This document shows positions 1 through 36,202 of a DNA stretch of 36,202 nucleotides, one piece after another. The translations under genes were made by a program, and so were the position numbers. Every line of letters starts with the position of its first letter. Position 1 is the stretch's first letter. Source of the DNA: an uncultured Eubacteriales bacterium (GTDB taxonomy: Bacteria; Bacillota; Clostridia; Oscillospirales; Butyricicoccaceae). The notes under the pieces are model-generated. The model was not told where the DNA came from. It did not search any database and saw only the letters and a program-made list of their open reading frames with translations. The stretch is taken from contig CATJIY010000042.1 of NCBI GenBank assembly GCA_949740695.1, positions 1 through 36,202 of the forward strand, in the 5' to 3' direction.

Positions 1-2
1 AA

Positions 3-79
3 TGGTACGCCCGAGCGGATTCGAACCGCTGGCCTTCCGCTTAGGAGGCGGACGCTCTATCCTGCTGAGCTACGGACGC
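3..79 (-). tRNA. tRNA-Arg, anticodon CCU
   Basis: Read on the minus strand this folds as a complete cloverleaf. The 7-bp acceptor stem (GCGTCCG with CGGGCGT, two G-T wobbles) is followed by a D arm containing TAGCTCAGCAGGATAGAGC. The anticodon stem is TCCGC/GCGGA around loop CTCCTAA, giving anticodon CCU for arginine AGG codons. The T arm is AGCGG-TTCGAAT-CCGCT, and a genomically encoded CCA ends the gene. It is transcribed toward the left edge. Identity follows directly from the sequence; only the promoter is not visible. Confidence 0.97.
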
Positions 80-120
80 ATATGGAATTTTTGGCGCCAC
101 TGGCGCACGAACTACGCACA

Positions 121-161
121 CCTAGGAGGCGGACGCTCTATTCTGCTACGCTACAGACGCA
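121..161 (-). pseudogene. Truncated copy of the 5' half of tRNA-Arg(CCU)
   Basis: These 41 bases match the 5' half of the neighbouring tRNA-Arg (40-80) at 36 of 41 positions, in the same orientation, including an exact 19-base run starting TAGGAGGCGG. The copy stops at the anticodon loop: no anticodon 3' strand, T arm or CCA follows. It therefore cannot fold as a tRNA and is best read as a decayed tRNA fragment, left by a local duplication or by recombination in the tRNA. Which of these happened cannot be decided from the window. Confidence 0.8.
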
Positions 162-208
162 AGTACGACTTTTCACTGGTATGCAACCCCGAGGAGCTTT
201 TATATTTT

Positions 209-397
209 TTATTGAGGGCAGCCAATATCATCTTTGTCAAACATTTCAAATCCCATCCACGGCAGTGTAACTGCCATAATCACGCAAGGAAGAAACAAGT
301 TGATTATAGCGCACAATAGGGCCATCGTCAAGGTTTGTCCGGTATTTCCCCTAAAACCCAAGCTCAGGCCCTTCCAAATGGAAGGGCCCCTACCCAT
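209..397 (-). CDS. Possible small membrane protein, unknown
   Basis: This is a 62-residue ORF with a basic N-terminus (about residues 1-20), a hydrophobic stretch at about 24-50 (MALLCAIINLFLPCVIMAV) and an acidic tail. That would fit one transmembrane helix. A GGAGGG lies 11 bases before the ATG, with an in-frame stop just upstream, so it is not the tail of a longer gene. I recognise no family. It sits in an otherwise gene-poor stretch, and the hydrophobic composition is the only argument for it. It could be chance. Confidence 0.25.
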   Translation of the reverse strand: MGRGPSIWKGLSLGFRGNTGQTLTMALLCAIINLFLPCVIMAVTLPWMGFEMFDKDDIGCPQ

Positions 398-436
398 CTG
401 CTATTTTCCCTCCGCCAACCCTCTGTCCAAGTATAA

Positions 437-501
437 GAACCTGTATTCATAATCGAAAATGCTGAATGACCGAGAGCTTTTAAGGTTATGAATACAAGTT
501 C
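437..501. repeat. Inverted repeat, 16 bp with one mismatch
   Basis: GAACCTGTATTCATAA (437-452) is matched by TTATGAATACAAGTTC (486-501). The reverse complement of the second arm differs from the first at one base. The 33-bp spacer contains no ORF. It would form a cruciform or an RNA hairpin. It is AT-rich, unlike its surroundings. Confidence 0.75.
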
Positions 502-541
502 TAAACATTGGCTAAAGCAGGAGAGACAATCCAAGGTCCTC

Positions 542-631
542 GCCGCCGGAACAACTATAAACGGTAGTCCCGCCGAATTGGAGCGGCAGACAGCCCACCG
601 GTCCAATTGCTGCGCCAGTTGTTCCGGCGGC
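542..631. repeat. Nested inverted repeat with perfect 15-bp outer arms
   Basis: GCCGCCGGAACAACT (542-556) is exactly complementary to AGTTGTTCCGGCGGC (617-631). Inside this stem a second pair, AATTGGA (576-582) and TCCAATT (602-608), could form an inner helix. The whole 90-bp unit would fold into a long two-tier hairpin on either strand. There is no T-run at either end. It lies 43 bp beyond the purB stop, so it may be the 3' end structure of the purAB transcript, a small non-autonomous mobile element, or a structured RNA. The sequence does not decide. Confidence 0.7.
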
Positions 632-673
632 AAAGGTCGGAAGATACTACATCCATAAGCGCAATCGCCGGCG

Positions 674-2092
674 TTACAAGTTGATAGCGGGAGCCGCCTG
701 CTCCTGTGTCTGGGCCAAAATTGGCTCCAACTGAGCTAGAAACGTTTCTACCTGCCGGGACGAACGACCGGTATACCGCCGTCCGTCCATCAGCGCGGTC
801 AATTCCTCTAACGTCATGCCAAAGCTGGAGTCGGCAGCCAACCGCTGAAGAAGATCGCAGGACTCCCCCTCCTTCATTCTGGCAGTGGCCGCCATGGAGT
901 GGGTACGGATGATCTCATGCAGCTGTTGACGGTCTCCGCCCCGTTTCACCGCCTCCATCATGAGGTTTTCGGTGGCAATAAAAGGAAGGTACTCCTTAAC
1001 CGCCTTGGCGATAACTTTTTCGTTCACTCGGATGCCCTGGGTAACATTTTGCATCAAACGCAGAATCGCGTCGGCGCACAAAAATCCCTCTGGCAAAGAG
1101 ATGCGGCGGTTGGCCGAATCATCTAATGTGCGCTCCATCCACTGAACGCTGGCAGTCATGGGGGCGTTCATAGCATCGGCCATCAGGTAGCGGGCCAGTG
1201 AGCAAATGCGCTCGGAGCGCATAGGGTTGCGCTTATAGGCCATGGCGGAAGATCCAACCTGTTTGTCCTCAAAGGGTTCTTCCATCTGGCGGTCGTGCTG
1301 AAGCAGGCGCATGTCGTTGGCAAACCGGTAACAGCTCTGGGCAATAGCGCTGAGCACATTGAGAATCCGGCTATCAAACTTGCGGGTATAGGTTTGGCCG
1401 GATACCGGGAAGATACGCTCAAAGCCAAATTCCGCAGCGATCATCCGGTTCATCTGGTCAATTTTGCCCTCGTCCCCCTCAAACAGATCCAAAAAGCTGG
1501 CTTCAGTGCCCGTAGTGCCCCGGCAACCCAAAAACCGCATAGAATCCAAAACAAAGTCCAGTTCCTCCAAATCCAACCACAGATCTTGAAGCCATAGCGT
1601 AGCCCGCTTCCCTACCGTCACCAGTTGGGCGGGCTGATAGTGGGTATAGCCCAGGGTGGGCAAATCCTTATATTGACGGGCAAAACCAGCCAGGTTTTTC
1701 ATAGCGGCCAACAGCTGGCCCCGCAAATACCGCAGCCCGTCTCGATAAAGAATTAAGTCGGCGTTATCGGTGACATAACAGGAAGTTGCGCCCAAGTGAA
1801 TAATACCCTTGGCGTCGGGAGCCGCTAAGCCATAGGCGTGAATATGGGCCATTACATCGTGGCGAATTTCTTTCTCTTTCAGCCGGACGGCCTCATAGTC
1901 AATATCGGTAAGATGCGCTTCCAACTGGTCTACCTGTTCCTGCGTGATGGGCAGGCCCAGCTTGTGCTGTGCGCGAGCCAAAGCCACCCACAGCTTACGC
2001 CAGGTCTGATAGCGGGCGTCGGAAGAAAACAAGCGGAGCATCTCCTCCGAGGCATAGCGGGAGGAAAGCGGACTTTCATAACAATCTTTCAT
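674..2092 (-). CDS. purB: Adenylosuccinate lyase
   Basis: PurB cleaves adenylosuccinate to AMP and SAICAR to AICAR, each with release of fumarate, in the cytosol. The 472-residue protein carries the fumarase/aspartase signature SSAMAYKRNPMRSE at about 281-294 and the conserved TLGYTHYQPAQ at about 146-156. The N-terminus (ESPLSSRYAS) and length resemble the longer, animal-like class of the enzyme rather than the roughly 430-residue Bacillus form. The start is supported by GAGGTGATG directly upstream. It follows purA by 9 bp, so the two genes that convert IMP to AMP are almost certainly cotranscribed. No clear terminator follows, only the structured repeat at 542-631. Confidence 0.97.
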   Translation of the reverse strand: MKDCYESPLSSRYASEEMLRLFSSDARYQTWRKLWVALARAQHKLGLPITQEQVDQLEAHLTDIDYEAVRLKEKEIRHDVMAHIHAYGLAAPDAKGIIHLGATSCYVTDNADLILYRDGLRYLRGQLLAAMKNLAGFARQYKDLPTLGYTHYQPAQLVTVGKRATLWLQDLWLDLEELDFVLDSMRFLGCRGTTGTEASFLDLFEGDEGKIDQMNRMIAAEFGFERIFPVSGQTYTRKFDSRILNVLSAIAQSCYRFANDMRLLQHDRQMEEPFEDKQVGSSAMAYKRNPMRSERICSLARYLMADAMNAPMTASVQWMERTLDDSANRRISLPEGFLCADAILRLMQNVTQGIRVNEKVIAKAVKEYLPFIATENLMMEAVKRGGDRQQLHEIIRTHSMAATARMKEGESCDLLQRLAADSSFGMTLEELTALMDGRRYTGRSSRQVETFLAQLEPILAQTQEQAAPAINL

Positions 2093-2101
2093 ACCATCAC
2101 C

Positions 2102-3376
2102 TCAGCGCAGAATAATCGCATCCCGTTCAGCGCCCACCGACACATAGCCGATATGACAGCCAATGGCGCGTTCCACATACAATACATAATCCTGAGCAGC
2201 CTGGGGCAAATCTTCAAACCGGCGAACGCCGCTGATATCGCACTTCCAGCCTGGGAGATCGGTGTAGACCGGTTTTGCGCGGTCCAGCAGCGCAGGGAAC
2301 GGAAAGTCCTGGGTCTGCTTGCCGTCAATTTCATAGTGGGTACACACTGGGATTTTTTCCATATACGACAGTACGTCCAACTTGGTAAACGCCACATTGG
2401 TAGCGCCCTGGAGGGTCGCTCCATAACGAGTGGCCCCCAGACCCAGCGGCCCCACCCGCCGGGGGCGGCCGGTAGCCGCGCCGTATTCGCCGCCAGCTTC
2501 CCGAAGCGCATCGGCTTCCGGCCCGAACCATTCGCAAGTAAAAGGACCCTCGCCCACGCAAGAGGAATATGCCTTAACCACGCCGATGACCTGATCTACT
2601 GGACTTCCGGGAATACCCGCGCCTACTGGCGCGTAAGCGGCAATGTTGTTAGAAGAGGAAGTATATGGCCAGATGCCGAAATCCAAATCCCGCAAAGCGC
2701 CCAGCTGAGCCTCAAACAAAATATCTTTGCCCTGGGACTGCGCCTGCCGCAAAAACGCGCCGGTATCGCATACAAAGGGAGCGATCTGCCCACCGTATTC
2801 CTCCAGCCAGGCCATCATGTCCTCCAGGGAATAGGGTTTGGCATGATAAACGTTTTCAATAGTCAGGTTCTTCCACTCCAAAATGCCCGCTAAACGGCCC
2901 CGGAGATACTGGGGATAAAGCAGTTCTCCCGCCTGAATGGTCTTTTTCTGATATTTGTCGCTGTAAACCGGCGCGATGCCCCGTTTGGTAGAGCCATAAG
3001 CCCGGTCTTTCAGGCGGGCTTCCTCCAAAGCGTCCAAATCCCGATGATAAGGAAACACCAGAGTCGCCCGATCAGAGATTTTGAAATTATCCGGCGTGAT
3101 GGAGATGCCCGCTTGCCGGAGGTTGGCGATTTCCTTGCACAGGTGCTGGCAGTCAATCACCACCCCGTTTCCCAGCACATTCACTACTTCAGGCCGAAAA
3201 ATGCCGGAAGGCAGCAAATTGAGAGCAAATTTGCCATGGTCATTGATAACGGTGTGCCCGGCGTTGTTGCCACCCTGATAACGCACCACCACATCATACT
3301 GCTGGGTAATCAGATCCACCATACGGCCCTTGCCCTCATCACCCCAGTTAATGCCTACGATTGCGCAGTTGGACAT
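2102..3376 (-). CDS. purA: Adenylosuccinate synthetase
   Basis: PurA joins aspartate to IMP using GTP, the first committed step to AMP. The 424-residue length is normal for the family. The N-terminal P-loop-like GDEGKG (12-17) and NNAGHT (about 37-42) contain the catalytic Asp and His, and the GTP and IMP sites around KRGIAP are intact. The start ATG follows an AGGAGG-type site (fwd 3378-3385, TTCCTCCT). It is the first gene of a purA-purB unit, divergent from a LysR gene. A TTGACA -35-like hexamer on the minus strand (fwd 3467-3472) overlaps the -35 of the opposing promoter, so the two genes may share control. Confidence 0.97.
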   Translation of the reverse strand: MSNCAIVGINWGDEGKGRMVDLITQQYDVVVRYQGGNNAGHTVINDHGKFALNLLPSGIFRPEVVNVLGNGVVIDCQHLCKEIANLRQAGISITPDNFKISDRATLVFPYHRDLDALEEARLKDRAYGSTKRGIAPVYSDKYQKKTIQAGELLYPQYLRGRLAGILEWKNLTIENVYHAKPYSLEDMMAWLEEYGGQIAPFVCDTGAFLRQAQSQGKDILFEAQLGALRDLDFGIWPYTSSSNNIAAYAPVGAGIPGSPVDQVIGVVKAYSSCVGEGPFTCEWFGPEADALREAGGEYGAATGRPRRVGPLGLGATRYGATLQGATNVAFTKLDVLSYMEKIPVCTHYEIDGKQTQDFPFPALLDRAKPVYTDLPGWKCDISGVRRFEDLPQAAQDYVLYVERAIGCHIGYVSVGAERDAIILR

Positions 3377-3464
3377 AAAAATTCCTCCTGTTCCCGGCCG
3401 CCCTTCCCCTCAACGGAAAAGTACCTGCAAAACCGGTTTGATTTTAAAAAACGTGAAAAAAGGA

Positions 3465-3493
3465 TTGTCAAATCAGAACACTTTGATTATACT
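3465..3493 (+). promoter_or_regulatory. Sigma-A-type promoter of the LysR gene
   Basis: TTGTCA (3465-3470), a 17-bp spacer and TATACT (3488-3493) form a near-consensus promoter about 70 bp before the LysR start. Its -35 box overlaps TTGACA read on the other strand (3467-3472). That hexamer could serve purA, although its -10 (TTTAAA or TTTTAA near 3443-3449) is weak. This overlap is the usual geometry for a LysR regulator controlling itself and a divergent gene. Confidence 0.7.
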
Positions 3494-3563
3494 AAGAATA
3501 AAGCTATTCGTAAAGCCAAACTTTTGAATGTTTATCATAAGTCTGATGAATAGGCGGTGACAA

Positions 3564-4478
3564 ATGGAAGCTAAGTTGGAGCTGTACCGGGTCTTTCAGG
3601 TGGTGGCTGAAGCGGGGAGCATCTCAGCGGCGGCGAAGGCGCTTTATCTCTCCCAACCGGCGGCCAGCCAGGCGGTTAAGCGGCTGGAAGATCAGCTTCG
3701 CACGCCTCTATTTGTCCGGGGAAAGCGAGGGGTGACCCTGACGCGAGAGGGCCGTCTGCTTTATGAGCAGGTGCGGGGCGCGATCTGCTTGCTGGAAAAC
3801 GCCGAGGAAAAACTGCGCCAGACCCGCTTGCTGGAAACCGGACAGCTGGTCATTGGCGCCAGCGACACCATGACCAGAACCTTTTTGCTGCCCTATTTAG
3901 AGGCCTTCCGGCGGGAAAAACCGGGGGTGCGGCTTCAGCTGCGCAACGGCACCAGCCGGCAGGTACTGTCTCTTCTAAGCCAGGGAACGGTGGATATCGC
4001 TTTTGCCAGCATGCCGGAGGAAACCGCCAATTTTCAAACTGAGGTATGTTTTGACACGCATATGGTGTTTGTGGCGGCAGCCGGATATCCCTGTGACTTT
4101 CAGCGGACCCACACCCTGGCCGAAGTGGCTCGGATGCCCCTGATTCTGCTGGACCGGCAGGCTGGTTCCCGGCTCTATCTGGAAAAGCGGTTCGAAAGTC
4201 TGGGCTTGGCTTTACGTCCCGAAATGGAGCTGGCAACCCACGACCTGCTGCTTCAGCTGGCCCGTATTGGACTAGGCGTGGCCTGCGTCACTCGGGAATA
4301 TGCCCACATTGAACTGGCGGAAGGCTTGGTGCGCGAGCTGCGCACCGCACCGGTAATCCCTCCCCGGCAAGCGGTGATGTGTACTTTACCCCAGACGGCG
4401 CAAACCCCGGCGGTAGCCCACTTTATGGCTTTTGTCCGGAGAGGGCGGACGGCTCCTCAAAGTCAACAGCAATCCTAA
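3564..4478 (+). CDS. LysR-family transcriptional regulator
   Basis: This 304-residue protein has the LysR N-terminal winged helix-turn-helix at about residues 5-65 (ISAAAKALYLSQPAASQAVK, then RLEDQL). It continues into the usual linker helix and a periplasmic-binding-protein-like effector domain at about 90-295 (VIGASDTMTRTFLLPYL). Length and architecture are standard. The effector is unknown; the closest functional families are CysB/CynR-like, but no specific match is claimed. It is divergent from purA with overlapping promoter elements, so an effect on purine genes is possible but unproven. A GGCGGTGA site precedes the ATG. Confidence 0.93.
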   Translation: MEAKLELYRVFQVVAEAGSISAAAKALYLSQPAASQAVKRLEDQLRTPLFVRGKRGVTLTREGRLLYEQVRGAICLLENAEEKLRQTRLLETGQLVIGASDTMTRTFLLPYLEAFRREKPGVRLQLRNGTSRQVLSLLSQGTVDIAFASMPEETANFQTEVCFDTHMVFVAAAGYPCDFQRTHTLAEVARMPLILLDRQAGSRLYLEKRFESLGLALRPEMELATHDLLLQLARIGLGVACVTREYAHIELAEGLVRELRTAPVIPPRQAVMCTLPQTAQTPAVAHFMAFVRRGRTAPQSQQQS

Positions 4479-4566
4479 CTGGCCAGCCTGGCGGCTTTTG
4501 ACCAAAAAAGGCGTTCCGCCATACAGGTTCTGACAGCAGACGACCAAATCCGCAACAAGATACGAG

Positions 4567-4572
4567 TATAAT
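4567..4572 (+). promoter_or_regulatory. Possible -10 box before the 72-residue ORF
   Basis: A perfect TATAAT lies 57 bp before the start codon at 4629. No good -35 hexamer is found at 16-18 bp spacing (best candidates CCAAAT and CAAATC), so this is either a weak or activator-dependent promoter or a chance match. Between it and the ribosome binding site lies a small hairpin, CCCAGG-CCCCAGT-CCTGGG. Confidence 0.4.
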
Positions 4573-4628
4573 AGTTAGTGGTTCTACGAAAGCCCAGGCC
4601 CCAGTCCTGGGGAAAGGAGCAGAAAACC

Positions 4629-4847
4629 ATGGAAAAAATCATTTTGCGATATGGAAAAAAGGGCTATACCCTGACCCAGCTGGAAGCGGCGGCCAGCGCC
4701 TTTGCCGCTGCGCAAGGGCTGACCGATTCCAACCTGGAAATTTATCATGACTTTGAAGAGCTGGCGGTCTTTGGCGAAGACCGGCATGGTCAGCGGTGCG
4801 AAGCATCGTTGCCCTTTTCCCAACTGGAAAGGTGGGTCCAGGTATGA
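4629..4847 (+). CDS. Small conserved-looking protein, unknown
   Basis: This is a 72-residue, mildly acidic soluble protein, starting MEKIILRYGKKGYTLTQLEA. The ORF track begins at a GTG at 4578, but the ATG at 4629 has AAGGAG eight bases upstream and is preferred. I recognise no family. The sequence reads like a single small alpha/beta domain with no cysteines, signal or membrane segment. Its stop codon overlaps the start of the acetyltransferase gene (ATGA), so the two are translationally coupled and likely work together. Function unknown. Confidence 0.75.
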   Translation: MEKIILRYGKKGYTLTQLEAAASAFAAAQGLTDSNLEIYHDFEELAVFGEDRHGQRCEASLPFSQLERWVQV

Positions 4848-5332
4848 GCGCGCAAATTATTTTGTCTGAATATAAGCCGGGAGAAGCGGGAGCGCTGGTG
4901 CGTCTTTTTTATCAAACGGTGCACACCGTATGCCTGGGAGACTATACTCAAGAGCAGGTAGACGCTTGGGCGGACGGCAAAGCCGACCCGGCCCAATGGG
5001 ACAAGTCTTTTTTGCAGCACCAGACCCTGGTGGCAAGGATTGGCGGCGAACTGGCTGGTTTTGCCGATCTGGACGGAGATTATCTGGACAGGCTGTATGT
5101 CCATCGAGACTATCAGCGGCAAGGTGTGGGAACCGCCCTGGCCCAAGCGCTGGAACAACGAGCTGGGGAAAAAGGCTGTCCCCGAATAAGCGCCCATGTT
5201 TCCATCACTGCCCGGCCCTTTTTTGAGCAACGAGGTTACAAGCTTGTTCGGGAACAACAAGTGGAACGAGGCGGGGTTTTTTTGACCAATTTTATTATGG
5301 AAAAGACTTTGAACGCCCCGAAAGACCACTAA
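4844..5332 (+). CDS. GNAT-family N-acetyltransferase
   Basis: This 162-residue protein has the acetyl-CoA-binding motif A of the GNAT fold: LYVHRDYQRQGVGTALAQAL at about 85-104, where QRQGVG supplies the pyrophosphate loop. A motif-B-like segment follows (ARPFFEQRGYKLV). It belongs to the small single-domain group that includes E. coli YafP-type proteins. The acceptor could be a small molecule, antibiotic or protein, and the sequence does not say. The ORF track starts at 4796, but ATG 4844 overlaps the previous stop and follows AAAGGTGG, so I use it. It is coupled to the upstream 72-residue gene. Confidence 0.9.
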   Translation: MSAQIILSEYKPGEAGALVRLFYQTVHTVCLGDYTQEQVDAWADGKADPAQWDKSFLQHQTLVARIGGELAGFADLDGDYLDRLYVHRDYQRQGVGTALAQALEQRAGEKGCPRISAHVSITARPFFEQRGYKLVREQQVERGGVFLTNFIMEKTLNAPKDH

Positions 5333-5352
5333 AACAAAGGCGAAAGCATTTC

Positions 5353-5907
5353 ATGAGCAAGATCAAGATCCTCCTGTGGGGAAGCGCACTGCTAACAACA
5401 GCGGGGGCGGTAGCCGCAACAGCCTTTTACCGCAACAGCGGGCCGGAATGGCTATTGCCTGCGGCAATTACTTTGGGGACCACTGCCTATCATCTGCTCA
5501 TTCGGATCATTTTCGGAGGAGCGGTAAATTGGGTGATGCGCAACCGGGCCAACCCGCAAAATAGCTGGTTCCGCCTTCGCTCCTGGGAACCGGCCCTTTA
5601 CCGGCGGTTGCGGGTAAAGGTTTGGAAGGAATACCTTCCTACTTATGTGCCCACGCTATTTTCCTTTCAGCTCCACACGCCAGAGGAAATTGCCGGAGCT
5701 ATGTGTCAAGCTGAGATCGTGCATGAACTTGGCGCCATAGCCAGCCTGGCGCCCCTGGCGGCCATCCGGTGGTTCGGCTCCTGGCCGGTGTTTCTCATTA
5801 CCTCGCTGGCATCCATGAGCTTGGAACTAGCCCTGGTGGCGATTCAGCGATACAACCGGCCCCGGGTACTTCGGCTGATAACCCGGCAATCCCTATTGAA
5901 AAAATAA
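5353..5907 (+). CDS. CrtO-like (glycosyl-diaponeurosporenoate acyltransferase-type) membrane protein
   Basis: This 184-residue membrane protein has hydrophobic segments at about 5-25, 32-55, 125-145 and 148-165. The middle and end pattern (VKVWKEYLPTYVP, then AEIVHEL, then AIQRYNRPRVLRL) resembles the small CrtO family, whose founding member acylates the staphyloxanthin precursor in Staphylococcus. Related proteins are common in Clostridia that make no carotenoids, and no carotenoid gene is visible here, so the substrate is probably another lipid or sugar. The family assignment comes from recalled motif similarity. It lies 20 bp after the acetyltransferase gene and may be cotranscribed. Confidence 0.6.
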   Translation: MSKIKILLWGSALLTTAGAVAATAFYRNSGPEWLLPAAITLGTTAYHLLIRIIFGGAVNWVMRNRANPQNSWFRLRSWEPALYRRLRVKVWKEYLPTYVPTLFSFQLHTPEEIAGAMCQAEIVHELGAIASLAPLAAIRWFGSWPVFLITSLASMSLELALVAIQRYNRPRVLRLITRQSLLKK

Positions 5908-5940
5908 AACGAATAGAGAAAAAATATCGGGGTGAAACGT

Positions 5941-6732
5941 ATGAAACAAGTGGCGGTGATCACCGGAGGCAGCTCAGGCATCGGACTGGAAACCGCAAAG
6001 CTGCTGGCTCAGCAAGGTTACGCGGTTTATGAATTAAGCCGGAGCCAGCGCCGCCATCCAGATATCTTCCACATCTCCGCCGACGTGACGAAAGAAGACA
6101 CCCTTCAAGCGGCGGCTCAGATCATTTTAGACCGGGAAGGGCAAGTGGATCTGGTGGTAAACAACGCCGGATTTGGCATCTCTGGAGCAATAGAGTTCAC
6201 CGATACAGCAGAAGCCATCCGGCAATTTGACGTGAATTTCTTCGGCATGGCGCGGGTCAACCGCATATTCCTTCCCATTTTACGGCGGCAAAGGCGGGGT
6301 AAGATCATCAATATCAGCAGCGTAGCCTCCCCGGTGGCTATCCCCTTCCAGGCTTATTATTCGGCGGCAAAAGCGGCTATTGACAGTTATACCCTGGCTT
6401 TAGCCAACGAAGTCCGCCCTTATGGCATAACAGTTTGCGCCGTCCGTCCCGGAGATATCCGCACCGGATTTACCGCTGCAAGAAGCAAAAGCGCCGCTGG
6501 AGACGACGAATACCATGGGCGGATTTCCCGTTCGGTGGCCGTCATGGAGCGGGACGAACAAAACGGAATGACGCCTCAGCAGGCGGCGAAAGCCATCTGC
6601 AAAGCGGCAAACAAGTCCCACCCAAAACCGCTCGCCTCCATCGGATTTTCTTATCAGGCCGTCTGCCTGTTAGTAAAACTGTTGCCCTGCCGGTTGGCCA
6701 ACTGGATTGTTGGGAAAATTTACGCCAAATAA
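5941..6732 (+). CDS. Short-chain dehydrogenase/reductase
   Basis: This 263-residue classical SDR uses NAD(P)H to oxidise or reduce an unknown alcohol or carbonyl. The nucleotide-binding TGGSSGIG is at about 8-15, NNAG at 74-77, the catalytic serine region INISS at about 124-127, and the Tyr-Lys pair in YSAAK at 140-144, so all catalytic parts are present. The ORF track starts at a GTG at 5932. The ATG at 5941 with GGGGTG seven bases upstream fits better. The C-terminus (LVKLLPCRLANWIVGKIYAK) is long, basic and hydrophobic and could bind membrane, as in several acyl-glycerone-phosphate-reductase-like SDRs. Confidence 0.93.
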   Translation: MKQVAVITGGSSGIGLETAKLLAQQGYAVYELSRSQRRHPDIFHISADVTKEDTLQAAAQIILDREGQVDLVVNNAGFGISGAIEFTDTAEAIRQFDVNFFGMARVNRIFLPILRRQRRGKIINISSVASPVAIPFQAYYSAAKAAIDSYTLALANEVRPYGITVCAVRPGDIRTGFTAARSKSAAGDDEYHGRISRSVAVMERDEQNGMTPQQAAKAICKAANKSHPKPLASIGFSYQAVCLLVKLLPCRLANWIVGKIYAK

Positions 6733-6744
6733 AAGGGGCGCGTT

Positions 6745-7260
6745 ATGGTAATTTTGATTACAGGACCTTCCCACACCGGAAAAACTCTGCTTGCCCAGAG
6801 GCTTTTAGAGCGATACGGTTATCCTTACCTTTCCATAGATCACCTGAAAATGGGATTGATCCGCAGCGGGAACGCCAATCTGACTCCCATGAGCACAGAC
6901 CAGGCGCTAACCGGCTATCTTTGGCCGATTGTCCGGGAGATGGTGAAAACCGTCATTGAAAACCGGCAAAATCTGATTGTAGAGGGATGCTATATCCCTT
7001 TTGACTGGGCAGCAGATTTTACGGCGGATTATCGAAAAGAAATTCGATATTGCTGTTTGGTCATGAGCGAGACTTACATAAAAGCCCGCTACGCGGACAT
7101 CAAAAAACATGCCAATGCCATTGAGACTCGGCTGGACGACGCCGACTGTACCCTGGAGGCTTTATTACGGGACAATCAAGAAACATTGGATCAATGCCGG
7201 CGGTACGGGACAGAATACTGTTTGATTGACGGGGAATATCTTGTAGATTTTGAGCCGTAA
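6745..7260 (+). CDS. P-loop kinase-like ATPase (AAA_33/zeta-like)
   Basis: This 171-residue protein starts with a Walker A motif, GPSHTGKT (7-14), followed by a kinase-like core. The SIDHLKMGLIRS segment resembles the substrate-binding helix of small P-loop kinases, and LIVEGCYIP is a Walker-B-like strand. It fits the broad group of small nucleotide, sugar or antibiotic kinases. No antitoxin partner is nearby, so a zeta-type toxin is unlikely. It follows the SDR by 12 bp with AAGGGG before the ATG, and is the last gene of this plus-strand run. The substrate is unknown. Confidence 0.8.
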   Translation: MVILITGPSHTGKTLLAQRLLERYGYPYLSIDHLKMGLIRSGNANLTPMSTDQALTGYLWPIVREMVKTVIENRQNLIVEGCYIPFDWAADFTADYRKEIRYCCLVMSETYIKARYADIKKHANAIETRLDDADCTLEALLRDNQETLDQCRRYGTEYCLIDGEYLVDFEP

Positions 7261-7290
7261 CCCATTTGAAACAGAGAAACCCTGTGGGGA

Positions 7291-7319
7291 TTGCATACCA
7301 GGAAGAAATGTGGTATACT
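7291..7319 (+). promoter_or_regulatory. Promoter of the TM1266 leader RNA
   Basis: TTGCAT (7291-7296), a 17-bp spacer and TATACT (7314-7319) form a good sigma-A-type promoter. Transcription would start near 7326, about 190 bp before the next start codon. A complete intrinsic terminator lies between them. Confidence 0.75.
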
Positions 7320-7325
7320 ATCTTA

Positions 7326-7517
7326 TAGAGGAACCGGAAAGATGTTCTGACCGTATTCCCAAAATCAAAACTGTCCTGCGGGCCGGGTATTCCTTGCCCA
7401 AAGATAAAGCGGCGCAAAAATACCCTCCGAACAGCTTTCGGAGCCGGCCGCCTTTGTCCTGAGGACAGAGGCGGCTTTTTTATGATCTATGATCAAAGCC
7501 GGTGAGGAGGAGCCTCC
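7326..7517 (+). ncRNA. Structured leader RNA, possible riboswitch or small RNA
   Basis: The region between the promoter and the TM1266-family gene shows several helices. GGGTATT (7385-7391) pairs with AATACCC (7419-7425), with TTGC/GCAA continuing inside. CTCCGAA/TTCGGAG (7425-7443) forms a local hairpin. An earlier segment, GAAAGATGTTC (around 7337-7348), could instead pair with GAACAGCTTTC (7429-7439) with one mismatch. A terminator follows. This arrangement looks like a transcription attenuator with alternative pairings. It does not match the conserved cores of the cobalamin, TPP, SAM, FMN, purine, glycine, fluoride, c-di-GMP or Moco riboswitches that I can recall. No ligand can be named. 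Confidence 0.5.
7447..7481 (+). terminator. Strong intrinsic terminator inside the leader
   Basis: GCCGCCTTTGTCC (7447-7459) pairs with GGACAGAGGCGGC (7463-7475) over 13 bp with one T-G wobble, around a TGA loop, and is followed by six T. It ends transcripts from the 7291 promoter 36 bp before the next gene, so the gene would be expressed only by read-through or antitermination. Confidence 0.92.
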
Positions 7518-7790
7518 ATGGAAAGCAGAGTGGCGGTGATTGGCATTATTGTGGAAAACGGAGAGTCGGCGGGACCGCTGAACCAGATTCTCCACGATTA
7601 CGCTCCTTGGATTATCGGGCGCATGGGCATCCCCTATCCTCGGAGAAGGGTTAATGTCATCAGTGTGGCGGTAGACGCTCCCCAGGACGTCATCAGCGCT
7701 CTTTCCGGCAAAATTGGAAGACTGCCCGGCGTCAGCGCCAAAGCGGCTTATTCCAATGTAATTTCAAAAGATCCCTCTGCCAGGCCCTAA
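7518..7790 (+). CDS. TM1266-family iron-only hydrogenase system regulator
   Basis: This 90-residue protein belongs to the TM1266 family, an ACT/ferredoxin-like fold related to the NikR C-terminal domain. The recognisable run is VAVIGIIVEN, then ILHDYAPWIIGRMGIPY, then ISVAVDAPQDVISALSGK and GRLPGVS. Members usually sit beside the [FeFe]-hydrogenase maturases HydE, HydF and HydG; none is in this window. There is no DNA-binding domain, so the regulator label is a family name rather than a demonstrated role. GGAGGAG lies six bases before the ATG and is itself part of a small GGAG/CTCC hairpin. The gene lies behind an attenuator-like leader and ahead of a metal-complex importer. Confidence 0.9.
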   Translation: MESRVAVIGIIVENGESAGPLNQILHDYAPWIIGRMGIPYPRRRVNVISVAVDAPQDVISALSGKIGRLPGVSAKAAYSNVISKDPSARP

Positions 7791-7906
7791 CCAGAGACGG
7801 CTTGTCCAAATCATGCCGCAGGCCGGCCGCCGGCAATCCTGATACAGCATCAAACCGAAGGAACTGCCCAACGGAATGATAAATTTTGAAAAAGCGAGGA
7901 ACCATC

Positions 7907-9064
7907 ATGAAACATCCAAACAAAATGCTGGTCTTTTTGCTGGCGGCAGCGCTGCTTCTTAGCCTAGCCGCCTGCGGAGGCCAGCCCAACGCTAACCCGC
8001 AGGGACCCTCCAACGGGGAAGACGGAAATCAACAAACGGCAGAACGCACCGTCACCGACGACCAGGGAACCCAAGTCACCGTTCCTGGAGAGATCAATCG
8101 AGTGGTGATTATCTCCACCGTACCGCTGGCTTCGGTCTATACCATGATGACCGGGGAAGCGGATACCATTGTGGGACTAACCCCGGCCTCAAAAAACGCA
8201 GCGCAAAACTCTTTTCTCTCCAAGCTGGGGGATTTTTCTCAGGTAGAATCCTCTTTCGCCCAAGGGGAGACCGTAAATGTGGAGGAAGTCGCTGGACTAA
8301 AGCCCGACGTAGTGCTTTATAATACCGCCAATGCGGCAGATACCGAAGCCGCCGGCCAATTAACCGCTATGGGCATCCCATGCGTAGGTTTCAGCACTGG
8401 GGTTAGCAAAACCGGGAATACCATTGAAACCTTTACCCGCTGGGCTGAACTGATGGGGCAAATGCTAGGAAAAGAAAACCAAGCCCAAGCCCTGGCGGAT
8501 TATGGCCGCCAGACAATAGAAATGGTACAGGAAAAGGTGGCCGGGCTGACCCCTTCCCAACAGAAAACCGCCCTGATCCTGAATAACTACACCGGCACCA
8601 CCATTTTAGCAGCGGGCAATACTTTTGGGAGTTATTGGCTTACCACCTGCGGGGCGGGAAACGTAGCCGCCTCCATTGATAAACCCGCCGCTCCAGTAGA
8701 TCTGGAACAGATTTACGCCTGGAACCCCGACGTGCTGCTGCTAAACAGTTTTTCTGCTTATACCCCAGAAGATATTTTGAACAACACCGCCGGCGAGGGC
8801 CAGGATTGGAGCGGATTAAAAGCAGTTCAGAACAAACAGGTTTATAAGTTCCCCCTGGGAGTTTACTACTGGTTTGCCCCCTGCTCAGATTCTCCTTTGG
8901 CTTTGCAATGGGTTGCAAAGACCTTGTATCCCGAATTGTTTGCCGATTTGGATCTGGATCAGGAAATCCGGGACTATTATCAGAAATACTATGGTATTAC
9001 TTTGACCGACAACGACCTGAAAACACTGTACGCCCCTCCGGCGGAGTCGGCCATGGCCAGCTAA
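7907..9064 (+). CDS. ABC importer substrate-binding lipoprotein, FecB/BtuF type
   Basis: This 385-residue lipoprotein captures a metal complex (siderophore, haem, cobalamin or similar) for the adjacent FecCD-type permease. A lipoprotein signal peptide ends at LAAC (Cys23). The mature part is a two-lobe helical-backbone binding protein with the family's TVTDDQGTQVTVPGEINRVV start, LKPDVVLYN and LEQIYAWNPDVLLLN. The ligand cannot be told from sequence. The ORF track starts at a TTG at 7886; the ATG at 7907 with GAGGA upstream gives a proper signal peptide. It lies 116 bp after the TM1266 gene, a gap holding a GCCGG/CCGGC hairpin but no clear promoter. Confidence 0.92.
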   Translation: MKHPNKMLVFLLAAALLLSLAACGGQPNANPQGPSNGEDGNQQTAERTVTDDQGTQVTVPGEINRVVIISTVPLASVYTMMTGEADTIVGLTPASKNAAQNSFLSKLGDFSQVESSFAQGETVNVEEVAGLKPDVVLYNTANAADTEAAGQLTAMGIPCVGFSTGVSKTGNTIETFTRWAELMGQMLGKENQAQALADYGRQTIEMVQEKVAGLTPSQQKTALILNNYTGTTILAAGNTFGSYWLTTCGAGNVAASIDKPAAPVDLEQIYAWNPDVLLLNSFSAYTPEDILNNTAGEGQDWSGLKAVQNKQVYKFPLGVYYWFAPCSDSPLALQWVAKTLYPELFADLDLDQEIRDYYQKYYGITLTDNDLKTLYAPPAESAMAS

Positions 9065-9071
9065 CCAGGCT

Positions 9072-10136
9072 ATGCTACAAATAAGAGAGCGCATCCACCA
9101 TTTGGGGCAGGGCGGCGTAAACCGCCCTGCCTTTGTTGGCAGCAAACTGCTGAAGGGACTGGCACTGGTTCTTTTGCCCCTGGCTGTGGGACTGATCTGC
9201 CTGTGTATCGGACGATATCCGGTAGCTCCAGGACAAGTTTTAAAGATTCTTTTCGCTCATTTCACTAGCGGCGAGGGCGGTGACTCGCTGGCAAACAGTA
9301 TGATCTGGAACATGCGCTTGCCCAGAATTCTGCTGGCCCTGGCGATAGGCGCCGGCCTCTCGGGGGCCGGCGTGGCTTTTCAAAGCCTGTTCCGCAATCC
9401 GCTAGCTACGCCGGATACCCTAGGCGTGGCTTCGGGAGCCAGTTTTGGCGCGGCGCTGGCCCTGCTGCTGGGCTGGAATATGGCAGGCGTGCAGGGTCTG
9501 GCCTTGGTTTGCGGTTTGGGCGCGGCGGCGCTAACCTTTTTCCTAAGCCGGGGAAAAAGCCGCTCCATGGCAGGGGTGGTGCTGGCAGGCGTAGCGCTGT
9601 CCTCCCTGTTTTCCGCCTTAGTATCTCTGGTAAAATATGTGGCCGATGTGGACTCTCAGCTGCCGGCCATTACTTATTGGCTTATGGGCAGTCTCAGCGG
9701 CGTAAGCTGGCGCCGGCTGTGGTTTGGTTTGCCTCTGCTAGCGGCGGGAGGACTGGTTTTGCATCTACTGCGGTGGAGACTCAACCTGCTTACACTCGCT
9801 GAAGACGAGGCTCGCGCCTGCGGATGCCGGCTAGGCCTGCTGCGCGGTGCAACGGCAATATGCGCCTCGGCCATCACCGCTTCGGCGGTATCGCTTTGCG
9901 GACAAGTGGGCTGGGTAGGCCTTTTGGCTCCCCATATCTGCCGAATGGCAGTGGGTTCGGACAACGCCCGGCTAATGCCGGCAGCGCTTTCAGGCGGCGC
10001 AATATTTTTAGTTATCGTCGATACCGCTGCCAGAAGCCTGACTGCCTCTGAACTGCCCATCTCCATCCTGACGGCAGTAATCGGCGCGCCTTGCCTGCTG
10101 GCCCTGCTGGCAAAGACTGGGGGGTGGAAACTTTGA
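9072..10136 (+). CDS. ABC importer permease, FecCD/BtuC type
   Basis: This 354-residue integral membrane protein has about nine or ten hydrophobic segments. It carries the FecCD hallmarks MRLPRILLALAIGAGLSGAG, QSLFRNPLATPDTLG and the C-terminal GLLAPHICR. It forms the transmembrane channel of the importer together with the ATPase. The only possible start in frame is ATG 9072, seven bases after the binding-protein stop and without a strong ribosome site, so translation probably depends on coupling. The first 25 residues (to about VNRPAFVG) are encoded across a strong hairpin and are longer than usual for the family. Confidence 0.95.
   Translation: MLQIRERIHHLGQGGVNRPAFVGSKLLKGLALVLLPLAVGLICLCIGRYPVAPGQVLKILFAHFTSGEGGDSLANSMIWNMRLPRILLALAIGAGLSGAGVAFQSLFRNPLATPDTLGVASGASFGAALALLLGWNMAGVQGLALVCGLGAAALTFFLSRGKSRSMAGVVLAGVALSSLFSALVSLVKYVADVDSQLPAITYWLMGSLSGVSWRRLWFGLPLLAAGGLVLHLLRWRLNLLTLAEDEARACGCRLGLLRGATAICASAITASAVSLCGQVGWVGLLAPHICRMAVGSDNARLMPAALSGGAIFLVIVDTAARSLTASELPISILTAVIGAPCLLALLAKTGGWKL
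9106..9131 (+). promoter_or_regulatory. Terminator-like hairpin in the 5' coding part of the permease
   Basis: GGCAGGGCGG (9106-9115) and CCGCCCTGCC (9122-9131) are perfectly complementary over 10 bp around a CGTAAA loop, followed by TTTGTTGG. It lies just inside the permease ORF. Such a stem between binding protein and permease would protect the upstream message or partly stop transcription, giving more binding protein than permease. The T-run is short, so full termination is unlikely. Confidence 0.65.
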
Positions 10137-10936
10137 TTTTTTCCGTAGAGCAAGGCTCCTTTCGCTATCCCGGCAAAAAAGATTTATTGAAAGATCTTTG
10201 CTTTTCGGTAGAAAGCGGCCAAATATTGGCGATTCTAGGTCCAAACGGCGTGGGAAAAACCACTCTGCTCCGGTGTATGCTGGGATTATTGCCTTGGAAC
10301 AGCGGAAGAAGCCTCTTGAACGGCTTGGATATCCGCCGGCTGGAAGGGCGGAGCCTGTGGCAGCGAGCGGCTTATGTGCCCCAGTCGGGGGAGAGCGCCG
10401 CCGCACGCACCGTATTGGAGCTGGTCCTTTTGGGCCGAGCCAGCCGGCTGGGAGTCTTTTCTCAACCAGGAGAAACTGATTGGAACGCAGCCTGGCAGGC
10501 GCTGGAACAGCTGGGCTTGTCCCAACTGGCACGTCAGCCTCTGAACAAGCTTTCCGGCGGACAACGGCGAATGGCGGCCATTGCCCGTGCATTGGCAGGA
10601 GAGCCCGAGTTGCTGGTACTGGACGAACCAGAGGCCAATCTGGATTTGAAAAACCAGCTATTGGTGCTGGAAACCCTGAAAAAACTGGCAGATACAGGCA
10701 TGGGGATCGTGTTAAACACGCACGATCCTTCCCATGCCTTGGGATACGCACAAAAAGCCCTGCTGTTGGAACCTGGCGGCAGCTATACGGTAGGAAAAAC
10801 CGCTGAAATCATCACCAGCCAACGGCTGTCCGCAGCTTTTGAAGTGCGCTGCGCAATGGGATGGATGGACACCGTTTATGGGTCGGTGAATCAGATCGCG
10901 TTTTTTCAGAAGGACCCCATTGATTGCAAAGACTGA
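10133..10936 (+). CDS. ABC importer ATPase, FecE/BtuD type
   Basis: This ATP-binding subunit of about 267 residues drives the FecCD-type importer. All ABC motifs are present: Walker A GPNGVGKTT, Q-loop PQSGES, signature LSGGQRR, Walker B LLVLDEPEANLD and switch histidine THDPSHA. The ORF track starts at 10091 inside the permease gene. I prefer the TTG at 10133, which overlaps the permease stop (TTGA) and follows GGGGGGTGG; a GTG at 10124 is possible. It is the third gene of the binding protein-permease-ATPase operon. The C-terminal 40 residues after the switch are typical of the FepC group. Confidence 0.93.
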   Translation: MIFSVEQGSFRYPGKKDLLKDLCFSVESGQILAILGPNGVGKTTLLRCMLGLLPWNSGRSLLNGLDIRRLEGRSLWQRAAYVPQSGESAAARTVLELVLLGRASRLGVFSQPGETDWNAAWQALEQLGLSQLARQPLNKLSGGQRRMAAIARALAGEPELLVLDEPEANLDLKNQLLVLETLKKLADTGMGIVLNTHDPSHALGYAQKALLLEPGGSYTVGKTAEIITSQRLSAAFEVRCAMGWMDTVYGSVNQIAFFQKDPIDCKD

Positions 10937-11000
10937 TTCCTATTCCCCATATATCCGATTTCGTTCCGGCTGTCCAGGGGAACAGAAAGGTAGGAAACTT

Positions 11001-12377
11001 ATGGACAATTTTACGCTGAAACTGCAAGCCAGCGATAAGCGCCCCCTCTATGAGCAGCTCTATCGCCACATCATTACCGAACTAGAAGCCGGACGCCTGC
11101 GTCCAGGAGAAAAACTTCCCTCCAAACGGGCGGTATGCGTCCATTTAAAGATCAGCCAAAGCACCGTAGAAACTGCTTATGGCATGCTATCCGCCGAGGG
11201 TTATATCTACGCCCGCCCAAAAAGCGGCTATTACGTCAGCAATATCCCCGTTCGCCCAGCTCGGTCTCATCCGCTTCCTCCTGCGCCAGCCAAATCGGAA
11301 ACCCCGCTTCCCCGTTTTGATTTTTCTACCGGCGCGGTAGACACCGGCGTTTTCCCCTACGCCTCATGGGCCAGACTCAGCAGGGAGGCCATCTCTAACC
11401 CTCAGTTGCTTCAGCGGGGAGAAGCCCAGGGAGACCTGGGCTTTCGTCAAGCGCTAGCCGCCTTTTTGCGGGAATACCGGGGCGTACGATGCCAGGCCGA
11501 TCAAATCGTCGTAGGAGCCGGCTTAGAGTACCTGTTGAACGTATTGGCTCAGGTTTTGCCTTGGGAAAGTGTTTACGCCTTGGAAGACCCAGGCTACCGG
11601 GCGGCATGGCAGGTGTTGCGGAGCCATGGGCGGCAGGTGCGAATGATCCCTCTGGATAACAGCGGCCTGCGAGCCGATAAGCTGCGGGAAAGTGGGGCCA
11701 ACGTTGCCTTTGTGACTCCCTCTCACCAGTTTCCCCTGGGTATAACCATGCCGGCGGGCCGCCGCGCCCAACTGCTGGCCTGGAGCGAAGAAGTGGAAAA
11801 CCGATTTTTGGTAGAGGATGACTACGACAGTGAATTTCGCTATGCCACCCGGCCCATTCCCGCCATGCAGGGATTGGACGGCGGGGATAAAGTCATCTAT
11901 ATCGGCACCTTTTCCCGATCCATCGCTCCCTCCATTCGCGCTGCCTACCTGGTGTTTCCCCGGCGTCTGCTGGCGGCCTATCAGGAACGAATGGGTTTTG
12001 CCGCCTCTACTCTGTCCCGGTTTGAGCAGCAAACCCTGCGGGCCTTTCTGGAGCGAGGGCTTTATAGCCGTCACCTGCGGCGGTCGGCCAATCTTTATCG
12101 GAAAAAACAGCAGCTTTTGCTGGAAGAACTTTCTCAGCTACCCGGCGCAGAAATCGCTGGCGCACAAGCGGGGCTACACTTTTTGCTCACGCTCCCAGGA
12201 AAAGACGAAGCTTGGCTAGTGGCCCGAGCGGCGGCGGCAGGCGCGCCGGTTCGGGGCCTCAGTGAATATTGCCGGGACTGCATTCCCCCAAAAAGCACGG
12301 TGGTTTTAGGTTTTGCCGGACTGAAGTTGGAGGAGATTCCTCAGGCCGCAGCTGCCTTGCGGGATGCGTTTTCCTAA
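11001..12377 (+). CDS. MocR-type GntR/aminotransferase regulator lacking the PLP lysine
   Basis: This 458-residue protein fuses a GntR winged helix (about 1-80; LPSKRAVCVHLKISQSTVE) to a class-I aminotransferase-like domain (about 100-455). In MocR proteins such as GabR and PdxR, that domain binds PLP as a sensor. EDPGYRAAW, TPSHQFPLG and VEDDYDSEFRY are conserved. The Schiff-base lysine in the usual GTFSK(S/T) motif is replaced by arginine (GTFSRSIAPSIR, Arg306), although the phosphate-binding arginine remains. The ATG at 11001 with AAAGGTAGG upstream is chosen over the track start at 10920, which overlaps the ATPase. It lies 64 bp after the importer operon in the same direction and may regulate it. 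Confidence 0.93.
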   Translation: MDNFTLKLQASDKRPLYEQLYRHIITELEAGRLRPGEKLPSKRAVCVHLKISQSTVETAYGMLSAEGYIYARPKSGYYVSNIPVRPARSHPLPPAPAKSETPLPRFDFSTGAVDTGVFPYASWARLSREAISNPQLLQRGEAQGDLGFRQALAAFLREYRGVRCQADQIVVGAGLEYLLNVLAQVLPWESVYALEDPGYRAAWQVLRSHGRQVRMIPLDNSGLRADKLRESGANVAFVTPSHQFPLGITMPAGRRAQLLAWSEEVENRFLVEDDYDSEFRYATRPIPAMQGLDGGDKVIYIGTFSRSIAPSIRAAYLVFPRRLLAAYQERMGFAASTLSRFEQQTLRAFLERGLYSRHLRRSANLYRKKQQLLLEELSQLPGAEIAGAQAGLHFLLTLPGKDEAWLVARAAAAGAPVRGLSEYCRDCIPPKSTVVLGFAGLKLEEIPQAAAALRDAFS

Positions 12378-12400
12378 TGCCCTGCTCCCATAAAGAAACA

Positions 12401-12426
12401 GCCGCGGCTGAATCTTCAGCGGCGGC
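12401..12426. terminator. Imperfect hairpin between convergent mocR and yabQ
   Basis: GCCGCGGCTGAA (12401-12412) pairs with TTCAGCGGCGGC (12415-12426) with one G-G mismatch. On the minus strand it is followed by TGTTTCTTTAT, so it could end yabQ transcripts. On the plus strand the following sequence is only moderately T-rich. It is the only terminator candidate between the two convergent genes. Confidence 0.5.
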
Positions 12427-12455
12427 CGCTCCTTCTTCCAACAAAGCTTTCCTCA

Positions 12456-12836
12456 TCAGTTCCCCCGAGGAAAGCTGAAAGCCCACAATACCCCTTCCCA
12501 TAAAGTTTTTAAAGCCTGTCCTAACAGGTCCAACAGCCATAAAAAGCCTTTCAGCACCCAGCGGGAAATGGTTTTCCGGTAAACCATCCATCCTGCCGCC
12601 AAGCCCAAAGGCAAGTAGAGCCGCAGCCGCCCATCGGTTCCCCGAAGTATCAACAACAAAAAACCCATCAGCCCGCAAAGACAAAACAACAAGTCCAGCG
12701 CCGCCGTCCCCCACCGGCGGAGCCGCAACTGTATACGTAACGCCCGCAGCATATCATACAACAGACCTAGCGTCACCCCTAACGCTGCCGCTCGAAGGGT
12801 ATAGATCATCTGCTGATCCAATCCAGTGACCAACAT
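12456..12836 (-). CDS. yabQ: Spore cortex biosynthesis protein YabQ
   Basis: YabQ is a mother-cell membrane protein of the outer forespore membrane needed for cortex formation in Bacillus. This 126-residue copy has the family start (LRAAALGVTLGLLYDMLRALR). Hydrophobic segments follow at about 12-25, 45-63, 70-85 and 90-105. Its start overlaps the yabP stop by one base (TAATG), so the two are coupled. In Bacillus, divIC follows yabQ; here the cluster ends and runs into the convergent mocR gene. A sigma-E promoter would be expected but is not obvious. Confidence 0.88.
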   Translation of the reverse strand: MLVTGLDQQMIYTLRAAALGVTLGLLYDMLRALRIQLRLRRWGTAALDLLFCLCGLMGFLLLILRGTDGRLRLYLPLGLAAGWMVYRKTISRWVLKGFLWLLDLLGQALKTLWEGVLWAFSFPRGN

Positions 12837-13123
12837 TAGAACACCCTGGACCAGAAGGAGCCTTTTTTATCCCGCGCCCGGCTGTAAAACATTCCCTGTA
12901 CCTCCCCGGCTACCGTCAGCTCTCCCACATCCAAACTAAGTTTTTCCACATGAAGCTGCTCGCCTTGAACGGTTAACTGCCCCAAAGTGGTATCCATGAT
13001 AACTTCATTTTCATCAAAACTTAAAACTTCGCTGACCCCAGTGACGTTAAGCCGTCCCCGTTCCTCCAGCGTTAGGCTGTGAGGCAGTTCTCCTTGCATC
13101 CGATTTAATTCACTCATATTCAT
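12836..13123 (-). CDS. yabP: Sporulation protein YabP
   Basis: This protein of about 95 residues belongs to the YabP/YqfC family, whose members act in the mother cell during spore coat and cortex assembly. Recognisable features are the HSLTLEERGRLNVTGVSEVLSF start, FDENEVIMDT, and LTVQGEQLHVEKLSLDVGELTVAG. The ORF track uses a TTG at 13129; the ATG at 13123, ten bases after AGGAGG, is equally good and is used here. A strong terminator separates it from rqcP upstream, which means yabPQ are switched on separately from the housekeeping genes before them. Confidence 0.93.
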   Translation of the reverse strand: MNMSELNRMQGELPHSLTLEERGRLNVTGVSEVLSFDENEVIMDTTLGQLTVQGEQLHVEKLSLDVGELTVAGEVQGMFYSRARDKKGSFWSRVF

Positions 13124-13153
13124 TTTCAAAAAACCTCCTTGTTTCGACTGCTC

Positions 13154-13203
13154 AAAAAAGCCTCCTCATAGGACCCTTTTGTTAGGATTCTATGAGGAGG
13201 CTT
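13154..13203 (-). terminator. Intrinsic terminator between rqcP and yabP
   Basis: On the minus strand AAGCCTCCTCATAG and CTATGAGGAGGCTT form a perfect 14-bp stem, and TTTTTT follows (A-run at fwd 13154-13159). It lies directly after rqcP and just before yabP, so the hup-rqcP transcript ends here and the sporulation pair needs its own promoter. Confidence 0.93.
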
Positions 13204-13227
13204 GTTCGGTTATGCCAAAAAATCCAG

Positions 13228-13473
13228 TCAGTCGGTCAGCTCCTGATAGAGCAACCCGGCCTGCTCCTTGGTGGCGTACTCTGGAACTGCCAGTACTCGC
13301 ACTCGTAAAGTACGGTTTCCAAAGGCAATGCCAATTACATCCCCCACCTTTACCTGGTAAGAGGCTTTTGCCTCCCGTCCATTGACAGTGACCCGCTCGC
13401 CGTCACAGGCGTCATTAGCCACCGTCCGGCGCTTAATCAGCCGGGCGACCTTTAGATATTTATCCAAACGCAT
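13228..13473 (-). CDS. rqcP: S4-domain ribosome quality control protein RqcP (YabO)
   Basis: This protein of 81 residues consists almost entirely of an S4 RNA-binding domain (MRLDKYLKVARLIKRRTVAN, then VTVNGREAKASYQVKVGDVI). Bacterial RqcP/YabO is an Hsp15 relative that works with RqcH on stalled 50S-peptidyl-tRNA complexes to add alanine tails. The ORF track begins at 13506; the ATG at 13473 has AAGGAG upstream and matches the family start. It follows hup by about 40 bp and is probably cotranscribed with it. Confidence 0.93.
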   Translation of the reverse strand: MRLDKYLKVARLIKRRTVANDACDGERVTVNGREAKASYQVKVGDVIGIAFGNRTLRVRVLAVPEYATKEQAGLLYQELTD

Positions 13474-13516
13474 GGCGTGGTTCTCCTTTTGGTAAGCAGC
13501 CGGCAACTTCCGCCCT

Positions 13517-13792
13517 CTATTCAGCGACCTTATCTTTCAGCGCTTTGCCAGCCTTAAAAACAGGATATTTGGAAGCGGCGATTTCAATGGTTTCATTGGT
13601 TTGGGGATTGCGGCCGGTACGTGCCGCACGGTTTTTGACCTCGAAAGTTCCGAAGCCAATCAGCTGAACCTTGTCCCCCTGGGCCAACGCCTGCGTGATG
13701 GCGTCTACCATAGCGCCCAAAGCGCTCTCAGCGTCTTTCTTGGTCAGCTCGGCTTTTTCGGCAATGGCCGCAACCAGTTCGGTTTTGTTCAT
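13517..13792 (-). CDS. hup: HU-family DNA-binding protein
   Basis: This 91-residue histone-like protein dimerises and bends DNA to compact the nucleoid. Family signatures are [27 protein letters not shown] and the DNA-binding arm with [12 protein letters not shown], ending [11 protein letters not shown]. Length is exact for the family. An AGGAGG lies before the ATG. Its place between mazG and the S4 gene is the usual clostridial order. The 196-bp region upstream may hold its promoter, but I could not pick a clear pair of hexamers. Confidence 0.97.
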
Positions 13793-13988
13793 GTCATGTT
13801 CCTCCTGAAAATCTTTTGTTTCTTGTTTTCTTCTCTAGGCCTTGCTTGAAAAAGGAAAACTCTCCGAGTTTGGCGTAAATTACAACTGCAAGCGGCTCAT
13901 GAACCGCCTGCGCGGCTTTGCCGCCCGATGAAAGCCCATTTATGAGCAAATCCGCAATTTCTACCTTCCAAGCAGACCCCAATTTATC

Positions 13989-14801
13989 TCAAAACGGATC
14001 TTCCGCATGATGATACGGCTTTACTTCCTGCTTCGCCTGCTGCCAAAGAGCAGTCATTTCCTTCTGATTCAGCTGGGAAAGCTTGTCCCCTGCCGCCTGC
14101 TCCATCCAGGCAAACCTGCGCATAAACTTTTGCGCAGCTCGAAATAACGCTTCCTCTGGATCGATTTCTTTTTTGCGAGCCAGAGCAACCGAGGCAAAAA
14201 GCAAATCGCCTAACGTCTCCTCTATGTCGCCCGCCTCCGAAAGACTGGATTGCAACTCCCCTGCTTCCTTCAAAAGCTTGTCCATAACCGCCCGAGCTGA
14301 CTGCCAGTCAACGCCCCAGCGGGCTGCCCGGGACTGAATTTTTTCAGCGTAAGTCAAAGCAGGCAGACATTTTGCCACGTCGTTCATGGCGCTGACACCA
14401 GTTTCCTGTTGTTTTTCCTGGGCTTTCATCAGATCCCAGACCGCCAAAGTCTCCTCCGGCTTTGTAAGCTTTTCCCCGTCAGCAAAAATATGCGGATGAC
14501 GAAAAATCAACTTCTTACAAATGCCGGTGCACACATCCTCCATGGTAAAGGCTCCGGCTTCCTCAGCGATTCGGGTATGAAACACCACTTGAAGCAGCGC
14601 GTCTCCCAATTCTTCGCAGAGGTGACTGTTATCCCGCTGGTCAATGGCCTCGCAAACCTCATAAGCCTCTTCCAGAAAATTCTTCCGGATGGACTGGTGG
14701 GTCTGCGCCGCGTCCCAAGGACATCCCCCAGGCTGACGCAGTAACGCCATAATTTGACGCAGATCTTCGAACCCATAGGCGGTACTGTTTAAATCTATCA
14801 T
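13989..14801 (-). CDS. mazG: Nucleoside triphosphate pyrophosphohydrolase MazG
   Basis: This 270-residue all-alpha enzyme hydrolyses NTPs and dNTPs to the monophosphate and pyrophosphate, cleaning the pool of odd nucleotides. Two MazG domains are visible. The first has GGCPWDAAQTHQSIRKNFLEE and EELGDALLQVVFH with the metal-binding EExxE-type residues. The second is around residues 150-235 (KLLKEAGELQSSL, ETLGDLLFASVALARK). It is equivalent to the C-terminal part of Bacillus YabN but lacks the methylase-like N-terminal domain. It lies 26 bp after the flippase gene. Confidence 0.95.
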   Translation of the reverse strand: MIDLNSTAYGFEDLRQIMALLRQPGGCPWDAAQTHQSIRKNFLEEAYEVCEAIDQRDNSHLCEELGDALLQVVFHTRIAEEAGAFTMEDVCTGICKKLIFRHPHIFADGEKLTKPEETLAVWDLMKAQEKQQETGVSAMNDVAKCLPALTYAEKIQSRAARWGVDWQSARAVMDKLLKEAGELQSSLSEAGDIEETLGDLLFASVALARKKEIDPEEALFRAAQKFMRRFAWMEQAAGDKLSQLNQKEMTALWQQAKQEVKPYHHAEDPF

Positions 14802-14827
14802 ATTTTTATCCCCTTGGCAATGCTAAA

Positions 14828-16417
14828 TTACTGAATTTTTAAGATTTTTACGAGTTTTTCCCCTCTGGGCAGCATCAGCAAGTCCTCTTTAGGCACCGCG
14901 CGGGTAGCCGCCAACATAAAAGCATATAAAACCGCCGCCAACCCTACCGTCAACCCTACAGCCGCCAGCCCATACATTCCACCGCCAGTCAACGCGGGAT
15001 AAAGCAGCCACACAAAAAGCCCCATAACCGCCGCCGAAACAAACGGCCGCAAAAAAGCCCGCCCCAAAGATACTGAAAGCTGGAGCCGCTTCATGTGCCA
15101 CAAATTGAGGCACAAAATCACCAGGTAACAAAGACAAGTGCCCACCGGCGCGCCGGCAATGCCGATCTCTGGAATCCCCACCAGCAGGTAATTGCAACCC
15201 ACCTTGACTGCCGCGCCCAAAACCATAGACCACACCGGCAACCCCACACGTCCCATGGCCTGGAGCACCGGATTGGTCACTGACACCATAGCCGCTAAAA
15301 ATACCGCCGGAGCCAGCAGGCGCAGCAAAGGCGCAGCCAGTTCACAGGCGTCCCCCTGACTTCCAAAAAGCACCCGCAGCACCGGCAGCGGGATGGCCGC
15401 CAAACCTACCGCACAGGGAAATGCTAACAAACCAGTGAGACGAAAGGCACTCTCAGCCAGACTCTGAGCCTTTTCCCGACGGCTAACCGCCAGCGCCCCA
15501 CTGATAGCGGGAATCAGGCTGACCCCAATAGACACCACCAGACTAAGCGGCAGGTTGAACAGTTTCACCGCAAAGCCATAGGCTCCATAAAGATACCCCG
15601 CTGCCGCGTCGGTCATATAACAACCTTCCTGAAGCCGCAGCTTGACCATAAAAGTATCCAGCAGACTGCTCAGACTAAATACCGAGGCCCCCACCGTAAT
15701 GGGAACCGCCAAGCGAAACAGCTCTTTTACCAGCTGGCCTGCCGGCCGGCATCCTCCGCCACGGATTTTATCTCCATTCCGATGTCGAAGAGCATAACCG
15801 ATTACATAAACGGCGCTGAACACCGTTCCCAGCGTAACGCCAGCCACCGCGCCGGCTACCACTACCTCCAGACTGTATCCCCGGTTCATCAGATACCAGG
15901 CCAGACCCAGGCCGAATATCAATTTGCCTAACGCCTCCACAATCTGAGAGACCGCAGTGGGAATCATGTCGGAAAACCCCTGATAATATCCCCTCACCGC
16001 CGATACCACGCAGGTGAAAAAAATCGCAGGCGCGATAGCGATCAACGCATACCGGCAGCTGCTTCCAATCAGCCGGCAAACCGGCTCGGCCAGCAGGCCC
16101 AGTCCCAAAGATAGCGCCGCCCCCAGCAGCACAAAGGAAACGCCAGTAACCCTGGCAATCCGCCGGACCTCGTCCATCCGGCCCTTGGCCCGCGCCTCAG
16201 ACACCAGCTTGGAAACCGCCACCGGCAGCCCCGCCGAAGAAATCACATACAGCGCGGTATACACATAGTATGCGCTAATAAAGATGTCATTTCCATCTGC
16301 GCCATAAAGATTCGCCAGCGGAATGGAAAAAAACGCGCCGATTACCTTGACCAATACGCCCGATCCCATAAGTACCAGCGTTCCGCTAAAAAAACTGCTC
16401 TTGTTTTGTCTGCTCAA
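14828..16417 (-). CDS. SpoVB/MurJ-like polysaccharide flippase (YabM type)
   Basis: This 529-residue protein of the MATE/MVF superfamily has about 14 hydrophobic segments and flips lipid-linked sugars or cell wall precursors across the membrane. The start GTLVLMGSGVLVKVIGAFFSIPLANLYG fits the SpoVB/YabM/Amj-like polysaccharide transporter group. In this cluster it is the counterpart of Bacillus yabM, next to mazG and the S4 gene. It starts at a TTG codon (SRQNKSS) with GGGGGG seven bases before it; no ATG is available. Whether it acts in spore cortex or vegetative wall synthesis cannot be told. Confidence 0.9.
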   Translation of the reverse strand: MSRQNKSSFFSGTLVLMGSGVLVKVIGAFFSIPLANLYGADGNDIFISAYYVYTALYVISSAGLPVAVSKLVSEARAKGRMDEVRRIARVTGVSFVLLGAALSLGLGLLAEPVCRLIGSSCRYALIAIAPAIFFTCVVSAVRGYYQGFSDMIPTAVSQIVEALGKLIFGLGLAWYLMNRGYSLEVVVAGAVAGVTLGTVFSAVYVIGYALRHRNGDKIRGGGCRPAGQLVKELFRLAVPITVGASVFSLSSLLDTFMVKLRLQEGCYMTDAAAGYLYGAYGFAVKLFNLPLSLVVSIGVSLIPAISGALAVSRREKAQSLAESAFRLTGLLAFPCAVGLAAIPLPVLRVLFGSQGDACELAAPLLRLLAPAVFLAAMVSVTNPVLQAMGRVGLPVWSMVLGAAVKVGCNYLLVGIPEIGIAGAPVGTCLCYLVILCLNLWHMKRLQLSVSLGRAFLRPFVSAAVMGLFVWLLYPALTGGGMYGLAAVGLTVGLAAVLYAFMLAATRAVPKEDLLMLPRGEKLVKILKIQ

Positions 16418-16589
16418 ACTGGCGCCCCCCTTTTCAAGTGCCGCATCAGCAGCAGGGGCGCGCCGCGCCTTTCCTACCGATTCCGATGCTGCGGAAGGAC
16501 TGACGAAATCAATCGGCAGATTGGCAAACAGAACTTTTGATCCGCAAAACAGAGGCGGCGGGCCTATTTCATCAGTGCTTCTCTACACT

Positions 16590-17897
16590 TTATGCTCGGA
16601 AGAGCCGGTTCAGCACTCCGCCCAAACGGCTACGGATGCGCTCTATATCCAAGGTGGTATATTCCCCGTTTTCATAGAGCGCCTTTCCCCGAACCATCGT
16701 CAAACAGATGTCTCCCCCCTTTGCGGAATAAGCCAAGGTAGATTCGGGGTGATGTATTGGCAACAATCCAGGCCGGTTGGTATCAATCAGAATCAAGCTA
16801 GCGTCATAGCCAGGGGTCAGCTGACCTAAGCTGGCTTCCCGCCCCTGGGCAAATGCGCCCGCCCGGGTAGCCATCCATAGCGCCTGGTAAGCCGATACTT
16901 GCCGAGGATCGCCAGTGACGCCTTTTTGCAGCAGGGCGGCCAGCTTCATTTCCTCAAACAAATCGTGACTGTTGTTGGAACACACCCCATCAGTACCCAA
17001 GGAAACCCGCAATCCTTTCCCCAGCATACGGGCCACCGGTGCGATTCCTGAGCCAAGCTTTAGATTGCTCACCGGATTATGCGCAACAGTTACCTGCTTT
17101 TCCGCCAATAGATCCATGTCCTCCTCGCTGACCCAGACGCAGTGGGCGGCAGTGGCTCGCGTATCAAACACGCCGTTTTCATACAGCATACGGGCGGGGG
17201 TCTTACCGTATTTCTGAAGGCAATCCTGATGTTCCTTTTGCGTTTCGGAAAGGTGAACGTGCATATTCAACCGGTTTTCTTTGGCAAAACCGGCGAAATC
17301 CCGCCACAGCCGGGGAAAACTGGTATATTCGGCATGGATCGCAGCGTCCAGCAGCAACCGTCCGCTATCGGCCTGATGATACCGGGCCAAAGCCTCCCGG
17401 TTTTGCCGGGTCACGTCGTCAGCATCAAAATCATAGCTTTTCGGATCAAAGCTCATGCCCGCGTTGGAAAAGTTGCCGTACATGCCGCCATCTTCCACCG
17501 CCTGGGCCATCTGGTTCAGATGCATATACATATCGGTAAAAGAGATCGTCCCGGTAGCCAGCATTTCAGCCATGCTCAGCTGAGTTCCCAAATAAATATC
17601 CTCCGGCATGAGCTTGTCCTCAACAGGAAATACATGGTCGTTGAGCCATTCCTGGAGCACATAGTCATCCGCGTAGCCCCGCATCAGAGACATAGCGGCG
17701 TGGGCATGGGTGTTAATCAGACCGGGCATAGCGATCTTTCCTCCGCCCTCTATCGTGCGGGCGGCCATCTCCTGAGGAAGCTCAGTCCCTATGAACACAA
17801 TCTTGCCGTCTTTAACAGCGATGTTCGCCCCTTCCAAAATCTGTCCCTGGTCGTTCATGGTCACAGCGGTGACTTGCCGAATCAACAAATCTAACAT
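16590..17897 (-). CDS. mtaD: 5-methylthioadenosine/S-adenosylhomocysteine deaminase
   Basis: This 435-residue amidohydrolase removes the 6-amino group of MTA, SAH or adenosine. The metal ligands are NTHAHAAMS (His64, His66), the later HVHLSETQKE and HCVWVSEED histidines, and the aspartate in LGTDGVCSNNSHD. NPVSNLKLGSG is also characteristic. The track start at 18062 lies inside pnp; the ATG at 17897 follows AGGAGG and overlaps the pnp stop by seven bases. Paired with purine nucleoside phosphorylase, it forms a salvage route from SAM by-products or adenosine to inosine or S-inosylhomocysteine and on to free bases. Confidence 0.95.
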   Translation of the reverse strand: MLDLLIRQVTAVTMNDQGQILEGANIAVKDGKIVFIGTELPQEMAARTIEGGGKIAMPGLINTHAHAAMSLMRGYADDYVLQEWLNDHVFPVEDKLMPEDIYLGTQLSMAEMLATGTISFTDMYMHLNQMAQAVEDGGMYGNFSNAGMSFDPKSYDFDADDVTRQNREALARYHQADSGRLLLDAAIHAEYTSFPRLWRDFAGFAKENRLNMHVHLSETQKEHQDCLQKYGKTPARMLYENGVFDTRATAAHCVWVSEEDMDLLAEKQVTVAHNPVSNLKLGSGIAPVARMLGKGLRVSLGTDGVCSNNSHDLFEEMKLAALLQKGVTGDPRQVSAYQALWMATRAGAFAQGREASLGQLTPGYDASLILIDTNRPGLLPIHHPESTLAYSAKGGDICLTMVRGKALYENGEYTTLDIERIRSRLGGVLNRLFRA

Positions 17898-18730
17898 CTT
17901 TCCTCCTTTTTCAATTCGGGCAACACCGCCCGAATCAGGGCGGTAAAGTTGTTCTGCGCTTTTTCCGCCGCCACATTGACCTCGGCTCCAGAAAGAGGCT
18001 GATTCAATACGCCGGCGGCCATATTGGTCATCAGCGACAATCCAAGGGTACGCATACCGCAATGATTGGCGGCAGTTGCCTCATAAACGGTAGACATGCC
18101 CGCTGCGTCGCCCCCCCAGACGCGAGCCGCCCGAATCTCCGCCGGTGTTTCAAACTGAGGCCCGGGAAAATAAAAATATACGCCCGACTGCATGGACAAG
18201 CCCAGTTCCCGCCCCTTTTCCAACGCTAATGCCTGAAGGTCGGAGTCATAAACCTGGCTCATATCACAAAACCGCTCCCCAAACTGGGGCAAATTGGGTC
18301 CCCGCAAAGGGGAATCCCCCATCATGCGAATGTGATCGGAAATCACCATCAAATCCCCTACGGAAAATTCTCGGTTAATGGCTCCTGCGGCGTTGGTAAC
18401 CACCAGATATTCTGCGCCCAACAACCGGACCACCCGCAGGGGGTAGACGATATCCTCCGGAGTATGTCCCTCGTAATAATGCAGCCGCCCCTGCATGACC
18501 GCCACCGGCACGCCCCACAGCAGCCCGCACACCAGCCGGCTTTCATGGCCGGGCGCGGTGGCCAAACCAAAGTGCGGAATCTCCCCATAGGGAATAATCC
18601 GGGCTTGCTCTACCTGTTCTCCTAAAAATCCCAGCCCCGATCCTAAAATCAACAGCGCTCTTGGAACCAGCCCTTCCAGGCGGCTCCGGAGATATTGAGC
18701 GCTCTCCTGATAACACGAATATGCCAACAT
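17891..18730 (-). CDS. punA: Purine nucleoside phosphorylase
   Basis: This 279-residue trimeric-type PNP splits inosine or guanosine with phosphate into base plus ribose-1-phosphate. Motifs: phosphate-binding LGSGLG (29-34), VMQGRLHYYEGHTP, TNAAGAIN, and YFYFPGPQFETPAEIRA with the substrate glutamate and GMSTVYEA. AAAGGAG lies ten bases before the start. It overlaps mtaD, forming a two-gene purine salvage operon. A strong intrinsic terminator 70 bp upstream in the same direction (18802-18839) suggests expression by attenuation. Confidence 0.96.
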   Translation of the reverse strand: MLAYSCYQESAQYLRSRLEGLVPRALLILGSGLGFLGEQVEQARIIPYGEIPHFGLATAPGHESRLVCGLLWGVPVAVMQGRLHYYEGHTPEDIVYPLRVVRLLGAEYLVVTNAAGAINREFSVGDLMVISDHIRMMGDSPLRGPNLPQFGERFCDMSQVYDSDLQALALEKGRELGLSMQSGVYFYFPGPQFETPAEIRAARVWGGDAAGMSTVYEATAANHCGMRTLGLSLMTNMAAGVLNQPLSGAEVNVAAEKAQNNFTALIRAVLPELKKEERC

Positions 18731-18971
18731 AGTAGCTTTCTCCTTTCAAATCGAAACGCTTGTCCGCCCCTTGCTTTTTCTCAACCCAGCGGCGGCTTGT
18801 GAAAAAATCCTTGCGGGGCGGCATGCCCGCCCGCGCAAGACTGATTTTAAAAAACGATATCCATCTCTAAAATATTCCGTTCTGCAAAAACCATTGCTGG
18901 CAAAGCATAAAACCACCGGAATCTTTTATGTATTTAAGATTACAGCGGCCAGCGGCAGTTCTTCCGCAAGG
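18731..18971 (-). other. Untranslated leader region of pnp-mtaD
   Basis: No ORF of interest occupies these 240 bases. On the minus strand they contain, in order, an AATCTT/AAGATT hairpin, an AT-rich part that may hold a promoter (TATTTT and GGATAT are candidates, none convincing), the terminator at 18802-18839, and the ribosome binding site. I compared it with purine, 2'-dG, SAM and SAH riboswitch cores as I remember them and saw no match. Confidence 0.5.
18802..18839 (-). terminator. Intrinsic terminator in the pnp-mtaD leader
   Basis: On the minus strand CTTGCG-C-GGGCGG and CCGCCC-CGCAAG pair over 12 bp with one bulged C around a GCATG loop, followed by GATTTTTT. It lies about 72 bp before the pnp start and about 130 bp after the terminator of the preceding gene. 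Its distal arm (CCGCCCC) could alternatively pair with GGGGCGG further downstream (fwd 18764-18770), which would open the stem. Confidence 0.85.
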
Positions 18972-18992
18972 CAAAAAGCCGGGACTACCAGC
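18972..18992 (-). terminator. Terminator of the zinc-ribbon gene
   Basis: On the minus strand GCTGG-TAGTC-CCGGC is followed by TTTTTG, a short stem with one wobble pair and a T-run. It lies 14 bp beyond the zinc-ribbon stop codon. Confidence 0.65.
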
Positions 18993-19005
18993 ACAGCTTT
19001 TGCGT

Positions 19006-19401
19006 CTATTGCAGCTTTTCTCCACATACCCGGCAGTACAAATCGGTTTTTTCACAGATCTTGCCGCACACCGGACATACAATCGTAGCGCTGCGGGCCT
19101 GCGCCTCCTCTTTAATTTGGGCGATTTGTGCGTATTTTCCATCAATTTCCTCTAGCTTGGCCTGTAGTGCGGCCTCATCAGCCTTTGCGCCGGTATGGGT
19201 TAGATAAACCATCCGCCCAATATCCCGCAAAAGCAAATCTATTTCGTTGTTCAAATCCAACACCTGAAAGCCCCGCTTGGTTTTTTCCATCAGCTGGCCT
19301 CCTTTTTGGGCGGCGACGCCAGCAGCCCGCAGAGCGGTATCCATCGCCACGCCGGCGGTAAGGCGGGCTTTTCCCATCAATTCCTTTGTTCGCTCCTCCA
19401 T
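19006..19401 (-). CDS. Zinc-ribbon protein with N-terminal helical region
   Basis: This 131-residue protein of unknown function has a long helical, partly coiled-coil N-terminal region at about 1-95 (MEERTKELMGKARLTAGVAM, LEEIDGKYAQIAQIKEEA). A C-terminal zinc ribbon with two CxxC knuckles follows (CPVCG and CRVCG, about 108-126). Similar small zinc-ribbon proteins are widespread in Clostridia; most are uncharacterised. No membrane segment is seen. It has its own promoter and terminator and is divergent from trmO. The zinc-ribbon assignment is firm; the function is unknown. Confidence 0.85.
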   Translation of the reverse strand: MEERTKELMGKARLTAGVAMDTALRAAGVAAQKGGQLMEKTKRGFQVLDLNNEIDLLLRDIGRMVYLTHTGAKADEAALQAKLEEIDGKYAQIAQIKEEAQARSATIVCPVCGKICEKTDLYCRVCGEKLQ

Positions 19402-19505
19402 GATATATCTCCTCTCTATCCTGTTATGGACGGTTTCGGGCGGTCAATCCGCCTGCCCCAGCATATGCGAATGGGCGGGCGGCGGGTGCTTGACCTGCCG
19501 CTTTT

Positions 19506-19534
19506 ATTTTAGCATAGTTTTCTCCGCCGCGCAA
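19506..19534 (-). promoter_or_regulatory. Promoter of the zinc-ribbon gene
   Basis: On the minus strand TTGCGC (fwd 19529-19534), a 17-bp spacer and TAAAAT (fwd 19506-19511) form a good sigma-A-type promoter about 105 bp before the gene. The leader contains a GGCGG-ATTGA-CCGCC hairpin and other GC-rich repeats. Confidence 0.7.
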
Positions 19535-19554
19535 TCCTTCCTCCTCCTCCGGCC

Positions 19555-19583
19555 TTGCGTTGGGCAGAAAAATCCGTTATAAT
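19555..19583 (+). promoter_or_regulatory. Promoter of trmO
   Basis: TTGCGT (19555-19560), 17 bp and a perfect TATAAT (19578-19583) lie 25 bp before the trmO start, giving a short leader with AAAGGAG in it. Confidence 0.82.
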
Positions 19584-19607
19584 AAAAATGCCCAAAGGAG
19601 AGCCAAC

Positions 19608-20300
19608 ATGAATATTATCGCCCATATTCACACCGATTTCCCCCAAAAATTCGGTATTCCCCGGCAGTCCGGCCTAGTGAACAGTTTGCGGGGAGAAATC
19701 ATTTTTACACCGGAATACCGCAGCCCCGATGCAGTAAAGGGCCTGGAGGGCTATGACTACTTGTGGCTGCTGTGGCAATTTCAGCTGCCGCCCCGGGCTA
19801 ACTGGGCCGCTACCGTCAAGCCGCCCCGGTTAGGGGGTAACACCGCCATGGGTGTATTCGCCACCCGTTCCCCTTTCCGTCCAAATCCCATCGGGTTGTC
19901 CTCAGTGCGGCTGGAACAGGTGTCCCTAACCTCAAAAGGTCCGGTGCTCACTGTCTCAGGAGCAGACTTGCGGGACGGCACCCCCATTTATGATATCAAA
20001 CCCTATCTGCCCTTTACCGACAGCCATCCAGAGGCTCGCTGCGGCTTTGCTGGGGATCGGCAGGATTACGCGCTGGAAGTGGACTTTCCTCCAGCGCTAT
20101 TAAACTTATTGCCAAAAGACCGGCAGCAGGCAGCCCTGGAGCTATTGTCCCAGGATCCCCGCCCCTCTTATCACGATGATCCCCTGCGAAAATACGGCGT
20201 GGCTTTTGCTGGATTTGACCTGCGTTTTACAGTGGAAAAGGGCCGTCTTACCGTCTTTGCAGTGGTTCCGTTGGCGCAAAGTCTTTGGGAGCAACTCTAA
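19608..20300 (+). CDS. trmO: tRNA (N6-threonylcarbamoyladenosine37) methyltransferase TrmO
   Basis: TrmO (YaeB/TsaA) uses SAM to methylate t6A at position 37 of certain tRNAs for ACC/ACU-type threonine codons. The 230-residue protein has the single-sheet beta-barrel TsaA domain in its first 140 residues: FGIPRQSGL, GLEGYDYLWLLWQF, GVFATRSPFRPNPIGLS and GTPIYDIKPYLP. A C-terminal domain follows (DPRPSYHDDPLRKYGV and FDLRF). The track start at 19560 precedes the promoter -10; ATG 19608 with AAAGGAG is used. The next gene follows 26 bp downstream. Confidence 0.95.
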   Translation: MNIIAHIHTDFPQKFGIPRQSGLVNSLRGEIIFTPEYRSPDAVKGLEGYDYLWLLWQFQLPPRANWAATVKPPRLGGNTAMGVFATRSPFRPNPIGLSSVRLEQVSLTSKGPVLTVSGADLRDGTPIYDIKPYLPFTDSHPEARCGFAGDRQDYALEVDFPPALLNLLPKDRQQAALELLSQDPRPSYHDDPLRKYGVAFAGFDLRFTVEKGRLTVFAVVPLAQSLWEQL

Positions 20301-20326
20301 GTGAAAATAAATGAAAGGAATTCTTT

Positions 20327-20692
20327 ATGAAAATCGAACCTTATACACAAAATGGAATTACACTGGCGCTGATTTCCAGCGCTGAATTGGTGATAACCGA
20401 CGTCCAAAGCGCCCTGGATCTGATGATGACCGTCTCTTATCAAACCGGCGCTAACCGAATGGTTTTGGATAAACAAACCATTACCGAGGATTTTTTCATC
20501 CTTAGTCGCGGTCTGGCGGGGGAAATCCTCCAAAAATATCAAAATTATGGAATAAAAGCCGCCATATATGGCGACTTTACTCGCTATACCAGCAAACCCC
20601 TTCACGATTTTCTCTGGGAGTCCAATCGGGGGAAAGATTTCTTTTTCCTTCCAACCCAAGAGGAAGCTATTCAGCAGTTGCTTTCTGTATAA
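20327..20692 (+). CDS. DUF4180 domain protein
   Basis: This 121-residue cytosolic protein matches DUF4180 in length and pattern: ITLALISSAELVITDVQSAL at the start, then LDKQTITEDFFILSRGLAGEILQKYQNY, IKAAIYGDF and SNRGKDFFFL. The fold is probably alpha/beta, related in pattern to STAS-like or SpoIIAA-like proteins, but no activity is known. AAAGGAA lies before the ATG. It probably shares the trmO promoter and ends at the strong terminator at 20747. Confidence 0.85.
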   Translation: MKIEPYTQNGITLALISSAELVITDVQSALDLMMTVSYQTGANRMVLDKQTITEDFFILSRGLAGEILQKYQNYGIKAAIYGDFTRYTSKPLHDFLWESNRGKDFFFLPTQEEAIQQLLSV

Positions 20693-20746
20693 ACGCCCTA
20701 TTCATCATCCACGCGACACCTAAATAGAACGATTTGTAACGATTTT

Positions 20747-20785
20747 GCGGAGTTTCTAAATTGATTTTAGAAGCTCCGCTTTTTT
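20747..20785 (+). terminator. Terminator after the DUF4180 gene
   Basis: GCGGAGTTTCTAAA pairs with TTTAGAAGCTCCGC (one wobble) around a short AT-rich loop and is followed by six T. It ends the trmO-DUF4180 transcript; on the other strand the T-run is only four long, so it may also slow the convergent tetR transcript. Confidence 0.9.
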
Positions 20786-20795
20786 GATAAACTTC

Positions 20796-21335
20796 CTATT
20801 GGGGAAGAAAGGCTATCAATTCTTCCGTTGTGTCCTTCATCCCCCTCCGGAACCAGACCTCTATCCAGCCATACAAAAAGAACCCCACATAGGCAGAAGA
20901 ATAAGCGGCGGCCATTTCCTGCTCTGAATTGAAGCCGCACAAATCCAAAATGACGTCTTTGAGAAGATAAACCAATCCTCTTTTGTTTAGCAAGCTGTAA
21001 AAATCCCGGTTTGCTTCAAAATGCGAAAACACGCTCCGTACGATCTCTTTTACGGGGAGATCCGGGGCTTCTTTGCATTTACCCACCCAATCCTGAGATA
21101 ACTGCTCAATATATGTCTTGATAATATCTTCCTTTTCCTCGTAATTGCGGTAGAAAGATGTCCGCCCCACTCCAGCCATGCCGCACAACTCGCTGATGGA
21201 TATTTCAGTGATAGGCTTTTCCTCCAGTAGCGCCAGCATGGAACTGGTGAGATGCTCCACCACATAAGCGTTACGGCTCTCGTTGCTGAACGGTGAAACA
21301 TTTTTCGTCTTTTGTTCCATTTTTGCTGCCCCCAT
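20796..21335 (-). CDS. TetR-family transcriptional repressor
   Basis: This protein of about 179 residues has a TetR N-terminal helix-turn-helix at about 28-75 (SMLALLEEKPITEISISELC, GMAGVGRTSFYRNYEEKEDI). A helical ligand-binding domain follows, of the kind found with small accessory enzymes. The ORF track uses a TTG at 21341. The ATG at 21335 (11 bases after GAGGAG, with GGGGG also nearby) is chosen, but the TTG at good spacing is possible. It is divergent from a small membrane peptide and an alpha/beta hydrolase, with the perfect palindrome GTTACAATTGTAAC between them, so it very likely represses both directions. The ligand is unknown. Confidence 0.92.
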   Translation of the reverse strand: MGAAKMEQKTKNVSPFSNESRNAYVVEHLTSSMLALLEEKPITEISISELCGMAGVGRTSFYRNYEEKEDIIKTYIEQLSQDWVGKCKEAPDLPVKEIVRSVFSHFEANRDFYSLLNKRGLVYLLKDVILDLCGFNSEQEMAAAYSSAYVGFFLYGWIEVWFRRGMKDTTEELIAFLPQ

Positions 21336-21363
21336 TGACAATTCAACTCCTCGCCGTTACAAT
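21335..21363 (+). promoter_or_regulatory. Promoter of the small peptide-hydrolase operon
   Basis: A perfect TTGACA (21335-21340), 17-bp spacer and TACAAT (21358-21363) form a strong promoter. The -10 box lies inside the operator half-site GTTACAATT, and the palindrome covers the expected start of transcription. Confidence 0.82.
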
Positions 21364-21386
21364 TATATCGCTGTTACAATTGTAAC
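21356..21386. promoter_or_regulatory. Probable TetR operator
   Basis: GTTACAATTGTAAC (21373-21386) is a perfect 14-bp palindrome, and a copy of its left half, GTTACAATT, lies 17 bp upstream (21356-21364). A minus-strand TATAAT (fwd 21362-21367) for the tetR gene sits between them. Binding here would block both the plus promoter at 21335 and the tetR promoter, the standard layout of an autoregulated TetR switch. Confidence 0.8.
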
Positions 21387-21430
21387 AAATCATAACATAC
21401 AGAACTAAGCCTGTCAAGGGGGATGTTGGA

Positions 21431-21565
21431 ATGACACTGACACAAAAACGCCTGCTGATTTTATTGGCAATTATCATGGTTGCCGCTGTTCTGGGGCGGT
21501 TGGCGGTACGAACTGTTCTGAATATGCTACTGGGCGGCGCGTTGTTCGGAGGGAATTTCCTATGA
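21431..21565 (+). CDS. 44-residue membrane peptide upstream of the hydrolase
   Basis: This short ORF is absent from the ORF track. It starts MTLTQKRLLILLAIIMVAAV, has a hydrophobic helix at about 8-21 and a second at about 28-44, and ends GGALFGGNFL. AAGGGGG lies upstream of its ATG, and its stop overlaps the hydrolase start (ATGA). It is the first coding frame after the strong TetR-controlled promoter. No family is recognised. It may be a membrane partner of the hydrolase or a leader that couples its translation. The overlap, ribosome site and composition make it likely to be real. Confidence 0.7.
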   Translation: MTLTQKRLLILLAIIMVAAVLGRLAVRTVLNMLLGGALFGGNFL

Positions 21566-22548
21566 GCAAAGAGAAAACGAAAAAGAAAGGGTGCGTTATG
21601 TGGGGCTTTATTTATACCGGCGCATTTATCGCCGCATTTGCCATCTCCGCCATTATCAAATTGACTTACCACCCGCTGGGTGACAAGTACACTGTTCACT
21701 GGGATGAGACCATCGGGAAAGTTTACACCGACCTGTCCTATGGAGATGGCGAGGCAAACAAGTTTGACCTTTACGTTCCGGCAGACGCCACCCAGGAAAC
21801 CTATGGACTGGCGGTCTATCTCCATGCAGGAGGCTTTACCAGCGGTGACAAGCGCGACGATGCAGATATGTTAAAATGGCTGTGTTCCAAGGGCTATGTG
21901 GCGGCGGGCATCAATTACACACTGTTTAGCGAGGAAAATCCAAACGCCAACATTTACACCCAATCCATAGAAATTCGGGACAGTATTCCTTTTATTACAG
22001 CAGAGGCGGAAAAACTGGGCTATAAACTGGACAGGATGGCAATATCCGGCGGCTCGGCGGGCCATTGCCTGGCTATGCTGTACGCCTACCGTGATGCGGA
22101 AATATCCCCCTTGCCAGTAAAACTAGTCTTTGGGGCGGTAGGCCCGTCCTGTTTCTATCCAGAGGATTGGGGCATATTCGGTTTCGACCAAAACCCGGAG
22201 GCCGCCGCAGCTATGTTCAGCGTAATGTCCGGGAAACAAATCACCCCTGATATGTTTGGAACCGCAGCCTATGACGAGGCGATTAAGGATATTTCTGCCG
22301 TAACATGGGTCCATGAAAACAGTGCTCCCACGGTCTGCGCATACGGTGCTTATGACAAAGTGCAGGCCTTTCCTGCGTCAATCCGTCTGGACGTAGCTTT
22401 GACAGAGCATCAAGTTCCCCACGAATACATTGTGTTCCCCCATTCCGGGCATGGATTACAGAACGACAATACGTTGTACGGGACCTACATGGATAAGGTA
22501 AAAGAATATCTGGACAACTATTTGGGAAACGCAGCTGGGCAGCAATAA
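21562..22548 (+). CDS. Membrane-anchored alpha/beta hydrolase (esterase/lipase-like)
   Basis: This 328-residue protein has a short cytosolic start (MSKEKTKKKGC), one transmembrane anchor at about 13-34 and an extracellular alpha/beta hydrolase domain of the BD-FAE/Esterase_lipase group. YLHAGGFTSGDK supplies the oxyanion loop, GGSAGH the nucleophile serine, AYGAYDKVQ the likely acid residue and PHSGHGL the histidine. It probably hydrolyses esters outside the membrane; the substrate is unknown. It is coupled to the 44-residue peptide and under the divergent TetR regulator, a layout suggesting induction by the compound it acts on. It ends at a bidirectional terminator. Confidence 0.9.
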   Translation: MSKEKTKKKGCVMWGFIYTGAFIAAFAISAIIKLTYHPLGDKYTVHWDETIGKVYTDLSYGDGEANKFDLYVPADATQETYGLAVYLHAGGFTSGDKRDDADMLKWLCSKGYVAAGINYTLFSEENPNANIYTQSIEIRDSIPFITAEAEKLGYKLDRMAISGGSAGHCLAMLYAYRDAEISPLPVKLVFGAVGPSCFYPEDWGIFGFDQNPEAAAAMFSVMSGKQITPDMFGTAAYDEAIKDISAVTWVHENSAPTVCAYGAYDKVQAFPASIRLDVALTEHQVPHEYIVFPHSGHGLQNDNTLYGTYMDKVKEYLDNYLGNAAGQQ

Positions 22549-22622
22549 AAAAGTGCTGAACGTTTTGGGCATCCTATTTGCGGTCATCCCAATTTCCCAA
22601 TACAGAAGCTTCGCTTCTTTGT

Positions 22623-22657
22623 AAAAAAACAGTTCTCCTGCGGGAGAACCGTTTTTT
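22623..22657. terminator. Bidirectional terminator between hydrolase and hemZ
   Basis: AACAGTTCTCC and GGAGAACCGTT pair over 11 bp with one mismatch around TGCG, flanked by AAAAAAA on the left and TTTTTT on the right. It can therefore stop both the plus-strand hydrolase and the minus-strand hemZ transcripts. Confidence 0.92.
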
Positions 22658-22660
22658 GCT

Positions 22661-24106
22661 TTACTCATCCAATAGAAGCGCCTTTTCCTGGACAATCGCG
22701 TCGATCCGCTGGATATATTCTTTGGGGTACTTGGGATTAACCACCCGGCGGATCTTCCGTCCGTTTTGAGCGCACAGCTTGGTAACTCCCCCCGAGCCCA
22801 AAGCCATCACATCAGAAAGCTCCTCCATCATGCAAATGTTGTAATGAGAGGCCGTTCCCCTTCGGCAAAAGCCCAGGTTTTCCAGCCCGCCGGCCATATA
22901 TTTTTGCCGGTAAAGGTAATAAGGCTCATACCCCCGGTCCAGAAGATATTGGTAGCACCGGTCCAGCGTCTCAGGAGCCAAAACGCCAGTGGCCCCAAAA
23001 TACAAAGGCGCTCCCCGTTTGCGAGCCAAACAATGAATGGTCACATTGTCCGGCTCCAGAGCGGCTACCTGCCGGACGCTGGAAAACAGGCTTTCCTCGT
23101 CGTCTCCCGGCAGCCCGGCAATTAAATCCATATTGATCTGAAATCCACCAATGCGCCGGGCCATCTGATAGCAGTCCACAATGTCCTGCGCGGTGTGCCG
23201 CCGGCCCACCCCAGCCAGCACCCGGTCGTTCATAGTCTGAGGATTGATGCTAATGCGGGTGACCCGGTGAGCCGCCATAATCCCCAGCTTTTCCGATGTA
23301 ATCGTTTCCGGCCTTCCGGCCTCCAGGGTATATTCCCGCAGATTTCCCCGATCAAAGGCGCTGTCCACCGTCGAAAGCAACCGTTCCAACTGGTTCTCGT
23401 CTAAGATGGTAGGCGTTCCGCCGCCAATATAAACGCTCCCCAGTGGAATCGCCTGCCTGCCCAACAGTCTGCCGCTAACCGCCACTTCCTTCAGCAGCGC
23501 CTGTAAATACGGCTCCACCATGTAACCCCAACCGGCCATGTCGTTGCTGACAAAAGAACAATAGCTGCATTTTGCCGGACAGAAAGGGATGCCAATATAC
23601 AACTGCATTTCTCGCGGAAGCAGCCTGTCCTCGGTTTCCAGGGCATATTGCGCCGCCCGCAGGCAAAGCCTCCTGCGGCTGTCCGCCACGTCATATTTTT
23701 CCTCCAACCATCTATCGGCCTGATGAAAATCCATCCCCTCTCGAACAGCAAGCCGCACCGGCTTTGCTGGTTTTACCCCGGTAAGGCTCCCCCAAGGGGG
23801 CTTGCGATCCAACAGTGGAAGCAAAGCTTGATAAACCGCCGATTTCACTCCATATGTCAGTACCCGTTTGGCCGCCTCCGGGTCCTCTTCCGCTGGAGCC
23901 GACTGGCAAACCTGTGTCTGTGTGTGCCGCTCTCCGCGAAAAATCTCTGCGCTGGCGCAGATTTGCCCATCTGCCTGCCAAGCCCGGCTGAGACAGCCCT
24001 CTCCTTCCAGGCTTTCCACCCGGTTATGAGGTTCATCCGGAAGTAAAGAAATCAAAAGCTCCTGTACCCCGTTATCCCGGTCATGGCCCTGCAAACTGTA
24101 ATTCAT
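22661..24106 (-). CDS. hemZ: Coproporphyrinogen dehydrogenase HemZ (radical SAM)
   Basis: This 481-residue radical SAM protein of the HemN/HemZ group carries the cluster motif PFCPAKCSYCSF (Cys176, Cys180, Cys183) after an N-terminal extension of about 165 residues that marks HemZ. GGGTPT follows for SAM binding, then TLEAGRPETI and the HemN-like RISINPQTMNDRVL. Family members are annotated as oxygen-independent coproporphyrinogen III oxidases, but in Clostridia without haem synthesis the true substrate is open. Its start overlaps the MBL hydrolase stop (ATGA). It is the last gene of the recJ-rel-dtd-MBL-hemZ operon. Confidence 0.92.
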   Translation of the reverse strand: MNYSLQGHDRDNGVQELLISLLPDEPHNRVESLEGEGCLSRAWQADGQICASAEIFRGERHTQTQVCQSAPAEEDPEAAKRVLTYGVKSAVYQALLPLLDRKPPWGSLTGVKPAKPVRLAVREGMDFHQADRWLEEKYDVADSRRRLCLRAAQYALETEDRLLPREMQLYIGIPFCPAKCSYCSFVSNDMAGWGYMVEPYLQALLKEVAVSGRLLGRQAIPLGSVYIGGGTPTILDENQLERLLSTVDSAFDRGNLREYTLEAGRPETITSEKLGIMAAHRVTRISINPQTMNDRVLAGVGRRHTAQDIVDCYQMARRIGGFQINMDLIAGLPGDDEESLFSSVRQVAALEPDNVTIHCLARKRGAPLYFGATGVLAPETLDRCYQYLLDRGYEPYYLYRQKYMAGGLENLGFCRRGTASHYNICMMEELSDVMALGSGGVTKLCAQNGRKIRRVVNPKYPKEYIQRIDAIVQEKALLLDE

Positions 24107-24735
24107 CCCCGCAACGCCTCTTGAAGATAGGGATTAAACTGCCGTTCGTAATCCAGCGAGCTGGCCCCCTCATGCCCCGGAAGCACCCGATAATTTCCTG
24201 GCAGGCCAGCCAACCGCCGGAGGCTTTTCAACATGTCCTCAGGACTGCCGCTCTCCAAATCGGTTCGGCCGCAACAGTCCTGAAAAAGAGTATCCCCGCT
24301 GAACATCACGTCTCCGCAGAGCAGAGTAACGCTGCCGGCGGTGTGCCCGGGAGTATGCAAAACGTCGATGGTCAGACTGCCCAGTTTCAGCTGGGCGCCA
24401 TCTTCCATGTCGCCGTCCACCTGGGGAACATGATAACCTTCCGGCCGGCCGCCATAACGGATCACCTCGTCGCACTCCAGAAGCCACCGGTCCTTGGGGT
24501 GGATATACAGCTTTGCCCCGGTGCGGTCCATCAGCTGGGGCGCCGCCATTACATGATCGTAGTGCCCGTGCGTCAGCAAAATCATCTTCAGCTGACAGCC
24601 GGTTTCGGCCACCGCCTCCAGAATCTGCTCTGCTTTAGCCCCCGGATCAATCACTGCGCAAACCTTTTCCTGCTCGTCGCACAAAAGATAACAGTTGGTC
24701 CGCAGCCATCCCAAAACGATGGTTTTTACAATCAC
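24103..24735 (-). CDS. MBL-fold metallo-hydrolase (glyoxalase II-like)
   Basis: This 210-residue metallo-beta-lactamase-fold hydrolase has the metal site THGHYDH (55-61), LHTPGHTAGSV, the bridging aspartate in FSGDTLF and the late histidine in LPGHEG. The short form resembles YcbL/YqgX-type glyoxalase II-like enzymes that hydrolyse thioesters such as S-lactoylglutathione or an analogue. Neighbouring genes do not reveal the substrate. Its start overlaps the dtd stop by four bases, so it is translationally coupled within the operon. Confidence 0.92.
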   Translation of the reverse strand: MIVKTIVLGWLRTNCYLLCDEQEKVCAVIDPGAKAEQILEAVAETGCQLKMILLTHGHYDHVMAAPQLMDRTGAKLYIHPKDRWLLECDEVIRYGGRPEGYHVPQVDGDMEDGAQLKLGSLTIDVLHTPGHTAGSVTLLCGDVMFSGDTLFQDCCGRTDLESGSPEDMLKSLRRLAGLPGNYRVLPGHEGASSLDYERQFNPYLQEALRG

Positions 24736-25205
24736 GCGCTTGTTCCTCCCTCTTTTTTTATCATTTGATCGGTATCCATGATAATGGTCACCGGTCCGTC
24801 ATTTACATGGTCAATCGTCATTTCAGCCCCAAACTCCCCGGTAATCAGCGGCAGCCCTCTCTCCCTCAAAGCAGCTAAAAACGCCTCGTATACCGGAATG
24901 GCTTCCGCCGGCCGGGCCGCCCGAAAAAAATCCGGCCGCCGTCCATGGGAACAATCGGCATATAGCGTAAAGTTGCTCACCGCCAACATACCGCCTCCAA
25001 CATCTTCTAACGAACGGTTCATCTTGCCGTTTTCATCTTCAAAAATCCGCAGCTCGGCGCATTTTTTTGCCAGATAGCCAGCCTCCCTGCTGGTATCTCC
25101 CGGCTGAACCCCCACCAATACCACCAGTCCCTGGCCAATGGAGCCGCCGGCAGCGCCGTGGATGGTAATTGACGCCCGGCTGACCCGAATCACAACTGCG
25201 CGCAT
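24732..25205 (-). CDS. dtd: D-aminoacyl-tRNA deacylase
   Basis: This enzyme of 157 residues removes D-amino acids (and glycine from tRNA-Ala) wrongly charged onto tRNA. The family's two key motifs are present: SNFTLYADCSHGRRPDF (usual form SQFTL) and the Gly-Pro motif in NDGPVTIIMDTD. The start MRAVVIRVSRASI is typical; the ATG at 25205 follows AGGAGG, and the eight extra residues in the track are upstream. The C-terminal tail is about ten residues longer than the E. coli form. It is located 20 bp after rel, as in many Firmicutes. Confidence 0.95.
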   Translation of the reverse strand: MRAVVIRVSRASITIHGAAGGSIGQGLVVLVGVQPGDTSREAGYLAKKCAELRIFEDENGKMNRSLEDVGGGMLAVSNFTLYADCSHGRRPDFFRAARPAEAIPVYEAFLAALRERGLPLITGEFGAEMTIDHVNDGPVTIIMDTDQMIKKEGGTSA

Positions 25206-25225
25206 AGTTCCTCCTTCCGGCAGGC

Positions 25226-27436
25226 TCAACCGCCCGCCACCATACGAACCACCTCGGTAACGCCGCTGATGTTGTTCAGCCGGTGCATCACCAGCTCCAG
25301 CTGTTCCTTGTCATAAACCAAGATGGTCAAAAATAAATCGCAGTAACCGTTATCATGATCCCGGGCGTTCATCTCAGAAACATTGATTTTCATACTGCTA
25401 AGCTGGGTGAGAATCTCATTAAAAATGCCCACTCGAGAGCGGCCGGTAACCCGAATGGCAGTGTGGTATTGATGCTTTTCCCCAATCGCCCATTCGGTGC
25501 GCAGCCACCGGCCCGATTCCCCCGCTCCCTGATGGGTGGTACGAACGTTGGCGCAGTCCTGCCGGTGGACCGAAACCCCATAGCCCTTGGTGACAAAGCC
25601 GATAATCGGATCTCCAGGCACAGGCGTGCAGCACTTAGAAAACTTCACCAAGCAGTTATCCAGCCCTTCCACAATCACGCCGGTGCCTGCGATAGATTTT
25701 TGCGGGCCATAATTCTGGACCTGGCTGGCCTGCCGCGCTTCCTTCGCCTCGGCGGCTTTAATACGCTGGGCCTCATCCTTCAGCTTCGCGATCACCCGGG
25801 AAAGCGCCACCCCCCCATAGCCGATGCTGGCGTAAAGCTCCTCCAAATCAGGAACGTTCATCCGCTTCATCACCAGACTCTGGATTTCCAGCTTCTGAAA
25901 CAAATCATATAACAAATTGGCCCGCAGCTCCCGCTCCAAAACCTCCCGGCCCTGCTGAATATTTTCTTCCCGCCGCTCCTTTTTAAACCACTGCTTGATC
26001 TTGGTGCGTGCGCTATTGGTTTTCACAATCTGCATCCAATCCCGCTTGGGGCCGGTGGAGCTCTTTGAGGTAATCACATCCACGATTTCGCCGCTGTGCA
26101 GCTGGCAGTCGATAGGGACGATTCTGCCGTTGACCTTAGCTCCAGTCATCCGGTTGCCCACCGCCGAATGGATCGCATAGGCAAAGTCAATGGGCGTGGC
26201 CCCTTTGGGCAGATTGATAACGTCGCCCTGGGGCGTAAAAACATAGACCTCATCGGCAAACAAATCGGTTTTAATATTTTTGATAAAGTCCGAGGCGTCT
26301 GAATCCTGCTGGCTCTCAATCAGTTGGCGCACCCAAGCGAAAGCTTCCTCCCGTTGAGAGCCCCGCAGTCCGTCTTTATACTTCCAGTGAGCGGCGATAC
26401 CATATTCAGCCTGACGATCCATCTCCTCCGTGCGGATCTGCACCTCAAAGGGAATTCCCTCGGTGCCGATGACCACCGTGTGGAGGCTTTGATATCCATT
26501 GGGCTTTGGAGTGCTGATATAATCCTTAAACCGACCGGGCACCGGCTTATATAAATCGTGAATGAACCCAAGGACATTATAGCAATCGGTCAACTCCCTA
26601 ACGATCACCCGGGTAGCGCAAATATCATACAGCTCAGAAAACCGCAGATTCTGCCCGTAAAGCTTACGGTAAATGGAGTAAACGCTTTTCAGCCGGGCCT
26701 TAACCTGACAGGGAATCTTCGCCTGAGCCATCCGCTCAATGATCCGCTGGCGGGTAGCCTCTAAAAAATCGGCAAAACCATGGTTCTGCGCCTCCAGATA
26801 GTCGGCAATCTCCTGATAGCCTACTGGGTCCAGAATTTTCAGTGACCGGTCCTCCAGCTCCCATTTAACGCTCTGCATCCCTAGCCGGTGGGCCAGAGGG
26901 GCGTAGATTTCCATAGTTTCCACCGAGATATCCCGCTGCTTTTGCTCCCGCTGAAATTCAATGGTGCGCATATTGTGCAACCGGTCGGCCAGCTTAATCA
27001 TCACCACCCGGATATCCTTGGCCATGGCGATGAACATCTTTCGCAGATCTTCCATCTGCTGTTCTTCCCTGGTGGAATAACTGGTATGCTCCATCTTCGT
27101 CAATTTGGTCACACCGTCCACCATAACAGCCACCGGCTCCCCAAACTCCCGAGAGATATCCAAATAGGTTACGCCGGTATCTTCAATGGTGTCGTGAAGC
27201 AGGCCAGCCATTACCGATTCGGCGTCCAGTCCCATTTTCTCGATATTGATCGCCACCGACGCCGGATGCATGATATAAGGTTCCCCGCTTTTCCGCAGCT
27301 GGCTTTCGTGGGCTTTTTTTGCATAACGGTAAGCCCGAAGAATGGCCTCCCCATCCTCCGGCGTAAAATCCTTGGCCAACGCTTCCATCTGGCCATCCAG
27401 TTTTTTCAGGTATTCCTGCCGTTCCTGTTCATCCAT
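25226..27436 (-). CDS. rel: Bifunctional (p)ppGpp synthetase/hydrolase
   Basis: This 736-residue Rel protein makes and degrades the stringent-response alarmone. Domains run in order. An HD hydrolase comes first (AYRYAKKAHESQLRKSGEPY, LLHDTIEDTG). The synthetase follows (GRFKDYISTPKPNGYQSLHT), then the TGS domain (EVYVFTPQGDVINLPKGATP). A conserved-cysteine region (CCTPVPGDPIIGFVTKG) and a C-terminal ACT domain (AIRVTGRSRVGIFNEI) complete it. Both catalytic domains look intact. The track start at 27568 lies in recJ; the ATG at 27436, after AAGGG and the recJ stop, is used. The protein is part of the recJ-rel-dtd operon. Confidence 0.96.
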   Translation of the reverse strand: MDEQERQEYLKKLDGQMEALAKDFTPEDGEAILRAYRYAKKAHESQLRKSGEPYIMHPASVAINIEKMGLDAESVMAGLLHDTIEDTGVTYLDISREFGEPVAVMVDGVTKLTKMEHTSYSTREEQQMEDLRKMFIAMAKDIRVVMIKLADRLHNMRTIEFQREQKQRDISVETMEIYAPLAHRLGMQSVKWELEDRSLKILDPVGYQEIADYLEAQNHGFADFLEATRQRIIERMAQAKIPCQVKARLKSVYSIYRKLYGQNLRFSELYDICATRVIVRELTDCYNVLGFIHDLYKPVPGRFKDYISTPKPNGYQSLHTVVIGTEGIPFEVQIRTEEMDRQAEYGIAAHWKYKDGLRGSQREEAFAWVRQLIESQQDSDASDFIKNIKTDLFADEVYVFTPQGDVINLPKGATPIDFAYAIHSAVGNRMTGAKVNGRIVPIDCQLHSGEIVDVITSKSSTGPKRDWMQIVKTNSARTKIKQWFKKERREENIQQGREVLERELRANLLYDLFQKLEIQSLVMKRMNVPDLEELYASIGYGGVALSRVIAKLKDEAQRIKAAEAKEARQASQVQNYGPQKSIAGTGVIVEGLDNCLVKFSKCCTPVPGDPIIGFVTKGYGVSVHRQDCANVRTTHQGAGESGRWLRTEWAIGEKHQYHTAIRVTGRSRVGIFNEILTQLSSMKINVSEMNARDHDNGYCDLFLTILVYDKEQLELVMHRLNNISGVTEVVRMVAGG

Positions 27437-27441
27437 CTCTG

Positions 27442-29526
27442 TCAACCCTTCAATATCGTCAGAAGCCTTTTCAAAACCGACGAACCGTTCACGTCGGCTT
27501 TCCCTTGATAATTTTCCAGCCGGATCATCAGCTCCCCGTCCTGCCGCCCATAGGAAAAGATCCCACATTCTTGGAAGATATCCAGACAGACCAGCAGCTT
27601 GCCCAAGTTCATTTTTCCGCAGGCCCGGGCCTCATGCCGCACCTTGCGGTAAAGCGTTTCCCCCGCGAGGATCAGACAGCCGTCCTCCCCATTGGCCTTG
27701 ATGTGGCGAAATACTGCCACCAAGTCCTCTCGAGTAGGGGTCAGCAACTGAGCCTCCTCCTGAGAAATAGACTGCCCACCGAAAAACCGTTGGTAAGATT
27801 CTATGGCGGTTTGATCGGCTTCCTGCTCCCGTCTGGCCCAACGTACGTCCTTGGCTACCAGCTGAACGGTCTCTGCCCCTCGATACCGGTTCATCTCAGC
27901 GGAAAAAACCAAATCCAGCAGATCGCCTTCTACGAACCGGCAGCTTTTGGCTCCCATACCAAAAACAAAGGTTTGGAAATCCCGACCGTTCTTGCGCAGG
28001 TGCAACCGGATATGCCGGTCATGACTAATAGGCGTGATCTCTTCGGCTATCGCATCCCGCATCAAAAACACCGGCTGAGGGTTACCCATGCCAAAAGGCT
28101 CCATAACGCCCAGATCCCGGACCTCTTTCATGGTAAGCTCTTCCGGCGCCACTTGACAATCCACACCGATACAGGGGACAATTTCTTCGGTCTGCATCTG
28201 CTGGGCATACTCCTCCAGTCCCCGGCGCAGCGCCTCCAGATTTTCCCGCCGGATGGTAACGCCTACCGCCAGCTCATGTCCCCCATATTTTTCTAAAAAA
28301 GCGGCGTTTTTTTCCATGGCGGCATACAGATTAAAGCCCTTGATGCTGCGGCCCGAACCTTTTCCGCTATCCCCTGACATAGAAATCAGCACGCAGGGCA
28401 AACCATACCGGTCAGCCAACCGAGAGGATACAATCCCAATCACGCCGTTGTGCCAGTCGTCCCCCCAAAGCACCAGGGTCTTTCCCCGGATCAGCTCAGG
28501 CTGCGCCTGAATGTGCGCCAAAATCTGTTCGTAAATTTCATTTTCCTCTTCTTGCCGCTGGTGATTCAGCTGACACAGATGTTCGGCCAGATCGCCAGCT
28601 TCCTGAGGATCCTCAGTCAAAAACATCCTGGCTGCGCAGACGGCGCCCCCCATGCGCCCGGCAGCGTTGATCCGGGGCGCCATAACAAAGCTCACCGAAT
28701 TAGAGGTCAACGGCTTGACATCCAGCCCCAGCTTTTGCATCAAGGCTTTCAATCCGGCATTTTGGGTATTTCGCAAATATTCCAGACCATAGGAGACAAT
28801 CACCCGGTTTTCCCCAATGAGCGGCATCACGTCGGCAATGGTACCTATCGCTACTACATCAGCATACTCCCGCAAAAGCGCGCCGATATCCCGCTGATCC
28901 TCCAGGGCGCAAATCAGCTTAAAAGCCACGCCCACTCCAGCCAGCTCTCGAAAGGGATATTGGCTGTCCGCCCTGCGAGGATTGACTACCGCCACCGCCG
29001 CAGGCAAGGTTTCTTTGCACTCGTGATGATCGGTAATAATTAATCGCAGGCCCAGCCGGGCGGCAAATGCAGCCTCTTCTTGGGCGGTGATACCGCTATC
29101 TACTGTAATCAGTAACCGGCAACCCTGATCGTAAAGACTCTGAATCGCTCCCACATTCAGCCCATAGCCTTCCCCCTGCCGGTCAGGAATGTAATATAGG
29201 CACTCTGCTCCCATTTTTTTCAGCTGCTGGACCAGGATACAAGTGGCGGTAACCCCATCCACATCATAATCCCCATAAACGGCGATTTTTACACCTTGCT
29301 TTATCGCAGAGCGGATCTCAGCCACCGCCTTATCCATATCCTTTAGTAAAAAAGGATCGTGAATCCCGACCTCTGACCGGGTAAGAAAGCCGGCGGCTTC
29401 CTCCCGGCTGGTGAATCCTCGGGCGGCCAACACCCGGGCGGTAAGCTTCCCCAGGTGCAGCTCGCCGGCCAGCTGCCGGGCATTTTCTTCTTGCTCAGCT
29501 GCAAGCAACCATCGTTTTTCCTTCAT
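27442..29526 (-). CDS. recJ: Single-stranded-DNA-specific exonuclease RecJ
   Basis: This 694-residue 5'-3' exonuclease degrades single-stranded DNA in recombination and mismatch repair. The DHH-domain motifs are complete: VYGDYDVDG, DSGITAQEE, TDHHE and RINAAGR. The DHHA1 domain carries GGHELAVG. An OB-fold and a clostridial C-terminal extension of about 120 residues follow. The start ATG 29526 has GGAG five bases upstream. It is the first gene of a five-gene minus-strand operon (recJ, rel, dtd, MBL, hemZ) with gaps of five bases, twenty bases or overlaps, read from the promoter at 29557. Confidence 0.96.
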   Translation of the reverse strand: MKEKRWLLAAEQEENARQLAGELHLGKLTARVLAARGFTSREEAAGFLTRSEVGIHDPFLLKDMDKAVAEIRSAIKQGVKIAVYGDYDVDGVTATCILVQQLKKMGAECLYYIPDRQGEGYGLNVGAIQSLYDQGCRLLITVDSGITAQEEAAFAARLGLRLIITDHHECKETLPAAVAVVNPRRADSQYPFRELAGVGVAFKLICALEDQRDIGALLREYADVVAIGTIADVMPLIGENRVIVSYGLEYLRNTQNAGLKALMQKLGLDVKPLTSNSVSFVMAPRINAAGRMGGAVCAARMFLTEDPQEAGDLAEHLCQLNHQRQEEENEIYEQILAHIQAQPELIRGKTLVLWGDDWHNGVIGIVSSRLADRYGLPCVLISMSGDSGKGSGRSIKGFNLYAAMEKNAAFLEKYGGHELAVGVTIRRENLEALRRGLEEYAQQMQTEEIVPCIGVDCQVAPEELTMKEVRDLGVMEPFGMGNPQPVFLMRDAIAEEITPISHDRHIRLHLRKNGRDFQTFVFGMGAKSCRFVEGDLLDLVFSAEMNRYRGAETVQLVAKDVRWARREQEADQTAIESYQRFFGGQSISQEEAQLLTPTREDLVAVFRHIKANGEDGCLILAGETLYRKVRHEARACGKMNLGKLLVCLDIFQECGIFSYGRQDGELMIRLENYQGKADVNGSSVLKRLLTILKG

Positions 29527-29556
29527 AAACACTCCAAAATGATTTTTAATGGATGT

Positions 29557-29585
29557 ATTATAGCAAAGCCGCGATTGGGTTACAA
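29557..29585 (-). promoter_or_regulatory. Promoter of the recJ operon
   Basis: On the minus strand TTGTAA (fwd 29580-29585), 17 bp and a perfect TATAAT (fwd 29557-29562) lie about 30 bp before the recJ start. Confidence 0.85.
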
Positions 29586-29701
29586 GGGAATTTGGTGAAA
29601 AACACAGCCTTATCCTTGAAAAAAATGATAAATCCGATTTCTTTTCATTCTTTTCCCAATATTCCTAAAACAATGATTTCGATTTTTCAACTGTTTTAAA
29701 A

Positions 29702-29743
29702 GAAAAACCAGCGTCCCGATATGCCTATCCTATCGGGACGCTG
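29702..29743 (-). terminator. Terminator after dnaJ
   Basis: CAGCGTCCCGAT and ATCGGGACGCTG form a perfect 12-bp stem around an 11-base loop; on the minus strand GGTTTTTCTTTT follows. It lies about ten bases beyond the dnaJ stop and ends the heat-shock operon. Confidence 0.92.
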
Positions 29744-29753
29744 AAGCTTTTAT

Positions 29754-30890
29754 TTACTTAAACAAATCCTTCATTTTCTTGAAGAAACCGCCCCGCTCGG
29801 CATAGTTTCCATCATCCGTCTTTTCCTCAAACTTGCGCAGCAGATCTTTTTGATCTGCAGTTAAATTGCGAGGAATTTCCACGTTAACCTTGACATATTG
29901 ATCGCCCCGGCCCCGGCCGTTTACATTGGGCACGCCGCTGCCCCGCAGACGGAATACCGTACCGGTTTGCGTGCCCTCCGGCAAGTCATACTGTACTTTT
30001 CCGTCCACTGTGGGAACGGTAAGGGACGCCCCTAAGGCCGCTTGAACAAAAGAAATGGGCATTTCCAAGATAATATCCTGCCCATCCCGCTGGAACATTT
30101 TGTGTTCCTTTACCCGAACGGTAACATATAAATCGCCGGCAGGCCCGCCCAGCGCGCCGCCGTTGCCTTCTCCCCGAAGAGAAATGGTCTGTCCGTCGTT
30201 GATGCCGGCGGGAATTTTCACCTTGATCGTACGAGTCTTTCGATTTTTTCCCGTACCCTTGCAGGCGGCGCAAGGCTCCTTGATAATCTTGCCCGCGCCC
30301 TTACAGTTTTGACAGGGGGCGCTGCTGGAAAAGACCCCAAAGGGCGTGCGCTGGGTGGACTTCACCTGGCCGGTACCCCGGCAAACCGGACAGGTCTCGG
30401 GCGAAGTGCCCTTTTTCGCGCCAGTGCCGCCACATTCCTTGCAGCTTTCATTCCGGGTGATGCTGACGCTTTTTTCGCAGCCAAACACAGCCTCCTCAAA
30501 GGTCAGCTGAAGCCCCACCCGCAGGTTTTCTCCCTTTTGCGGGCCGGTTCTCTGCCGCTGGCCGCCGCCAAAGCCGCCAAACATCGAACCAAAAATATCC
30601 CCCAGGTCAAAATCCTGAAAGCCTCCGAAGCCTCCCGCGCCGGCGCCGCCGGCATAATTAGGATCAATCCCCGCAAAGCCATATTGATCATACCGAGCTT
30701 TTTTCTCGGAGTCCGACAGAACTTCATAAGCGCCGTTGATCTCTTTCATCTTCTGCTCGGCTTCTTTATCCCCGGGATTCAGATCTGGGTGATATTTTTT
30801 CGCCAGCTTGCGGTAGGCTTTTTTAATTTCGTCCTCGCCGGCGCCTTTTTGCAGGCCCAGCACTTCATAAAGATCGCGTTGTTCCGCCAT
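29754..30890 (-). CDS. dnaJ: Chaperone DnaJ (Hsp40)
   Basis: DnaJ delivers unfolded proteins to DnaK and stimulates its ATPase. The 378-residue protein has the J domain ([23 protein letters not shown] in KYHPDLNP), a Gly/Phe-rich linker ([14 protein letters not shown]), and a zinc centre with four CxxCxGxG repeats ([32 protein letters not shown]). The C-terminal substrate domains follow. It is therefore a full-length type I DnaJ. The ATG at 30890 with GGAG is preferred over the track start at 30911. It follows dnaK by 69 bp containing a strong hairpin. Confidence 0.97.
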
Positions 30891-30915
30891 GGGTCTCTCT
30901 CCTAAACTCATGTAT

Positions 30916-30941
30916 CGCCGGGGCGAAAACCCGCCCCGGCG
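30916..30941 (-). promoter_or_regulatory. Intercistronic hairpin between dnaK and dnaJ
   Basis: CGCCGGGGCG and CGCCCCGGCG form a perfect 10-bp GC stem around a six-base loop, with no T-run on either side. It does not look like a terminator. Such stems between dnaK and dnaJ commonly protect the dnaK message or mark an RNA processing site, lowering DnaJ relative to DnaK. Confidence 0.7.
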
Positions 30942-30959
30942 TAATCCCTGCTGGGAACC

Positions 30960-32831
<1,872 letters not shown>

Positions 32832-32914
32832 TCATCCGAATGGCTTTGCGCCGGCTCCCGGATGTCGTATGTTTTCCTTTATGATCAAGTATGATCAAGA
32901 CTGAAATTTTCTGT

Positions 32915-33469
32915 TTAATCGGTGGTTTTCACCATAGCGGCCCGAATCAACCGCCCCTTCATGGTATAACCTTTTTGCAGCACTTGGGCGATGACCGTTT
33001 CCCCGCTGCCTTCCCCTTCCTCGTGCATCACTGCGTTGTGGAAATTGGGATCAAAGGGTTCGCCTTCAGCGCCGCAGGGTTCTACCTGGAATTTCCCCAA
33101 GATTTCCTGAAACTGTTTATAGATCAGTCTAACCCCCTCGTCAGCGTCCTCCTGGGCAGCGCCCCGTTCCAGATTGTCCAACACCGGAAGAAACCCGGCG
33201 ATAGCCGCCATCTGAGCGTCCTGATAGGTGGTTTCCCGCTCTTTCTGGGTGCGCTTGCGGAAGTTGTCATACTCGGCTAGCACCCGCTTATACCGTTCCT
33301 CCTGGCGGGCAGCCTCAGCCTCCAGCTTTTGCAGCTTTTCCTCCAGGTGAGCGGCCTTTTTCCGCTCAGCCCGGCTTTCTTTGGGGACCTCTTCCTGGGG
33401 CGCCTCCGCCGCCTCAGCGGCCGGGACTTCGTCCTGGTCCTCGATCTGACTCTTGATTTCTTCGCTCAT
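32915..33469 (-). CDS. grpE: Nucleotide exchange factor GrpE
   Basis: GrpE speeds release of ADP from DnaK. The 184-residue protein has an acidic, disordered start (about 1-40), a long coiled coil (AERKKAAHLEEKLQKLEAEA, YKRVLAEYDNFRKRTQKERE) and the C-terminal beta domain (EGEPFDPNFHNAV, VLQKGYTMKGRLIRAAMV). The ATG at 33469 is chosen; the GTG at 33478 used by the track is nearly as good. Its first 56 bases overlap the 3' end of hrcA in another frame, a larger overlap than usual in this operon. Confidence 0.95.
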   Translation of the reverse strand: MSEEIKSQIEDQDEVPAAEAAEAPQEEVPKESRAERKKAAHLEEKLQKLEAEAARQEERYKRVLAEYDNFRKRTQKERETTYQDAQMAAIAGFLPVLDNLERGAAQEDADEGVRLIYKQFQEILGKFQVEPCGAEGEPFDPNFHNAVMHEEGEGSGETVIAQVLQKGYTMKGRLIRAAMVKTTD

Positions 33470-34520
33470 CGCTTTCACCTGTGTCCTTTAATCGTTTCAT
33501 TCCTTGCCCGGTCACGCCCGCTACCGCCTGGGTAAAGGCGATTAGCTTGGCGCACGCGTCGGCGTAATCCATCCGGGCGGGGGCAATGATACCCACGATG
33601 CCCCGGGTATTCTGGTCGATCTGATAGCTGGTAAACACCAAACTTGCATCCCGCATGCTGGGGTCCTGAAGCTCTGGTCCGATACGGACGTTAATCAGGT
33701 TGGGCGCCTCTCCCCCTTCCAACAGTTCGCCAACCCGCCCCCGGTCAGAAAAATATTCCAAAAGCTCTCTGGCCCGCTGGGTGTCTTGATACTCCCGGTT
33801 GTCCAGCAACCGGGCCGCTCCGTCGATATAAATCTCCGGCTTCCCTCCCTGCTGGGTCTCTCGAATAAAATCCAACACGGTCATCGCCATCTCGTATACG
33901 CCGGAATCTTCCCCCATACTTTGGGACAGAGAAGGAAGCAGATATTCCAGCCGCCCCTCGCTAATCGCCAGGTTAAGCGCTGTCGTTAGCACCGCCGCAG
34001 TCGCCGGCTCTACCAAACGGGACAACCGAATCATCTTGTTCTTTACATCGCTTTCCGTAACCAGTACCGCCGCATAGGAATAACCGCCGTCCACATCGAT
34101 CAGCTCACACCGCCTGACGGTTTTCCCCCCGGTATGAGAAATCATGGAAACCGTTGTGTGCCGGGTCATTTCCCCCAGCACTTTAGAAGCGCTCACCATG
34201 ATGTTGTCAATCTCCCGCATCTTGGCCTGCATCATTAACCGCATCGCCTCCAGCTCGCCGGTAGCGATCCGGTGGCGGTCCATCAGCTCATTGACATATA
34301 ACCGGTAAGCGGCATAGGAGGGGATACGCCCCGCTGAAACATGGGGTTTTTCCAAGTAACCCAGCTCCTCCAGCTCGCTCATCTCATTGCGAATGGTGGC
34401 GGAGGAGATGGGCGCTTCAAACCTGTCCGCCAGCGTTTTGGAACCTACCGGTTCGGCTGTCTCAATGTAGTTTTCCACAATCGCCTTTAAAATACGCCGC
34501 TTCCGCTCGGGAAGTTCCAT
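33414..34520 (-). CDS. hrcA: Heat-inducible repressor HrcA
   Basis: HrcA binds CIRCE operators and represses chaperone genes; it needs GroEL to stay active. The 368-residue protein has the N-terminal winged helix (RKRRILKAIVENYIETAEPV, SSATIRNEMSELEELGYLEK) with the HVSAGRIPS signature, then the GAF-like and dimerisation domains ending around GIIAPARMDYADACAKLIAF. About 25 extra residues, ending RNQESDRGPGRSPGR, are charged, look unrelated to the family and are read from DNA that also encodes GrpE. ATG 34520 with GGAGGGAG is used. It is the first gene of the operon. Confidence 0.96.
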   Translation of the reverse strand: MELPERKRRILKAIVENYIETAEPVGSKTLADRFEAPISSATIRNEMSELEELGYLEKPHVSAGRIPSYAAYRLYVNELMDRHRIATGELEAMRLMMQAKMREIDNIMVSASKVLGEMTRHTTVSMISHTGGKTVRRCELIDVDGGYSYAAVLVTESDVKNKMIRLSRLVEPATAAVLTTALNLAISEGRLEYLLPSLSQSMGEDSGVYEMAMTVLDFIRETQQGGKPEIYIDGAARLLDNREYQDTQRARELLEYFSDRGRVGELLEGGEAPNLINVRIGPELQDPSMRDASLVFTSYQIDQNTRGIVGIIAPARMDYADACAKLIAFTQAVAGVTGQGMKRLKDTGESDERRNQESDRGPGRSPGR

Positions 34521-34537
34521 AGGCTCCCTCCTCAACG

Positions 34538-34564
34538 TTAGCACTCATTCTGCCTGAGTGCTAA
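34538..34564. promoter_or_regulatory. CIRCE operator (perfect)
   Basis: TTAGCACTC (34538-34546), nine bases, then GAGTGCTAA (34556-34564) is an exact match to the CIRCE consensus bound by HrcA. It covers the expected transcription start of the hrcA operon and lies 17 bp before the hrcA ATG. Confidence 0.98.
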
Positions 34565-34568
34565 ATCT

Positions 34569-34596
34569 ATCCTATCACTTTCCGCTGGTTTGTCAA
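34569..34596 (-). promoter_or_regulatory. Promoter of the hrcA-grpE-dnaK-dnaJ operon
   Basis: On the minus strand a perfect TTGACA (fwd 34591-34596), 16-bp spacer and TAGGAT (fwd 34569-34574) stand directly upstream of CIRCE, so HrcA binding would block RNA polymerase. Confidence 0.85.
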
Positions 34597-34644
34597 TAGT
34601 TTTTCCCAAAAAAATGTGAACAAACGGATAACTTTCCCGTTTTG

Positions 34645-34671
34645 TTCCCACCTGCACCCTTGGAGTGCTAA
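34645..34671. promoter_or_regulatory. Degenerate second CIRCE-like site
   Basis: GAGTGCTAA (34663-34671) is one perfect CIRCE arm. At the correct nine-base spacing the other arm reads TTCCCACCT, matching five of nine consensus bases. It lies upstream of the -35 box, about 100 bp from the perfect CIRCE. It could be an auxiliary weak operator or a decayed duplicate. Confidence 0.45.
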
Positions 34672-34692
34672 AAATCGACCGGTTTTCCCTAC

Positions 34693-34720
34693 AAAAAAGC
34701 CCCGCAGCTTTCTGCGGGGC
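34693..34720 (-). terminator. Terminator after the PNPOx-like gene
   Basis: On the minus strand GCCCCGCAG and CTGCGGGGC form a perfect 9-bp stem with loop AAAG, followed by TTTTTT. It ends the tadA-PNPOx transcript. A second inverted repeat nearer the gene, AGCCAGCCG (34735-34743) with CGGCTGGCT (34771-34779), followed on plus by TTTTT, may work for read-through from the other side. Confidence 0.92.
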
Positions 34721-34782
34721 AAAACCGGCCGGGTAGCCAGCCGGAAGTTTTTTGCAGTCCCCACAAAGGGCGGCTGGCTTTT

Positions 34783-35208
34783 TCACTGGGTAATTTCAAA
34801 ATCCTCCGATTGAAATTTGCTGTAATACCGGCCCTTTGAGGCAGTAAATTTGACGACGCAGTAATCTGGATCATTTACGCCGGCAGGATAATACAGGGTG
34901 TCTCCTTCCTGCCAAATGGTTTGCTTGGCCTCAAGGGTTTCCAGCACCTCTACCGTTCCCGCCAAGCTCACCCCTCGGAAAAACCGCCGGTCCACAAAGT
35001 AAACGCTGGCTCGGGAATCCCGCTGAAAAGCGGCCACTTTTTGCGAGGAAGTATTGGTGGAAAACCACAGCTCCCGGATGCCCTTTCGCAGCCGGGGCCG
35101 CAGCATCGCCCTAGTCATTGGGAAGCCCTCCGCGTCTATATAGCAAAGAAAAGCGATAGCTGATTTGTCAATCAGATTGCCAATGGTTTTCGCCGGGTCG
35201 CGCATCAT
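34783..35208 (-). CDS. Pyridoxamine 5'-phosphate oxidase-like flavin-binding protein
   Basis: This protein of 141 residues has the split-barrel FMN-binding fold of the general stress protein 26 / PNPOx-like group: AFLCYIDAEGFPMTRAMLRP, ELWFSTNTSSQKVAAFQRD, ASVYFVDRRFFRGVSLAGTVEVL. Members bind flavin or haem and few have a known reaction. True pyridoxamine phosphate oxidase is unlikely because the protein is too short and lacks its C-terminal part. ATG 35208 overlaps the tadA stop (ATGA), so it is coupled to tadA; the track start at 35271 lies inside tadA. Confidence 0.88.
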   Translation of the reverse strand: MMRDPAKTIGNLIDKSAIAFLCYIDAEGFPMTRAMLRPRLRKGIRELWFSTNTSSQKVAAFQRDSRASVYFVDRRFFRGVSLAGTVEVLETLEAKQTIWQEGDTLYYPAGVNDPDYCVVKFTASKGRYYSKFQSEDFEITQ

Positions 35209-35669
35209 AAAATGTCCTTCCTTTCTGTTTCTCTCAATTGACAGAAAAAATTTGTGAGCAGTTGGGAACATTGGGCTTCCCGAACCCCTTTATATAGCTT
35301 TGGCCGCCGGCCAAAAGCTTCTTCAAATAGATTTATCACCCCGCCGCAAGCGCCAAATACTGTATCCGACGCCCCCCATACCACCGTATCCAGACGGGCG
35401 TTCAAGATGGCCCCCGCGCACATGGGACAAGGTTCTAAAGTGACATAAAGTGCGCAACCAGTAAGCCTCCAGTCTCCCACGCTCTTTTCAGCCTGCCGGA
35501 TGGCCATCAGTTCGGCATGACCCAAAACGGTTTTATCCGTCTCCCGCCGGTTATATCCAGCGCCTATGACTTGCCCCTGTCGGATAATGACGCATCCTAC
35601 CGGGATTTCTCCCAGGATTTGCGCTTTTTCCGCCTGTTCCAACGCTAAATCCATAAATGCCGGTTCCAT
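35205..35669 (-). CDS. tadA: tRNA-specific adenosine deaminase TadA
   Basis: TadA converts A34 to inosine in the anticodon of tRNA-Arg(ACG), which is essential in most bacteria. The 154-residue protein has the zinc and proton-shuttle motif HAE (51-53) and the PCPMCAGAI motif with Cys81 and Cys84, with TLEPCPM typical of TadA and an intact substrate loop. It begins right after a strong promoter and is coupled to the flavin-binding gene downstream. Confidence 0.95.
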   Translation of the reverse strand: MEPAFMDLALEQAEKAQILGEIPVGCVIIRQGQVIGAGYNRRETDKTVLGHAELMAIRQAEKSVGDWRLTGCALYVTLEPCPMCAGAILNARLDTVVWGASDTVFGACGGVINLFEEAFGRRPKLYKGVREAQCSQLLTNFFCQLRETERKDIL

Positions 35670-35702
35670 CTTTACATCTGCCCCCTTTTCGGCTATAATT
35701 TC

Positions 35703-35731
35703 ATTATATATAGTTCTTTCTTATATTTCAA
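35703..35731 (-). promoter_or_regulatory. Promoter of tadA
   Basis: On the minus strand TTGAAA (fwd 35726-35731), 17 bp and a perfect TATAAT (fwd 35703-35708) lie about 34 bp before the tadA start. Confidence 0.85.
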
Positions 35732-35749
35732 GATGGCAGGTGTAACCGA

Positions 35750-35962
35750 ATGACGATCTTTTTAGCATATCTGATGATTTACCTTCCCCCATTGGTTTCG
35801 GCTTATTTTGTCTACCGCTGGCAGCGGAAAAAACAGGCTCAGGTTCGAGAGAAAAACTGGATTCTGCTCTATCTGCTCCCCTTTATCGCCTTTACCCTAG
35901 TGACTTTCGTGTGGAGCGGCTTATTGTATTGGATATCTGGCGAGCTGCCTTACCAGCAATAA
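35750..35962 (+). CDS. Small two-helix membrane protein, unknown
   Basis: This is a 70-residue protein with two hydrophobic segments, at about 3-22 (FLAYLMIYLPPLVSAYFVY) and 38-62. They are separated by a basic cytosolic loop (RWQRKKQAQVREKN). CAGGTG lies before the ATG. No family is recognised. It is divergent from tadA and followed by a short TTCCC/GGGAA stem with a T-run. A lipoprotein gene comes next, but the stem suggests separate transcription. Confidence 0.7.
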   Translation: MTIFLAYLMIYLPPLVSAYFVYRWQRKKQAQVREKNWILLYLLPFIAFTLVTFVWSGLLYWISGELPYQQ

Positions 35963-35971
35963 TTTTGCGTT

Positions 35972-35996
35972 TTCCCTCCTGCGGGAACTTTTTTCA
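35972..35996 (+). terminator. Weak terminator after the small membrane protein
   Basis: TTCCC and GGGAA pair around TCCTGC and are followed by CTTTTTT. The 5-bp stem is short, so some read-through into the next gene is likely. Confidence 0.5.
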
Positions 35997-36035
35997 CTTT
36001 TTCCGGTCTAATCTTTGTAAAGGAGGGAAAATTTC

Positions 36036-36202
36036 ATGAAACACGTAAAACATATCTTGCTGGCGCTACTGCTGGTTTTGACTTTATTACTGACCGCAGC
36101 TTGCGGCGCTACCACGAGCGCCGACAATCATGGGGCGGCGCCATCCTCCCCCGGCGTTGCCGGCTCTGAGGAGTTTTCTTCCGACGCTAAAGCTCCCGAG
36201 AT
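36036..36202 (+). CDS. Lipoprotein, 5' end only
   Basis: The gene runs off the right edge and is missing from the ORF track. The first 55 codons encode a clear lipoprotein signal peptide: MKHVKHILL, a hydrophobic stretch and the lipobox LTAAC with the modified cysteine at residue 23. A Ser/Ala/Pro-rich linker with acidic residues follows. AAGGAGG lies before the ATG. The function cannot be told from this part; the linker is typical of exported binding proteins or wall-associated lipoproteins. Confidence 0.85.
   Translation, partial: MKHVKHILLALLLVLTLLLTAACGATTSADNHGAAPSSPGVAGSEEFSSDAKAPE

Follow-up and report, generated by a model that had tools for sequence, protein, structure and literature searches.

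The window, a stretch of 36,202 nucleotides, carries a gene of the TM1266 family, followed by genes for a FecB-like substrate-binding lipoprotein, a FecCD-type permease and the FecE ATPase of an ABC importer (Table 1). Assignment of the TM1266 protein is firm (Pfam PF21699, E = 1e-30; TIGR03959, 110.9 bits with a cut-off of 60.8), and its family is annotated as putative regulator. The true start of the importer ATPase is probably located further in than position 10091. The intergenic stretch upstream of TM1266 extends from the end of a P-loop gene at 7260 to the TM1266 start at 7518. The original prediction had placed a TTGCAT-N17-TATACT promoter, a terminator and, 36 bp behind the latter, the TM1266 start in this stretch, and all of them can be read in the sequence. 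TTGCAT begins at 7291 and TATACT at 7314, with TGG just 5′ of the -10 hexamer. As the -35 hexamer matches the consensus in three of six bases, a strict consensus scan did not list this promoter. Transcription would start about 7 nt 3′ of the -10 region. The predicted terminator with its T run is present, comprising 14 rather than 13 pairs, and the ribosome binding site of TM1266 lies, as proposed, in a small hairpin of four pairs and modest strength.

Table 1. Features of the TM1266 leader and of the operon behind it (window positions).
Feature	Position	Strand	Basis
Promoter TTGCAT-N17-TATACT, extended -10 TGG	7291–7319	+	direct reading of sequence
Putative leader transcript, ~157 nt	7326–7481	+	deduced from promoter and terminator; fold z = -3.6
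First hairpin, interior CCGG-AA-AGAUGUUCU-GA-CCGU	7330–7359	+	resembles 5′ element of L070
Element-like hairpin CUGC-GGGC-CG-GG-UAUU-CC-UU-GCCC-AAAG	7376–7403	+	descriptor match, alignment; R3 9.2 bits
Candidate switch strand GAUAAAGCGGC	7403–7413	+	pairs with terminator 7447–7458
Plain hairpin CUCCGAACAGCUUUCGGAG where the conserved core would stand	7425–7443	+	folding; no core by R1 or R2
Intrinsic terminator, 14 pairs (7446–7476) and T run	7446–7481	+	-26.0 kcal/mol
TM1266-family gene, 90 aa	7518–7790	+	PF21699, TIGR03959; solved relative 2nzc
FecB-like substrate-binding lipoprotein (Peripla_BP_2)	7886–9064	+	domain search
FecCD-type permease	9072–10136	+	domain search
Importer ABC ATPase (FecE)	10091–10936	+	domain search

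An SDR gene resembling 3-ketodihydrosphingosine reductase (window 5932–6732) precedes TM1266. The same order was found in four genomes of the genus (L003–L006), with hydEGF kept elsewhere. In four sister genomes TM1266 follows an SDR gene without such a leader, which counts against the attenuation reading favoured below. HydG was not found in the genome of the window, the assembly of which is 65% complete, and is present in four sister genomes. No orthologue of the window FecB was found within the family for a comparison of leaders.

Folding of the leader (7326–7482) yielded -59.5 kcal/mol and z = -3.6 relative to shuffled sequences. Without the terminator (7326–7443) a z value of -1.6 was obtained and 30 of 400 shuffles were equally stable. 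Most of the stability is thus supplied by the terminator, and the remaining helices are not above chance on energy alone. Stepwise folding revealed competition between the GGGTATT/AATACCC helix (7385–7391/7419–7425), the CTCCGAA/TTCGGAG helix (7425–7443) and a long-range pairing of GAAAGATGTTC with GAACAGCTTTC. The mutually exclusive helices described earlier therefore all exist and compete, with an energy that outside the terminator does not exceed chance. The 7385/7419 helix, in which compensatory changes had been named as supporting evidence, is not a conserved feature: in the element recognised below these bases pair otherwise (7380–7399).

A search of the window leader against Rfam 15 produced no match at the gathering score and only chance matches at permissive thresholds, which agrees with the original prediction, where no known riboswitch core could be matched to it. 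BLAST with the same leader returned nothing from the 86 further family genomes searched. One half of what the original prediction named as evidence against itself, a leader not kept in close relatives, was thus observed.

The leaders of other TM1266 genes provided a different picture. TM1266 genes were gathered from 63 genomes of the family and 80 further contigs, and their leaders were read where loci were fetched. A common motif emerged, YCUGACAYN-RA-[hairpin]-YUGA-RUG-AA-AGR with a terminator behind it. Of the 102 distinct TM1266 loci, 54 matched a tolerant pattern of this motif, a few of the 54 being false. In the A2 alignment of 19 loci the YCU/AGR pairs, a 2x2 loop, CAYC/GRUG, a second 2x2 loop and AA/UU follow each other, and 91.6% of the cells are paired. 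Sliding the alignment as a control left 24–52% of the cells paired. Covariation was evident in P2, where the 19 loci divide into 11 with UA and eight with CG at one pair, and in P3 of the A3 alignment (30 loci), where two pairs occur as AU:17/GC:8 and AU:16/GC:6/CG:2, each of them altered on both sides in eight sequences. The 3′ strand of the motif, GAAAGRYGC, can base-pair with the terminator 5′ arm; judged individually, 32 of the 52 loci surpassed 95% of shuffles in this pairing. Since the same strand also closes the motif, motif and antiterminator are mutually exclusive. No Rfam 15 family was detected at the gathering threshold in the conserved leaders scanned, permissive thresholds gave only chance matches, and neither Rfam 15 nor the open-licence papers searched contain a cis-acting RNA for hydE, hydF, hydG or TM1266. 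This conserved hyd-leader RNA is accordingly undescribed in these sources. The inspection of TM1266 leaders in relatives, suggested as a check by the original prediction, hence uncovered an undescribed, covarying and terminator-linked RNA.

In short form, CU-GA-[hairpin]-RA-AG, the element precedes many TM1266, hydE, hydG and FecCD operons of Clostridia, singly or in tandem, the motif being found before TM1266-hydE-hydG-hydF(-aspA) and TM1266-FecCD-FecE. Genome searches with model R1 at E <= 0.001 placed it before TM1266, hydE, hydG or FecCD in 19 of 19 genomes, and R2 at E <= 1e-4 did so in seven of seven. The hydE leaders of G073, G074, G076 and G080, which belong to the genus of the window, were recovered by R2 without training on them. 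A wider search of the phylum added L160 (TM1266-hydE) and L161 (FecCD-FecE). Discarded as chance were the R1 match L162 in a coding region and the weak R2 matches L139–L144 and R3 matches L187, L191 and L195. All of these fall within unrelated genes, and a number of them are clearly coding sequence. TM1266 is the usual first gene behind the RNA and was present in every motif genome checked. At L126:1065-2588 the motif is immediately followed by a FecCD permease gene, TM1266 being absent from this position, and in G409, G463, G376 and G393 (four of four) the motif operon lacks TM1266 and the gene resides elsewhere in the genome. The assumption that the importer in the window belongs with its leader gains support from the FecCD-type importers preceded by the conserved RNA at other loci.

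Several loci deserve separate mention. At L042:5001-10252 and L050:4929-10255, TM1266, FecCD and an ABC ATPase are followed by NifH-like and NifE/D-like proteins, a nitrogenase-like cluster under the same class of leader RNA. The importer ATPase carries a C-terminal TM1266-like domain in both, and in L050 HydE is inserted between this ATPase and the Nif-like genes. Two TM1266-hydG loci from another genus of the same family (L025:1240-1500 and L026:1240-1500) possess a long, different leader, GGUACGCGG...CCGCAAACC...GUACC..., which ends in a terminator and has no Rfam match. The Clostridiales-1 RNA of Rfam (RF01699, 113.7 bits) was detected at L054:3554-3722 upstream of a TM1266-hydG operon.

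Many leaders of the class harbor a second copy of the element further upstream, CURA-[hairpin]-RAAG. Up to five pair types were counted at one P2 pair of this 5′ element among 15 copies, some of which had been picked for their pairing. Model R3, the class matches of which lie mostly before TM1266-hydE or TM1266-hydG, detected further 5′ elements adjoining a core in L069 and L130. In L185, found blind upstream of TM1266-hydE, a 5′ element is combined with a terminator but has no core beside it, which favours the reading of the window leader given below. The first hairpin of the window leader might resemble such an element, as it shares the 15-mer GAAAGAUGUUCUGAC with the 5′ element of L070; the flanking CURA/RAAG is absent around it, and the likeness is suggestive only. 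A circular permutation had been considered for this hairpin and was dropped as main idea, because the matches before hydG turned out to be the last hydE codons (LTGKxF-stop); it is better read as a 5′ element.

The window leader shares with the class its position between a promoter and a TM1266/FecCD operon and an intrinsic terminator shortly 5′ of the first gene. The core is another matter: YCUGACAYN..GAAAGR did not rise above model background in the window (R1, 9.4 bits, E = 4; R2, 5.4 bits), R3 assigned 9.2 bits (E = 4.2) to the leader, and true class members mostly exceed 18 bits. Scaled to 157 nt, the three scores correspond to about 0.01 to 0.04 each and are not independent of one another. 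No CUGAC...GAAAGG was found in the window; its place, about 20 nt past the element, is taken by the hairpin 7425–7443. As this defining core was searched for and is absent, we did not file the window leader as a member of the class.

Such low scores would be expected of a leader unrelated to the class, in which an ordinary promoter and terminator trim expression or end an upstream transcript and the helices arose by chance, and the z value of -1.6 without the terminator points in the same direction. So does the antiterminator. Although the switch strand can form 11 pairs with one bulge with 7447–7458, giving an antiterminated state of -50.4 kcal/mol compared to -59.5 kcal/mol for the terminated leader, this pairing taken alone is not beyond chance in shuffles (p = 0.065 locally, 0.27 anywhere), and the energy gained from the terminator arm is unremarkable. 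Three observations argue against an unrelated leader, which we consider rather improbable. Other TM1266 leaders of the same layout carry the class. Moreover, the hairpin 7376–7403 is rightly placed, and its conserved unpaired bases are identical to those of the 5′ element of L161 (CUGC-GUGA-CG-AG-UUUA-CU-UU-UCAC-AAAG), and in three of the six pairs both partners differ. Nowhere else in 1.94 Mb, on either strand, does the exact pattern common to both occur, and the CUGC start recurs in the elements of L160, L101 and L069. The alignment of elements including the window has 98% of its cells paired. Finally, a looser descriptor of the element was matched by 0.3% of dinucleotide shuffles of the window leader (background 0.0097 per 157 nt), and 0 of 6000 shuffles had such an element adjoining an antiterminator that equalled the one in the window, values that are optimistic because the descriptor was finalised after the window had been seen.

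The promoter-to-terminator unit of fixed length would also suit a free, trans-acting small RNA of about 155 nt, in which case read-through into the operon would be a by-product. The unit lies ahead of TM1266, however, and its conserved relatives are linked to operons time and again; both facts argue for control in cis and make a trans-acting RNA very improbable. On balance the region is probably a transcription-attenuation leader of the TM1266-FecB-FecCD-FecE operon. It is probably a diverged relative of the hyd-leader class, and no closer than that, with attenuation of the same kind.

How would such a leader work? A class leader would present one or two small hairpin elements (CU-GA-[hairpin]-RA-AG) and then a terminator, and in the conserved relatives the GAAAGRYGC strand has two possible pairing partners, one inside the element and the other in the terminator 5′ arm. 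As long as no effector is bound, this strand would disarm the terminator and the genes would be read. An effector holding the element closed would allow the terminator to form, so that a supply of cofactor or precursor would shut the genes down in a negative feedback. The putative switch strand of the window leader, which would descend from this class, adjoins its element at 7403. Candidate effectors are a small molecule, a metal complex or the TM1266 protein itself. The small-molecule and the TM1266 variant were weighted about equally; both are versions of the attenuation reading, and the confidence placed in them overlaps with that placed in the latter.

The element may be a riboswitch aptamer for a small molecule or metal complex of H-cluster assembly, for example an iron species or an organometallic precursor, and tandem elements may sharpen the response; we hold this view tentatively. 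It would account for the presence of the element before very different proteins of one pathway, namely TM1266-hydE-hydG-hydF and the FecCD-FecE importers, and in L126 directly before an importer without TM1266 in first place. In L042 and L050 the TM1266-like domain is fused to the importer ATPase beside HydE, NifH-like and NifE/D-like genes, which suggests a common small molecule. An element followed by an expression platform is also the usual riboswitch layout. On the other hand, conservation is confined to a single small hairpin that contains two 2x2 internal loops, no junction or pseudoknot was seen, and TM1266 is present in all motif genomes checked.

This co-occurrence would equally suit binding of the element by the TM1266 protein, which may promote termination in an autoregulation resembling that by PyrR. 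Tandem hairpins would then match a multimeric protein. We regard this possibility, too, as tentative. TM1266 is annotated as putative regulator, most often occupies the first position downstream of the RNA and, in the four genomes with no copy of it in the motif operon, is encoded elsewhere. Proteins typically bind small hairpins of this sort, repeated and with conserved GA-type loops. As TM1266 accompanies hydrogenase genes widely, however, its co-occurrence with the RNA is weak evidence. TM1266 also occurs without the RNA, as in the sister genomes, and it is not known to have an RNA-binding domain. The most specific proposal, an undescribed riboswitch class whose aptamers, often in tandem, respond to an iron species or organometallic H-cluster intermediate and which controls hydrogenase-maturation genes together with a dedicated importer, the window holding a derived version that governs the importer, is more speculative still and rather doubtful at present.

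Known attenuation systems offer partial parallels. Like the SAM-I and lysine riboswitches, off switches of the terminator type, the hyd-leader RNA combines an element, an alternative pairing with the terminator arm, a terminator and the first gene of a pathway. Its conserved part is much smaller, however, and no Rfam riboswitch matched the leaders scanned. With PyrR attenuation of the pyr operon it would share autoregulation by the first gene product via a hairpin that blocks the antiterminator; TM1266 belongs to another protein family than PyrR, and the elements differ. Wco riboswitches are reported to lie upstream of some hydrogenase genes, in tandem copies (PMC9481103). The linkage to hydrogenase genes and the tandem arrangement of the hyd-leader RNA are reminiscent of the Moco/Wco riboswitches. 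In contrast, no Moco RNA matched the leaders scanned, and the genes concerned here are TM1266, hydE, hydG and FecCD.

The RNA is common to hyd genes, an importer and a nitrogenase-like cluster, and finding its effector would reveal to which signal the pathway responds. Identity of the effector would also give TM1266, so far annotated as putative regulator only, a concrete role to test. The conserved RNA makes it directly testable how the supply of the [FeFe]-hydrogenase active site is matched to need.

Follow-up and report, generated by a model that had tools for sequence, protein, structure and literature searches.

The window analyzed here, a stretch of DNA of 36,202 nucleotides, carries a gene for a MocR/PdxR-type regulator preceded by a three-gene importer cluster (Table 1). 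The regulator has the MocR architecture, in which an N-terminal GntR winged-helix-turn-helix domain is fused to a fold-type-I aminotransferase-like domain, and reaches 503 bits against the NCBIfam PdxR model, above the cut-off of 320. Its AF2 model (pLDDT 87.9) finds GabR and Bacillus clausii PdxR as best full-length matches in the PDB. The effector domain shares 38% identity with that of B. clausii PdxR (TM(target) 0.93), and over ~360 residues the model fits the effector domains of PdxR and GabR with an rmsd of 1.5-2.0 Å.

Table 1. Features at the regulator locus and at the predicted target (positions in the window, except for the last row, which refers to contig C84).
Feature	Position	Strand	Basis or remark
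Importer: binding protein (7886-9064), FecCD permease (9072-10136), ABC ATPase (10091-10936)	7886..10936	+	Pfam; judged not to be a functional part
Spacer 5' of the regulator gene	10937..11000	+	PdxR operator of more distant Arg-type loci absent; PWM -18.8 bits
MocR/PdxR-type regulator gene	11001..12377	+	ATG start, 458 aa, intact frame, GTFSRSIAPSIR; translation, Pfam, NCBIfam
GntR winged-helix DNA-binding domain	11046..11237	+	aa 16-79; PF00392, 53.4 bits
Aminotransferase-like (fold-type-I) effector domain	11322..12221	+	aa 108-407; PF00155 Aminotran_1_2, 58.3 bits
Asp273-Asp274-Tyr275 codons	11817..11825	+	Asp273 = pyridine-nitrogen aspartate (GabR Asp279), Tyr275 = GabR Tyr281; alignment and PMC6677901
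Arg306 codon CGA	11916..11918	+	Column of GabR Lys312/PdxR lysine; Arg in 29/29 Arg rows of the main clade
Arg313 codon, PLP-phosphate arginine	11937..11939	+	29/29 in Arg-type rows
PF07155 ECF S-component gene, predicted target	C84:13708-14262	-	Operator directly upstream

PLP-sensing MocR regulators are taken to be defined by the lysine that forms the aldimine with PLP. The regulator has arginine in its place, as the first-pass annotation of this DNA had read from the CGA codon, and the reading holds: in our alignments the solved relatives (PdxR entry 7pq9 and GabR) have lysine in the position-306 column. That annotation had also described the remaining PLP-site motifs, including the phosphate-binding arginine, as kept. 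This proves true well beyond the single protein, as Tyr199, His242, Asp273, Asp274, Tyr275, Glu278, Thr303, Ser305 and Arg313 are invariant in 29/29 Arg-type rows. The pocket therefore retains the pyridine-nitrogen aspartate, a stacking tyrosine and the phosphate-binding arginine, with both Tyr199 and Tyr275 among the fixed residues. We also considered whether another pocket lysine could have taken over the Schiff base, a finding that the annotation would have counted against itself. This was rejected, since no substitute pocket lysine is conserved across the Arg-type rows: lysine occurs in more than half of them only at positions 38, 42, 74, 128 and 369, the first three of which lie in the DNA-binding domain. 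Finally, three positions (139, 315 and 356) and two more in the DNA-binding region (25 and 62) shift along with Arg306, and this co-variation favors an adapted subfamily.

Two sources supplied the homologues, a set of 99 related genomes and a species-level genome collection. The annotation had conceded that lysine in all close orthologues would undo its claim; instead, arginine is present in all of the closest distinct homologues, to as low as ~50% identity. In a tree of 89 proteins calculated with column 306 left out, one clade of 32 (SH-aLRT 96) unites 29 Arg rows with 3 Lys rows (L040, L054 and L062); it takes in every congener possessing this regulator gene, while two further Arg rows (L095 and L113) and one Gln row fall outside. 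The AU test (p = 0.084) does not reject a single strict origin of the arginine, nor do the data establish one. Among 31 sequences the arginine is encoded by CGC (18), CGG (5), CGA (3), CGT (3) and AGA (2), and this diversity of codons indicates that the residue was held through synonymous change. By this comparison, Arg306 is a lineage trait, neither a private mutation nor an error, and the loss of the lysine is natural, old and maintained in the Arg clade. The lysine has been lost elsewhere in the family as well, to Arg, His or Gln. A survey of MocR proteins reported the aldimine lysine as conserved in all clusters (PMC6677901), and no description of the Arg-type clade was found among the freely accessible papers searched. 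As a separate observation, a Lachnospiraceae MocR gene (L072:4458-5900) whose relatives are Lys-type has a CAG codon, for Gln, at the aldimine position.

The regulator/S-component intergenic regions contain a three-box operator, CTGACC ... CTGG ... GGTCAG, with a rigid span of 46 bp; it lies between divergent MocR and PF07155 genes and is common to Arg- and Lys-type loci. In nearly all the sites listed, a TATAAT-like -10 element starts 4 to 5 bp past the 52-bp scored site, the distance being read in the direction of the transporter gene or of pdxST. The operator thus covers the -35 region, from which we infer the arrangement expected of an activator. The window contains no such operator (best PWM score 2.6 bits), nor was any riboswitch found in it, a tRNA being the only element returned. 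A whole-genome search with an IUPAC pattern allowing up to 3 mismatches gave a single perfect match in this genome (G000), at C84:14351 (49.4 bits), on a contig other than that of the window. A distance of 85 bp separates the end of the site from the ATG of an ECF S-component gene of the PF07155 family, and in the congeners the operator is likewise upstream of a PF07155 S-component gene. The same holds for Arg-type genomes of other genera, the count being 13 of the 15 genomes whose regulator gene has no well-matched pair of this kind next to it; the two exceptions, G003 and G039, are incomplete assemblies, and G008 was counted once its partial gene had been confirmed as Arg-type. To guard against circularity, a second matrix was derived solely from 20 sites at Lys-type, pdxS-adjacent regulators, which had been located with the first matrix. 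It assigns 44.7 bits to the G000 site and 32-50 bits to the congener sites, against a maximum of 17.4 in shuffled sequence (2.1 Mb).

The combination of direct and inverted boxes that characterizes PdxR operators at genes of B6 synthesis or salvage is found here at the ECF S-component gene and not at the regulator's own promoter. Because each congener has exactly one PdxR-family gene, no candidate other than the Arg-type protein is seen for reading the operator, with the caveat that the host genome is ~65% complete and a further MocR gene could be missing from it. We thus predict that the Arg-type protein binds the three-box operator, and comparison across genomes supports both operator and target well. 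In one congener (G007; L154, L167) no Arg-type gene was found, and a Lys-type PdxR-like gene adjoins its own ECF S-component gene and operator, so that a Lys-type PdxR apparently replaces the Arg-type protein within the genus.

PF07155 is the family of the vitamin B6 transporters PdxU and PdxU2/HmpT (PMC9997740). It also includes transporters of other vitamins, and against NCBIfam the S-components obtain FolT-like scores only, all below cut-off. Vitamin B6 is nonetheless the predicted substrate of the target S-component. A PF07155 gene is beside the regulator, almost always divergently, at 15 of 31 Arg-type loci and at 6 Lys-type loci, while pdxS, mostly with pdxT, is beside the regulator at ~20 Lys-type loci and at 0 Arg-type loci. 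Loss of the lysine and S-component adjacency are associated when phylogeny is disregarded (Fisher p = 5e-7) and show no association in independent pairs; as the pairs point to a clade effect, we do not claim a causal tie between the two. PdxS was found neither in the 9 genomes of the genus nor in 18 Arg-type genomes, and the Lys-type hosts of the same family mostly lack it too. Judged from the PdxS route, as distinct from the DXP-dependent one of pdxJ, Arg-type hosts probably depend on imported B6. Furthermore, the operator occurs upstream of a pyridoxamine kinase gene (NF005491, above cut-off) beside one Arg-type and one His-type regulator. These two regulators belong to a C-terminally short PdxR-like branch, and their position ties the site to B6.

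Taken by architecture, sequence and operator, the regulator is a PdxR-type MocR protein that lacks the residue defining the PLP-aldimine MocR proteins. Our preferred reading, which we regard as probable, is that of a PdxR-like switch for B6 uptake operating without a Schiff base through non-covalent binding of a phosphorylated B6 vitamer. The Arg-type regulator would bind the three-box operator, from which the -10 element of the PdxU-family S-component gene is only a few bases away, and would switch this gene on, rather than repress it, when B6 is scarce. The pocket (Asp273, Tyr275, Tyr199, Arg313 and others) would sense a phosphorylated vitamer, i.e., PLP or possibly PMP or PNP, whose reversible, non-covalent binding may then turn activation off. 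This scheme follows what is known of PdxR, for which PLP is an anti-activator: the PLP-free protein activates and PLP shuts it off, and B. clausii PdxR favors the direct boxes in its apo form and the inverted ones in its holo form (PMC5320631). As both kinds of boxes, the pocket and the target are kept, the same switch with reversible vitamer binding is the most economical explanation. The first-pass annotation had left three options for the regulator, namely non-covalent PLP binding, sensing of another ligand, or no ligand at all; the first of these remains, in our judgment, the best.

The main competing explanation is that Arg306 mimics a locked state and the pocket serves for folding and dimerization only, the regulator being a ligand-blind, constitutive activator of B6 uptake in auxotrophs with a permanent need for the vitamin. 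Indeed, the K302H variant of EnuR does not incorporate PLP and is a constitutive repressor (PMC8739950), so that the arginine could equally mean a regulator blind to its ligand. The repeated loss of the lysine (to R, H and Q) agrees with this, as does the absence of a detectable pdxS in Arg-type hosts, which would make constant uptake tolerable. However, since Lys-type hosts are mostly devoid of PdxS too, auxotrophy alone fails to explain why the lysine was lost. Moreover, the operator retains the direct and inverted boxes that are the apo and holo sites of B. clausii PdxR (PMC5320631), and the 29/29 conservation of Asp273, Tyr275, Tyr199, His242 and Arg313 goes beyond the needs of a scaffold. 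In evolutionary terms, the pyridine-nitrogen and phosphate contacts are invariant despite the lost covalent anchor, which favors vitamer binding over ligand blindness; we consider the latter unlikely, though worth taking seriously. Less probable still is a pocket retuned to another phosphorylated or cationic metabolite, with an S-component carrying something other than B6, e.g., another vitamin. The further differences between Arg- and Lys-type proteins (for instance at positions 139, 175, 315 and 356) could be read this way, as could the functional heterogeneity of PF07155 and the weak matches of the S-components to FolT-family models. Against it, the residues contacting the pyridine nitrogen and the phosphate are kept, and the regulon is tied to B6 by the occurrence of the same operator at pdxST (Lys-type) and pyridoxamine kinase (Arg- and His-type) loci.

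The immediate surroundings of the gene suggest a different partner. The annotation had drawn attention to the FecCD-type importer next to the regulator and had found this context, in place of PLP, GABA or taurine genes, unusual for a MocR protein. Pfam confirms the importer, which lies on the same strand with a gap of 64 bp and could be co-transcribed with the regulator; in two congeners, moreover, the regulator follows cobT and cobS. One could thus imagine that the importer is the target and that the regulator has moved to the control of corrinoid or siderophore uptake. We consider this very improbable and rejected the importer as the partner: none of 8 congeners has an orthologue of its permease (E<=1e-40), the regulator's neighbors vary within the genus and the family, and the window is without an operator, the sole perfect one of the genome lying upstream of the ECF S-component gene. 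Of the two marks by which the annotation would have recognized a real subfamily, arginine fixed across a clade and the same importer alongside, the first is borne out by the 29 rows and the second is contradicted by the congeners. The importer is a misleading clue, and the seemingly odd context gives way to a likely target, the PdxU-family S-component gene, on another contig, which would make the protein a B6 regulator in the usual manner of PdxR. That the arginine might be a private mutation, a sequencing error or the mark of a decaying gene can practically be dismissed, even though the assembly that contains the window is incomplete, as all congeners with the gene and the 29 clade rows share it, the frames being intact and the synonymous codons several.

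As to the neighbors themselves, the importer permease was found within the genus only in this species, and its best model scores are to BtuC, below cut-off. In two congeners (L119:5424-9053 and L121) cobT, cobS and a histidine-phosphatase gene precede the regulator gene, and in a third (L117) the histidine-phosphatase gene alone does so. A cobalamin link based on these genes was rejected, because they are absent from the window and from other genera. Since 8 congeners do not share the permease and the cob genes are present in two, the immediate neighbors say little.

The system can be compared with several known ones. The Arg-type regulator resembles B. clausii PdxR, a MocR-type activator of pdxST (PDB 7pq9/7zla/7zn5/7zpa/7zth), in domain order, fold and link to B6, and its predicted operator is of the type found at pdxST-linked relatives; it differs by having arginine for the Schiff-base lysine and, as predicted target, an uptake gene (the ECF S-component) instead of pdxST. 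With Streptococcus pyogenes PdxR, which induces pdxKU when B6 is absent (PMC11619246), it would share the control of B6 salvage or uptake, although here the genes for regulator and transporter are not linked. Bacillus subtilis GabR (PDB 4n0b) has the same fold and its pocket residues Tyr205, Phe250, Tyr281 and Arg319 have equivalents in our protein, but GabR relies on the aldimine chemistry of Lys312 with GABA, its GABA-contacting Arg207 corresponds to Ala201 here, and no gab genes are nearby. EnuR K302H is, like the Arg-type protein, a MocR regulator without the aldimine lysine; it is an engineered, locked repressor, while the Arg-type change is natural, old and maintained. We would accordingly file the Arg-type protein as a variant that appears to work like PdxR and is new in its aldimine position.

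Vitamin B6 transporters of gut Clostridia are poorly known, and the operator offers a transferable rule for locating B6 uptake genes in these bacteria. A natural clade devoid of the lysine that shares the operator and has a probable B6 gene as its target also allows one to ask whether MocR signaling needs the covalent bond or only the occupancy of the pocket. For this question there is a natural pair with the same kind of locus, i.e., the cultured Arg-type Pseudoflavonifractor sp. An85 (L041) and the Lys-type Gemmiger formicilis An812 (L054). In a wider and more speculative perspective, which we put forward tentatively and hold to be somewhat less than an even bet, such proteins may form a class of natural B6 sensors dispensing with covalent aldehyde chemistry, which would read total B6 phosphate (PLP, PMP and PNP) instead of just PLP, through the pyridine-nitrogen and phosphate contacts only, and would have arisen more than once (Arg, His and Gln) in bacteria dependent on B6 import.

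Two other groups of relatives were encountered. In a Lys-type MocR clade of the same family (L136, L137, L139, L143 and relatives) the regulator gene follows a Mem_trans (PF03547) transporter gene and lacks the three-box operator. The C-terminally short PdxR-like branch, more distant but from the same order, comprises proteins of ~360-385 aa whose small domain is missing its final 80 residues (L218:2579-3670, L220:1743-2975, L224:2086-3234, L226:2021-3106 and L230:3340-4473). In this branch Arg is found at the aldimine position in three proteins and His in two, Lys also occurring, and the three-box operator is present near a gene for pyridoxamine kinase or for an ECF S-component.
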